DNA from: a virus
IMG/VR virus record: IMGVR_UViG_3300032299_000677
Span: 1-42,951 of that record
Length of the DNA: 42,951 bases
Reading direction: 5' to 3' (one strand)
Of the stretch, positions 1-42,951 are shown piece after piece; position 1 is the first letter of the stretch, and each line of letters opens with the position of its first letter. The notes beneath the pieces are model-generated. The model was not told where the DNA came from, ran no database searches, and worked only from the letters and a program-made list of their open reading frames with translations. A program made the translations under genes and the position numbers.

Positions 1-270
1 AATGGCTCCGCCACTGCCAACACATTTAGCAATTCGATAATTTACATTACAAACTACGCAGGAAATACGGCTAAGTCGATTTCCGTAGATACTGTCACCG
101 AGCAAAATACTACAGCTGCTCTCCAAGCTATTACCGCAGGACTTTGGAATGACAGTGCTGCCATTACTAGCTTGAACATTGTGCCTGCTGCCAACAGCTT
201 TGCGGCGGGCTGTATCATCTCTCTGTACAAAATTACTAAAGGCTCTGACGGAATCGTAACAACAAGCTAA
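1..270 (+). CDS. Tail/adhesin-like protein, C-terminal fragment (cut by window edge)
   Basis: An open frame runs from the first base to a TAA at 268-270, giving 89 residues with no start codon in the window. The C-terminal half reads AGLWNDSAAITSLNIVPA, then a stretch ending ISLYKITKGSDGIVTTS. It aligns with the end of the protein at 42424-42948, which ends AGLWSNIAAITSVGLP and LYGILKGSDGIVTTS, so the two are paralogues. I infer a receptor-facing virion protein because its relatives follow the fibre genes; no biochemical role is known. Joining the window ends would place a stop and then CAA directly before this frame with no start codon, so some sequence is missing or the gene is broken. Confidence 0.75.
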   Translation, partial: NGSATANTFSNSIIYITNYAGNTAKSISVDTVTEQNTTAALQAITAGLWNDSAAITSLNIVPAANSFAAGCIISLYKITKGSDGIVTTS

Positions 271-286
271 CAAGAAAGAAAAGAAA

Positions 287-523
287 ATGACAGAAGTAAT
301 CACCAAGCTAGTAGTGGACTGCTCAACAGGCGAAGCAACAGAAGTACCTCTAACAGCCGAGGAACTAGCACAGCGAGAAACTGACCGCCTAGCTTACGAA
401 GCTCAGGAAGCAGAACGCAAAGTTGCTGAGGCTGATCTGAAGGCGCTAAAGGACAGCGCTAGGGCCAAGCTAGTAGCCGGTGAGCCGCTAACTGAAGCTG
501 AAGCAGCGACTTTAGTAATCTAG
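287..523 (+). CDS. Small acidic helical protein downstream of tail genes
   Basis: This 78-aa protein starts 16 nt after the preceding stop, with an A/G-rich leader (AAGAAAGAAAAGAAA) as ribosome-binding site. After a short N-terminal segment (VITKLVVDCSTGEATEVPLT), residues 23-70 are a charged, Ala/Glu-rich stretch likely to form a coiled coil. Small proteins of this shape often close phage tail-fibre operons, sometimes as fibre chaperones. That role is only an inference from position; I do not recognise a defined family. Confidence 0.7.
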   Translation: MTEVITKLVVDCSTGEATEVPLTAEELAQRETDRLAYEAQEAERKVAEADLKALKDSARAKLVAGEPLTEAEAATLVI

Positions 524-530
524 CGACACG

Positions 531-564
531 CTGGACAAGATCCAGGCTTAGCCTGCTAGGCTAA
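531..564 (+). terminator. Possible weak terminator hairpins after the tail operon
   Basis: Two small inverted repeats follow the 287-523 gene: CTGG/CCAG, and TTAGCC (548-553) with GGCTAA (559-564) around a 5-nt loop. No real T-run follows, so termination is uncertain. The structure could equally be an intercistronic element before the gene at 594. Confidence 0.25.
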
Positions 565-593
565 CCTTCAATAGCTACATGAAGGAGACGATC

Positions 594-815
594 ATGCTAG
601 AAGGACTTACCCCCCCGGTGAGAGAGCCCCTATGCTCTTTTATCATTAATGCCACAAATCAGCTAAGTGACAAGGATATGCGTATCCTGCGAGAAAACCT
701 TGATGATCCCAGATGGAGTCACAAAGGGTTGTCCGTAGCTCTAACCGAGCGTGGCTTCAAGTGTTATGATGATCAGGTACGCCAACACCGAACCGGGAAG
801 TGCCGTTGTGCTTGA
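594..815 (+). CDS. Small HTH-like DNA-binding protein
   Basis: I place the start at ATG 594 because AAGGAG at 582-587 sits 6 nt upstream; an ATG at 579 lies before that site. The 73-aa product has a helical middle (LSDKDMRILRENLDDPRW, then HKGLSVALTERG) and ends CYDDQVRQHRTGKCRCA. That ending looks like a recognition helix followed by a short basic, Cys-containing tail. Small HTH proteins with a similar RxHRxGxC ending are common in actinophages. A DNA-binding role is inferred. The gene overlaps the next gene's preferred GTG start by 8 nt, so the two are probably translationally coupled. Confidence 0.7.
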   Translation: MLEGLTPPVREPLCSFIINATNQLSDKDMRILRENLDDPRWSHKGLSVALTERGFKCYDDQVRQHRTGKCRCA

Positions 816-1776
816 TGACCTGAGACCGAAGCCTAAGTGGGATTTAATTCAGCCCGCTAAGCCGGTATACATAAATAACCCTAAAGAGCCTAAAAAGTCC
901 AAGGGCTTTCACCGCGTAGCTGTTGCCTTGCCAGATCCGCAGATCGGTTATCGCAACCTAGACGGCAATCTACTACCCTTCCATGATGAAGCTGCAATGG
1001 ATGTCGCACTTCAGATTGTTAACTACCTTTACCATAACGATCGAGTTGACAAGGTGATCAACCTTGGGGACTTTCTAGATCTACCTAGCCAAGGACGCTT
1101 TGATCAAGAGGCATCGTTTGCTACAACTACTCAGGATGCATTTGATCGAGGCCACAAGTTCCTTCAAGAGCAGCGGGCAGCTGCTGGCCCTGATGCTGAG
1201 ATTGTTTTGATCGAAGGCAACCATGATCGCCGTATGGAGAAGTTCATTCTTACCAATGCAGCATCTGCATGGGGGCTCAAAAGAGCTAACACTGATGATC
1301 TTCCGGTAATGAGTATTCCTTACCTTTTGAGACTTGATGAGATTGGCGTTAATTACATTGATGCCTACCCTGCTGGCGCTTACTGGATCACGGATACCTT
1401 TAGGGCTATCCATGGCAGCAAAGCTAGATCTAACGGATCAACAGCTGCGGCCTACACAAACGAAACCCCGCACATCTCTACAGTGTTTGGGCATTCTCAC
1501 CGACTAGAGCTTCAGTCCCGCACAGTCTTTGATAGATCCGGACCGATCAAGTCGATTGCAGTTAGCCCAGGATGTCTGTGCCGTGTAGATGGTGCAGTGC
1601 CATCGGTAAACGGGTCAACTAAGATCGATGGGACTAGCGCTACTTACTACGAGAACTGGCAACAGGGCGTAGTGGTACTTACTATTGATGAGAACAATGA
1701 AGTCTTCCCAGAGCTAGTGCCAATCAATCAGGGCGTAGCTTGGTTCAGGGGTCAGAAGTTTAAGGCTAAGAAGTAA
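808..1776 (+). CDS. Calcineurin-like metallophosphoesterase
   Basis: This 322-aa protein carries the full metallophosphoesterase motif series: PDPQIGY (residues 42-48, with Q where His is usual), GDFLD (87-91), EGNHDR (136-141), IHG (201-203) and GHSH (228-231). These supply the residues that bind two metal ions in the calcineurin-like phosphoesterase superfamily. The substrate cannot be predicted; phage relatives include phosphodiesterases and nucleotide phosphatases. I prefer the GTG at 808 (GGGAAG 7 nt upstream, short overlap with the previous gene) over an ATG at 751, which would overlap that gene by 65 nt. It ends base-to-base against the convergent gene at 1777. Confidence 0.9.
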   Translation: MLDDLRPKPKWDLIQPAKPVYINNPKEPKKSKGFHRVAVALPDPQIGYRNLDGNLLPFHDEAAMDVALQIVNYLYHNDRVDKVINLGDFLDLPSQGRFDQEASFATTTQDAFDRGHKFLQEQRAAAGPDAEIVLIEGNHDRRMEKFILTNAASAWGLKRANTDDLPVMSIPYLLRLDEIGVNYIDAYPAGAYWITDTFRAIHGSKARSNGSTAAAYTNETPHISTVFGHSHRLELQSRTVFDRSGPIKSIAVSPGCLCRVDGAVPSVNGSTKIDGTSATYYENWQQGVVVLTIDENNEVFPELVPINQGVAWFRGQKFKAKK

Positions 1777-2394
1777 CTACTTAGTAGCATCTTCTACACG
1801 ACGCTTCTCAGCTTCCAGCAACTCTTGTGTTGTTGCCTTTGTAACGTCATTGTGCGCCTCGTACGGCCCTTCTGGCACAAATGGCAAGGTCTGGTCAGGG
1901 CGCTCGCCATAGTAGGGGTCATTGACGCCGTGCCAAGTATTGTGGCAGAACGAGCAGATCCTGTGAACGTTGCCAGGAGCGTTATTCATTGTGTTCTTGT
2001 CTGGTCCATGGTGCCTATCTGTAGCAGCTCTGCCAATACAACCAATGATCGGAACTACTCCACCGCCAGCAAACTTGAGATTAGCCCACTCACAGATCAT
2101 TCCTGTAGTTATGGGGTACATTTCTGCAGCACGCTTACGGCCAGTAGATACTGGGTCCTTGTAGCTACCAATGTCTTTTGTGCCACCATAGCCATCTTCA
2201 ATGTAACCTGTATCGGCTAAGGAAGCTGGGCCTGAAAGGGCAAGTGACCCAGCCTCCTTAACCTCTCCGGTAGGAGAGAAGACTAACCCGCCACCACAGC
2301 AGCAGGCTCCATCAAAGTCCTCTTCCCAAGCTTTCTCACACTCATTACAAAATCCAGATCTGCAAAGGTAGCAGTACTCATCGCCAGTACTCAT
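1777..2394 (-). CDS. HNH-type zinc-binding protein, putative endonuclease
   Basis: The 205-aa product starts at ATG 2394 with GAAAGAAG 6-7 nt upstream; a TTG at 2415 is less likely. The N-terminus is Cys-rich (C8, C11, C16, C19, then C31-C33). The C-terminal half contains DRHH (126-129), N142, and a block with C147, C150, H151 and H155. The order His-Asn-His with a CxxC zinc pair is typical of HNH nucleases of the McrA/GIY-adjacent kind. Cleavage activity and target are inferred. It overlaps the primase-helicase end by 17 nt and is the last gene of the long minus-strand operon. HNH proteins beside replication genes may be homing or packaging-related; position does not decide. Confidence 0.7.
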   Translation of the reverse strand: MSTGDEYCYLCRSGFCNECEKAWEEDFDGACCCGGGLVFSPTGEVKEAGSLALSGPASLADTGYIEDGYGGTKDIGSYKDPVSTGRKRAAEMYPITTGMICEWANLKFAGGGVVPIIGCIGRAATDRHHGPDKNTMNNAPGNVHRICSFCHNTWHGVNDPYYGERPDQTLPFVPEGPYEAHNDVTKATTQELLEAEKRRVEDATK

Positions 2395-4864
2395 CACGAT
2401 CTTCTTTCTCGACAATAGATTCAGTTGTCATAGCCAAGTTGACCAATTCAACTCCAGTAAACATTCTAATGCCAGCTGCATCAGTCTCACCCACATTTAG
2501 GCGCGAACGGATCTCACGTGCGATTGCATTCTGGGTAATGAACTTCTCACCGTTGTCAATACACCAGTCACGGTAAGCGTTGAAGACCGAGGTCTTAGTT
2601 GCAGTGCCAGTTGCAGCAAGAATCAAGCGCTCATCAATAAACTTGGCGATGTGATCTTCTTCATGGCGATAGGTCAGAGTTGCTAATCTAATCGACTCAG
2701 GCTCGTTGAAGCCTTGGGTAGTTACACGGACAGCGCCATCAACGATCCACTGCAAGATGCCTGCACCTTCTTTGTCAACCATTAGCTGAGCGAAGTTCTC
2801 GCGACGCTTTTCGCTAGGGATGGTGATGTTGAAGTCAATCTTGCGGAGCCTCCTCCAGAAACCATCACCACCAGACTTTACAGCTGGTAGGTGGTTAACG
2901 GCTAAGAATAGGGTATGCGTGGGCTTGAAGTCAAAGAAGTTCTGATTCATAAAGCGGGCAGACAAAGTATCGCCACCAGTTAGCATCTTGACTCGCGACT
3001 CATTAAATTTTCCATCCGGACGAGTCTCAGAGGCCATGGCAAAACGAACGCCACGCAACCGGGCGATTTCTGTTGGGTGGGTGGTGTTGCTAGCGTCAAG
3101 CAAGAAGTTCTCAGGCATTGTCGCAGCGTAATCTCCAAGGATTCCACCAACTACGTCTAGGAGTGTTGACTTACCGTTTGCTCCCGAACCGACAAGCACT
3201 GGTAGCACATGGAACCGCGAGTCCCCGAATAGAGAGGCCCCAAGCAGTTCTTGCAGATACGCAATTCTTTCAGGGTCTTGGAGTACATCTTTGAGGAAGT
3301 TATCCCAGATAGGAGTGTCAACTTTATTTGGAGATACTGTCGTCTGACGCGTGACCAGATCAACTCTACGATCTGCTTCACGTATCTCACCCGTCTGTAA
3401 ATTAACAATCCCCTTTGGTGTACATAGATCATTTGGTTGGGAGTCCATTTCAAGTGCTTGTACTTGAACTTCTGGATCTGTTCCGGCGATGGTGATTGCA
3501 TTTACGATCCTGTCCTTGTTGACAGATGCCTGCGCCCATTTAACTTGGTCATCGTTTGCAGGTGTCTGTACGATAAATTCTGCAGCATCAATAGCTGCTT
3601 GGTATAGTGCTTTTTCTTTGTCCTGAACAAATCTTCCGCCATCCCAACGGAACCAACCAAGATCTGGTACAAACTTATAGTGGCCTTGGTTGAAGTAAAC
3701 TAAACGGCGAGCATTTGCCGAGTCAGTGCGTCCATAGGTGCCGTAGCTAGCCCTGTAGATCTCGACAAGCTGATCGAAGTCGAAATCCTGATTAGCTGAA
3801 GGCTCGCCAAGGACGCTGGTTGGGTCGCCTAAGAAAAAATCTGAGTGCTTGTGTCTGCGTAGTTCTTGCTCAAGCTTGTCAGAGGTAAATGTTTCAACTT
3901 TTGCTACTGCCCACTTGTTAGCACCTTGGATCTCACCCTGATGCATCTCACGCTGAGGGGCAAGCGTCAAGAAATACTTAAATCTTTCTGACACTAAGCC
4001 AAACAGTTCCTCAAAAGTTTCCTGCGTGATACAGCCGTTGCGGTACGATGCGTTAATCAACACCAACTGCTGCAATAGCCAGCCGTGCCTTGACTTAGGT
4101 GCGCCGTTAGTTGGTCTAACCCCAGCAAATAGTGATGGGGTAAATTGGCAGTCATGGGCCGCAAACTCCCATTCGTTAGCCCCTGAGATCAGTTCGTACT
4201 CAGCTGGCATTGATGCGTCTCCGCTGATGCCGTGAGCTATTAACACGTCATTGACTTCATCAATTGTAATTGGACGCCAGTTGTCATGCAGTACCGTCAT
4301 CACTGGTACTGGGTTCTCTGCATCCTTGAAGTTGCGAGAGCCAGGTGCGCGGAAGATTCTTGGTAGGTCAAATACGCTATCAAGTTGAATGTCCTGTGAT
4401 GCAGCTAGGAACTTGCAGAATGCTCCCCAACGATTCAATACGCCGGTTGCAAGACCGTTGTCCATGTGATCATCTTCGATCGCCCAGTAAGGCTGAATGC
4501 CGTGGCCTGAGTAAACGGTTGCAGTTGGTCCAACACCAATCACTTCTGTAATTAGCTGAACAAACTCGCGTGCAGCCTGAACTGATCCAGCTCCGGCATC
4601 TTTGTAGTCAATGTCAATGTAAACAGCAGCGAGCTTATCAATGTCTCTGGCCATCGCTCGACCGTTGACTGATGATGGGTTGATCTCAAACCATACGTTG
4701 TTGTCAAGCGCGTCAAGCGCTGAGATAACTGAGTCGGCAAGATCAACCTTAATTGTCTTGGCCATAAACTTTTGCTTGGATGACTGGTACGCGATAGTCA
4801 CGTTGTCGTCCGGAGATCTGCCTAGTCTTTCGAGAAGGTCTTTAAATTGGGATGATGAGTCCAC
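2378..4864 (-). CDS. Primase-helicase (AEP-like primase plus SF3/D5 helicase)
   Basis: This 828-aa replication protein starts at GTG 4864, with AAAGGA about 5 nt upstream. The N-terminal part looks like an archaeo-eukaryotic primase/prim-pol domain: YIDIDYKD (82-89, metal-binding acidic pair), SGHGIQPYW (119-127) and PRIFRAPGSRN (168-178). A D5_N-type linker spans about 380-500. The superfamily 3 helicase follows: Walker A GSGANGKST (559-567), Walker B region RFAMASE (607-613), motif C TLFLAVNHLP (651-660). A likely winged-helix tail covers about 730-815. It should unwind and prime at the phage origin as a ring. No DNA polymerase gene is in the window, so elongation probably relies on a host enzyme. 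Confidence 0.92.
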   Translation of the reverse strand: MDSSSQFKDLLERLGRSPDDNVTIAYQSSKQKFMAKTIKVDLADSVISALDALDNNVWFEINPSSVNGRAMARDIDKLAAVYIDIDYKDAGAGSVQAAREFVQLITEVIGVGPTATVYSGHGIQPYWAIEDDHMDNGLATGVLNRWGAFCKFLAASQDIQLDSVFDLPRIFRAPGSRNFKDAENPVPVMTVLHDNWRPITIDEVNDVLIAHGISGDASMPAEYELISGANEWEFAAHDCQFTPSLFAGVRPTNGAPKSRHGWLLQQLVLINASYRNGCITQETFEELFGLVSERFKYFLTLAPQREMHQGEIQGANKWAVAKVETFTSDKLEQELRRHKHSDFFLGDPTSVLGEPSANQDFDFDQLVEIYRASYGTYGRTDSANARRLVYFNQGHYKFVPDLGWFRWDGGRFVQDKEKALYQAAIDAAEFIVQTPANDDQVKWAQASVNKDRIVNAITIAGTDPEVQVQALEMDSQPNDLCTPKGIVNLQTGEIREADRRVDLVTRQTTVSPNKVDTPIWDNFLKDVLQDPERIAYLQELLGASLFGDSRFHVLPVLVGSGANGKSTLLDVVGGILGDYAATMPENFLLDASNTTHPTEIARLRGVRFAMASETRPDGKFNESRVKMLTGGDTLSARFMNQNFFDFKPTHTLFLAVNHLPAVKSGGDGFWRRLRKIDFNITIPSEKRRENFAQLMVDKEGAGILQWIVDGAVRVTTQGFNEPESIRLATLTYRHEEDHIAKFIDERLILAATGTATKTSVFNAYRDWCIDNGEKFITQNAIAREIRSRLNVGETDAAGIRMFTGVELVNLAMTTESIVEKEDRDEYWR

Positions 4865-4893
4865 GATGTCCTTTCAGAATTTGATGGAGAAGC

Positions 4894-4929
4894 GCGGGTG
4901 CCCAGAAAGAGGAGGAACTGGACACCCGC
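4894..4929 (-). promoter_or_regulatory. Stem-loop between SSB-like gene and primase-helicase
   Basis: GCGGGTG-C-CCAG (4894-4905) and CTGG-A-CACCCGC (4918-4929) form a 12-bp stem with one C/A mismatch and a 12-nt purine-rich loop on the plus-strand reading. It lies in the 95-nt gap between the genes at 4960-5586 and 2378-4864, both read on the minus strand. There is no T-run after it on that strand, so it is more likely an attenuator, processing site or mRNA-stability element than a simple terminator. Confidence 0.5.
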
Positions 4930-4959
4930 TAGTATCTTGACGTCTAGAGAGAGAGGGGA

Positions 4960-5586
4960 CTAGAAGGTCAAGACGTTTTGTACTGCAGCGACGGGAACGC
5001 CAAGGTTCTCAGCGATCTCGTCTGCAGTGAAACCGTTAGACTGTAGCGTTGCAGCAACCTTGGTTTGCTTCGAGTCTAATGATTTAACTTTACCATTGCT
5101 TACTGGTGTTGCACCAGAGGCAAGAAGTGCGTCAACTGCTGAGTTTGACTTAGCAGGTGATAGCTCAATGCCGTATAGCTTTACGTCATTGTAGCGAGGG
5201 TTCTTTGCAGGCTTGGTGCCAACCAGAGTGATCTTGAAGTTTGATCCGATCTCTAGCTTGGTCATGCCCTTACGCTTTAGTTCTTCTTTCGCAGCTGTGA
5301 GCTTCTGGCCAAATAGGAATACCCTACGCTCGCCAGTGTCTTCATCATCTGTTGCGTCTTTGTAATCGGTGTCAAGTGTGACTTCAATCTGTAGCTTAGG
5401 CTTGCCGTCATCCCAAAACTCTAGCTTGGTTGGGTCGTCGTAGTTGCGTACCTGTACTGTACGAAGGCCATTGATGGTTCCTTCGTAAGAGTCTCCAACA
5501 TTAAAATCCTTAAAGGATAGTGACTTGGATCCACCGCCGGCTAGTAAGTCGTCAACGGTTGGTAGTATCTCATTCGTTTCATTCAT
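4960..5586 (-). CDS. Single-stranded DNA-binding-like protein with C-terminal HTH-like segment
   Basis: The 208-aa protein has a core (about residues 22-145) of alternating strands: DSYEGTINGLRTVQVRN, LQIEVTLDTDY, RRVFLFGQ, FKITLVGTKPAKN and VKLYGIELS. This pattern resembles OB-fold ssDNA-binding proteins encoded beside phage recombination nucleases. The C-terminus (about 180-208: GFTADEIAENLGVP, VQNVLTF) looks like a small helix-turn-helix rather than the acidic tail typical of bacterial SSB. It starts at ATG 5586 with AAGGAAA upstream and lies between the nuclease and primase genes. I infer ssDNA binding for replication and recombination; the family is not certain. Confidence 0.65.
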   Translation of the reverse strand: MNETNEILPTVDDLLAGGGSKSLSFKDFNVGDSYEGTINGLRTVQVRNYDDPTKLEFWDDGKPKLQIEVTLDTDYKDATDDEDTGERRVFLFGQKLTAAKEELKRKGMTKLEIGSNFKITLVGTKPAKNPRYNDVKLYGIELSPAKSNSAVDALLASGATPVSNGKVKSLDSKQTKVAATLQSNGFTADEIAENLGVPVAAVQNVLTF

Positions 5587-5612
5587 TATAGTTTCCTTAG
5601 TTTTTTAGTTTG

Positions 5613-6344
5613 TCAGATCAACGACGAGATGTCATTGTCTGTTTGTTCATAGCGTCGGCAACTAAAGCAGAAACCTGCCTTCGGTGCTCTTTCTATGACT
5701 TGCTCCCAACCCGCTAGCTCAGCCGCATCAATCATTGATTCGAGCTGTGCCAGTGACTCAAGGGCAAGAGCTTGGTTGTAGCGCAATAGAACTACTTGCG
5801 CTTCTTCTAGTTTTCCTTCGCGAGGTAAGAATGTCAGGGACACGTGAGTGACTTCATAACCCTTCTTTACCCATCCATAGCCGTATAGCATTGCTTGGAC
5901 TCGGTACTGATCTTTGATCTTACCGCGAGCCGCATCTGCTAGGGCTGTCTTGCCAACAACCTTCCAATCGTTTACAACTCCTGTTGATGCATACATGTCG
6001 CATGAGCCGGAGAGCTCAAGGTCTTTGTAGCTGTGTACGTGTAAACGATTCTCAAGTAAGTAGTCAAGTGGCCAGCGCTCTTTAAAACCGTGCTCAAGTG
6101 CATCGTGCACTGCAGTGCCGATAAAGGGATACCATGCGCCATCAGGATTACGAGGTGTCATTGCAAGCTTGCGAGCGATACACTTCTTGCAGTCCATGCC
6201 AACTTCGCTGATACCGATCTGGATTTGCTTAGATCTCTCAGAAATAAATAGTTCTGGGATTCTTCTCATCCATTTGTGCGCAGTCTCAATTGCTTTTGCA
6301 TCGGTACTGTCTTCAACACTGTCAATCAGTTTTATTGTCGCCAA
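5613..6344 (-). CDS. RecB/Cas4-like PD-(D/E)XK exonuclease
   Basis: This 243-aa protein shows the nuclease core: GTAVHDALE with H80, D116 in GSCD, the D-x-K pair D126/K128 (NDWKVVGK), and QAMLY (Q150, Y154). These match motifs I, II, III and QxxxY of the RecB/AddB/Cas4 branch. Two Cys pairs, C52/C55 and C226/C229, bracket the fold and could hold an iron-sulfur cluster or zinc; Cas4/AddB clusters usually use a 1+3 arrangement. Expected activity is resection of double-stranded DNA ends for recombination. The start is TTG 6344, with an AGGAGA-type site 8 nt upstream, and it overlaps the helicase gene by 23 nt. Confidence 0.85.
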   Translation of the reverse strand: MATIKLIDSVEDSTDAKAIETAHKWMRRIPELFISERSKQIQIGISEVGMDCKKCIARKLAMTPRNPDGAWYPFIGTAVHDALEHGFKERWPLDYLLENRLHVHSYKDLELSGSCDMYASTGVVNDWKVVGKTALADAARGKIKDQYRVQAMLYGYGWVKKGYEVTHVSLTFLPREGKLEEAQVVLLRYNQALALESLAQLESMIDAAELAGWEQVIERAPKAGFCFSCRRYEQTDNDISSLI

Positions 6345-7836
6345 GTGGGGTCTCCTCTAGTCTGCCAGTCAAGTGCTGGACTACTTTACGACTGAAGTCT
6401 ACCCCTCTAGCTCCATCGAGCAAGGATCGGGTAGTTAGTCGGCGTGTCGTTGATACCTCAGCGATGGCTGTGTCGATCGTGGCCCGAGATAGCAGGTGCC
6501 AAATCGAAACCTTATGCATGTTTGATGCACGGTGCACTCGGTCCTCGATCTGTTCTAGCTTGTCAGGGTCGTACGGTAGGTCAATCATTATCAAATCATC
6601 AGCCGTGTCAAGTGTTATACCAACACCCATCGATCCAGATAGCAATACAACTCTGAGTGGGTCGTTCGGGTCTTGAAACCTTCGCTGTACATTCTCCCGT
6701 TGTGTCGCGCTGAGATCACCGGTTAGTAATTCGGCGTGCACACCATGCTCAGCTAACTTGCGCTGAAACCATTTCAATGTCTTGACGTACTGTGATGCAA
6801 GCACGACCTTGCCGTTGAGCCCTAAGTCCTCCATGTAGCCACGCTCAGCCATCCATTCCAATAACCAATCGAGCTTGCTTGATTCTTCTCCAGCGTAGGT
6901 TGCAAGCTGTCGAGCAATCGTTGAGAATACCAACAGTGATGTTGGTGATTCATCATTCATAGCTTCGGCCTGTGCCTTTCTGTACGCTTCCCGATGTGCT
7001 TTAGTAAGTGGTAGTTCAATAAAGTGGTACGACTTCGGCGGTAGCTCTGGTAGTACTTCTTCTTTGGTGCGCCTAATCATTAGATCTTTGTCAAGCTGTG
7101 CCCAATCGTAAGGTCGCTTGAGAGTGCCTATCTTCTTCACCGTACGCGTGCGCGAGATCTTCTGGTCATAGACGTTGAACTTCTCTTCAATCCATTTCCA
7201 ATGCGAGCTAGGCAAGTGCGATGGTGCCATAAACTTCATCGTGCCATAGCGGTACTCGAGCTTGCCCCTGTCAGGCGTGCCCGAGATCGCTATCTTGAAT
7301 GCAGTTGCGTTGTCATGCACTTTTAGTTTGCTAAGCCCGCGCCAAAAGTTTGTAATTACATTTGGCTTGACTATTGGCAACACTAAGTGAGACTCATCAA
7401 TCGCAATTGCACTCCAATAAGGATCTTGCAGTGCAGGGATCTTTGCGCCCTTCTTAGTGTGTGCCAGTGCGTCATGGTTAGCTACTACGATTATCGGTTG
7501 GGTACCCTCGTCTTCGAGTGCCAAACTTAGTGTCGCCTGTTTCTTTGCGCTGGAACCACTCGATAAATCGATAACTCTCACTGTCGGGTACCGAGGCATA
7601 ACGAACCGTTCTATCGTGTCGATCCATGCCGTCCTTGCGTTCACGACTGGCGTTAGTATAAGCATCGCGTGTGAGTCGTTCGGGTTGTAGAGATCCGCCA
7701 GCTCGAAAGATGCTAGCACTTCTAATGTCTTCCCAAGCCCCGGCTGATCCGCTAGTAGTATCTTGCGTTGCTTTTCTATCCGTTGCGACGCCTCGCGTTG
7801 ATAGGGGTACAGTATTTCCTGATAAATCGATTCCAA
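6322..7836 (-). CDS. SNF2-like SF2 DNA helicase/translocase
   Basis: The 504-aa protein has both RecA lobes of an SF2 ATPase. Lobe 1 has Walker A DQPGLGKT (30-37), the DESH box (147-150) and SGTP motif III. Lobe 2 has KVVLASQY, LLTGDLSATQR, LLSGSMGVGITLDTAD and motif VI QIEDRVHRAS (429-438). Length and order fit small SNF2-family helicases found in phages, which may remodel or anneal DNA during replication and recombination. I choose TTG 7836 (GGAGAG upstream) because an in-frame TAG lies just upstream at about 7870. It is coupled to the nuclease gene downstream. The upstream reading frame runs into it (see 7478-8032). Confidence 0.9.
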   Translation of the reverse strand: MESIYQEILYPYQREASQRIEKQRKILLADQPGLGKTLEVLASFELADLYNPNDSHAMLILTPVVNARTAWIDTIERFVMPRYPTVRVIDLSSGSSAKKQATLSLALEDEGTQPIIVVANHDALAHTKKGAKIPALQDPYWSAIAIDESHLVLPIVKPNVITNFWRGLSKLKVHDNATAFKIAISGTPDRGKLEYRYGTMKFMAPSHLPSSHWKWIEEKFNVYDQKISRTRTVKKIGTLKRPYDWAQLDKDLMIRRTKEEVLPELPPKSYHFIELPLTKAHREAYRKAQAEAMNDESPTSLLVFSTIARQLATYAGEESSKLDWLLEWMAERGYMEDLGLNGKVVLASQYVKTLKWFQRKLAEHGVHAELLTGDLSATQRENVQRRFQDPNDPLRVVLLSGSMGVGITLDTADDLIMIDLPYDPDKLEQIEDRVHRASNMHKVSIWHLLSRATIDTAIAEVSTTRRLTTRSLLDGARGVDFSRKVVQHLTGRLEETPLGDNKTD

Positions 7837-8032
7837 AGTCTCTCTCCAATTTTGATCGATACGAATCTGCTATGTCTTTTGATAGGTATGTCAGTGTCTC
7901 AATGTATTTGTCATGTGTCATCTCTCCGGTCCGAGCCGTCTCAAAAAAATCAAGCGCGTCTAGTAATCCAAAGATCCAAGCATCATGTTCTTTGCCGTCG
8001 GTATCTAAGTATCTCGGTTCTAAGTTAGGCAT
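7478..8032 (-). CDS. Unknown protein overlapping the helicase start
   Basis: The frame encodes 184 aa, but only the first ~65 residues (to about SYRSKLERDFG) lie outside the SNF2-like helicase gene. The last ~119 codons run inside it in another frame and have the Arg/Ser/Thr-rich make-up of a shadow. The N-terminal part is a plausible folded helical domain (WIFGLLDALDFFETAR, KYIETLTYLSKDIADSY). The gene starts at ATG 8032 and overlaps the whiB stop by 8 nt, like its neighbours. Three readings are possible: real overprinting, a +1 frameshift fusing it to the helicase, or a sequencing indel that removed its stop. No function is recognised. Confidence 0.55.
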   Translation of the reverse strand: MPNLEPRYLDTDGKEHDAWIFGLLDALDFFETARTGEMTHDKYIETLTYLSKDIADSYRSKLERDFGIDLSGNTVPLSTRGVATDRKATQDTTSGSAGAWEDIRSASIFRAGGSLQPERLTRDAYTNASRERKDGMDRHDRTVRYASVPDSESYRFIEWFQRKETGDTKFGTRRRGYPTDNRSS

Positions 8033-8327
8033 TTTTACTCCAAATCATTTTGCGGTCGTTCGGGCTCATGCCACCCCAGATACCATCTTCTTCTCGGTGT
8101 CTGATTGCGTAGGTGGCACACATGTTTAGTACTGGGCAACTCTTGCACGCTTTTTTTGCCATCTTGGCATCCATTGCAGCAGTGCCGGTCCCTCCCTCAG
8201 GGAAGAATAGGTCCGGCGCTTGTCGGCAGGGGATCTGTCCAGCAAGATCGTCAATTGCGTCGTTTAGTTGAAACCATTCGCGCATCTGTTGATTTCTGCT
8301 GAAATACTTAGTTTTCTGTACTCCCAT
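8025..8327 (-). CDS. whiB: WhiB-family transcription factor
   Basis: The 100-aa protein has the four cluster-ligand cysteines C34, C61, C64 and C70 (CxxCxxxxxC block KACKSCPVLNMC), then the family signature GIWGG (82-86), and a basic C-terminal end. WhiB-like proteins hold a 4Fe-4S cluster, bind the primary sigma factor and change promoter choice; they occur only in Actinobacteria and their phages. It therefore identifies the host lineage and may redirect host or phage transcription. I choose ATG 8327 because AGAGGA sits 5 nt upstream; an ATG at 8333 would directly abut that site. It overlaps the Cys-rich gene upstream by 20 nt. Confidence 0.93.
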   Translation of the reverse strand: MGVQKTKYFSRNQQMREWFQLNDAIDDLAGQIPCRQAPDLFFPEGGTGTAAMDAKMAKKACKSCPVLNMCATYAIRHREEDGIWGGMSPNDRKMIWSKNA

Positions 8328-8514
8328 TTTCATCCTCTTTCTTTAGCCATGTGTAATACTCATCGGGTAAATACTCGTTGGGCCTACCGTAGTAAGCACC
8401 TTCGATTGTCGCGCAGAACAAACATAAGATCTGGTCGCGATGTATGATCGTGTCGTGCCCGTCAACAACCCTGTCGCAAGACATGCACAGGTACTTTGTG
8501 CCGTCAGTCATCAT
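8308..8514 (-). CDS. Small zinc-ribbon protein (four Cys)
   Basis: The 68-aa product carries two CxxC pairs, C10/C13 (YLCMSCD) and C31/C34 (ILCLFCA), the usual zinc-ribbon spacing. An acidic tail follows. I choose ATG 8514 (AGGA 8 nt upstream, and overlap with the previous stop); ATG 8538 is an alternative with a badly spaced site. It lies between whiB and another Cys-rich gene. Function is unknown; nucleic-acid or protein binding is inferred from the fold type only. Confidence 0.7.
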   Translation of the reverse strand: MMTDGTKYLCMSCDRVVDGHDTIIHRDQILCLFCATIEGAYYGRPNEYLPDEYYTWLKKEDENGSTEN

Positions 8515-8692
8515 CTCCGTAATCCTGTCCTTCTTCATTCTCCATCTCGCGCATACGATCGTAGTCTGCATCGCAATGGCATCTCCCGTTGCATGATGCG
8601 CAGTTGTCAACTATTCCGTAGTTGCATTCGCCTGCATCGATGCAGTCTTCTACAGTGTCGCCACAAAAGCCACACACTTCTCTAATTGCCAT
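8504..8692 (-). CDS. Eight-cysteine mini-protein
   Basis: A 62-aa product with cysteines at 7, 10, 17, 23, 31, 34, 38 and 40, followed by a very acidic tail ending YGDDD. The number and pairing suggest two metal sites, zinc or possibly Fe-S. The start at ATG 8692 is favoured by a strong GAGGAGAAGA leader. It overlaps neighbours on both sides (11 nt at each end). I do not recognise the family. Confidence 0.7.
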   Translation of the reverse strand: MAIREVCGFCGDTVEDCIDAGECNYGIVDNCASCNGRCHCDADYDRMREMENEEGQDYGDDD

Positions 8693-8819
8693 CTTTCTTC
8701 TCCTCTTCATGTTTAGGGCATTCGCTTATGCGCTTGCCACACTTATTACATACTGGTAAGTAAATGTCATCTACAAACCTTAGTGATCCTTCGCTTTCTT
8801 TTATCCAAACGTAGGTCAT
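8682..8819 (-). CDS. 45-aa zinc-knuckle-like protein
   Basis: This short gene begins at ATG 8819 in a four-base ATGA overlap with the upstream stop and ends at TAG 8684-8682. It encodes 45 aa starting MTYVWIKESEG, with C24, C27, C34 and H37 (VCNKCGKR then CPKH). That is a CCCH-type zinc site in a very small protein. It is third in a row of Cys-rich genes leading to whiB. Function is unknown. Confidence 0.7.
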   Translation of the reverse strand: MTYVWIKESEGSLRFVDDIYLPVCNKCGKRISECPKHEEEKKDGN

Positions 8820-9031
8820 TTGCCATCTTCTATCAGTTTGATTAGCTCGGTCGGTGTAATTGTAATGCCTTCGATGACCGTGCCATCGACCATCGATGTA
8901 GCCGAGACTCTGCTCTGTACTACTACTTCTAAGATTCTTCGACGCTCGTCTTTTGCACCGGCGTTGTAGCCTTGGTTGAATGATCTAATGCTGTTATTCA
9001 CGATGATCTCTTGTAGTTCCTGTGTACTCAT
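8816..9031 (-). CDS. Small protein of unknown function
   Basis: The 71-aa product starts at ATG 9031, which has GGAGG 7 nt upstream and overlaps the preceding stop as ATGA. It has a helical, charged N-terminal half (IRSFNQGYNAGAKDERRRIL) followed by a short strand-rich part (VDGTVIEGITITPTEL). No cysteines, membrane segment or known motif is present. Coupled ATGA junctions on both sides suggest it is translated as part of the Cys-rich/whiB operon. Confidence 0.65.
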   Translation of the reverse strand: MSTQELQEIIVNNSIRSFNQGYNAGAKDERRRILEVVVQSRVSATSMVDGTVIEGITITPTELIKLIEDGK

Positions 9032-9261
9032 TTTTTGTCCTCCCATGGATCGTATTTTTTAGCTGGGTGTTCTTCAGCAGTGAAACCGATTGATCTTTCT
9101 AGATCTCCGGGCATACCGTGTGTTGCTTGGATGTCTTTCTCTGGTGGATTACAGGTGTGATTCTTGCGCCACGCTGTAATGGATGCGAGAGCGTTAGAGA
9201 GAGGTGCGTCTGTTATTTCCATCTCAGCACTACAACTACATCTCTCTCTAACGCTTGGCAT
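9028..9261 (-). CDS. Small protein of unknown function
   Basis: A 77-aa product starts at ATG 9261, overlapping the previous stop by one base (TGATG). It contains C8 and C10 (RCSCSAE) near the N-terminus, an Ala/Ser helix, then HTCNPPE and a Pro/Lys-rich end (HPAKKYDPWEDKK). The cysteines are too few for a clear zinc site. No family is recognised. Confidence 0.65.
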   Translation of the reverse strand: MPSVRERCSCSAEMEITDAPLSNALASITAWRKNHTCNPPEKDIQATHGMPGDLERSIGFTAEEHPAKKYDPWEDKK

Positions 9262-9635
9262 CAGTGAACTGTCAATCGAGTCTTGTTGATTCGCTTGTAA
9301 AGTTCAGGGTATTCAGCGATAGGGAATGTCTCTTTCACGCTGTCGGTGATCAGCGATGTCTCGCGCCACCTAGCCATGCTTGCAACCTTTGCACCGTGAA
9401 TGTGTAGCTCATCGTTGCTACCAATCATGTCCTTGATGATGGCGTCAACTTCTTTGAGCTCATCCTCGAGACGCTTCTTGGCATCGTAAAGCGAGCTACG
9501 CTTCGCGAGTAGTTCGTTAGCCAATGTTGGGTCGCTAGGTTCTACTGCCTTTACCTTAGCCTTTGATTCTTTTGGCTTGCTAACTAACTTGACCTTGGCC
9601 TCGTCAATTAGATCTCTAGTAGTCGTTGTTTCCAT
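9261..9635 (-). CDS. Coiled-coil protein linked to recombination genes
   Basis: The 124-aa protein has a long helix (about 33-72: LANELLAKRSSLYDAKKRLE and DELKEVDAIIKDMIG) followed by a compact strand-rich end (ELHIHGAKVASMARWRETSL, then YKRINKTRLTVH). This helix plus short beta domain is typical of small phage proteins encoded near RecB/YqaJ-type exonucleases. A role in recombination is inferred from that resemblance and from the operon. ATG 9635 has GAGGAAT upstream. Confidence 0.65.
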   Translation of the reverse strand: METTTTRDLIDEAKVKLVSKPKESKAKVKAVEPSDPTLANELLAKRSSLYDAKKRLEDELKEVDAIIKDMIGSNDELHIHGAKVASMARWRETSLITDSVKETFPIAEYPELYKRINKTRLTVH

Positions 9636-10006
9636 GATTCCTCTTCTCTGTCGTATTCATTTACTACTGGTGTGTACTCCGGTAGGTCAATTAGGAATCG
9701 GCCTATCCGAGCTGGGACCTTATCTCTGGTTAGAAAGCCAAGGCCTACCCAATCATCATAGTCGGTAAGTGGGTACTGATTTACATACAGATCTCCAAGT
9801 AGGTACTCAATCTCTGTAATGTCTTGTGGTGCTTTGAATGTAATGCTGTGGTAATTACTGCTGTTGGTCTGAATGTTCTCAGCTTTAGGCCAACCCGCGA
9901 AACTTAGTTCGTAGGCTGTGAGCGTTATGCTTCCATCTGCGTCGGACCAAACGTTGTAGTCATAGTCGGACTCCAAGCCGAGCTCATCGATCAGCTTCTT
10001 ATTCAT
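9608..10006 (-). CDS. Conserved phage protein of unknown function
   Basis: I place the start at ATG 10006 (132 aa), with GGGAG 9 nt upstream and an 8-nt overlap (ATGAATAA) with the preceding stop; ATG 10012 is the alternative. The protein is acidic and aromatic-rich (YDYNVWSDADGSITLTAYEL, LYVNQYPLTDYDDWVGLGFL), suggesting a small alpha/beta domain. It ends EEESWKQRLLEI. No catalytic pattern is visible. Confidence 0.65.
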   Translation of the reverse strand: MNKKLIDELGLESDYDYNVWSDADGSITLTAYELSFAGWPKAENIQTNSSNYHSITFKAPQDITEIEYLLGDLYVNQYPLTDYDDWVGLGFLTRDKVPARIGRFLIDLPEYTPVVNEYDREEESWKQRLLEI

Positions 10007-10223
10007 TTGCATACTCTCCCGCGTGCTCAAGTATTACATCTGTTAGTTCGTCAGCGACAACTGTGTAGCGCTCCGAGGCGTCAACAAATTCATTCCATCT
10101 CTCGCGAGACATACCAAACATGTTTTCAAGCTGATCGTCATAGCCAACTGCCTGCCATACGATCTCTTCGTTGTCATCAAAGCTAAGGTTCAGTTGCTCG
10201 ATGATCTGTGCTTTTGTAGCCAT
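9999..10223 (-). CDS. Small acidic protein of unknown function
   Basis: A 74-aa acidic, mostly helical protein (FDDNEEIVWQAVGYDDQLEN, then ELTDVILEHAGEYANE). AGGAGA precedes ATG 10223. No motif is recognised. Confidence 0.65.
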   Translation of the reverse strand: MATKAQIIEQLNLSFDDNEEIVWQAVGYDDQLENMFGMSRERWNEFVDASERYTVVADELTDVILEHAGEYANE

Positions 10224-10235
10224 TTTTATCTCCTC

Positions 10236-10538
10236 TTACTTTATTCTCTGTATTACTTGGGCGTCTGGCTCGCTGTGTAAGGTCATGCGCCAGAATTCAG
10301 GTTCCTCAAAGCTAGTGATACTAAGCTCACTACCCTCATGGATGACGTAGAGATAGTTGTCAAATACGCCAGTGAAGTATCCATGGTACTCAGCTATCTG
10401 CAATAAGTTCAGCATTGAATTGCCGGTGCCAAAGTGCTTCGTTAGTTTCTTTATTGCTTTCTTTAGTGATCTCTCGCTGGTGTTATTCAGCCGTACTGCT
10501 ATTACTTCTGGTGCTTTTCTTGGGTCAAAGCCAATCAT
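10236..10538 (-). CDS. Small protein of unknown function
   Basis: The 100-aa product has a basic helical first half (SERSLKKAIKKLTKHFG) and a strand-rich second half (YFTGVFDNYLYVIHEGSELS). GAGGAGG lies 5-6 nt before ATG 10538, one of the best ribosome-binding sites in this operon. No domain is recognised. Confidence 0.65.
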   Translation of the reverse strand: MIGFDPRKAPEVIAVRLNNTSERSLKKAIKKLTKHFGTGNSMLNLLQIAEYHGYFTGVFDNYLYVIHEGSELSITSFEEPEFWRMTLHSEPDAQVIQRIK

Positions 10539-10562
10539 TATTTCCTCCTCTTGGTCATTCTG

Positions 10563-10811
10563 TCAGCTGGGGTTATCGTTTGTCAAGTATTTTATTAGGG
10601 TGTCTGTGTCGACTCCGTTATTGACGCTGGGCCGTTGATCTGTGTAGTCGATCACGATGGCATAGCGGTCCTTGTGGGTCGCGCTAGGACTGATCAGAAT
10701 AAGCTCTGTAGGCCTCCTGTAGCTCGCTACGCTGGTCGTTGAGACATACTCCTGCCATCCGTTCTTGGCCAGTGCTTCGCGGATCCTAGTCGGTAATTTA
10801 GGCTTAGCCAT
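10563..10811 (-). CDS. Small protein of unknown function
   Basis: An 82-aa product starting MAKPKLPTRIREALAKNGW, then a beta-rich part (ELILISPSATHKDRYAIVID) and a C-terminal DTDTLIKYLTNDNPS. It overlaps the previous stop by one base (TGATG), so translation is coupled to the HTH protein upstream. No function is recognised. Confidence 0.65.
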   Translation of the reverse strand: MAKPKLPTRIREALAKNGWQEYVSTTSVASYRRPTELILISPSATHKDRYAIVIDYTDQRPSVNNGVDTDTLIKYLTNDNPS

Positions 10812-11416
10812 CAGTCCAACTTACTAGGCGGTACTTCGCCGACAGGGATCTCAATGATCTCGCGATCAGTAATTTCATGGCCTCGTACCTCTGCTACTGC
10901 CTTGCGCATCGCGAATGTAATGCTGGGCCAAAAGCGCATAGGATCATCAGATCGCATTTTGTAGAATGCAGACTTGGGGTAGAGCTCGTCTAGATCTTCT
11001 CCGGTGCTTAGTTTCCAAAGCTCAACCTGCCACTTGCGGGTATCACCGTACGGATCTTTCCATCCGCTGTGATCGGTGAACCATGTGTACCATTTGGTCC
11101 AAGCGTTGCGAGTAGTGATCTTAGATAGTTCATCAAGGTGCTCTTTGCGCTGTCCAACTGCAGACTCATTCACAAGCGGTGTGGTGATTGATTCTGGGCC
11201 ACCAATGTATTCCCATTCGCTACCTCCGTTGAGCTCAATGTAAGCATCAACATCAGACTTGCGGTACCAACTGGTGCCACCTTGCCTAACAAATTTGATA
11301 GGGGATGCCTCTGGCTTAGTTCTCTGATTGCGTAGTTGATTCATGGTGAAGCCGGTTAGATCTGAGACCTCGCGTGAGGTCAAAAGTTCGCCGTATTTGG
11401 GGTGATAGGTACTCAA
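10811..11416 (-). CDS. HTH_17/excisionase-like DNA-binding protein
   Basis: The N-terminal ~60 residues of this 201-aa protein form a MerR/excisionase-like winged helix: LLTSREVSDLTGFTMNQLRN, then PIKFVRQGGTSWYRKSDVDA, the classic order of recognition helix, wing and SDVDAYI. The remaining ~140 residues (WTKWYTWFTDHSGWKDPYGD and so on) are Trp-rich and unfamiliar. It is the first gene after a 245-nt non-coding gap, so it may regulate that region or act at an origin within it. The start is TTG 11416 with AAGGAG upstream. Excisionase function is unlikely without an integrase. Confidence 0.75.
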   Translation of the reverse strand: MSTYHPKYGELLTSREVSDLTGFTMNQLRNQRTKPEASPIKFVRQGGTSWYRKSDVDAYIELNGGSEWEYIGGPESITTPLVNESAVGQRKEHLDELSKITTRNAWTKWYTWFTDHSGWKDPYGDTRKWQVELWKLSTGEDLDELYPKSAFYKMRSDDPMRFWPSITFAMRKAVAEVRGHEITDREIIEIPVGEVPPSKLD

Positions 11417-11661
11417 TGTGTCTCCTTATAGTAGGTAAGTAGATTGTATTACAGATCTACAGAATGATTACGATTTTGTCAGTTTAGCTGTTTTGGGGAT
11501 TTTCTTGAAAAAAAAGTGAGGTGTTTTGGCCTTTATTTTTCTCAAATTGCCTTTTTCAGCTCAGTAGTCTAGAGAAACTACTTACTACTTACTAATCTAC
11601 TACATAGCCGATTAGTAAGTAGTAAGTGTCTGTATAGGAATGCTGGCTGGATTTTCACTTT
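11417..11661. promoter_or_regulatory. AT-rich non-coding gap, candidate operator/origin
   Basis: No gene is visible in these 245 nt. They contain the 18-bp inverted repeat at 11580-11627, heptads of the TAAGTAG type, a related AGGTAAGTAGATTG near the start of the HTH gene, and runs of A and T (11508-11540). The combination of an AT-rich tract, short iterated motifs and a strong dyad beside a DNA-binding gene fits an operator or replication origin. No function is demonstrated. Confidence 0.5.
11580..11627. repeat. 18-bp perfect inverted repeat
   Basis: ACTTACTACTTACTAATC (11580-11597) is the exact reverse complement of 11610-11627, with a 12-nt centre. Each arm contains two near-tandem heptads (TAAGTAG/TAAGTAG reading outward). 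There is no U-tract on either strand, so it is not a standard terminator. Arms this AT-rich suit protein binding or strand opening better than a stable RNA hairpin. Confidence 0.75.
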
Positions 11662-12075
11662 TTATCCATAGACGATCTCTCCAAATAGTCCAACTTGAAT
11701 GATCACATCGAGAGCTTCGTCGTCAATGTATCCATAGTCGAGTCCCTCAGCAACATCTTGAGCGATGCTTCTCCGGATCGCATCGTTGACCTGTGTATCT
11801 CCGTTCAATACGCGTTCAATGCCGGCGATGATCGTATTTACACTGATCAGGTACCAAAGATCATCGACAAAGACCTCGAACTGGTACCAATTGCGGTGCC
11901 CAAATTCATCAGGTAATCCGCGCTTGGCACCTCTGATTGCTTCCACCCAATAGGCAATTGATCCCTCATCGTGAGCTGAATCAACAAGGCTAATTAGGCT
12001 TGCCACTGAAACTCCTTGACGGATCCTCAATGCCACCTTGTCAGTTGGTTGCAGTGTTGTTTGTATTGCTTGCAT
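11662..12075 (-). CDS. Protein of unknown function
   Basis: A 137-aa acidic protein with aromatic and strand-rich middle (HRNWYQFEVFVDDLWYLISV) and helical C-terminus (EALDVIIQVGLFGEIVYG). GGAGGAAC precedes ATG 12075, and the ATG overlaps the preceding stop by one base (TAATG). It looks like a compact cytoplasmic protein. No family is recognised. Confidence 0.65.
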   Translation of the reverse strand: MQAIQTTLQPTDKVALRIRQGVSVASLISLVDSAHDEGSIAYWVEAIRGAKRGLPDEFGHRNWYQFEVFVDDLWYLISVNTIIAGIERVLNGDTQVNDAIRRSIAQDVAEGLDYGYIDDEALDVIIQVGLFGEIVYG

Positions 12076-12173
12076 TATTGTTCCTCCTTGTGTGTGAATG
12101 AATAGATTACTAGGCCGGCGCTAATGCTTAGCAAGGCCCAAAATAAGAATAGATAACCGGCTATCCAGATCAT
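12075..12173 (-). CDS. 32-aa single-pass membrane peptide
   Basis: The gene starts at ATG 12173 in a 4-nt ATGA overlap and ends at a TAATG junction. It encodes MIWIAGYLFLFWALLSISAG followed by LVIYSFTHKEEQ. Residues 2-25 are one uninterrupted hydrophobic helix with a charged C-terminal tail. Clean coupling on both sides argues that it is a real gene. It may act on the host membrane or on an inner-membrane partner; nothing shows which. Confidence 0.65.
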   Translation of the reverse strand: MIWIAGYLFLFWALLSISAGLVIYSFTHKEEQ

Positions 12174-12331
12174 CGCTGTCTGCCCTCCTCGGTTGTTTGC
12201 TTGTAAGCGTTCTCAAGTATTGCAAGGGCATAGTTAGGCATGCGCTTGTTCTCCATGAGCTCCGCAAGGTAGGCCCTCAATACCTCCATCTCAAGGTCAT
12301 CAAGCCAAATTGCGCTTTTTCCTGCTCTCAT
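12170..12331 (-). CDS. Small helical protein of unknown function
   Basis: ATG 12331 has GAGGAGGAAG upstream and overlaps the previous stop as TAATG, giving 53 aa. The sequence (SAIWLDDLEMEVLRAYLAEL, then MPNYALAILENAYKQTTEEG) is helical and amphipathic. It resembles small ribbon-helix-helix-like or adaptor proteins, but no signature confirms this. Confidence 0.6.
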   Translation of the reverse strand: MRAGKSAIWLDDLEMEVLRAYLAELMENKRMPNYALAILENAYKQTTEEGRQR

Positions 12332-12627
12332 TATTCTTCCTCCTCGTAATCGGTGTAATCGGTAATCCAAGCATCCAAATGGTGAGCTTCGATCAGGTTG
12401 CTAGCTGGTGCAGTGGTGTTGCCTCTCCAAGTAATGCCGGCCGGCAGATCGATCTCGCGTGCAAGATCATCCTCCCAATAGGCATCAATGGCTTCGATGC
12501 AAGGCTTCACCATGCTTCGAGGTACTGGCGGATAGTGGTTGCTTGATAGGTGAATTGCGATCTGATCTTCAAGGCTAATTGCGCCTAGTGTGCCATCAGC
12601 TAGTTCAGTTGCGAAGTTGCTTCCCAT
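12331..12627 (-). CDS. Protein of unknown function
   Basis: A 98-aa acidic protein (EDQIAIHLSSNHYPPVPRSM, then CIEAIDAYWEDDLAREIDLP), ending in four glutamates. The start overlaps the previous stop by one base (TAATG). The N-terminal half looks helical and the segment LPAGITWRGNTTAPAS looks like a loop-rich strand. Not recognised. Confidence 0.65.
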   Translation of the reverse strand: MGSNFATELADGTLGAISLEDQIAIHLSSNHYPPVPRSMVKPCIEAIDAYWEDDLAREIDLPAGITWRGNTTAPASNLIEAHHLDAWITDYTDYEEEE

Positions 12628-12749
12628 TATTTTGTCTCCTCTGTGTTTGCTTGTTGAATTGCCTGCTCAATTGCCTGCTCTGGTGTCTTGCCAGTAAGGT
12701 CGATAGTTATGTCTTTAGTTCCAAAGCCGATAAGAATTAGCTCTGCCAT
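12627..12749 (-). CDS. 40-aa protein of unknown function
   Basis: The reading frame runs from ATG 12749 to TAA 12629-12627 with one-base TAATG overlaps at both ends and AGGAGACAAACTA before the start. It encodes MAELILIGFGTKDITIDLTG followed by a Gln/Ala-rich helix with the repeat EQAI-EQAI. Junction structure supports it as real. Function is unknown. Confidence 0.65.
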   Translation of the reverse strand: MAELILIGFGTKDITIDLTGKTPEQAIEQAIQQANTEETK

Positions 12750-13072
12750 TAGTTTGTCTCCTCTAGTTCTAGTTCTTCTTCTGTGTAGTTGGCCATCAAC
12801 TTATCGATGAACTCTCTGATCTCGTTTGGCCGGCTGGCGTACTCGGTTAGAGCCTTAGCCAATAGATCAATTTCAAGGTAGCCAAGACTCGGCATCTTTT
12901 GGCTTGTCAAGTTTTCGCCTAGTTCATCTTCGCTATACCCGACAAGATCAAGAAACAGGCTAGACGGTGCAGGGAAGTCGTAATTGCCCTCACACCAACT
13001 GAACAAGTGGGCTGTGGCCTCCGCGTATTCCGGTGCAGTTTCGCATAGGTTGTAGAATTTTTCTGTTGCCAT
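12749..13072 (-). CDS. Protein of unknown function, first gene of a minus-strand operon
   Basis: ATG 13072 is chosen because AAGGAGGAG lies 6-7 nt upstream; an ATG at 13096 precedes that site. The 107-aa protein is acidic and helical (FYNLCETAPEYAEATAHLFS, then EELELEETN at the end). It is the first gene after the 13124-13153 promoter and leads a series of one- to four-base-coupled genes. No motif is recognised. Confidence 0.65.
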   Translation of the reverse strand: MATEKFYNLCETAPEYAEATAHLFSWCEGNYDFPAPSSLFLDLVGYSEDELGENLTSQKMPSLGYLEIDLLAKALTEYASRPNEIREFIDKLMANYTEEELELEETN

Positions 13073-13096
13073 TTGGTTCTCCTCCTTAGTAATCAA

Positions 13097-13112
13097 CTAG
13101 CGGAATTGCTAG
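13097..13112 (-). promoter_or_regulatory. Leader hairpin with AATTCC loop, copy 1
   Basis: CTAGC/GCTAG enclose the loop AATTCC on the minus strand, between the promoter and the ribosome-binding site of the gene at 12749-13072. The equivalent position at 13780-13795 has TAGCC/GGCTA around the same loop. The shared loop with different stems suggests a conserved leader structure, although five pairs is little evidence. Confidence 0.4.
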
Positions 13113-13123
13113 CTAATAGGTTC

Positions 13124-13153
13124 ACTCTAATAGTCGGTTAGTCGATTAGTCAA
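13124..13153 (-). promoter_or_regulatory. Promoter for the 13072-leftward operon
   Basis: On the minus strand TTGACT (13153-13148) and TAGAGT (13129-13124) are separated by 18 nt. They match the -35 and TANNNT -10 elements of actinobacterial primary-sigma promoters. TAGAGTGAA is repeated exactly at the 13.8-kb promoter. Confidence 0.55.
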
Positions 13154-13163
13154 GCTTATTTTT

Positions 13164-13182
13164 ATAACGGTTTGATAACGGT
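13164..13182 (-). promoter_or_regulatory. Direct repeats one helical turn apart, putative operator
   Basis: ATAACGGT occurs at 13164-13171 and again at 13175-13182, an 11-bp period. The pair ends about 10 nt upstream of the -35 element of the promoter just described. The position fits an activator or repressor site on one face of the helix. Confidence 0.45.
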
Positions 13183-13303
13183 ATTTCAGCTAGCCGATCC
13201 CTGCTTCACGCATTCAAAATTTCAGTATCGGCAGTGTTTGCAGTGTCTATCGAATTGCTACGCATCACCGCGAGCGCTTTTGGCACTGCCTATACCACAA
13301 TTA

Positions 13304-13337
13304 GGCCACATCGCATCACATTCCACTCATTCCCTAG
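13304..13337 (-). promoter_or_regulatory. Repeated upstream element, copy 1
   Basis: Contains the shared core CATCACATTCCACTCATTCC (plus-strand reading) preceded by GGCCACATCG and followed by CTAG. Two close copies lie at 13829-13854 and 14695-14729. On the minus strand TAATTGTGGTATAGG follows, a possible -10 region. It lies beyond the terminator of the upstream unit, as expected for a promoter-associated element. Confidence 0.6.
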
Positions 13338-13426
13338 ATAAGTTTTACGATTTTTGCATCTCAATGAAATTTATTAGGCCCTGTGCGCCTCGTACGCGCC
13401 ATAACGATGCCTTGGGGATAGAGAAA

Positions 13427-13457
13427 CCCCGCTAGCATCCAAAAGGCGCTAGCGGGG
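13427..13457 (-). terminator. Rho-independent terminator after 13471-13758
   Basis: CCCCGCTAGC (13427-13436) pairs perfectly with GCTAGCGGGG (13448-13457) around 11 nt. On the minus strand the stem is followed by TTTCTCT. It lies 14 nt after the stop of the gene at 13471-13758. Confidence 0.75.
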
Positions 13458-13470
13458 CTCGTAGGGCTTG

Positions 13471-13758
13471 TTAGAGGTAGATAGCCTCTCCGGCCTCAAT
13501 GTCCCAAATGCTTATCTGATTGTATTTCTTGCCTAGTGCTAGGGCAATTCCGCGGTCGATTTCAAAGACCGTTTCATCGTAATAGCGTTTACCGTCTGCA
13601 GAATCGGTCCAGATGCCAACAAAGTCGCCTAGTTGTGCATCGTCGATGCTCTCAATGGATCGAATACCAACCCAATAACCGCTAGTTGGGGCCTCAATGT
13701 CTTCGATGCCACTAGCGCCTAGGATGTAGGTTCCGTCCTCAATGTCTGTTAGTTCCAT
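13471..13758 (-). CDS. Acidic protein of unknown function, single-gene unit
   Basis: A 95-aa, strongly acidic protein rich in beta-type residues (YILGASGIEDIEAPTSGYWV, then FEIDRGIALALG). GAGAGGAAT lies before ATG 13758. Its own promoter region (repeated element copy 2, TAGAGT -10) and its own terminator make it a monocistronic unit, unlike nearly every other gene here. That suggests dosage matters, for example a host-takeover factor, but nothing in the sequence identifies the role. Confidence 0.65.
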   Translation of the reverse strand: MELTDIEDGTYILGASGIEDIEAPTSGYWVGIRSIESIDDAQLGDFVGIWTDSADGKRYYDETVFEIDRGIALALGKKYNQISIWDIEAGEAIYL

Positions 13759-13779
13759 GTTTATTCCTCTCTAGATTGC

Positions 13780-13854
13780 TAGCCGGAATTGGCTAACGGT
13801 TTCACTCTACACCATGCCAACGACACAGCGCATCACATTCCATTCATTCCCTAG
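13780..13854 (-). promoter_or_regulatory. Promoter region with repeated upstream element copy 2 and leader hairpin
   Basis: From upstream on the minus strand: the repeated element (13854-13829), TTGGCATG, the -10 TAGAGT (13809-13804), the shared GTGAAACC start region, and a hairpin TAGCC-AATTCC-GGCTA (13795-13780). The block TAGAGTGAA and the AATTCC hairpin repeat the design seen at 13097-13129. Confidence 0.5.
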
Positions 13855-13916
13855 GTTAGAAAATTGCATTTTTGTAGAGCCTTTTTTCGTCATGCTCAGG
13901 ACGCTAGGGGGATAGC

Positions 13917-14072
13917 TTATTCGGTAGGTGGCCAAGCCTCTAGCTCGGCCTCCCATGACCCATCAGGGCCTTTGGAGTGTTCTTCTATTGCGAGCTCGAT
14001 GGCCTCATCCTCTGACTCAGCCTGCACCCAATACGTTGCGGAGTATTCGACTTGCCAGCTTTGCTTACTCAT
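13917..14072 (-). CDS. Small acidic protein of unknown function
   Basis: ATG 14072 has GGGAGG upstream and overlaps the previous stop by 8 nt (ATGAGTAA), giving 51 aa. The sequence (SWQVEYSATYWVQAESEDEA, then IELAIEEHSKGPDGSW) matches a recurrent small phage domain: a beta strand with Trp/Tyr, then xAESEDEAIELA, a helix. Function is unknown. Confidence 0.65.
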   Translation of the reverse strand: MSKQSWQVEYSATYWVQAESEDEAIELAIEEHSKGPDGSWEAELEAWPPTE

Positions 14073-14277
14073 CGCCTCCCTCCCACTCTGATAGGTCATC
14101 ACCGTCGAGGACTGCCATCGCATACTCGATGCGGTCATAATCAGATAGCGTTTCAAGCGTGTCCCATTGTTCTTTAGTTAGGTCATCGTGGTCGAATGTA
14201 ATGAGCTGTGCATTGCGTGCCCAGTCTCCATACTCTCCCACCCATGCCGTGCCAACATAGTGCTTATACTTACTCAT
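14065..14277 (-). CDS. Small acidic protein downstream of structured RNA copy A
   Basis: A 70-aa protein (HYVGTAWVGEYGDWARNAQL, then an acidic tail EWEGGDE). AGGGAGAT precedes ATG 14277. The 83-nt leader between it and the upstream stop holds RNA element A plus a second hairpin reaching close to the ribosome-binding site, so its translation is the likely target of that element. No domain is recognised. Confidence 0.65.
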   Translation of the reverse strand: MSKYKHYVGTAWVGEYGDWARNAQLITFDHDDLTKEQWDTLETLSDYDRIEYAMAVLDGDDLSEWEGGDE

Positions 14278-14294
14278 TTTATCTCCCTCTGAAC

Positions 14295-14353
14295 GGCCAC
14301 CGTGGCCATTCGTGCCTGCTCGGGACTTGCACCCGAGTGTCTGCTGGTCAGGC
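14295..14353 (-). ncRNA. Candidate cis-regulatory RNA, copy A
   Basis: Read on the minus strand: P1 GCCTG (14353-14349), an 11-nt bulge ACCAGCAGACA, P2 CTCGGG, loop TGCAAGT, CCCGAG, then P1 closing strand CAGGC (14318-14314). P2 and P1 closing strands are adjacent, so the helices can stack. ACGAAT follows, then a third hairpin GGCCA-CGG-TGGCC (14307-14295), and AGGGAG. Copy B at 15211-15270 keeps the bulge (one base differs) and loop (identical) while both stems change in paired fashion. The P2 loop resembles a tRNA T-loop with G at the second position, but no tRNA surrounds it. Confidence 0.65.
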
Positions 14354-14360
14354 TACCTTG

Positions 14361-14627
14361 CTACCTTAGAGCGTACCCTGCAAGGCTAAGGTGTTGCTTC
14401 AACTCCGCTTTGACTTGCTTCGCAACGTCTCCCCTCCAGTGCTGGAGGTTGCCTAGTGCATACATTACGACGGCAGTGCCCTTGTCGTAGTAGTACATCT
14501 CACTGGCATCGACCATGCTGAGCATTGGCTCAACGTAGTGCTTCGCAATGTTGAACCATGACTTGCCCTTGCCCTCCCTGTAGATAATCTCTGCCAGTTC
14601 GTTCAGTGGCCTTGGTGATTCACTCAT
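14361..14627 (-). CDS. Conserved actinophage-type protein of unknown function
   Basis: ATG 14627 is favoured by GGGAGAG about 5 nt upstream, giving 88 aa. The sequence NELAEIIYREGKGKSWFNIA, VEPMLSMVD and LQHWRGDVAKQVKAELK follows a pattern I know from small actinophage proteins (hydrophobic middle, then WRGxxAKxxKAELK). These have no established role. It is the first gene of a unit whose promoter region holds repeated element copy 3, and it is followed by RNA element A. Confidence 0.7.
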   Translation of the reverse strand: MSESPRPLNELAEIIYREGKGKSWFNIAKHYVEPMLSMVDASEMYYYDKGTAVVMYALGNLQHWRGDVAKQVKAELKQHLSLAGYALR

Positions 14628-14694
14628 GTTTCTCTCCCTATGTTTAGTTGGTTGCCAGCTCGGTTGACCTGACAAGTAAAGCTAATCATGCCAA

Positions 14695-14729
14695 GGGCCA
14701 CATCACATCACATTCCACTCATTCCCTTG
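14695..14729 (-). promoter_or_regulatory. Repeated upstream element, copy 3
   Basis: Carries the core CATCACATTCCACTCATTCC with GGGCCACAT on one side. On the minus strand it is followed by CCCTTGGCATGATTAGCTTT. The TTGGCATG is shared with copy 2 and TAGCTT is a possible TANNNT -10. It lies between a terminator and the gene at 14361-14627. Confidence 0.6.
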
Positions 14730-14740
14730 GATCGGAGCAC

Positions 14741-14783
14741 AAAAAAAACCCTGCCAACACCGAGGGGGGCGGTGTTGGCAGGG
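14741..14783 (-). terminator. Strong rho-independent terminator
   Basis: CCCTGCCAACACC (14749-14761) and GGTGTTGGCAGGG (14771-14783) pair over 13 bp. On the minus strand an eight-T run follows immediately (14748-14741). It ends the unit containing the genes at 15279-15578 and 14791-15189. Confidence 0.92.
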
Positions 14784-14790
14784 CGGTCTT

Positions 14791-15189
14791 TTAGGCTAGA
14801 TACTGAGCTAGGTTTTTAAGCATTGACTGGCTGACAGTCTGCTCTTCACTTAGTTTTAGTATTGCTATGCTCTCGCTGAGGTTCTTGATGTCTGACTGGA
14901 TACTCCAGCTAGGGTGAACCATGTTAGGGTTCTTAGGGTCAAACGGCTTCTCCTTTGGGAACTTAGCCAAGTAAGCGTCTGACACCCTCATCTCGATAAC
15001 GCTGCCGTATCTGTGGTTCATTACCTCGATGATGTGCTTTGGTGCGCCCTCCTTCCACTTTGTAAGCTCTGCATCAAACTCTAGCCTAATTGCCTCTTTC
15101 CTCGCTAGTTGTTTTTCTATGGTTGCTTTAGCTTCTTCTAGCTTAGCAATTAGTGCGACGCGGTTTACCTTTACTGCTGATGATGCCAT
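14791..15189 (-). CDS. Coiled-coil protein downstream of structured RNA copy B
   Basis: The 132-aa protein starts with a long basic helix (residues 5-45, ALIAKLEEAKATIEKQLARK), then HRYGSVIEMRVSDAYLAKFP and a second helix (IQSDIKNLSESIAILKLSEE). It could be a dimeric DNA- or protein-binding factor, but no family is recognised. GAGGAGGA precedes ATG 15189. The leader carries RNA element B, and a strong terminator follows the gene. Confidence 0.7.
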   Translation of the reverse strand: MASSAVKVNRVALIAKLEEAKATIEKQLARKEAIRLEFDAELTKWKEGAPKHIIEVMNHRYGSVIEMRVSDAYLAKFPKEKPFDPKNPNMVHPSWSIQSDIKNLSESIAILKLSEEQTVSQSMLKNLAQYLA

Positions 15190-15210
15190 TTTGTATCCTC
15201 CTCTAGTGAA

Positions 15211-15270
15211 TAGCCTATCTGGCTAATCGTGCCCGCTTGGGACTTGCACCCAAGTGTCTGCTAGTCGGGC
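15211..15270 (-). ncRNA. Candidate cis-regulatory RNA, copy B
   Basis: Minus-strand order: P1 GCCCG (15270-15266), bulge ACTAGCAGACA, P2 CTTGGG, loop TGCAAGT, CCCAAG, P1 closing strand CGGGC (15235-15231), ACGATT, and a hairpin TAGCC-AGATA-GGCTA (15225-15211) about 8 nt before AGGAGG. Compared with copy A, one P1 pair changes from T-A to C-G and one P2 pair from C-G to T-A, both preserving pairing. The third hairpin has a different sequence but the same position. Like copy A it is intercistronic, between the first and second genes of its unit. Confidence 0.65.
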
Positions 15271-15278
15271 GGTGGTGC

Positions 15279-15578
15279 TTAGTTGTCGTTGTATCCCTCT
15301 ACTATGTAGCCGTCTTGGGCAAGCATGTCGCAGAAGTCGTTGTATGCCTCATCGTATGCTATCGGGTCTACACATTGTAATACCCTGAGTGGCTCATAAG
15401 TTAGTGTGCCTATCTTTACCATGCCTGTCATCTCAAACAAGGACTCGGCAAGCCACTCTCTTATCTGCCAGCGAAATACCTTACGGCAGTCAAGACAAAG
15501 GTCATTGTCCGTAGCGTTCGGCTGTTCGCAGCTGTCGCAAGGTGTGGTGCTTACTTCTTCTAGTGCTACCTGGTTCAT
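15279..15578 (-). CDS. Zinc-ribbon protein of unknown function
   Basis: ATG 15578 follows GAAGGGG at 7 nt, giving 99 aa; an in-frame ATG at 15671 lacks such a site. Residues 14-31 hold C14-x2-C17 and C28-x2-C31, a classic four-Cys zinc ribbon (PCDSCEQ, LCLDCRK). The rest (FRWQIREWLAESLFEM, then YNDFCDMLAQDGYIVEGYND) is helical and acidic. It is the first gene of the leftmost minus-strand unit next to the divergent regulator. A DNA- or protein-contact role is inferred. Confidence 0.7.
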   Translation of the reverse strand: MNQVALEEVSTTPCDSCEQPNATDNDLCLDCRKVFRWQIREWLAESLFEMTGMVKIGTLTYEPLRVLQCVDPIAYDEAYNDFCDMLAQDGYIVEGYNDN

Positions 15579-15759
15579 TTGTTTACCCCTTCTAGTTTTG
15601 TTTGCTCGCCCTGGTTTGGGCTTGCTAGGTATAGCTAAACACGCATGTTGTCCTGCTGTCCACGTTTCCATTCATTATCTAGCATCAAACCTCTATACAC
15701 TGCACCACAACTATGTCTACTATGCATGTATACTGGTAGCACAAGATAGGAGACTTATA
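15579..15759. promoter_or_regulatory. Divergent promoter region between early and regulator units
   Basis: The minus-strand side has a degenerate fourth copy of the repeated element (15661-15681, CGTTTCCATTCATTATCTAG) followed by TTTAGCTATACC, like copy 3. The plus-strand side has TATACT at about 15729 as a possible -10, next to the palindromic ATGCAT. The regulator at 15760 could bind here. All assignments are by eye. Confidence 0.4.
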
Positions 15760-16275
15760 ATGGCTAGAATTTCAGATCACCCAGTAAGGCTTGCAAGGCT
15801 TAGATCGTCAATGACACAAGCCGAGCTAGCAAAGCGTGCAGGAGTACAAAGGTCAGCCGTGACAGCGATAGAGGATGGGCGTACTAAGAAGCCTTCTGAA
15901 GCCGTATTAGCAGTCCTGGCCCAGGCCACCGGAACCCCCATTAAAGATTTTGAAGAAGAAGTAAGGCAGTGGCAAGCTAAGCCATCTACCCCATCTGTAC
16001 GGCCTGCAGTGGAAAATCTGATGACTATACCTCCATACGTGCTTACCCAGTACTACAAGTCGTTCGTGCAGTGGCGCACAGAGATAGCGCAATCACCCAC
16101 GGCTCTGGCATCCATGCTGCGGTTAAACGCTGCAGTTGTGTCTCGCTATGAAGCTGGGGATTATAAGCGGGGTATGCCAGAAGTGCTGTCATCAAAGCTT
16201 CTTAAGGCATTCGGTCCATATGGCCTCACTATTGAATACATACTAGAACTAGAGAAGTTGCCTGCACATGAGTGA
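15760..16275 (+). CDS. Double-HTH (XRE-like) transcriptional regulator
   Basis: AGGAG lies 7 nt before ATG 15760, giving 171 aa; longer upstream frames would cross the minus-strand gene. Residues 8-60 are a clear Cro/C1-type helix-turn-helix (LRSSMTQAELAKRAGVQRSA, AIEDGRTKKPS). Residues about 104-150 form a second, similar fold (ALASMLRLNAAVVSRYEAGD, LSSKLLKAFG). Two HTH units in one chain suggest binding to paired or separated operators. With no integrase in view it may time early versus late expression rather than maintain lysogeny. It overlaps the next gene by 8 nt. Confidence 0.85.
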   Translation: MARISDHPVRLARLRSSMTQAELAKRAGVQRSAVTAIEDGRTKKPSEAVLAVLAQATGTPIKDFEEEVRQWQAKPSTPSVRPAVENLMTIPPYVLTQYYKSFVQWRTEIAQSPTALASMLRLNAAVVSRYEAGDYKRGMPEVLSSKLLKAFGPYGLTIEYILELEKLPAHE

Positions 16276-17011
16276 TTTAGATCTATCCAAGTTTGAGACG
16301 CGATTAGAATCCGCTAAGCCAACTAAGGAACAAGCGCTATTTGAGCAAGTGTTGGCAGCTGCAGTTGCAGCAGATAGGCGGGGTTTCTTTGTAGAGATCC
16401 AGACGGTAATAGACCAAGATGAAAAATTAAACGAAGATAACGTAGAATTGGTTTGGTCTACTACAAAGTTTCAGAAAGCGCTTGAGTCGCGTGGTATCAA
16501 GACCGTTGTCAACCCAAATCTAACCCTCCGGCAAGAAACTTTCCTGCAGGCCTACCTGAACCCTTTGAACTTAAAGCCACCCCAGGTCTTGGCTAAGCAG
16601 ATGAAGATCGGCTTGTCTGAGTTAGACGGCTGGATGCGCGACAAGCACTTTGCTGGTGCATTCTCTGCAAAGAGCGAAGACAATCTTAAGAAGTACCTGC
16701 CGATCGCAGATCAAGCATTAGGGCAGTTAGTGCAGTCGGGCGACATGAAAGCGATCACATTCTTAAATCAGTTGACCGGGCGCTTTGATCCAAATGCACG
16801 GGCGAACCTAGATGTGCCAGCGTTGCTTATGCAAGTGCAAGATATTATTCTGCGCCATGTTAGAGATCCGATCACAAAGCGCAATATTGCACGCGAGCTC
16901 GTTGCACTCGCCACGGGTAATTCACCTGCTACAGTCGTGCCAGAGCCTGTATCAGATGCTATACTAACCAGTGAGACGGTTATTGACATTACTGACGCAC
17001 AAAAGGAATAA
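16268..17011 (+). CDS. Terminase small-subunit-like protein
   Basis: The 247-aa protein has a central DNA-binding segment (about 85-140: LTLRQETFLQAYLNP, PPQVLAKQMKIGLSELDGWM) resembling the HTH of phBC6A51-type small terminases, which recognise packaging sites. The segment LGQLVQSGDMKAITFLNQLT (about 150-170) is also typical of that group. It starts in an ATGAGTGA overlap with the regulator. The large terminase lies on the other strand about 18 kb away, an unusual separation. A general DNA-binding role cannot be excluded. Confidence 0.65.
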   Translation: MSDLDLSKFETRLESAKPTKEQALFEQVLAAAVAADRRGFFVEIQTVIDQDEKLNEDNVELVWSTTKFQKALESRGIKTVVNPNLTLRQETFLQAYLNPLNLKPPQVLAKQMKIGLSELDGWMRDKHFAGAFSAKSEDNLKKYLPIADQALGQLVQSGDMKAITFLNQLTGRFDPNARANLDVPALLMQVQDIILRHVRDPITKRNIARELVALATGNSPATVVPEPVSDAILTSETVIDITDAQKE

Positions 17012-17012
17012 C

Positions 17013-17189
17013 ATGTCTTCTACCCTTACAACTGAATTAGATCTCTTTAAAGCTGTTCCTGGAACCGCAGAGCCATTCAGAACTACTGACATTAATAGCA
17101 ACATGGACAAGATCGATGCGTTTGCTGTTGCTGTGCTAGCTCAGATTGCCGCGCCTACAGCGTCTACCATCAATGGTGGAACTGCATAA
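17013..17189 (+). CDS. Small structural-type protein
   Basis: ATG 17013 follows AAAAGGAATAAC, giving 58 aa. The sequence (LFKAVPGTAEPFRTTDINSN, then MDKIDAF) matches the N-terminal 'PFRTxDINxNMxKIDA' segment of many phage tail-fibre and base-plate proteins, here as a stand-alone piece. It may be a virion accessory or a remnant. The stop overlaps the next start (TAATG). Confidence 0.6.
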   Translation: MSSTLTTELDLFKAVPGTAEPFRTTDINSNMDKIDAFAVAVLAQIAAPTASTINGGTA

Positions 17190-17443
17190 TGTCTGCAGAC
17201 GACACCCAAGGCACCCACGTGAAGGTCACAATCAACGATCTTTACAAGGAGCAGCAGGAAACTAATAAACTGCTTATCCAGCTTGCTAGCGAACTAAAAG
17301 GGTTGTCAGATCTACCCACCAGAGTTAGAGACATTGAACTTGCACAAGCAAGGCTTTCTTGGATCGAAAAGATCGCTTACACTGCTTTGACCGCAGGTGT
17401 TATTGCACTAATTACCACAATATCTTCAAACGTAGGAGCATAG
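17189..17443 (+). CDS. XhlA/holin-like membrane protein
   Basis: The 84-aa protein has an amphipathic N-terminal coil (INDLYKEQQETNKLLIQLAS, then RVRDIELAQARL) and one C-terminal hydrophobic helix (about 60-82, IAYTALTAGVIALITTIS). That layout is that of XhlA-type lysis accessory proteins. It lies immediately before the endolysin, with a one-base TAGTG overlap. Membrane disruption or endolysin export is inferred from layout and context. Confidence 0.7.
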   Translation: MSADDTQGTHVKVTINDLYKEQQETNKLLIQLASELKGLSDLPTRVRDIELAQARLSWIEKIAYTALTAGVIALITTISSNVGA

Positions 17444-17913
17444 TGATTTACCCATTTAAGGGCAAACAGCCAAAAATTTCAAGTCCTTTTGGATGGCGTA
17501 TACATCCGATTTTGAAGTACAAGCGCCATCATAACGGCGTCGACTACGCTGTAGCTGTTGGAACGCCTGTACTGGCTGTCAGCGACGGCAAGGTGGTATT
17601 TGCTGGGCCAAGCATGATTAAGGCTGCCAATGGCGAACCTGCTGGCGGTGGCTACATTGTACGCATCAAGTTCAAGGACCGCCTTAAAGATTTCACAGCT
17701 TCATACATGCACCTCCAGAAGGGTACAATCGCGGTCGCCGTTGGCGACAAGATCAAAACCGGTGCCGTGCTTGCTAAGTCCGGCAATACTGGAGAATCCA
17801 CTGGGCCACACCTGCATTTCGAGATCCAGCGGGGCGCTAAGTACGTATGGACGGCAGATGGTTCTAGGTACCTAGAACCAGTAAGTTTCATCAAAGCAAG
17901 ACTGACAAAGTAA
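17443..17913 (+). CDS. M23-family peptidase endolysin
   Basis: The start is GTG 17443, giving 156 aa; the only in-frame ATG-type extension overlaps the previous gene heavily. Residues 14-150 form a lysostaphin-like M23 domain: SSPFGWRIHP, zinc ligands H30 and D34 in HNGVD, H90 in YMHL, and H123/H125 in GPHLHFE. This fold hydrolyses peptide cross-links in peptidoglycan. No signal peptide or cell-wall-binding domain is present, so export probably needs the adjacent holin-type proteins. The short single-domain form could also sit in the virion, but its place between two membrane proteins favours lysis. Confidence 0.9.
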   Translation: MIYPFKGKQPKISSPFGWRIHPILKYKRHHNGVDYAVAVGTPVLAVSDGKVVFAGPSMIKAANGEPAGGGYIVRIKFKDRLKDFTASYMHLQKGTIAVAVGDKIKTGAVLAKSGNTGESTGPHLHFEIQRGAKYVWTADGSRYLEPVSFIKARLTK

Positions 17914-17927
17914 GGTAGAATATAGCC

Positions 17928-18236
17928 ATGAAAGAATTTCTAAAGAAGCTCGCTAGCGAGCAAAGCATTAAGCAGCTTAAGTCTGCTCTAGGATCGTACC
18001 TGCGTGCTGCACTTGCTGCAGTAGGCGCATTGGTATTGGCTGGCATTGAAGATCCAAGCCAGATCACCATATCTGCACTTCTAGGTGGGCTACTTGGCCC
18101 ACTAATCAAGGCACTTGATCCTAACCAGGACGAGTACGGCATTGGTGCCAAGATTGAGGCAGCAGTAAAGACTCCACCAATTGATGAACTAAACGATGTA
18201 GATCTAGATGACGATCTAGAGGAAGAAGCAAAATAA
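17928..18236 (+). CDS. Holin-like membrane protein
   Basis: A 102-aa protein with two adjacent hydrophobic stretches (about 24-41, YLRAALAAVGALVLAG; 47-62, ISALLGGLLGPLIKAL) and an acidic C-terminal tail. The pattern SxLRAALAAVxAL...ALDPNxxxYG is common in phage holins of actinobacterial and marine phages. Its place right after the endolysin supports a holin role. The leader TAGAATATAGCC has only a weak ribosome-binding site, so TAGAAT could be a -10 for a near-leaderless transcript. Confidence 0.7.
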   Translation: MKEFLKKLASEQSIKQLKSALGSYLRAALAAVGALVLAGIEDPSQITISALLGGLLGPLIKALDPNQDEYGIGAKIEAAVKTPPIDELNDVDLDDDLEEEAK

Positions 18237-18409
18237 TGTACGGAATTGATGCAGGCATGGGCGGCAAGATGAAGAAGATTGCTGGTATGAAGGCCAAGAT
18301 GAAGAAGAAGTCGGACACTTCAGATATCGGCAAGATGCTAGACAAGAAAGAAATGTCTCAGGCACCTCGCAGACCTTTTATGACCAAGATGAAAAAGGGC
18401 AAGAAATAA
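18236..18409 (+). CDS. Small Lys/Met-rich basic protein
   Basis: A 57-aa product from ATG 18236 to TAA 18407-18409, joined to neighbours by one-base TAATG overlaps. It contains many lysine and methionine residues (GKMKKIAGMKAKMKKKSD, ending FMTKMKKGKK). Similar minute basic proteins occur beside structural genes in aquatic phages. DNA compaction or a virion role is a guess. Confidence 0.7.
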   Translation: MYGIDAGMGGKMKKIAGMKAKMKKKSDTSDIGKMLDKKEMSQAPRRPFMTKMKKGKK

Positions 18410-18552
18410 TGCCAATGGTAGGCGGTAAGGAATACCCTTACACTCCAAAAGGCAAGGCTGCTGCTAAGAAGGCTGCTGTTGCAATGAAGATGGGCAAGAA
18501 GAAGACTAAGAAAGGCTTCTCAGGCGTAGCTTCACAAGTTTACGGCGGTTAA
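18409..18552 (+). CDS. Small basic protein (PMVGGKxYPYT type)
   Basis: A 47-aa product starting MPMVGGKEYPYTPKGKAAAK and continuing with Lys/Ala repeats. The opening PMVGGKxYPYTxxGxAAAKK is a recurrent small protein in marine and freshwater podoviruses and siphoviruses. Its function has not been established. It overlaps the previous stop by one base. Confidence 0.75.
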   Translation: MPMVGGKEYPYTPKGKAAAKKAAVAMKMGKKKTKKGFSGVASQVYGG

Positions 18553-18553
18553 C

Positions 18554-18886
18554 ATGCCCGAGGGCATTGAGGCTGCAGTAGATCGCATGAAGGGCACTCC
18601 CCTTTATGTGAAGCTAAACACTGCAGAAAAAGCTTTTCACGACGCTCTCTGTAAGGTTGCAGAGGTGCATGGTAAGTTTGGCGCTGAGAAAGCCAGCAGT
18701 ATTTACCCTAACTACGAGAGCCCATCAGAGAACGAAGATGCCAAGATCGGCGTTAAGTGCGGTAATTGTAGCTTCTACATGGGCGAAGGCCAGTGCAAGA
18801 TCGTAGCTCAGATGGTTGAAGCTAATGGTATTTGCAGACTTGCTGCAATTCCAGATGGCTATGTAAAGATGGACAGTGACGACTAA
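18554..18886 (+). CDS. Four-cysteine (HiPIP-like) protein
   Basis: The 110-aa protein has C69-x2-C72, C81 and C94 (KCGNCSFYMGEGQC, then NGICRLA). This spacing recalls high-potential iron-sulfur proteins, and similar proteins occur in aquatic phage structural regions. A zinc site would fit equally. The N-terminal half is helical (ALCKVAEVHGKFGAEK). Role unknown. Confidence 0.65.
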   Translation: MPEGIEAAVDRMKGTPLYVKLNTAEKAFHDALCKVAEVHGKFGAEKASSIYPNYESPSENEDAKIGVKCGNCSFYMGEGQCKIVAQMVEANGICRLAAIPDGYVKMDSDD

Positions 18887-19038
18887 TGGCTAAGCCAGTA
18901 TGGGAAACACCAAACCCAAAAAAGAATTCATCGCCTATGAGCGCGAAGAAGGTTGCTGCTGCGCGAGCTAGAGCTAAGGCCGCCGGTCGCAGATACCCAA
19001 ACCTAGTAGATAACATGTGGGCCAAGAACAATGGCTAG
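18886..19038 (+). CDS. Small basic protein
   Basis: From ATG 18886 to TAG 19036-19038, 50 aa: a Pro-rich start (KPVWETPNPKK) followed by AARARAKAAGRRYPNLVDN. The GRRYPNLVDNxWA ending is shared by small proteins in several aquatic phages. It overlaps the previous stop by one base and the next gene by 8 nt (ATGGCTAG). Function unknown. Confidence 0.7.
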   Translation: MAKPVWETPNPKKNSSPMSAKKVAAARARAKAAGRRYPNLVDNMWAKNNG

Positions 19039-19321
19039 TGAGGCTTGGCAGCGTAAAGCTGGCAAAAATCCTTCTGGGGGCTTGAATGAAAAAGGCCGCA
19101 AATCTTACGAAGCAGCTAATCCTGGTTCTGATCTAAAGCCGCCTGTAAAGGCTGGCAACAATCCCCGCAGGAGTTCATTCCTAGCTCGCATGGGCAATAT
19201 GCCTGGTCCTGAGTACAAGAATGGGAAGCCAACTCGGTTGCTTCTATCTCTTCAGGCATGGGGAGCATCCTCCAAGGCTGATGCTAAGAAGAAGGCTGTT
19301 CAGATTCAGCGGAAGAAGTAG
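19031..19321 (+). CDS. DUF6321-like basic phage protein
   Basis: A 96-aa basic protein: AWQRKAGKNPSGGLNEKGRK, then PRRSSFLARMGNMPGPEYK and LLLSLQAWGASSKADAKKKA. This order is characteristic of a widespread small phage protein that I associate with DUF6321 from memory; no function is established. It ends the plus-strand unit. The last 38 nt overlap the convergent gene at 19284-19541. Confidence 0.7.
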   Translation: MASEAWQRKAGKNPSGGLNEKGRKSYEAANPGSDLKPPVKAGNNPRRSSFLARMGNMPGPEYKNGKPTRLLLSLQAWGASSKADAKKKAVQIQRKK

Positions 19322-19541
19322 CTTCTTCGTTTTGCTTCTTAGCGGTCATTGCGTTTGCAATGTGTGCTAGTCCATTCATAATAATGTCTGCAGTCTCGCA
19401 TGGGAACGCTACGGCACAATGCTTGCAGTTGCCCGGATCATTGTCATCGTGAGGATTCTCTGGCGCGTGTAGTGCATAGATACTGTCTAGTGTGCCAAAT
19501 GTCAGCGCTAGTATGTCATCAAATGTTGGGTTAAGGCTCAT
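19284..19541 (-). CDS. Small protein with CxxC and His motif
   Basis: An 85-aa protein starting at ATG 19541 with GGAGATACC upstream. It contains HAPENPHDDNDPGNCKHC then FPCETADIIMNGL, a HxPxxxx-CxxC-xxxxPC pattern seen in small actinophage proteins. The C-terminal tail (EEATSSAESEQPSS) is disordered and overlaps the convergent neighbour in antisense. A zinc site is likely; function unknown. It is the last gene of the virion operon. Confidence 0.6.
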   Translation of the reverse strand: MSLNPTFDDILALTFGTLDSIYALHAPENPHDDNDPGNCKHCAVAFPCETADIIMNGLAHIANAMTAKKQNEEATSSAESEQPSS

Positions 19542-19551
19542 GGTATCTCCG

Positions 19552-22500
19552 TTATGGTTTAGGCAACATGTTGTTTAGGGCTTTGGTCTGATCAAATGAC
19601 CATTGCTTTTGAGTCTGTGAAGTTGAGTAATCTTGTAGCTTCTGACCAAGTAGCCAGTTAATTAATAGTCTAGTCTTTTTCTCAGCCTGTTCGGTAGGAG
19701 TAAGCGTCTTTTCTGGCTCCTGACCAATGCCAGTTATCTTCGAGATTGTGTTAATACCACCAACTTGATCAATAGCGTATTCCAGTGGGTTTCTAATGTC
19801 CCCTCCAGTACCCACTCTGTTGCCCGTGGTGAGCTCAGCAAACCACTTAGGTAGTGGTGATAGGTTCTGGCCTGCAAGGTTCTGTGTGCCCTTTGTAACG
19901 GCGTCTAGGCCCGTCATACCGGGCTGTACGGTATAGCCGCTAAATAAGCTGTTTAGGATGTCCAGCTGAGGCACAGCAGGCCCAAAGCCCCATGCATCGC
20001 CTGGTCCACCTGGGCCTTGGAACTGAGGGCCATACAGGTTGCCAGTGTTCCATGAGGCATAGAGGCCATTAGGATCCCAAGGATCTCCAAAAGACTCAGG
20101 GTTAAAGCCATTTGCTTCGGCAAATGCGTACTGGATCTTAGATGGAATAGTAATCGTACCCGGCTGTTGAATAATTAGCTGGAATATCTTGGTTGCTGCA
20201 ATGCGCTGCCAAGTGTAGAAGTAAACAGCACGTCGCATGTACTTACGTTCAAATGCTGATAGTCCATAAACTGTTGGGTGGTATGTTGTCACTACCTGTG
20301 CAGCAGCAATTGCAGCTTCTTCTAGTGTTCCATAAATGCCGCCCTTTTCAATTTCTTTAATGAAATGAGCTAAACGGAAGAAGTTATCTCGATTTGCACT
20401 GAATCCAGAAAGGGCGTCATTTACTTTGCTTACGCCACCCACTAGGCCTTTAGAAAGTACACCAAGACCAGTCACCGCATTGTCTTCTACGGTACCCTCT
20501 CCACTTCGGATAATAATTCCAAGCTGATCTGCAAGGCGCATGATTTGCTCTGGAGGTACAATTGTTACAGCACCAGTATAAGAATTTACATAGCTAATTC
20601 TTTTAGCTTTATCCGCCCAAAGTCGCATTCCCTTTGGTGCAGCAAACTCCATGTATTGTTCAAATGGGTTCTCGCCCGGTTTATATTTGGTTGGATCATA
20701 TTTAGTAAGTATCTCAAAGCTATCGCTGTAATACTTCATAGTTACCCCAGCCATGCTGTTCATGAGGCCTTCGCCCACGGCTGTTGTAACGTGATGGCCA
20801 GCTCTGAAGGTGGTCTGTGACGCTTTTAAAACGCCAGTTATCATGTCAGCTACTCTTACTACCTCTTGCATTGCTTCGGTGCTAAATGAGCGCTCATAAG
20901 TTAGGTAGGCTTTGATGTACTTCATTCTTTCAAGCTCAGTTGCATCAAATAGTTTTTCTGGATCAAGCAGCTTGCCAAATTCGTCTTCAGGGTCAATCTT
21001 TACAAATTTCTTACTTATTTCAGAAGGAGTAAGTCCTTCCTCTTTAAGTTGTTTTAACGTTCTTCCCATGGCTGAACTATAAGACTGCCCAATACCAATT
21101 TTAGTTTGCACTCCGTGGAGTGCCTGTGCGTAGTTTGCAAGGAACGTTAAGGAGTTAAATGGTTTGCCCTTAGCACCTTCTTTTAGCGTGTCGACATCAG
21201 CCCTAGCCCATGAGTACTTAATTCCCATTGGTCCAAGATCGCTTGGCAGTTTAAATGCTTGTTCTGGGCCAATGTCAAAGAAGCCCTTGACTGAAAACAT
21301 TCTATTTAATTCATCAGCGAAATAAGGCAGCGTAAAACTCTCGGCAAAAGCGCCCAGTGGTACCCCAGTAGGATCTACGCCAAATAGCGCATCAACCATA
21401 AATGAAATTTCTTCCGCAAGCTTTAAATCGGCATTGCCAACTTTTGCAGTCTGTGCCCACTGTAAGAATGGAATTTCGGATCTTCCAGCTTCAAAACTTT
21501 GGTACATTTCTTTGCCCCATTGCTGTACAAGCTTAAAGGCATCATCAATTTTAACTATATCGCCACCAGCTCGGTCTGAAATGGCCTTTAGCGATTTAAT
21601 AAATAGGTGTGTGCTAGAGGTGATATTAGAGTATTCAATACCGCTCATCATGCTTTTTTGACCAAGCCCCATGCCAAATCTTCCACTCATTGCCTGCTGC
21701 ACGCGAGCTGAAAGCCTTCTGTCTGTGACCTCACCCACTGCTACTGTCAATATGTCTTCTAGCTCATCTCCTGAAACTAGGTTGCTAGATAGGTTGCTAC
21801 CATCTCCAGATAGTGGTGCAGGATTAGCCATTTCTCTAGCAGTTATTTCTTCTTGAACTTTTCTCGCCTGCGGGGCAAGAGACTCTGCTTTTAGATACTC
21901 TTCTTCGGTAGATCTAAATCTGGCTTCTTTACCTTTTGCCTTTTGAGCTGGAGTCACTTTGCCTGTTCGCTTAGTGGCACCCATTGCGTCAGTCATGTTA
22001 ATTTCTTTTTTAGCTGCTTTATAAACTTCATCAAATTGGAATCTCACAAAAGAAGCTACCTGTGCAGCTGCGTTAGCTCCAATTTTTGCTATTAAGTTTT
22101 TATCGTTTTCATTAACAAGTTTCTTCATAAACATGTTAATAATAAGCTCCCTAACCTGATCGGCTATTTTTGGGTCCTTAAAAGTACCAGCGCTTTTTGC
22201 AGACGAAGCAATAAGTGACTTCATAAGAGAAGTAATTTTGTTTAGTCCACCAATTCCTTTTGCCCCGCCAGCAAGCAAGGCAGTCGGATTTCCAGGAGAT
22301 GCATTAACCAAGTCTGGTAAATTATTTACAAATTTATTTCTAGCAGCAAGGAGCTCAAACAACTCAAGGAAGAAGTCCTTGCTTTTTTGCACTGCATCAG
22401 ATACCTCAGCAGCTATTACCGCAGCAGCTCTCGCTTCGTGAATCGACAAAAGTTCATCTGATGTGTCGGCCATTGCCTGAATTACATTGTCAATTTTTTT

Positions 22501-25059
22501 ATCTAGATCTGGTATTTTTTTAAGATTTATTACCTTGCCATCAACGGTTATTGGCTGAGGATTTAAATGCTTTGCTGGGATAAAAAAGTCCTCAACGTCC
22601 TTATTTACAATTACGCCATCCTTTGCATCGGGTAGGTTGTAGTTTTCGTTAAGGCTCTTTTTAATTGCTTCCCAAGCTTCAGTACCTGGTTTGATTTGCT
22701 GACCAAGGGACTTATATCTAGTCAGCGTCATAAATCCGTATTCAATGTTGCTAGGCATGACATTTTGGTATTTGCTACCAGGATAGCGAATGGCAGCAAA
22801 CGCATTTCCCTTACCTACTTTAATTGCTGTTTGCAATATATCGGCAAGTGTAAGGTGAAGTCTTTGCGGTACAAAGTTTTTACTTAGCTTGTTACCAATT
22901 TTCGACACGCCATCCCTACGGAGTTGCATCAAAAGGTTTTCTTCCGTACCAACTTGCACGCCCAATAACCTTAGGAAGCTTTCTTGAGCACCAGATAGTG
23001 TCGATTCTTCTTCAATTGCCTGCTCTGGTGTTCTGTTCTTTTTTCTTACAAGAGCTCTTTCTGTGTTGACAATATTATTTTGTCCAGAAAAACGAGCCTC
23101 GGAACTAAAGAAGTCTAACTTTACTGCTTCCGGGGATATAGAGAATCTAGGATCGTTAATGACATTTTTATTTCCGCTTGCTGCATCTATGATCAGATCT
23201 TTTACAGACTGCCCCTTGCTTTTTGCTAAAGCTTCTAATTTTGCATATGGCCCGTATTCAATGGCGTTCCTAAGAACGTATTCAAGTCTAAATCCAGCAG
23301 TTGCCGACCCGCTTTTTTCAATGGAATCTAAATAGCCAATAAGCTCTTCTGCGAAACTTAGCCTTAGATCAGTAGCGTTATCTGCAAGCTCTTCTGTTGT
23401 TTTTGCACTTGTGCCTGGCGTACCATTAATCACTTCATCAATAATGTCGGAAATCTGTTTTCCGATTTCGCCCTCAAGATCCATTGCATCTTCAACAAGT
23501 TTGCCGGCTTCAGCAGCATTGACTATTCCAATTGCAGCAGCAGTGTTTTCAGTAGTTGCATTTACTCCATTGCTCTCAAGGAATCTGGCATATCCGTTAG
23601 CTTTTTCTTCTAAGCTTCCTAGTTTCTTAAGATCTTTTGACATACTAATTAATGTCTTTTTGACTAATTCAACTTTTGTTTGTGCTGGATCGTTTGTAGT
23701 TCCAATTGCCTTGGCAAATCTTTCAAGCCTGTTTGCGGTTGGCTTTAGTCTGCCTGCACCTAGTTCCTTAGCTATGTATTCAAGAAGCTCATCTTTTGTA
23801 CCGGCTGACTCAGAGAGTTTTCGTCCGGTTGCAGGGTCAATAACTTTATTTGCATAATCAATAATTTCGCTCTCTATTTGAGAATAGGAAGTCTTAATCT
23901 TGTTAACCTGGCGATCTATTGCTTTGCGTGTTTTTGCGTCTTTGTTTATTGCCTCTAATATCGCTTCATTATTCAGAGTATTGTTTGCAACAATAAGTTC
24001 TTGTATATCCTGAGGGCTACCTGGCTCAACAAGCGGAACGTCTTGGGGAACCATTGAAGGCGTTGGTTCAACTTCCATAATTTTTTCAATTTGAGCAGCC
24101 TTGGCGGCTTCACTTGCTGTTGCAGCATCAACCTTTTTTGCCGTCTTGGGGTCAACAAAACGAGTATCCTGTACGATCTTGGATTGGGCTTTTAGCTTCT
24201 CAAAACGCTTGGCATACTTCTCTTGCAAGAATTTACTTTCAGAGACTGCCTTCATAAATCTTTCTCTCTCTATTAAGGCAGTTTCTCCTTTTATTGCACT
24301 TGTTGCAGCTTCACCAAGTTTTTGCCCTGACCTTACGGTTTCTCCAGCATAAACTTCGCCCCCAGGATTTTTTTTGTCATATTTGCGAGCTTCTTTGTTT
24401 ATTTTCTTTACGCTTATATCGGCAGCACGCTCGGCACGCTTAAATTCATAACCGCGTAATACTCCGGTTAAATAATTTCCAAGTTTTTGCCCTTGAGTAA
24501 GCGGCTCAACAACTGGAACAAAAGCCCGAGAAAGATCTGGAAGATTTGCTGCGGCAGCTTCGGCAGCGGAGCGAACAACAACCGCGTTTGCTTTATTTGC
24601 AGCAGATGCTAATCGAGCTCCGGCAGCAGCACCCTTTACACCGGCGATAGTTCCGCCAGTAATGTAGGTAGTTGGGTCTAGACCAATGTCAAGTGCAAGG
24701 CCTAGCCAAGTTGAGGTGTTCTTTTCTACACCTAGATCGCGTAAGTTTTCGCTGTAAGTTCTGCGTTCTTGAGCACCCTTTACCGCTGCCCCGGGAACAG
24801 ATAGCGGATTAAGAAGATCAAGAAGGCCACCAAGATCGCCACGCTGGATAGCGGCAACATTTTCGCCCACCTTTCTAGTGATACCAGCTGAAGCATAGCC
24901 TCCTGTTGAAAGGATGTCAATGATCGACTGGCCAAGATTCCAAGCACCAGATTTTTGGTTGGCAGCCATGGCCGAGTTGGCTGTTTCCGCGTTAAAAGCA
25001 CCAGATGTTTTTCCGGAAGCACCAGCAAGCGCTTTAAGGATCTCAGGGTTTAGGGCCAT
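19552..25059 (-). CDS. Giant internal virion (ejection) protein
   Basis: At 1835 aa this is the largest gene. It is helix-rich, with long Ala/Lys/Glu segments (for example about 200-420) and no signal peptide. The N-terminus contains small-residue and hydrophobic stretches (VKGAAAGARLASAANKANAV) that may touch membranes. Near residues 1600-1660, YHPTVYGLSAFERKYMRRAV and FYTWQR followed by a conserved PGT resemble the C-terminal region of large polyvalent phage proteins delivered into the host. I see no lysozyme, protease or ADP-ribosyltransferase signature. By position after adaptor and nozzle genes it should be the T7 gp16-like ejected core protein. ATG 25059 has AGGA upstream. Confidence 0.75.
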   Translation of the reverse strand: MALNPEILKALAGASGKTSGAFNAETANSAMAANQKSGAWNLGQSIIDILSTGGYASAGITRKVGENVAAIQRGDLGGLLDLLNPLSVPGAAVKGAQERRTYSENLRDLGVEKNTSTWLGLALDIGLDPTTYITGGTIAGVKGAAAGARLASAANKANAVVVRSAAEAAAANLPDLSRAFVPVVEPLTQGQKLGNYLTGVLRGYEFKRAERAADISVKKINKEARKYDKKNPGGEVYAGETVRSGQKLGEAATSAIKGETALIERERFMKAVSESKFLQEKYAKRFEKLKAQSKIVQDTRFVDPKTAKKVDAATASEAAKAAQIEKIMEVEPTPSMVPQDVPLVEPGSPQDIQELIVANNTLNNEAILEAINKDAKTRKAIDRQVNKIKTSYSQIESEIIDYANKVIDPATGRKLSESAGTKDELLEYIAKELGAGRLKPTANRLERFAKAIGTTNDPAQTKVELVKKTLISMSKDLKKLGSLEEKANGYARFLESNGVNATTENTAAAIGIVNAAEAGKLVEDAMDLEGEIGKQISDIIDEVINGTPGTSAKTTEELADNATDLRLSFAEELIGYLDSIEKSGSATAGFRLEYVLRNAIEYGPYAKLEALAKSKGQSVKDLIIDAASGNKNVINDPRFSISPEAVKLDFFSSEARFSGQNNIVNTERALVRKKNRTPEQAIEEESTLSGAQESFLRLLGVQVGTEENLLMQLRRDGVSKIGNKLSKNFVPQRLHLTLADILQTAIKVGKGNAFAAIRYPGSKYQNVMPSNIEYGFMTLTRYKSLGQQIKPGTEAWEAIKKSLNENYNLPDAKDGVIVNKDVEDFFIPAKHLNPQPITVDGKVINLKKIPDLDKKIDNVIQAMADTSDELLSIHEARAAAVIAAEVSDAVQKSKDFFLELFELLAARNKFVNNLPDLVNASPGNPTALLAGGAKGIGGLNKITSLMKSLIASSAKSAGTFKDPKIADQVRELIINMFMKKLVNENDKNLIAKIGANAAAQVASFVRFQFDEVYKAAKKEINMTDAMGATKRTGKVTPAQKAKGKEARFRSTEEEYLKAESLAPQARKVQEEITAREMANPAPLSGDGSNLSSNLVSGDELEDILTVAVGEVTDRRLSARVQQAMSGRFGMGLGQKSMMSGIEYSNITSSTHLFIKSLKAISDRAGGDIVKIDDAFKLVQQWGKEMYQSFEAGRSEIPFLQWAQTAKVGNADLKLAEEISFMVDALFGVDPTGVPLGAFAESFTLPYFADELNRMFSVKGFFDIGPEQAFKLPSDLGPMGIKYSWARADVDTLKEGAKGKPFNSLTFLANYAQALHGVQTKIGIGQSYSSAMGRTLKQLKEEGLTPSEISKKFVKIDPEDEFGKLLDPEKLFDATELERMKYIKAYLTYERSFSTEAMQEVVRVADMITGVLKASQTTFRAGHHVTTAVGEGLMNSMAGVTMKYYSDSFEILTKYDPTKYKPGENPFEQYMEFAAPKGMRLWADKAKRISYVNSYTGAVTIVPPEQIMRLADQLGIIIRSGEGTVEDNAVTGLGVLSKGLVGGVSKVNDALSGFSANRDNFFRLAHFIKEIEKGGIYGTLEEAAIAAAQVVTTYHPTVYGLSAFERKYMRRAVYFYTWQRIAATKIFQLIIQQPGTITIPSKIQYAFAEANGFNPESFGDPWDPNGLYASWNTGNLYGPQFQGPGGPGDAWGFGPAVPQLDILNSLFSGYTVQPGMTGLDAVTKGTQNLAGQNLSPLPKWFAELTTGNRVGTGGDIRNPLEYAIDQVGGINTISKITGIGQEPEKTLTPTEQAEKKTRLLINWLLGQKLQDYSTSQTQKQWSFDQTKALNNMLPKP

Positions 25060-25076
25060 GGCTAAATCCTACTATA

Positions 25077-26336
25077 TTAGTAGCTATTGCCGATTGCATC
25101 TCGCAGAGCGCGTTTTTCATCGTCGCTTAACTGACCCTCAGCATAGGCTGTGGCGTCAGCAATTGCAGAACCTTTATTCCAACCTGTCCTCCCGGCCTCA
25201 GTTGGCTTTGCTCCACGGTTGATCATCCAACTGTTATAAGCATCTTGGACTTTCTGGGAATCAAAATTAACGTAGCCCAGTCCGATACCTCGATCAATTG
25301 CCTTAGTCAGCGGATCGGCATACTTTAGCAGTTCTTGAACACGGGCAGCAGCAGCTCTGTCAGCTGAGTTAGCTGCGCTAGCAGCGGCTCTTGCAGCAGC
25401 AGCAGCAGCTGAAGCTTGAGCAGCCTTCTGAGCTTGGTTGTACTGGAACTTAGCTTGTCCCTTGTCAGCCTGTGTTTCAAACTGACGAGCATCAAGTGAC
25501 TGCTGGTAGTTCTGAAGATCTCTTTGAAGATCGCGTACATCGCGAGCCTTTTGGTATCCGTAGCTGTTGATGTCTTGGCTGATTACATCCTGAGCATTTG
25601 CACCCATTGCACTTAGTAGGCCCTGCCAGTTTGAAGAGTTTAGTCCTTCAACACTCTTGGCAGTTGCAGCTTGCTCTGATGCGACGTCACCCATGCGAGC
25701 TGATGCAACATCGCTGAGTCCCATGCTCTGTAGCACTGCATCGTTAGCTGAAAGTCTTGCGGCTTCTGAGGCATCGATGTTTCCGCTTACGGCGGTAGAT
25801 CTTGCTGATGCAGCATCCGACAGTGCCTTGTATGCGCTAGTTGTGCTTGCTACGTCATTTCTACGTGCAGAAGTTAGCTGACCATAAATGGTTTCAATGT
25901 TGCCCTGGTTTGCAGCGTAACGAGCATCTGCTGCAGCACGCTGGCTTTCGATCATCTTAAATAGCGGATCAAACATTTTGTTAATTGGGCCACCGCCACC
26001 AGGAGTACCAAAACGTTGTGCTGCTGTTTGCCTTGCTCCAGTGCCAGTTGGTCCAGGTGTCGGTGCCATTCCGTAGCCCTGTTTTTTATCCTGTGTAATT
26101 GCACGCCTTTGTGCTTCAGTCATTCCTAATCCTGATGCGCCTATGCCTGTTGGAGTTCTTCCTGAAATGTCGCTTGGGCTTTGGTAAAAACGTCTACCGC
26201 CCGTGGGTCCTTGGGGCGTTACTTTAGGCTTTACTCCTTGAGGAGTAAAATATTTTTCAAAATTGCCAAGGCCAATAGAGTTTAAAGTTTCCTGTAACCT
26301 AAATGGATCAGATGGGTTATACGGTGATTTTGCCAT
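25077..26336 (-). CDS. Internal virion-like protein, Ala/Gln-rich
   Basis: The 419-aa protein has a Gly/Pro-rich N-terminal third (TPGPTGTGARQTAAQRFGTP) and a long helical remainder (about 125-345) with extreme Ala content (QASAAAAAARAAASAANSAD). Such helices typify podovirus core proteins that form the ejection channel. It lies between two genes of the same style and upstream of the giant protein. The function is by analogy. Confidence 0.65.
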   Translation of the reverse strand: MAKSPYNPSDPFRLQETLNSIGLGNFEKYFTPQGVKPKVTPQGPTGGRRFYQSPSDISGRTPTGIGASGLGMTEAQRRAITQDKKQGYGMAPTPGPTGTGARQTAAQRFGTPGGGGPINKMFDPLFKMIESQRAAADARYAANQGNIETIYGQLTSARRNDVASTTSAYKALSDAASARSTAVSGNIDASEAARLSANDAVLQSMGLSDVASARMGDVASEQAATAKSVEGLNSSNWQGLLSAMGANAQDVISQDINSYGYQKARDVRDLQRDLQNYQQSLDARQFETQADKGQAKFQYNQAQKAAQASAAAAAARAAASAANSADRAAAARVQELLKYADPLTKAIDRGIGLGYVNFDSQKVQDAYNSWMINRGAKPTEAGRTGWNKGSAIADATAYAEGQLSDDEKRALRDAIGNSY

Positions 26337-27052
26337 TAGTATCCTAGTCCTAGCTGTCTGTACTGATCTGAAAGTTGTGAAAGATTAGATAGTGAAGCCC
26401 TGCGAGCGCCAGCGCCAACAGATCCATAGCGAGTTGGATCCTTAAGGAAGCTAGGAAGATCAGCTCCACCAGCTCCGTAAAGAACTTCCTGCTCATTTTG
26501 CATTCTTGCAATTGCTGCTTCCTCTGCACGCTTCTGAGCTGCAGTGTTGCCTTGGATCTTAGAGAAGTCTTTTGTGACCATCTTTGGAGATTTAAATCCG
26601 CGTGACGCATAGTTACCAGCAGTGCGCTGAATCGCTTCACGCTGAGCTTGGCTTCTAGATAGGTCATTCTCAACCATTGCGTTTCTAGATTGGCCAATGC
26701 CAAACTGAGACTGAGTTAGCCCAGGGATGTAAGACTCGTTGTAGTAGGACCTTAGTGCCTCTTGGTATAGAGGGTCATTAAGAATGTTCAAGCCTTCAAA
26801 AGCGTTTGCATTTGCATCTGGCCTAGTAATTACTTCAGAAGCTCCCCTAGATCCAGCTGGGGCTGGGTTGTACTTGATACCCTTACCAAGTTTTACGTCT
26901 GTTCCAGCACCAATAGCCTGACCGACTTTTAGATCATTCTTCTCTCTTAGGAACTTGGCGTACTCAGAAAGCTTTGCATCAGATGCGTCTGGGTATAGCA
27001 GACGGGCGATGCCCTTAGCCTTTAGGCTTTCATCAAATTTACTGGTTGCCAT
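26336..27052 (-). CDS. Internal virion-like protein
   Basis: A 238-aa protein with helical, Gln/Arg-rich central part (LSRSQAQREAIQRTAGNYAS) and the C-terminal LSNLSQLSDQYRQLGLGY. It shares style and gene coupling (one-base overlap) with its neighbour at 25077-26336. The Y-ending with GLGY and the SRGF segment recall small structural proteins of podovirus cores. Function inferred from context. Confidence 0.6.
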   Translation of the reverse strand: MATSKFDESLKAKGIARLLYPDASDAKLSEYAKFLREKNDLKVGQAIGAGTDVKLGKGIKYNPAPAGSRGASEVITRPDANANAFEGLNILNDPLYQEALRSYYNESYIPGLTQSQFGIGQSRNAMVENDLSRSQAQREAIQRTAGNYASRGFKSPKMVTKDFSKIQGNTAAQKRAEEAAIARMQNEQEVLYGAGGADLPSFLKDPTRYGSVGAGARRASLSNLSQLSDQYRQLGLGY

Positions 27053-27264
27053 TACTTACCGTACCTTAAGACACTAGAGCTAGCAAAGGCACCCTTTTGG
27101 TTTGCCTTAGTTTTAGCCCTAAGGGCGTTTAACTTAACTTTTCTTTTTCTGTCTCTAGCTGCATATCCGGTCTTGTCAACTGGGCCCATGGTTGGGTTGT
27201 AGCGACCAGATCCGTAAACCTTCTGACCAGCAGCGTAAGGATTGTATTGACCTGTGTTAGGCAT
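27052..27264 (-). CDS. Small basic virion-region protein
   Basis: ATG 27264 overlaps the nozzle gene stop as TGATG, giving 70 aa. The N-terminus is Gly/Tyr-rich (GQYNPYAAGQKVYGSGRYNP) and the C-terminal half is very basic (RDRKRKVKLNALRAKTKANQ). It may bind DNA or pack against the capsid interior. No family is recognised. Confidence 0.6.
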   Translation of the reverse strand: MPNTGQYNPYAAGQKVYGSGRYNPTMGPVDKTGYAARDRKRKVKLNALRAKTKANQKGAFASSSVLRYGK

Positions 27265-28901
27265 CAAGTTATCCTGTCTGATGTCTTAGCCTTTACCCCA
27301 ATCATTGGAGTAATGCTAAATATCTGGGCTGGCGATGTAGCTACTGTCCCGTCACAGGTTAGGTACAATTCAAAGTATACCCTACGGAAGCGCAGTCCAT
27401 GGTCTAACTTTAGGCTCAAGCGCTGTTTATAGGTATAGCCGGTGCTTAAAGAAGTGGACACTGAAGGGGTTATAGATGCCGGGCTATCCCAAGTATCATC
27501 TTCATTGTCCCAAGTAACGTACTCGGTATCGCCAGCACCTGAATAACTCATTGCATCCCAGGTTGTCTCAAATGCGGAAAGAGACACAGGGAAAGCCTTT
27601 GCGACTACGTTGCCGGTTGCCGTTACATCGGCAGCCCACCAGTACATTCTTTTCCATTCGGTGGGGGTCTGTAAGTCGTAGATCTTAGTACGTAAAATAC
27701 ACTCAATAGTCTCTGCTCCACTATCAGCATGCACGTGATCGATCATTTCGTACATTTTCCATTTGGCGGCAGTAGCGCTAGATGAAACGCCATAAGCACG
27801 CTTGGCTTCTCCAATGTTATTCACAGGGGTAGGTACCTGTACTAAACGGCCAATTTCGGTAGTTGATTTCCAAGTAGACCAAGTGCCAGTTTTAAGTTGA
27901 GCAACGTAAATTGAACCACCATAATTAACAATTGCGCGAGATCCAAGTACTGATACCGAATAGCGTATCTTTAGGTTTTCTGATCCAGCCTGTTCTTCAA
28001 ATCTAACTTTCTGATCGTTTAGGGATGTAAAGTTTCCGTTGTTGTACAGGTATAACTGATCAGCACTTAGTACAAATAAGCTGTTCTCATAGCGAGCAAT
28101 ACAGTATTGGTTTTCTGCGCCGATGCCATCCTGCACCTTGGCGATAATACCTTCCTCTGGTAGTTCGGTAAAAGTGTACCTAAACGTTGAAGCATTTCTA
28201 AAAATTGTAATGTCATTGTAGCCGGCAACTAGGCCAGTGATCCATTGACCGTCTCCGCCATTTACGGATACTAGGTTAGTTGCAGACTCCCACCAGCGCC
28301 AGTCTTTGCCAGGGAAGCCGTCGATTTCTCCTGAAATATTAGACCAGTACATAACTGACTGAGAAGCAGTATTTAGCGGGCCAAACAAGAATAGGCGCTC
28401 TTGGTGAAGTTCAATTCCGCGGCCAGCTGGCATAGTTGCAATTGTTGAGGTATTTGATCCGCTAACATCCCACAAGCCAGTGCCAGCGTTGTAGCCTGGC
28501 GCTCCGCTAGCGTTCCAGTATGCACCAGCTCCGTCAATACGGCACATAATTATATAATCTTGATATTGCGCAAAATCAGCTGCAGGAAAGCTCCAAATTT
28601 CAGTCCAAGTGCTAGCTAAATTCCAAATGTATGTTTTAGTGGGCGATACAACCACCGCATATCGAGTGCCGTTCTGAGAAACGTAATATCCTAAAATATT
28701 AAAAAATGTGCTGGCTTGAGGAAAAGTTGCCCCAGTGTTAAATATTGATGGTCTAGAAGATACAGCACCGCTTGGCGAAAACTCTAGATTTTGCAGAAAT
28801 GGAACTTCTGTGTCAGAAATAGCTGAAGCATCCCAGAAGTTGTTTAGTCCTCCAGAAAAGTTATTCAGTACGGCAGAGCGTTCCCGTACTAAATCAGACA
28901 T
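27264..28901 (-). CDS. Tail nozzle-like protein (T7 gp12 type)
   Basis: The 545-aa protein is nearly all beta structure: RERSAVLNNFSGGLNNFWDA and then repeated strands (RYAVVVSPTKTYIWNLAST, QYCIARYENSLFVLSADQLY). An N-terminal NxFSGGLN motif followed by propeller-like repeats is the pattern of podovirus tail-tube B/nozzle proteins. It should cap the short tail and contact the fibres. Position after the adaptor gene, with an 8-nt overlap, agrees. Sequence divergence keeps this an inference. Confidence 0.75.
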   Translation of the reverse strand: MSDLVRERSAVLNNFSGGLNNFWDASAISDTEVPFLQNLEFSPSGAVSSRPSIFNTGATFPQASTFFNILGYYVSQNGTRYAVVVSPTKTYIWNLASTWTEIWSFPAADFAQYQDYIIMCRIDGAGAYWNASGAPGYNAGTGLWDVSGSNTSTIATMPAGRGIELHQERLFLFGPLNTASQSVMYWSNISGEIDGFPGKDWRWWESATNLVSVNGGDGQWITGLVAGYNDITIFRNASTFRYTFTELPEEGIIAKVQDGIGAENQYCIARYENSLFVLSADQLYLYNNGNFTSLNDQKVRFEEQAGSENLKIRYSVSVLGSRAIVNYGGSIYVAQLKTGTWSTWKSTTEIGRLVQVPTPVNNIGEAKRAYGVSSSATAAKWKMYEMIDHVHADSGAETIECILRTKIYDLQTPTEWKRMYWWAADVTATGNVVAKAFPVSLSAFETTWDAMSYSGAGDTEYVTWDNEDDTWDSPASITPSVSTSLSTGYTYKQRLSLKLDHGLRFRRVYFELYLTCDGTVATSPAQIFSITPMIGVKAKTSDRIT

Positions 28902-29556
28902 AATCTAACGGGTCTGGTAGAATCTGCCCGTACAGATCGCTTTGAGAAATATTCTCTTTCAAGTACATTCGATCTAGGCCTTCTCTAAACTGGCCAGCCT
29001 TTGCCTGTGCGGCTGCATAGTTTTCATCAAACTCAAGGGCTTGAATCATGCAGTAATTAACTAGCTCATTTAGGTAGCGATCTGGGATGGATAAGGTGCT
29101 AGCAGAAGTGGCTACAGCGGTGGGCATTTTGACGTATTCAAGCTTTAGGCCATTTGGGTAGTTTTTATCCGGGACTGGGTAAAAAGTAATGATGCCAGCA
29201 CGCTCGTACCAGAGCAAGGGCATGTCAGCAGAGTATTCTGACTGAGGATCTTGCTGAAGGATAAACTCCCTAGCTCCCTGGGCGGAGATGTTTGTTATTG
29301 GTCTGTTGTCTACAAAGACTGCTTCAATGTACTGAACCTTGTCGGTTGGGAAGCTGTAGTCAGCCTGTCCCTTTACAATATTTGAGTACTTTACGTCCTT
29401 AAGGATCGCGTTGTTGTTTACGATCTCCTGCTGGCCATCATTGATCCAGCGGAGAATGGCTTCGTCTGTAATTTGGGCCCCGGAAGAATCGCCAAACTGA
29501 GTCTTAACGCGTGTTATGACGTCTAGGGCGGTTTTGGTAAATATTTCTGCTGGCAT
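28894..29556 (-). CDS. Head-tail adaptor-like protein (T7 gp11 type)
   Basis: A 220-aa protein with an N-terminal helical segment (LDVITRVKTQFGDSSGAQIT, then ILRWINDGQQEIV), a beta middle (YIEAVFVDNRPITNI, AGIITFYPVPDK) and a helical end (LVNYCMIQALEFDENYAAAQ). This is the usual form of podovirus adaptor/gatekeeper proteins that sit under the portal. It lies directly before the nozzle gene. The exact family is not certain. Confidence 0.75.
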   Translation of the reverse strand: MPAEIFTKTALDVITRVKTQFGDSSGAQITDEAILRWINDGQQEIVNNNAILKDVKYSNIVKGQADYSFPTDKVQYIEAVFVDNRPITNISAQGAREFILQQDPQSEYSADMPLLWYERAGIITFYPVPDKNYPNGLKLEYVKMPTAVATSASTLSIPDRYLNELVNYCMIQALEFDENYAAAQAKAGQFREGLDRMYLKENISQSDLYGQILPDPLDYV

Positions 29557-29978
29557 TACTTTCTAATTACCTTCCCATTGTGGCGGTATGTGTTCTTGTT
29601 GGAGCTTATTACGGACTTCATCATGTCTTTCTTTTCCTCTTGCCATTCTAGCTCACGCTTGGCCTTCATGGCAGCCTCGGCCATCTCTAAAATGTGAAGC
29701 CTGTTTACCTTTGAATCCTTGTCATGCATGTTGTTCTCAACTAGCCAAGCAACAAGTCTTTGGTCTACTTCGGACTCCCGCATGTATCTAATTACATATG
29801 GAGGTAACATGTGGGGCTCATCTACTAGCGCAAATGGCCTCTCTGGATCAAAAGAAGGGTGCAGTGAATCTACACGGATCAATCTGACCGTCGGAAATAG
29901 ATCCCTAATAACTTCGGATACCCGGCGGTGATCGCCTGAGTAAAGCCCGTCAATTTTGTCAAATTCTATATAGCTCAT
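29556..29978 (-). CDS. Virion-region protein of unknown function
   Basis: A 140-aa protein, mixed at the N-terminus (VIRDLFPTVRLIRVDSLHPS) with a long charged helix at the end (EMAEAAMKAKRELEWQEEKK). A one-base overlap links it to the adaptor gene. Similar short helical proteins follow the capsid gene in several podoviruses and may be head-completion factors. I do not recognise the family. Confidence 0.6.
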   Translation of the reverse strand: MSYIEFDKIDGLYSGDHRRVSEVIRDLFPTVRLIRVDSLHPSFDPERPFALVDEPHMLPPYVIRYMRESEVDQRLVAWLVENNMHDKDSKVNRLHILEMAEAAMKAKRELEWQEEKKDMMKSVISSNKNTYRHNGKVIRK

Positions 29979-30012
29979 ATTTATTGCCTCCTAGATCAAG
30001 TATAAAGTAAAA

Positions 30013-30049
30013 CCCGTGGGGATAGATGAGACGGGTCTATCCCCACGGG
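30013..30049 (-). terminator. Rho-independent terminator after the capsid gene
   Basis: CCCGTGGGGATAGA (30013-30026) pairs perfectly with 30036-30049 around a 9-nt loop. On the minus strand TTTTACTTTAT follows. It lies 15 nt after the major capsid gene. Because genes continue beyond it, it probably works as a partial terminator. Confidence 0.85.
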
Positions 30050-30063
30050 CAATTAGTCGCTTT

Positions 30064-31293
30064 TTACTTCTCGGTGATGTTAGATAGTACCGCGTGTGCG
30101 TTTCTGCGGTAGGTACCTAGCTGTGAGTACTGGTAGTAGCGAGCTTCGTATGCGTCGGTGTCTGCAACACGTGACCACATAGAACCATCGCGGTCCATCC
30201 ATGCCCAGTCGCGCTTGCGGTTAACCACAATCTCTTTCGAGCTTAGCGCGTACAAGGTGTTAGCTGGAGCTGCGTAGTCTGATACGAACTTGATTGGCTT
30301 GCCAACCGCGTCGAATGAGAATGCACGCTGGCCACCCTCAAGGGTTGCACCGTTGGTGAACTGACGCAGACCCTGTAGAAGATCCCAGTAAGCGTTGAAT
30401 ACACCAGGGGATGCCAACATTACGTCAACGTCACCACCCTGCTTGTCAACCTTCTGTACTAGGTTAATCAGTGCCAACTCAGTTAGAGCGCCGGTTGCTG
30501 TTCCTGGAGTTCCAAGAGCAACTTCGGTAGCCTTCCAAACTGGGTAGGTTGCTGGGTCGATGTCGTGTAGAACGCCAGAGGCCTTAACGATCGCGCCTAA
30601 GCCAGTCCACTCCTTGCCAAAGGAGTTTACTCCGTTGGATGAGCGAACTATAAAGTCGCCAGCGCTGATGTTTGTGCCGAAGGTTCCAAGAGTACCTGAT
30701 ACGGTAATCTGCTTGGTAGTTTCGTTGACTCCAGTAATTTCAAGAGTTGATGCTGCGCCGCCCTGCTGCTTTACACCAGTTGTTGGATCAACCACGTCAA
30801 AGGTCATTCCGACCTCTAGGAAGTGAGTTGAGTCGACTCCTAGGATTCCAGTGTCTTGGCCTGTAACTACTGCCAATTTGCCTGTGCCATTTCCGTAAAC
30901 CTGACGGTTTAGGTCGTTAGCTAGGTCTTTTCTTAGACCGCTGATTTCGTTGTCAACAACGTTGATGAATGCTTGGTAGTTCTCGGATGCCTGCTCGAAT
31001 AGCTGTCCGTCAACCTCAATAGAACCGTATAGGTTTGTGAGGTATAGGTGAGCCTGCTTGTACTTCTGAGCTCCGGCTACTGGTAGCTTCTCGCGAACGC
31101 CACGTGCACCGATTCCCTGGTTACGTCCAATGTGGGTGTCGAAGATAACTTCTTTACCGTTTTGGGTGATGTTAGCTGCTGAAGACTCAATGAGCTGAAG
31201 CGCAGGGTTTTTGTCCCTTAGCTGCTCATGTAGGTCTCCATAGACCAACTTAATTGCTTCTGACGCAAAGGTCAGAATTGAGGTTCCTGCCAT
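30064..31293 (-). CDS. Major capsid protein
   Basis: The 409-aa protein fits an HK97-type capsid subunit: helical N-arm (ILTFASEAIKLVYGDLHEQL), an E-loop-like region (GIGARGVREKLPVAGAQKYK), a spine helix (FINVVDNEISGLRKDLANDL), and an inserted beta-rich domain (about 145-225). Its C-terminal part has VDVMLASPGVFNAYWDLLQG and a closing RYYQYSQLGTYRRNAHAVLS. It is flanked by perfect terminators on both sides, and the only gene between them has its own ribosome-binding site (ATAGGAGTC). Isolation by terminators fits a product needed in many copies. Confidence 0.9.
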   Translation of the reverse strand: MAGTSILTFASEAIKLVYGDLHEQLRDKNPALQLIESSAANITQNGKEVIFDTHIGRNQGIGARGVREKLPVAGAQKYKQAHLYLTNLYGSIEVDGQLFEQASENYQAFINVVDNEISGLRKDLANDLNRQVYGNGTGKLAVVTGQDTGILGVDSTHFLEVGMTFDVVDPTTGVKQQGGAASTLEITGVNETTKQITVSGTLGTFGTNISAGDFIVRSSNGVNSFGKEWTGLGAIVKASGVLHDIDPATYPVWKATEVALGTPGTATGALTELALINLVQKVDKQGGDVDVMLASPGVFNAYWDLLQGLRQFTNGATLEGGQRAFSFDAVGKPIKFVSDYAAPANTLYALSSKEIVVNRKRDWAWMDRDGSMWSRVADTDAYEARYYQYSQLGTYRRNAHAVLSNITEK

Positions 31294-31404
31294 GTGAATG
31301 ACTCCTATGATTTAAGAAAGGGGGGATTGTTTATTCGTCTGGCCCTGACTCGGAATCGGCTGTACCATTGACACATCTAGAATACCATAAAAAGATAGAT
31401 ACAA
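31294..31404 (-). promoter_or_regulatory. Leader and possible promoter of the capsid gene
   Basis: Between the terminator and ATG 31293 there are about 110 nt. On the minus strand they contain GGTATTCTA, which is also found 7 nt before the leaderless-looking start at 37121, so TATTCT may be a -10. The -35 region is weak. AGGAGTC precedes the ATG. Confidence 0.4.
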
Positions 31405-31443
31405 GTAAGCCCGCCCACTGCTTTCGCTAATGGGCGGGCTTAC
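31405..31443 (-). terminator. Terminator-like hairpin between scaffold and capsid genes
   Basis: GTAAGCCCGCCCA (31405-31417) and TGGGCGGGCTTAC (31431-31443) form a perfect 13-bp stem with 13-nt loop. On the minus strand the T-rich stretch TTGTATCTATCTTTTT follows. It could separate scaffold from capsid expression or stabilise the upstream mRNA. Confidence 0.75.
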
Positions 31444-31450
31444 TTATTTA

Positions 31451-32320
31451 TTAAATTGAGTTTCTTTGAGCCTTGGATTGTTCTTCAAACATCTGAATTA
31501 GCATGTTTTTCTTGTCCCTAAAGTCCTTAGGAATAGTCAAAGGTGTTGTTGGAATAGCGTTTCCGCCACTAGATCCCATTACATTTGGAGCTGGCTGGCT
31601 TGGAAGCTGGCCCTTCTCGTTGTAACGAATGCCAGTGATCTCAGCTAGTTCACGTGCTGCAGTGTAGACAGTAGCGTCTTCTCCGCGCTCAAGCTGGATC
31701 TCCATTAGACCTAGAATGCGGTTCTGAAGTTCTGGGGAGATGTCATATCGAGAGTTTAGGTCTTCTAACTGCTCGCCTAGCACTTCTTGTTCTTTGGCTA
31801 CTTCAGCCTCAAACTGAATGTTCTCTAGGTATTCCTGTTGCTGAGAGATGAGCTGGTCACGGGCTTCAAATTCTTTTCTAATCGCTGGGTTCAGCTCGTA
31901 GTTCTCATCGCCGTCTTCTTCAATAGCGTCAGCCTGCTCTTCAACAGCGTCAGCTTCTTCTAGCAAGCCCTGCTGGCGTAGGTTTTCTGCAAGTGTGCGG
32001 TAAAGATAGACTGGATCGTTTAGCGCAACATCCGCTAGGCGCAGGCTGTCACGGATGATATCTGGCTGTAGGCCGTTATCAATAAACTCTTTGAATGGAG
32101 TGAACTTCTCTAGCTGCTGCTGGAAGTTACGGTCTTGTTCTTGAAGGTGAGGGATTACCTTGTTGTGCCATGCTTCTGGAAGCTCGGCAAGCAAGCCATC
32201 GTATGCTGGGTGAACCTTAGAGTCATTAGCTGGCTCTACGGCTGGGGCATCTGGGGTTTCAACTGCAGTGGCTTCCTCAATTGAAGCCTCTGGATTTATA
32301 TCGAATTCTGTCTCAGACAT
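31451..32320 (-). CDS. Scaffolding protein
   Basis: The 289-aa protein is acidic and helical: an Ala/Glu/Pro-rich start (EEATAVETPDAPAVEPAND), a central coiled coil (EAEVAKEQEVLGEQLEDLNS) and a charged C-terminal helix (IPKDFRDKKNMLIQMFEEQS) that would fit capsid contact. Such composition is standard for podovirus scaffolds, and the place between portal and capsid genes is diagnostic. No protease motif is present. ATG 32320 has AAGAGAC upstream. Confidence 0.8.
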   Translation of the reverse strand: MSETEFDINPEASIEEATAVETPDAPAVEPANDSKVHPAYDGLLAELPEAWHNKVIPHLQEQDRNFQQQLEKFTPFKEFIDNGLQPDIIRDSLRLADVALNDPVYLYRTLAENLRQQGLLEEADAVEEQADAIEEDGDENYELNPAIRKEFEARDQLISQQQEYLENIQFEAEVAKEQEVLGEQLEDLNSRYDISPELQNRILGLMEIQLERGEDATVYTAARELAEITGIRYNEKGQLPSQPAPNVMGSSGGNAIPTTPLTIPKDFRDKKNMLIQMFEEQSKAQRNSI

Positions 32321-32327
32321 ATGTCTC

Positions 32328-34499
32328 TTATCCTAACTGTTCTTGAGTGAAGCCAGATTGGTCTGGCTGTGAATCTGGTGATGTTGCTTGTGGCTCTTCT
32401 TGCATTCCATCAGCTGGTGGCACTGGCATAACGCCACCGCGCATTGCCTCCTGCATTTGCTTCATTACTAAAGCGTTCTCATGGATCGAGATGTGCTTCT
32501 GGAATTCTTTCTTAACAACATCCGGCAAGACCTCGTATGCCTGGCTCTTGCGGAACCTATTGTGAATCTCAATGTGAACTGCGTGGTTATCCCAGCCATT
32601 TACTGGCACAACTGAAGGCACCTGTAGAGGCTCGCCTGTGGACGGATCAACCTTGTCCATGTCGCCGTTGTCTGCGCCTGCATTCCATTCGGCTTCAATC
32701 TGCTGAGCAATCTCATCAGTAATCTTCTTCATCATCAAGTTTTCGCGCTGTGCAGCGTTCTCGTCAATCTTGATTACGTTGTAGTACTGCTTGAGCATAC
32801 CCATCTCTAGGATACGCAAACCGTCTTCAGGGCTAATAAAGCCCATCTTCATCCATTCGGTAACTAGGGCCTGTCGAGCAGACTTGCTAGTTGGGAGAGC
32901 TGAGCCAGACTCGATCTTGATATCAGTACCAGAGGCTACGTCAGATCCTGAAAGCATCATGGCGTCAAACGATCCGTCAGATCCAGTGATCTTGATTAGG
33001 CGCTCTTCTTGCACGTACTGTACAAAGAGGGATAGAGCTTGACGTGCCATCTTCTCAACACCAGCTTCAATGCTGTTAAAGATAGTAGTCAAGTAAGCAT
33101 CGTCGCGCTCGCCAAGGTAAGCCAGCGCGGTTGCAGCTGTGACGCCTGAGCCGGATTCTCCACGGCTAATCTGGTGCTGACCTGAGATATCCTCAAAGTC
33201 TTGCTGGAGCTGAGTGACTTCTTGAAGTACGTAGTTAGGTAGTGGCTGAATAGGTACTGGAGTAGGCATAGCAAATCCAGGGCGTACAGGAATCCAAATA
33301 CCGGCGCGGGCTGTGATCTTCTTTGGATCTACAGAGCCTTCGGCAAACATCATCTGAGGCTTAGCCATCAAGTTTTTGGCGTGAATGATCTGTGATCTTG
33401 TACGGTTAAGCTCACGCTGCAACGGGATAAGCGTCTTGATAACAGAGCGACGGTAGAACTTTCCGTTCTGGATTCCGTGTAGGTGAGCAAAAGGGTACTG
33501 TCCGTGCTCGTAAGGAATACCGGTGTTAGATAGCTGGACTATCTCGCTGTCCACGATTGTGACTAGGCCACCCTGAGGTAGGTAAGAAACTTGGTTTGGC
33601 TTGATCCAAGCCTCAATAACCAAAACTGCATCCGGCTTTGATGTGCCCACGCCACGTAGATCCATGATGGCTGCATCCTGAATCTCGCTTGCGCTTACCT
33701 TTGTTGGAACAAAGTCGGCAGGCAGTACAGTCTTAAAGTTTTGCTTGATCCACTGCTCACTCTTTGTGTATACGTTAAAGATGTAAGGCTGTTGTTCCAG
33801 ATCTTCCTGAGATAGGTCAGGGATAAACAAATGGAATGGAGAGACAACTTCAAACTTAACATCGCCTGTTGAAGTGACAACTCTTTGGGTCTTCTTCTGA
33901 CCGGTCATAGGATCAGCGATTGCCTTATTTTCATAGTGCTTGATGCTTGGATCCCAGAAACACTTAATAAATCCGTTGCCACAAACTGCACGCCAGAATT
34001 CTGCCTTCTGAAGAATCTCAGTCTGGAAGTTGTTTTTGTCATAGACCGCTTGCCAAACCTGCTCGCCAGCAGTTGCACTTAGTAGATCTTCTTCATCATT
34101 AGATGCAGGGACTACGGAGGCTGACGGCTGCTGAGAGGTTGTCTTTGCAATCTCAGTACGGATTACTGGCTCAATACGGTTGATGGTAATGCGAGGAAGG
34201 TTGGCTGGGTTAGGCTCTTCCATAAGGCCTTCTTTGCCGTTAATGGTTGCCCAGTTGTGGTACTGCTTACCGTTGTAAAAAGCGATCTGAAGGTACCAGT
34301 CAATTTCCTCGTTCTTACGGGATGACTTACACTTCTCGTACTCGGCCTTGATCCAAGCCACTAGCTTCTTTGACTCTTGATCCTTCTTGTACTTCTTGAG
34401 GATACTGTCCTCTACAAGCTCACCAGGCATGGCCGGATCCTTTTGGTAAAGGGCCTTTTCGGCTGCGGCAATTTGCATGCCTAGTTCGTCAGTCGCCAT
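32328..34499 (-). CDS. Portal protein
   Basis: The 723-aa protein is the size of P22-like portals. It opens with helices (LVAWIKAEYEKCKSSRKNEE), then the portal-type block WYLQIAFYNGKQYHNW and PRITINRIEPVIRTEIAKTT (about 75-125). The core includes VVSPFHLFIPDLS, the segment QISRGESGSGVTAATALAYL (about 445-465) typical of this family, and an N-terminal extended arm with acidic residues. C-terminal residues are Gln/Pro-rich, possibly a barrel. It forms the dodecameric vertex for packaging and tail attachment. The ATG overlaps the previous gene by 11 nt. Confidence 0.9.
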   Translation of the reverse strand: MATDELGMQIAAAEKALYQKDPAMPGELVEDSILKKYKKDQESKKLVAWIKAEYEKCKSSRKNEEIDWYLQIAFYNGKQYHNWATINGKEGLMEEPNPANLPRITINRIEPVIRTEIAKTTSQQPSASVVPASNDEEDLLSATAGEQVWQAVYDKNNFQTEILQKAEFWRAVCGNGFIKCFWDPSIKHYENKAIADPMTGQKKTQRVVTSTGDVKFEVVSPFHLFIPDLSQEDLEQQPYIFNVYTKSEQWIKQNFKTVLPADFVPTKVSASEIQDAAIMDLRGVGTSKPDAVLVIEAWIKPNQVSYLPQGGLVTIVDSEIVQLSNTGIPYEHGQYPFAHLHGIQNGKFYRRSVIKTLIPLQRELNRTRSQIIHAKNLMAKPQMMFAEGSVDPKKITARAGIWIPVRPGFAMPTPVPIQPLPNYVLQEVTQLQQDFEDISGQHQISRGESGSGVTAATALAYLGERDDAYLTTIFNSIEAGVEKMARQALSLFVQYVQEERLIKITGSDGSFDAMMLSGSDVASGTDIKIESGSALPTSKSARQALVTEWMKMGFISPEDGLRILEMGMLKQYYNVIKIDENAAQRENLMMKKITDEIAQQIEAEWNAGADNGDMDKVDPSTGEPLQVPSVVPVNGWDNHAVHIEIHNRFRKSQAYEVLPDVVKKEFQKHISIHENALVMKQMQEAMRGGVMPVPPADGMQEEPQATSPDSQPDQSGFTQEQLG

Positions 34500-34842
34500 C
34501 GTTTATGTCCAAATCTTTCCAGAGGTCTTGCATGCGCTTTTCGTCGGCAAGAAGTTGCTCGTATTCTTCGCCAGATACATACGGTCCATTATAGCCTACA
34601 TCCTTGATTGGCTCTGGTGTGGCAGACTGAATCATTTGATAAGCGATTGGGTCTTTACTTGCTAAAAGATTTAGCGCTTGGCTTAGTAGCCTTTGCTGTT
34701 CCCTTGCTGCTTGCCTCTGTAGCTCCATCGATGACAGCAGGGTCTCCAGCGTCGGCTTGATTACTTTCAGATTGAATAGGCTTACTAGGGCTAGCGACGC
34801 TAGCAAGGCTAGTGACAAACTCGCCAAGTAGAGAGTTGACAT
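34489..34842 (-). CDS. Membrane-anchored protein overlapping the upstream gene
   Basis: A 117-aa protein: N-terminal hydrophobic helix (residues 3-25, LYLASLSLALLASLALVSLF), a Gln/Leu-rich coil (ELQRQAAREQQRLLSQALNL) and an acidic end (EEYEQLLADEKRMQDLWKDL). Its first 188 nt overlap the C-terminal part of the gene at 34655-35131 in another frame. AAGGAG 10 nt before ATG 34842 supports the start. The layout is reminiscent of nested lysis accessory genes, but with no outer membrane expected, a host-membrane or virion-entry role is as likely. Function unknown. Confidence 0.65.
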   Translation of the reverse strand: MSTLYLASLSLALLASLALVSLFNLKVIKPTLETLLSSMELQRQAAREQQRLLSQALNLLASKDPIAYQMIQSATPEPIKDVGYNGPYVSGEEYEQLLADEKRMQDLWKDLDINDGD

Positions 34843-35131
34843 TATGGGTTAGCTCCTTTATTAGTCTCGGTGATGCTTGGATCTGATTTTCTAGTTTGCT
34901 CACTTCTGCCTTTAGCTCTGAAGTGTCTTTTTCGTAGACAGCCTTGAGGACAAATCCAGCAAACAACGCTAGATCCTGTAGACACATGTCGCAAAGGTAA
35001 GCCCCGCGATTTGTCCCGATAATAATACCGATATCCCACAGCTTATTAACATTTGAGCAAGCAAGGCAAGTGCCAGGAAATGGTGCTCCGGTTTCATAAA
35101 ATCTGTAACTTCTGTCAAATACGTTAGTCAT
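34655..35131 (-). CDS. Zinc-binding protein with coiled coil and low-complexity tail
   Basis: The 158-aa protein has two CxxC pairs, C22/C25 (TCLACSN) and C47/C50 (LCDMCLQ), then a coil (AVYEKDTSELKAEVSKLENQ) and a Ser/Ala/Lys-rich tail (about 110-158). The tail overlaps the next gene and its composition may be dictated by that overlap. It starts 1 nt after the terminase stop. A packaging or head role is inferred from location only. Confidence 0.65.
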   Translation of the reverse strand: MTNVFDRSYRFYETGAPFPGTCLACSNVNKLWDIGIIIGTNRGAYLCDMCLQDLALFAGFVLKAVYEKDTSELKAEVSKLENQIQASPRLIKELTHNVNSLLGEFVTSLASVASPSKPIQSESNQADAGDPAVIDGATEASSKGTAKATKPSAKSFSK

Positions 35132-35132
35132 C

Positions 35133-36665
35133 TCATCCTTCTAAGTTTTGCGTCGTGCCGAAATTTTTCCAGCTTCCCCAGGAATTGCTGTCGTCAATAT
35201 CGGAAAATGGTGTGACGGGAGCAAACTGTTCCTGAAAGACGCTATGGAACCTCTCGTCAACTTCACGGCCGGCCATCTTGTCTGGGGTCAGATCGTCCAT
35301 GAAAGTCATTGCGTACTTAAGAGCATCATAGCAGTGGTTGTTCACGTCTCTAATGTCTTCTTGCTTGTTGTGTTGCTCTGCCATCTTGGCAGATGCCCAC
35401 TTCTTCCATTTGAGCTTTGGTAGCTCAGCTATCAGATGAGGGCAATCATCGGTAATCATCAAGAACGGCTTCTTGGTTTTAGGGTTGATCTTGAAGTACT
35501 TCTGAAGTCTTTCTAAGCCTACCCTACGATCCGTGGGGATAGAGTCGACAGAGATGTAGATTCCAGCTTTCTGGTACTCCTGCAAGATGGAGGTACCGCT
35601 GTGCTCTTTGGTCTGCTTAATGGCAGGATCACCCGTAGTTAGCCAAACGTCACAGCCGTAGTCGTCCTCGATTTCCTTGGTTATCTTGTTGACTATATCG
35701 GCGTGCTCTGCCACCGTCTTTTTGGCAGCATAATGCTCTTGAAATACCGTTATTGTTCCATCTGGAGCGATAGCCAGCCACAGCCATACGGTAGGGTTGG
35801 TCCATCCTGAATCCATGGTACGGACAATACGGTAGCCTTGCTTAGGCATAAAGACGCCTTTGGGAATGCAGTGAGTTACCGGTGAGAAGTCTGGGAATAC
35901 AGCGCCACCAAGGTGGACATACTGACCTTTTGACCTGACCTCCCTCTCATCTGGAGAAAGCATGTCAAGAAATTTCTCAATAGCTTCTTTGGATAGCGAT
36001 GGGTTGTCATAGATCTCGGCTTCAGTAACCCCAATGTTCTTCTTACCTTCTTTGGCTGGGGTGTAGATCTCATCAAAGATCCATTCCATACCTTCAACAG
36101 GGGTCTGAGACATCCACCAAACACCAGCAGTGTCAACCAGTCGGGCTAGACACTCCTTGAAGATTGACTGCGGGCACTCTTCGTCAAAGTGGATAAAGTG
36201 CCTAGATGATCCAGCGAACTTATCTAGATCCTGATCTTGGGACATAAACTCAACAAATGAGCCATTGTTTAGGGTTAGCACGTGGCGTTCTTTAGAGTAG
36301 CTCTGCTCCCAGGATCCGTTGACTAAAAAGCTTTTTGGCAGCCACTGCTTGTAAAGCGGGAGGATAATCTTATCCACACCGTTCAAGAAGTCAACGGCTA
36401 CTACTCGTCCTCGTATGGGCCCTTCTGGTACGTCTCTAAAAGGATGTGACCCTGTAAGCCACCAGATTGCTTCAATAGTCGAGCCAAGAGATTTACCAGA
36501 ACGGTTTCCTCCAATGTATAGACGATCCGCATGGACGTCACCGTGGAACTGTCTCTGCTTATCACTTGGGATATAGTCATAGAGATTAGGCTGTCGGCTT
36601 GCTTCGCTGAGCCCTTCTCCAAGCTGCAAAAGGACGGAAGCCACGTCATACGTCTCTTTAGCCAT
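35133..36665 (-). CDS. terL: Terminase large subunit
   Basis: The 510-aa packaging motor has an ATPase domain with Walker A GGNRSGKS (52-59) and Walker B HFIHFDEE (156-163). The RNase H-like nuclease follows: D285 in TMDSGW, D346 in TTGDPA, and D447 in CYDALKYAM. All key acidic residues are present. It translocates DNA through the portal and cuts at the end of packaging. It overlaps the nuclease gene upstream by 8 nt; the small subunit is not adjacent. Confidence 0.95.
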   Translation of the reverse strand: MAKETYDVASVLLQLGEGLSEASRQPNLYDYIPSDKQRQFHGDVHADRLYIGGNRSGKSLGSTIEAIWWLTGSHPFRDVPEGPIRGRVVAVDFLNGVDKIILPLYKQWLPKSFLVNGSWEQSYSKERHVLTLNNGSFVEFMSQDQDLDKFAGSSRHFIHFDEECPQSIFKECLARLVDTAGVWWMSQTPVEGMEWIFDEIYTPAKEGKKNIGVTEAEIYDNPSLSKEAIEKFLDMLSPDEREVRSKGQYVHLGGAVFPDFSPVTHCIPKGVFMPKQGYRIVRTMDSGWTNPTVWLWLAIAPDGTITVFQEHYAAKKTVAEHADIVNKITKEIEDDYGCDVWLTTGDPAIKQTKEHSGTSILQEYQKAGIYISVDSIPTDRRVGLERLQKYFKINPKTKKPFLMITDDCPHLIAELPKLKWKKWASAKMAEQHNKQEDIRDVNNHCYDALKYAMTFMDDLTPDKMAGREVDERFHSVFQEQFAPVTPFSDIDDSNSWGSWKNFGTTQNLEG

Positions 36666-37089
36666 GAATTAATGATACAAGCTCTCGAAGGGTCAGGCGA
36701 ACTAACGTATCGCTGTTGGTGTCCATGTAAGTCCTGAGATAGATAAGATCGCTAAGTTTGGCATAAGCCCACCACTCGCCGGCGCGGGGGTACCCAACAC
36801 CAGCACGCTGAGTAACAAGAAAACCAAACTTACCATCAGCATTTTTCTTTTCAATTTCGGCCTCTTCATACCATTTCTTTATTTGTTCGTAGCTGGCGTC
36901 CTTGGCGGATTTGCCGCCTTTGATCTCAAATACAATAAGACCATAGCTCTCGCGTAGCCAAACGTCTCCTTCATCGGCTGATCCCTTCAATACATTACGG
37001 TGAGCTGTCATTGGGTCATAGCCAACTGACAGAAGGTAGTTTCTAACGGCGGTCTCGGCACGTGTGCCAATGTCCTTAGATTTACTCAA
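36658..37089 (-). CDS. PD-(D/E)XK nuclease, Holliday-junction-resolvase-like
   Basis: The 143-aa protein begins GTRAETAVRNYLLSVGYDP (with E12), then ADEGDVWL (D42) and IVFEIKGGK (E55-I-K57). This E...GD...ExK arrangement is the small PD-(D/E)XK resolvase core. Activity on branched DNA before packaging is a reasonable inference from its place directly upstream of the large terminase; a general endonuclease is possible. It is the first gene of the minus-strand virion operon, facing the divergent fibre operon. Confidence 0.8.
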   Translation of the reverse strand: MSKSKDIGTRAETAVRNYLLSVGYDPMTAHRNVLKGSADEGDVWLRESYGLIVFEIKGGKSAKDASYEQIKKWYEEAEIEKKNADGKFGFLVTQRAGVGYPRAGEWWAYAKLSDLIYLRTYMDTNSDTLVRLTLRELVSLIHG

Positions 37090-37120
37090 GAGTGTCTCCT
37101 TCTCTGGTATTCTATTAGCT
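37090..37120. promoter_or_regulatory. Divergent promoter between morphogenesis and fibre operons
   Basis: Only 31 nt separate the two divergent genes. On the plus strand TATTCT lies 7 nt before ATG 37121 and no Shine-Dalgarno is visible, which fits a leaderless transcript, as is common in actinobacteria. GGTATTCTA is shared with the capsid leader. On the minus strand GGAGAC is the ribosome-binding site of the 37089 gene. Confidence 0.45.
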
Positions 37121-37387
37121 ATGGGTTTTTTAAGCGGCGCAGAAACAACTTATCAGCAAGTTAAAGAATTTCACCTTAACTCTGACGTTGACGAAAACCC
37201 GCTTGCTTCCCATCATACACTAGGCTCTCTTCCAAATCAGGCTAGCCCTGGAGATCACGTGCATGATGGCAAAACCTCAAAGCGAATAAAGTTTTCAGAT
37301 ATTGAGGGTGGCATCTTTAACCTAGATGGCGGAGAGCCTCACACAATTTATACCCCAATCCCAGTCCTTGATGGCGGAGGAATTTAA
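37121..37387 (+). CDS. Small tail-fibre-associated protein
   Basis: ATG 37121 gives 88 aa; longer forms would cross the divergent gene. The middle (HHTLGSLPNQASPGDHVHDG) is the well-known HHTLG...PGDHxHDG segment of actinophage tail proteins. The end VLDGGGI matches the VLDGGSA ending of the gene at 39264-39542. No Shine-Dalgarno is visible. It likely sits in the tail-fibre complex; detailed role unknown. Confidence 0.7.
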   Translation: MGFLSGAETTYQQVKEFHLNSDVDENPLASHHTLGSLPNQASPGDHVHDGKTSKRIKFSDIEGGIFNLDGGEPHTIYTPIPVLDGGGI

Positions 37388-39264
37388 TGGCAGTAATCAT
37401 CCAGATCCGTAGGGGCACTGCCGCTGCCTGGACCGCCGCTAACCCTGTCCTTGCTCAGGGTGAAATGGGCGTTGAGACCGATACCCTCAAAGTCAAGATT
37501 GGTAATGGATCGACAGCTTGGACTTCACTAGCTTATTTTACTCAAGGCGCAACTGGAGCAACAGGCCCTGCAGGACCTACTGGCCCTACTGGTGCAGCTG
37601 GTGCAACTGGAGCAACTGGTGCCACAGGCGCAACTGGAGCAGCTGGTACCAACGGTACAAACGGTACAAATGGCACTAATGGTACTAATGGTCTAGACGG
37701 AAAAACGCTTTTAAATGGATCTGGCGTCCCCTCAGTCGGCACAGGCGTCAATGGTGATTTTTACATTGATACTGCTACCAATAACATTTACGGACCAAAA
37801 GCTGCTGGGGTCTGGGGTGCTGCGACTTCTATTGTTGGCCCAACGGGTGCTACTGGTTCAACTGGTGCAGCTGGTACCAACGGCACTAACGGTACAAACG
37901 GTACAAATGGCACAAATGGTACAGATGGTAAAAGCGTACTAAATGGTTCAGGTGCTCCATCGGCTGGGCTAGGTGTTAATGGTGATTTTTACATTGATAC
38001 GGCGACTAGCAATCTTTATGGCCCAAAGGCTGCGGGCGCTTGGGGTTCTCCAGTTTCTTTAATTGGCCCTACTGGTGCAACAGGTTCAACTGGTGCTACT
38101 GGATCAACTGGTGCTACTGGTGCTGCAGGTACCAACGGAACAAATGGCACTAACGGTACTAACGGCACTAACGGAATAGATGGCAAGACTGTGCTTAATG
38201 GCGCAGGTGCTCCTTCTGCTGGTCTTGGTGTAAACGGTGACTTTTATATTGATACAACAGCTGGCGCAATTTATGGGCCAAAAGCTGCAGGAGCTTGGGG
38301 TACTTCAACTTCTTTAGTTGGCCCTACTGGAGCAACAGGAGCAACAGGAGCAACAGGTGCAACTGGGCCACAGGGTATTCAGGGTATTCAGGGGATCAAG
38401 GGGGACAAAGGTGATACTGGCGATACTGGCGCTACTGGTCCTCAGGGTGCTACTGGCGATAGCTCAACTCACTATCACTACAAGACTAAGACAAACACCA
38501 CAAGCGGAGACCCTGCAAATCAGCATCTTGGTTGGAATGACGCAACACAGGTTAACGCTACTGCTCTTCGGGTAAATCACGTAGATGCCGATAACCAAGA
38601 TGACAACATCTTTCTTGACCTAGTTAATCAGCATGACGTTCTTATTATTCAAGACCAAAACAACGCTGCAAACTACCAGAAGTGGGAAGTGTCAGGCACT
38701 CCAACCTATAACGCTACTTGGGATTTATTTCCTGTAACCCTTATTGCTTCAGGTGGTACTGGTACAACAAACTTTTCAAATAATCACTCAGTTCTTTTGA
38801 TTATTGTTTCTGTTGGAAATGTTGGCCCACAAGGACCTGCTGGCCCTACTGGCCCTGCTGGTGCTACGGGTGCAACTGGTCCACAGGGTATCCAGGGTAT
38901 TCAGGGTGCTACTGGGGCTACTGGCGCAACAGGTGCTACGGGTGCTGCTGGTACTAATGGTACTAATGGAACAAATGGTGCTGGTGTTGTGGTTGGCGGA
39001 ACTGCTGGGCAGGTTTTAGCCAAGATAGATGCTACGGATTACAACACTCAGTGGGTGACTCCAGTATCTAATATAGATAGTCTTACAGACGTATTACTTA
39101 ACGTTCCAGCGAACAATGAGGTCCTAACATACGAAACAAGTAGCGGTCTCTGGAAGAACAAACCAGCCCCATCAGCTGGTAATATAGACGGAGGAAAAGC
39201 AAACAGTCTTTTTGGCGGAATTGCTAGTTCACCCCTACAAGGCGGAAGCGCAGGAACCTTTTAA
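37387..39264 (+). CDS. Collagen-like tail fibre protein with N-terminal Mtd-type domain
   Basis: The 625-aa fibre opens with a ~50-residue domain (IQIRRGTAAAWTAANPVLAQ, GEMGVETDTLKVKIGNGSTA) like the N-terminal domain of major tropism determinants. Then come Gly-X-Y blocks (GATGATGATG, GTNGTNGTNG) broken by three ~48-residue modules (about 105-151, 181-227, 266-312) with NGDFYIDT and IYGPKAAG. A distinct beta domain (about 360-480) contains DIFLDLVNQHDVLII-type strands, followed by more collagen repeats and a C-terminal NIDGG motif. Trimeric triple-helix assembly is expected. The start overlaps the previous stop by one base. Confidence 0.85.
   Translation: MAVIIQIRRGTAAAWTAANPVLAQGEMGVETDTLKVKIGNGSTAWTSLAYFTQGATGATGPAGPTGPTGAAGATGATGATGATGAAGTNGTNGTNGTNGTNGLDGKTLLNGSGVPSVGTGVNGDFYIDTATNNIYGPKAAGVWGAATSIVGPTGATGSTGAAGTNGTNGTNGTNGTNGTDGKSVLNGSGAPSAGLGVNGDFYIDTATSNLYGPKAAGAWGSPVSLIGPTGATGSTGATGSTGATGAAGTNGTNGTNGTNGTNGIDGKTVLNGAGAPSAGLGVNGDFYIDTTAGAIYGPKAAGAWGTSTSLVGPTGATGATGATGATGPQGIQGIQGIKGDKGDTGDTGATGPQGATGDSSTHYHYKTKTNTTSGDPANQHLGWNDATQVNATALRVNHVDADNQDDNIFLDLVNQHDVLIIQDQNNAANYQKWEVSGTPTYNATWDLFPVTLIASGGTGTTNFSNNHSVLLIIVSVGNVGPQGPAGPTGPAGATGATGPQGIQGIQGATGATGATGATGAAGTNGTNGTNGAGVVVGGTAGQVLAKIDATDYNTQWVTPVSNIDSLTDVLLNVPANNEVLTYETSSGLWKNKPAPSAGNIDGGKANSLFGGIASSPLQGGSAGTF
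37699..38322 (+). repeat. Three copies of a ~140-nt collagen-interrupting module
   Basis: Modules at about 37699-37840, 37926-38066 and 38181-38322 each encode GK-x-x-LNGxGxPSxGxGVNGD, FYIDT, and YGPKAAGxWG. They are separated by Gly-Ala-Thr and Gly-Thr-Asn triplets. Repetition at both DNA and protein level predicts length variation by recombination. Confidence 0.8.
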
Positions 39265-39542
39265 TGGCAGTACAAATTCAGCTCCGTAATGACACGGCTG
39301 CAAACTGGACTTCATCGAACCCTACCTTGGCGCAGGGTGAAATGGGCGTTGAGACCGATACCCTAAAGGTGAAGTTTGGCAATGGATCAACTGCCTGGAA
39401 CTCTTTGGCCTATTTTGTCAATGGCGCTGAGCTAGATGACTTAATAGGTGTTATTATAACTTCAGCCGTATCTGGTAACATTTTACGCTACAATGGAACC
39501 AATTGGATTAACAGTTCCGTTCTTGACGGAGGAAGCGCCTAA
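39264..39542 (+). CDS. Mtd N-terminal-domain-like small tail protein
   Basis: The 92-aa protein repeats the fibre's N-terminal domain almost intact (IQLRNDTAANWTSSNPTLAQ, EMGVETDTLKVKFGNGSTAW), then a short tail ending SSVLDGGSA. It begins in a one-base overlap with the fibre gene. It appears to be a paralogue lacking a collagen shaft and may share the fibre's docking site. Confidence 0.75.
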   Translation: MAVQIQLRNDTAANWTSSNPTLAQGEMGVETDTLKVKFGNGSTAWNSLAYFVNGAELDDLIGVIITSAVSGNILRYNGTNWINSSVLDGGSA

Positions 39543-39754
39543 TGCCTGTAGTAAATACTATTCAGTTTCGCAGAGATACTGCTGCAAACTGGACTTCAAC
39601 CAACCCCACTCTTGCAGCGGGGGAACTGGGCTATGAAACAGATACCAAAAAGTTCAAGATCGGTAATGGAAGCACCGCTTGGAACTCACTTACTTACATA
39701 ACCACTGGTGGCACTGGTGGATTTGAAACCAACTTCTTATTGATGGGAGCATAA
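39542..39754 (+). CDS. Mtd N-terminal-domain-like small tail protein
   Basis: A 70-aa protein with the same domain (IQFRRDTAANWTSTNPTLAA, ELGYETDTKKFKIGNGSTAW) and a short Gly-rich tail. It is the third member of the tandem set, more divergent than the second. A one-base overlap with the previous gene indicates coupling. A fibre-base role is inferred. Confidence 0.75.
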   Translation: MPVVNTIQFRRDTAANWTSTNPTLAAGELGYETDTKKFKIGNGSTAWNSLTYITTGGTGGFETNFLLMGA

Positions 39755-39757
39755 TAA

Positions 39758-40090
39758 ATGCCAACAGTTTACAAAGTTCTAGGTCAGAGCGCACCTTCAG
39801 CTACTACAGCCACAACTCTTTACACCGTTCCATCATCTACTGAGGCAGTTATCTCGACCCTCATCGTAGCTAACAGAGCGGCTAGTGCGGCGACTTATCG
39901 TATTTCAATTCGCCCAAATGGAGCGTCCTTGGCTAACCAGCATTACATCGCTTACGATGTAGCAGTTGGAGCCTCGGACTCGACAACCCTTACACTAGGT
40001 ATTACCTTAGATGCCGCTGATGTCCTTGAAATATACGCTTCTACCGCAAACCTAACTTTCAACGCATTCGGCTCTGAAATAACAGCCTAG
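39758..40090 (+). CDS. Beta-sandwich tail protein
   Basis: The 110-aa protein is composed of strands (TATTLYTVPSSTEAVISTLI, AASAATYRISIRPNGAS, DVLEIYASTANLTFNAFGSE). The arrangement VANRxxxAATYRISI...LDAADVLEIYA is common in small virion proteins of aquatic phages. It could be a fibre or decoration component. It begins 3 nt after the previous stop. Confidence 0.7.
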   Translation: MPTVYKVLGQSAPSATTATTLYTVPSSTEAVISTLIVANRAASAATYRISIRPNGASLANQHYIAYDVAVGASDSTTLTLGITLDAADVLEIYASTANLTFNAFGSEITA

Positions 40091-40100
40091 TAGGTTTCTT

Positions 40101-40967
40101 ATGGGAATCCTCTCGCTTACCCAAGCTGGCATTACTAATTTTGCGAAATACACTAATTTTCGAGCTACCAACGTTCCTTTTGTCCCCAGCGTAACTGTAG
40201 AGTATCTAGTAATTGCTGGTGGTGGCGGTGGCTCACAAGGCTCTGGTGGTGTAGGCTCTGGCGGTGGTGGTGGTGGTGGTTATCGCTCGTCTGTTGCAGG
40301 TGAGTTATCTGGTGGCGGTTCGTCTGCTGAATCAGCTCTAACTATTATTACAGGCACAAATTATACAGTTACAGTTGGAGCTAGTGGAAACACAAGCACA
40401 TTTAGTACAATTACATCTCTCGCTGGTGGTTTTACTGGTACGAGCGGTGGTTCTGGTGGTGGTGGAAACCAGTCTGGTTACGGTACTTTTGGTACTGGCA
40501 CGGCTGGTCAAGGAACAAATGGTGGAAGTGCTGCTACCTCTTCTTTCTCTGGCTGTGGTGGTGGTGGAGCTGGAACTGCTGCTGCCTCATTTGTAACAAA
40601 CTCTTTCAATGGTGGAGCTGGTGGAGCTGGTATCTCATCATCTATTACAGGAACAGCTGTAACAAGAGGTGGCGGTGGTGGTGGCTCTGGTTTTGATAAT
40701 GGTGGCGCTGGAGGTGCTGGTGGCGGCGGTAATGGTGGCACATCTACAGGGGCTCAAAATGGAACTGTTAATACTGGCGGTGGGGGTGGAGCTGGTAGGT
40801 CTGGTGCCAGCAATACAAGCGGTGGCTCGGGAATTGTTATTCTCAGATACCTTAGTACTTTTACTATAACAATCGGAGCTGGACTTACTGGAACGACAAC
40901 TACGGTAGGAGCTAATAAAGTTACTACCATTACAGCTGGAACTGGAAACGTTAGCTGGGCAGCATAA
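40101..40967 (+). CDS. Polyglycine-rich tail adhesin
   Basis: A 288-aa protein with a short structured start (ILSLTQAGITNFAKYTNF), then VEYLVIAGGGGGS. Long Gly-rich runs follow (for example GGGGGGGYRSS, GGAGGAGGGGNGG), and the end is GGSGIVILRYL plus a beta tail. This design (YLVIAGGGG...SGIVILRY) is shared with glycine-rich phage adhesins whose domains can pack as polyglycine-II helices, as in T-even gp38. The Gly runs are likely receptor-contact loops prone to variation. Function inferred. Confidence 0.75.
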   Translation: MGILSLTQAGITNFAKYTNFRATNVPFVPSVTVEYLVIAGGGGGSQGSGGVGSGGGGGGGYRSSVAGELSGGGSSAESALTIITGTNYTVTVGASGNTSTFSTITSLAGGFTGTSGGSGGGGNQSGYGTFGTGTAGQGTNGGSAATSSFSGCGGGGAGTAAASFVTNSFNGGAGGAGISSSITGTAVTRGGGGGGSGFDNGGAGGAGGGGNGGTSTGAQNGTVNTGGGGGAGRSGASNTSGGSGIVILRYLSTFTITIGAGLTGTTTTVGANKVTTITAGTGNVSWAA

Positions 40968-41335
40968 TGGCACATTACGCATTTTTAGATGACAATAACA
41001 TCGTTACGGAAGTCATAACTGGAATTGACGAAACCGAACTAATCGAAGGATTAGATACCGAAACTTGGTATGGCAACTTTCGAGGACAGGTTTGCAAGCG
41101 AACTAGCTACAACGGCAAAATTAGAAAAAACTTTGCTGGGGTTGGTTATAGTTACGATGAGGCTTTAGATGCTTTCATTCCGCCAAAACCCTTTGATAGC
41201 TGGATTCTGGATGAAGAAACTTGCCGCTGGAATGCCCCTAAGCCATACCCTACAGACGATAAAGCTTATCGCTGGAATGAATCAACGTTAGACTGGGAAC
41301 TCTCTGATCTTGCAAATGAGGCTATAAATGATTAG
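40967..41335 (+). CDS. Conserved aquatic-phage tail-associated protein
   Basis: The 122-aa protein reads MAHYAFLDDNNIVTEVITGI, then CKRTSYNGKIRKNFAGVGYS, AFIPPKPFDSWILDEETCRW and an aromatic repeat with YRWNESTLDWE. The MAHxAxIDxxNIVxxVI...RKNFAGIGYxYD...FIPPKPFxSW series is widespread in cyanophage and marine phage genomes, always near fibre genes. No function has been assigned. It begins in a one-base overlap. Confidence 0.75.
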   Translation: MAHYAFLDDNNIVTEVITGIDETELIEGLDTETWYGNFRGQVCKRTSYNGKIRKNFAGVGYSYDEALDAFIPPKPFDSWILDEETCRWNAPKPYPTDDKAYRWNESTLDWELSDLANEAIND

Positions 41336-41939
41336 GTCTATGATTCGCTCCACAATAAACAACGAGCGATGGTATAAGTCCATGATGGCTGGGAACGCCC
41401 CTTATTCTGACTATGAGCTAATCTCTACTACTGTTTTAGGTTCAACTACTTCTTCTATTACTTTCAGCAGTTTAGGTACTTACTCGTCTACCTATAAGCA
41501 TTTACAAATAAGAGCTGCTATTAGGACTGTGCGAGGTGCTAGTGGAGACATTTTTGGATTTAGATTTAACGGCGATACAGCATCAAACTACGGCCTGCAC
41601 AACCTTTCAGCTACTGGTGCGGCGGTAGAATCCACTGGCGACACCCCCCTAAACGCAATTTATCTTTCATACAACTTGTCATCCTCAGACCCTGCCAACC
41701 AATACACAGCAGCCGTGGTGGACTTGCTTGACTCATTTAGCACAACCAAAAACAAAACAACTCGATTGTTTTTTGGAAATGGCTCTGCCCCTGTAACTTC
41801 TGCTGGACAAAGACACCTAGGTCTTGAAAGCGGTTTATGGCGGAATACTGCCTCAATAACTTCTATTGAAATGCTACCTATTCTTGGAACTGGTATTGCT
41901 TCTGGTTCTCGCTTCTCTCTCTACGGAATAAAGGGATAA
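41328..41939 (+). CDS. Tail/adhesin paralogue 1
   Basis: The 203-aa protein starts in an 8-nt overlap (ATGATTAG). A basic N-terminal leader (MIRSMIRSTINNERWYKSMM) precedes a beta-rich domain (STTVLGSTTSSITFSSLGTY, IRAAIRTVRGASGDIFGFRF). It ends GLWRNTASITSIEMLP and SGSRFSLYGIKG. The final motif (W-x-N-T/I-A-x-ITS...GSxxSLYGI) is shared with the next two genes and the fragment at 1-270, defining a tandem family. Receptor binding is inferred from position. Confidence 0.7.
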   Translation: MIRSMIRSTINNERWYKSMMAGNAPYSDYELISTTVLGSTTSSITFSSLGTYSSTYKHLQIRAAIRTVRGASGDIFGFRFNGDTASNYGLHNLSATGAAVESTGDTPLNAIYLSYNLSSSDPANQYTAAVVDLLDSFSTTKNKTTRLFFGNGSAPVTSAGQRHLGLESGLWRNTASITSIEMLPILGTGIASGSRFSLYGIKG

Positions 41940-41941
41940 CA

Positions 41942-42424
41942 ATGCCAACACCTACTTATACACCTCTAGCTACTGTGACTCTTGCCTCTACTGCCGCGAC
42001 TGTGACCTTTTCTTCTATTCCAGCAACTTACCGAGATCTGAAAATTATGATTGCTGGTACAACTTCTGGTGGGGTAAACACAGTTCTAAGATTCAACGGC
42101 GATACAGGAAACAACTACACAGGATTACTAATGTCTGGAAATGGAAGCACCGCAACCTCTGGAACTTATGGTGCTGGTTCGCTTCTTTACTTTGGTGCTT
42201 TGTGGACAACTGTTGGAAATACCTATGTAGACATTATGGATTACTCAGCAACCGACAAACACAAAACTATTTTGGGCAGACACTCTAACGCTGCCAACGA
42301 AGCTGGGGCACACGCTGGGCGATGGGCAAACACAGCAGCTATTACTTCTGTGACAGTTCTAACCGCTTCCGCTGCTACTTACTCAACTGGAACTACCTTT
42401 AGCCTTTACGGAGTAATCGCCTAA
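41942..42424 (+). CDS. Tail/adhesin paralogue 2
   Basis: The 160-aa member has the same plan: ATVTLASTAATVTFSSIPAT, YRDLKIMIAGTTSG, central FNGDTGNNYTG (cf. FNGDTASNYG in paralogue 1) and an end GRWANTAAITSVTVLTASAA, SLYGVIA. It starts 2 nt after the previous stop. FNGDT plus the C-terminal signature make homology with the neighbour clear. Confidence 0.75.
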   Translation: MPTPTYTPLATVTLASTAATVTFSSIPATYRDLKIMIAGTTSGGVNTVLRFNGDTGNNYTGLLMSGNGSTATSGTYGAGSLLYFGALWTTVGNTYVDIMDYSATDKHKTILGRHSNAANEAGAHAGRWANTAAITSVTVLTASAATYSTGTTFSLYGVIA

Positions 42425-42948
42425 TGAAACTTATCGCAACGCAAACCCTAGCTACTGCTGCTGCCTCTATTGAGTTCACCTCTATTCCGCAGACCTTTAC
42501 TGATTTAGTAATTTTGTTTAGCTTTAGAGATACAGGAACAAATAGCACAGCAAGAGCTTTCCAAACAGCTTTAACTTTGAACGGCTCAACAACTGGCTTT
42601 TCAGCAAGAGGATTAGGTGGTCAAGGTTCAAGCACATTTAGTTTTAGCGATACACCTAGATTTGGTGGCTGGCACCCAGACGCAGCCGCTACTTCAAATA
42701 CCTTTAGCAACACAATGCTTTACATTCCAAATTACACTGGCTCAACAAATAAATCTTACTCGATTGACAATGTTATTGAAAATAACGAAACACTCTCTTA
42801 TCAAGGAATCATTGCTGGTCTTTGGAGCAACATCGCAGCTATTACAAGTGTTGGCTTACCAACTACTGGGACTAACTTAGCAATCGGTTCTACCGCAAGC
42901 CTTTATGGAATCCTAAAAGGCTCTGACGGAATAGTCACCACCTCATAA
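42424..42948 (+). CDS. Tail/adhesin paralogue 3
   Basis: A 174-aa protein of the same family: KLIATQTLATAAASIEFTSI, PQTFTDLVILFSFRD, and the end AGLWSNIAAITSVGLP, SLYGILKGSDGIVTTS. Its C-terminal 17-18 residues nearly match those of the fragment at 1-270, which is therefore its closest relative. It ends three bases before the window edge. Confidence 0.75.
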   Translation: MKLIATQTLATAAASIEFTSIPQTFTDLVILFSFRDTGTNSTARAFQTALTLNGSTTGFSARGLGGQGSSTFSFSDTPRFGGWHPDAAATSNTFSNTMLYIPNYTGSTNKSYSIDNVIENNETLSYQGIIAGLWSNIAAITSVGLPTTGTNLAIGSTASLYGILKGSDGIVTTS

Positions 42949-42951
42949 CAA

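Follow-up and report, generated by a model that had tools for sequence, protein, structure and literature searches.

The window, ie the whole 42,951-nt stretch of viral DNA that was analysed, carries on its minus strand two pairs of small genes, and in each pair a 40-nt RNA element lies between the two co-directional genes, where the initial annotation had placed it (Table 1). The stop codon of the upstream gene ends 7 nt 5' of the first helix (P1) in copy 1 and 8 nt 5' of it in copy 2, and the start codon of the downstream gene follows 36 and 41 nt, respectively, past the end of P1. The two gene pairs are separated by a strong terminator, a near-perfect 15-bp inverted repeat with a minus-strand T-run, which ends the pair holding copy 2. 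A repeat of about 30 nt (AGGGAATGAGTGGAATGTGATG...) has three copies in the intergenic DNA of the early region and may serve the early units as a promoter or operator. A megablast search of positions 13000-37000 of the window against 50,697 phage records gave no relative.

Copy 1 reads GCCTG-ACCAGCAGACA-CTCGGG-TGCAAGT-CCCGAG-CAGGC and copy 2 reads GCCCG-ACTAGCAGACA-CTTGGG-TGCAAGT-CCCAAG-CGGGC. Both fold into a 5-bp P1, an 11-nt linker on one side only, and a 6-bp P2 with a loop of 7 nt, the closing strands being adjacent. Between the copies a T-A pair in P1 becomes C-G and a C-G pair in P2 becomes T-A, so that both changes are compensated, and there is a single difference among the unpaired bases. 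The common fold, the compensatory changes and a further hairpin after both copies (P3) had all been proposed from the letters of the sequence, and each was recovered here by sequence comparison and folding. Across the family described below the placement of P3 is conserved and its sequence is not. By folding energy alone the copies stand out only slightly (z -1.4 for the 40-mers, about -2 when the flanks are included), and the case therefore depends on covariation across relatives.

Two covariance models were used. R1 had 70 rows, including both window copies; R2 was made from the matches gathered with R1, with the window rows left out. Applied to the 43-kb window, R2 found exactly two matches, copy 1 with 62.9 bits and copy 2 with 59.7 bits, at E-values of about 1e-13 and 9e-13 which are rough because the model calibration was short. 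A generic descriptor matched the same two sites and none in shuffled sequence. These matches rule out a chance origin for the two copies.

Table 1. Positions of the elements, their parts and neighbouring features. Positions refer to the window unless a locus is named.
Feature	Position	Strand	Basis or remark
Element copy 1 (tRNA top half)	14314..14353	minus	sequence, folding, covariance model
Copy 1 P1	14353-14349 with 14318-14314	minus
Copy 1 linker	14348-14338	minus	D-loop-like
Copy 1 P2	14337-14332 with 14324-14319	minus
Copy 1 T-loop	14331-14325	minus	UGCAAGU
Copy 1 3' tail	14312..14313	minus	A73-C74-like
Copy 1 P3	14291..14311	minus	hairpin 3' of the element
Gene upstream of copy 1	14361..14675	minus	ORF as listed; phrog_13953, function unknown; likely true start ATG 14627
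Gene downstream of copy 1	14065..14277	minus	70 aa, no family match
Element copy 2 (tRNA top half)	15231..15270	minus	sequence, folding, covariance model
Copy 2 P1	15270-15266 with 15235-15231	minus
Copy 2 linker	15265-15255	minus
Copy 2 P2	15254-15249 with 15241-15236	minus
Copy 2 T-loop	15248-15242	minus
Copy 2 3' tail	15229..15230	minus	A73-C74-like
Copy 2 P3	15208..15228	minus	hairpin 3' of the element
Gene upstream of copy 2	15279..15671	minus	phrog_37123, function unknown
Gene downstream of copy 2	14791..15189	minus	132 aa, no family match
Terminator	14784-14748	minus	separates the gene pairs
Repeat of about 30 nt	13304-13335, 13813-13855, about 14690-14732 (-)		early-region intergenic stretches
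Vipr-like RAMP gene (phrog_4652)	L091:5945-6520	minus
(GGYNN)n guide tracts interleaved with the element	L091, L121, L280, L402, L405, L413, L415, L417, L437 (Trine), L438 (LittleE), L440 (MakoManhole)		spacers

A phage family and its distribution

A search for homologues in actinophages and freshwater viromes, as suggested in the initial annotation, produced a covarying family which now comprises 488 distinct elements with 353 different cores from 191 loci, and the cores keep the fold. The first scan employed a 15-base pattern taken from the linker and the loop and picked out 76 viral stretches; both full stems, in differing sequences, were present at 28 of 66 distinct places, and about half of the distinct places were stemless chance matches. 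The later collection came from a relaxed scan and from BLAST of the phage records mentioned above. As copies were collected with seeds the frequencies of the classes given below are biased, whereas the seed-based test of covariation is independent of those frequencies. Whole-record searches with the covariance model gave between 1 and 15 copies per carrier record. Members are found in phages of Streptomyces (Camvirus and other Arquatrovirinae), Mycobacterium, Gordonia, Bifidobacterium and Actinomyces, in freshwater phages and Riemerella phages, and in low-GC contigs. One of these contigs has DNA in common with Riemerella phages only. The phages R4, Giles, phiC31, SV1 and TM4 had no significant match to the family.

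Host chromosomes were positive in two of 396 Actinomycetota genomes, with only 15 candidates scored per genome, and a strict pattern matched once in a 257-Gb genome scan. The element is therefore mainly one of phages, and a host chromosomal family is rejected. One bacterial-genome match of 41 bits (L209, G309:C1:2219660-2219704) has consistent tertiary pairs (GCGCG ATTGGCAACCT CCACGG TTCGAGG) and possibly represents a prophage.

No Rfam 15 family was matched at the gathering threshold in the window or in eight copy-rich loci, nor at permissive settings, up to E 5, around both window copies, in keeping with the earlier failure to assign the element to a class. A Riemerella-like copy gave a weak match to preQ1 (18 bits, E 0.31), which was rejected as below threshold and unlike the preQ1-I fold. 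Cross-matching to real tRNAs was likewise rejected, the maximum in D29, which carries tRNA genes, being 16.4 bits against 40-71 for members. ARAGORN called no tRNA in the window, and no tmRNA either there or in 12 loci. In Endor2 (MT711979) an annotated tRNA-Arg (HUN44_00067, 44378-44460) overlaps an element and the end of a CDS, and ARAGORN makes a matching tRNA-Arg call in phiScoe10; the Endor2 annotation is probably a mis-annotated element, and the observation also covers 8583-8665 on the minus strand of L433. No description of the element was found in the open literature searched. tRNA-like structures in viral RNA and organellar tRNA punctuation are already known kinds; what is new to the sources searched is an RNA of 40 nt that mimics the elbow, lacks an anticodon arm and recurs between the cistrons of phages and between VIPR guide RNAs (see below).

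Covariation and the tRNA-like elbow

The hairpin loop is a T-loop, UGCAAGU in the window and UUCGAGU elsewhere, which is closed by G53-C61 in 220 of 220 and has the form T-K-C-R-A in all. Standard pairs occupy 99.9% of the pair cells in the 70-sequence alignment, and double changes occur in 13 of the 15 pairs. Pairing in P1 and P2 belonged to the selection criteria and pairing in the linker did not; since the stems were required by selection, only features outside them count as independent. In the 70 rows N2-N8 is CG in 48, AU in 10, GC in 8 and UA in 3, N9-L7 is AU in 51, GC in 14, CG in 2 and UA in 1, and N10-L6 is CG in 67 and GC in 3. Across the 353 cores, with the linker letters unconstrained, all four Watson-Crick forms are seen both for N2-N8 (CG 226, GC 77, AT 37, TA 7) and for N9-L7 (AT 232, GC 92, CG 18, TA 5), and N10-L6 is CG in 347 and GC in 6. 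N4-L2 is G-T in 303 of these cores, A-G in 49 and GC in one. G5-C(L3) is present in 220 of 220, the loop C having been fixed in the scan and the linker, G5 included, left free.

This covariation supports four contacts beyond the secondary structure, namely N2-N8, N9-L7, N10-L6 and N4-L2. N4-L2 and G5-C(L3) correspond to 18-55 and 19-56 in tRNA numbering, ie to the R18-K55 and G19-C56 contacts of the elbow, and by eye the linker A-N-Y-R-G-C-A can be aligned with A14-R15-Y16-G18-G19-N20-A21 of the D-loop. The linker had initially been described as a one-sided bulge of 11 nt; its length stands, but it is not single-stranded, the covariation identifying it as a D-loop equivalent that pairs with itself and with the hairpin loop, as in the tRNA elbow. 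The loop had been likened to a T-loop without a tRNA body. The first part of that description was correct. The second was not, for the linker docks on the T-loop in the manner of a D-loop, and the upper half of a tRNA body is therefore present.

The contacts were also examined with equally long seed patterns applied to one collection. Seeds which kept the contacts gave folded sites at 28 of 66, 120 of 159, 89 of 134 and 71 of 95 places (308 of 454 in total). Those which broke N9-L7 gave none in 24, and those which broke N4-L2 none in 35 (0 of 59 in total). The seeds AGCAGACA, GGCAGACA and GGCAGGCA lack the 5' side of N2-N8, and N2-N8 is C-G in 237 of 237 folded sites of those seeds.

The extent of 40 nt first given for the element holds as far as it goes, and the element continues 3' to A73-C74. 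With the lengths of P1 and P2 left free, the stack measures 11 bp in 307 of the 355 cores ending R73-C74, 12 bp in 45, and some other length in three. Its division between P1 and P2 varies (5+6, 6+6, 5+7, 6+5 and 7+5), and so do the linkers. Position 73 is A or G in 344 of the 353 cores and position 74 is C in 342, while C75 is found in only 25. G1-C72 is present in 314 and A(-1) in 242, with T1-A72 often replacing G1-C72 in the low-GC copies. Gaps missed by the model in Papyrus, Predator and phiScoe10 hold divergent members, including one with the linker AACGGTTTTCG and the loop TTCGATT, one with a 10-nt linker, a P1 of 6 bp and a P2 of 5 bp, and one with a real D-stem. As these divergent linkers build one overall shape, what is conserved is the shape of the tRNA top half and not a binding pocket.

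The likeness to tRNA thus comprises the T-loop with its closing G53-C61 pair, the two elbow contacts, the D-loop-like linker and a coaxial stack ending R73-C74. In contrast to tRNA, the element is embedded in mRNA, has no anticodon arm or CCA and usually no D-stem, and its linker pairs with T-loop positions 59-60. The 7-bp acceptor stem is also absent, P1 having 5-6 bp and P2 6 bp compared with 7 and 5 in tRNA, and the two are joined by the 11-nt linker. The tRNA-like domain of tmRNA has the same order of acceptor stem, stemless D-loop and T-arm. However, tmRNA also contains a tag reading frame, a chain of pseudoknots and CCA, none of which is found in the 40-nt element.

Placement between cistrons and in VIPR arrays

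Among 335 cores with an upstream ORF, 124 sit 6-9 nt past its stop codon and six at 0-5 nt, compared to four and 16, respectively, in an opposite-strand control. The mode is 7 nt, with a sharp lower limit at 6. The next start codon is mostly 30-55 nt away, and the genes downstream are diverse small early genes. In phiScoe10 nine early gaps between co-directional genes measure 80 nt or more; eight of them contain a copy and the other contains a D-stem variant. In Papyrus all 14 copies are on the coding strand. In most actinophage copies P3 starts 0-4 nt past C74 (mean z -1.64, control +0.07). It is absent from the low-GC copies, and is therefore regarded as accessory. U-runs 3' of P3 were seen in four of 352 cases, and an intrinsic terminator was rejected on account of their rarity. 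Stop-codon readthrough was also rejected, as the frame is open past the stop in copy 1 but a TAG lies inside the linker of copy 2. Complementarity of the core to the ribosome-binding site did not rise above that of shuffled sequences (z -0.1).

In several GC-rich actinophages there are rows of four to seven elements, 95-136 nt apart and gene-free between, whose spacers have a 5-nt period, (GGYNN)n. The gene next to these arrays belongs to phrog_4652; its profile matches PDB 36pp, 'SUSP1 Vipr protein', with an E-value of 2.3e-48, and its predicted model (pLDDT 92.7) resembles Csm3-type RAMP subunits. Array loci with this gene are VIPR loci. A (GGYNN)9-16 tract and the Vipr RAMP gene are both present in LittleE, Trine, MakoManhole, L091, L280, L413 and others. 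A crude detector was applied to LittleE, Trine, MakoManhole and 14 contig loci. Of the 52 tracts in these, 29 have a tRNA-like element after them and 23 have one before them, and the element begins mostly 7-16 nt after the guide tract.

VIPR is described in a 2026 preprint, according to which the guide RNAs are built from GGY and NN units in alternation and end in a structured 3' tail with a pseudoknot, the tails of the SUSP1 clade being reported as pseudoknots, and some array types are interspersed with hammerhead ribozymes (PMC13142463). The actinophage arrays have the same guide tracts beside a Vipr gene, and in them the tRNA-like element stands in arrays of a kind in which other VIPR systems reportedly have the ribozymes. 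The words 'tRNA', 'RNase P' and 'processing' do not occur in the main text of the preprint (PMC13142463). In wV8, which belongs to the SUSP1 clade, the search for a T-loop element was negative. The window has neither a GGYNN tract nor a Vipr match, and most element carriers, the window included, had no Vipr match in the DNA searched. VIPR is therefore one use of the element and not its general role.

Possible roles of the element

The element may be a punctuation signal which mimics tRNA and brings in an enzyme of tRNA maturation, in all likelihood RNase P, for the cutting of polycistronic phage transcripts. This is the preferred proposal, to which we would give an even chance. RNase P acts as a ruler for the stack of T-arm and acceptor stem, measured from the elbow (PMC4919913). 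It is favoured here because the elbow, the stack of 11-12 bp and R73-C74 are what the enzymes of tRNA maturation measure. The factor common to the boundaries of mRNAs and of guide RNAs is the need to make RNA ends. In the mechanism proposed, the element, a minimal tRNA mimic that phages place between cistrons and some of them also between VIPR guide RNAs, would mark off the parts of their long transcripts. Host RNase P would read the elbow and the acceptor end and cut immediately 5' of P1, some 7 nt beyond the upstream stop codon. The upstream RNA would be separated by this cut, and the downstream RNA would gain a base-paired 5' end, reinforced by P3, which should resist 5'-end-dependent decay. 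We infer the cleavage, the identity of the enzyme and the effect on stability from the fold and its placement.

Several features count against RNase P. The usual stack, at 11 bp, is one short of the canonical 12; C75 is rare although RNase P favours RCC; P3 lies so near to C74 in most actinophage copies that base pairing between the tail and RNase P RNA could be impeded; and in low-GC copies G1-C72 often gives way to T1-A72. With slightly less assurance than the mechanism itself, and short of an even chance, it may be suggested that a minimal tRNA mimic has been spread by DNA phages of Actinomycetota and Bacteroidota, at least, and hijacks the tRNA maturation of the host (RNase P) for a general system of punctuation, in which polycistronic early mRNA is cut into units and VIPR guides are released. 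This would be the phage equivalent of the tRNA punctuation of mitochondria.

Mitochondrial t-elements and tRNA punctuation, and the mascRNA of MALAT1, are likewise tRNA-like structures at the boundaries of coding or long RNA. They are read by tRNA maturation enzymes, and cleavage has been shown for these organellar or nuclear examples; they are larger, whereas the element is a 40-nt part of phage RNA whose cleavage is predicted. The sites between the early genes of T7 are also repeated intercistronic hairpins. There host RNase III cuts the polycistronic transcript at long hairpins without tRNA features, which are present only in the element. If it is a processing signal, the element shows one way in which phages that lack RNase III-type sites could punctuate their transcripts, and offers a possible route of guide maturation in actinophages for VIPR, an RNA-guided system described only recently. 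This 40-nt RNA, whose near-complete covariation extends to the tertiary contacts of the elbow, has gone unlisted despite up to 15 copies per genome in groups as well known as Streptomyces Camvirus. As a very small natural mimic of the tRNA elbow it could be used in structural work on RNase P, RNase Z, the CCA-adding enzyme and the ribosome, and it is a potential tool for transcript processing in Actinobacteria.

The main alternative to RNase P arises from the tight stop-codon spacing and the 3' tails of VIPR guides. The tightest spacing is that to the upstream stop, and the element could belong to the upstream RNA. It would then be a 3'-end module, a cap against 3'-to-5' exonucleases that is cut or trimmed after R73, by RNase Z or by trimming, in the manner of the VIPR tails. 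We regard this as unlikely, though a serious competitor. The floor of 6 nt looks as if the element were set as close to the stop as a terminating ribosome allows, the element follows the guide tract in the arrays, and guide RNAs with a structured pseudoknot tail are described in the VIPR preprint (PMC13142463). The rarity of C75 would also be in accord with RNase Z, for which CCA is an antideterminant (PMC4919913). However, RNase Z has no need of the near-invariant C74, a second hairpin at a conserved position (P3) continues 3' of the element, and on the 5' side G1-C72 and A(-1) are conserved as well.

Less probable again, and in our view distinctly doubtful, is an RNA that stays uncut and acts as a compact roadblock or as a site bound by the ribosome or by a protein of the phage or its host, controlling translation or stability for each cistron. 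The dense tertiary fold, the position just past the footprint of a terminating ribosome and the single copy at each cistron boundary would all suit such a role. It leaves unexplained, however, G53-C61, R18-G19, R73-C74 and the ruler of 11-12 bp, as well as the presence of the element between VIPR guide RNAs, where there are no cistrons.

Two adjacent stem-loops also form the put RNA of HK022, and the succession of element and P3 in early operons, with U-runs so rarely following, could be taken for a cis-acting antitermination or anti-Rho RNA of that type. Sites of the put type occur once or twice per operon, near promoters. The element precedes small genes one after another, reaching 15 copies in a genome, and its low-GC copies have no P3, which makes a put-like role very improbable.

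The initial annotation offered a riboswitch, a ribosome-access switch or a processing element. The last accords with the findings here. A conserved fold 30-55 nt 5' of start codons did suggest a switch, either of the small-molecule or of the ribosome-access kind, but both are already largely refuted and we give them hardly any weight: the downstream genes are diverse, copies are many in one genome, the core is not complementary to the ribosome-binding site, divergent linkers share the overall shape alone, and the VIPR arrays are gene-free. A recent duplication or a drifted DNA repeat, which two copies in one genome might have indicated and which had been named as a possible refutation, is itself refuted by 353 distinct cores that keep the fold with compensatory changes in nearly every pair, tertiary pairs included, and by the lack of folded sites among the contact-breaking seeds.

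On the minus strand of L022 (about 9288-9470, reverse complement) and in L222 (Riemerella phage PJA1, 1526-1707, minus strand) two of them flank a stretch of about 95 nt. The stretch is part of the only DNA common to L022 and Riemerella phages (about 87-92% identity) and matches no Rfam family; it is possibly a released noncoding RNA. Two elements, in L287 and L294, have an 18-nt linker which forms a small hairpin, and its loop, TTCTAAG, is like an anticodon loop (CUA).
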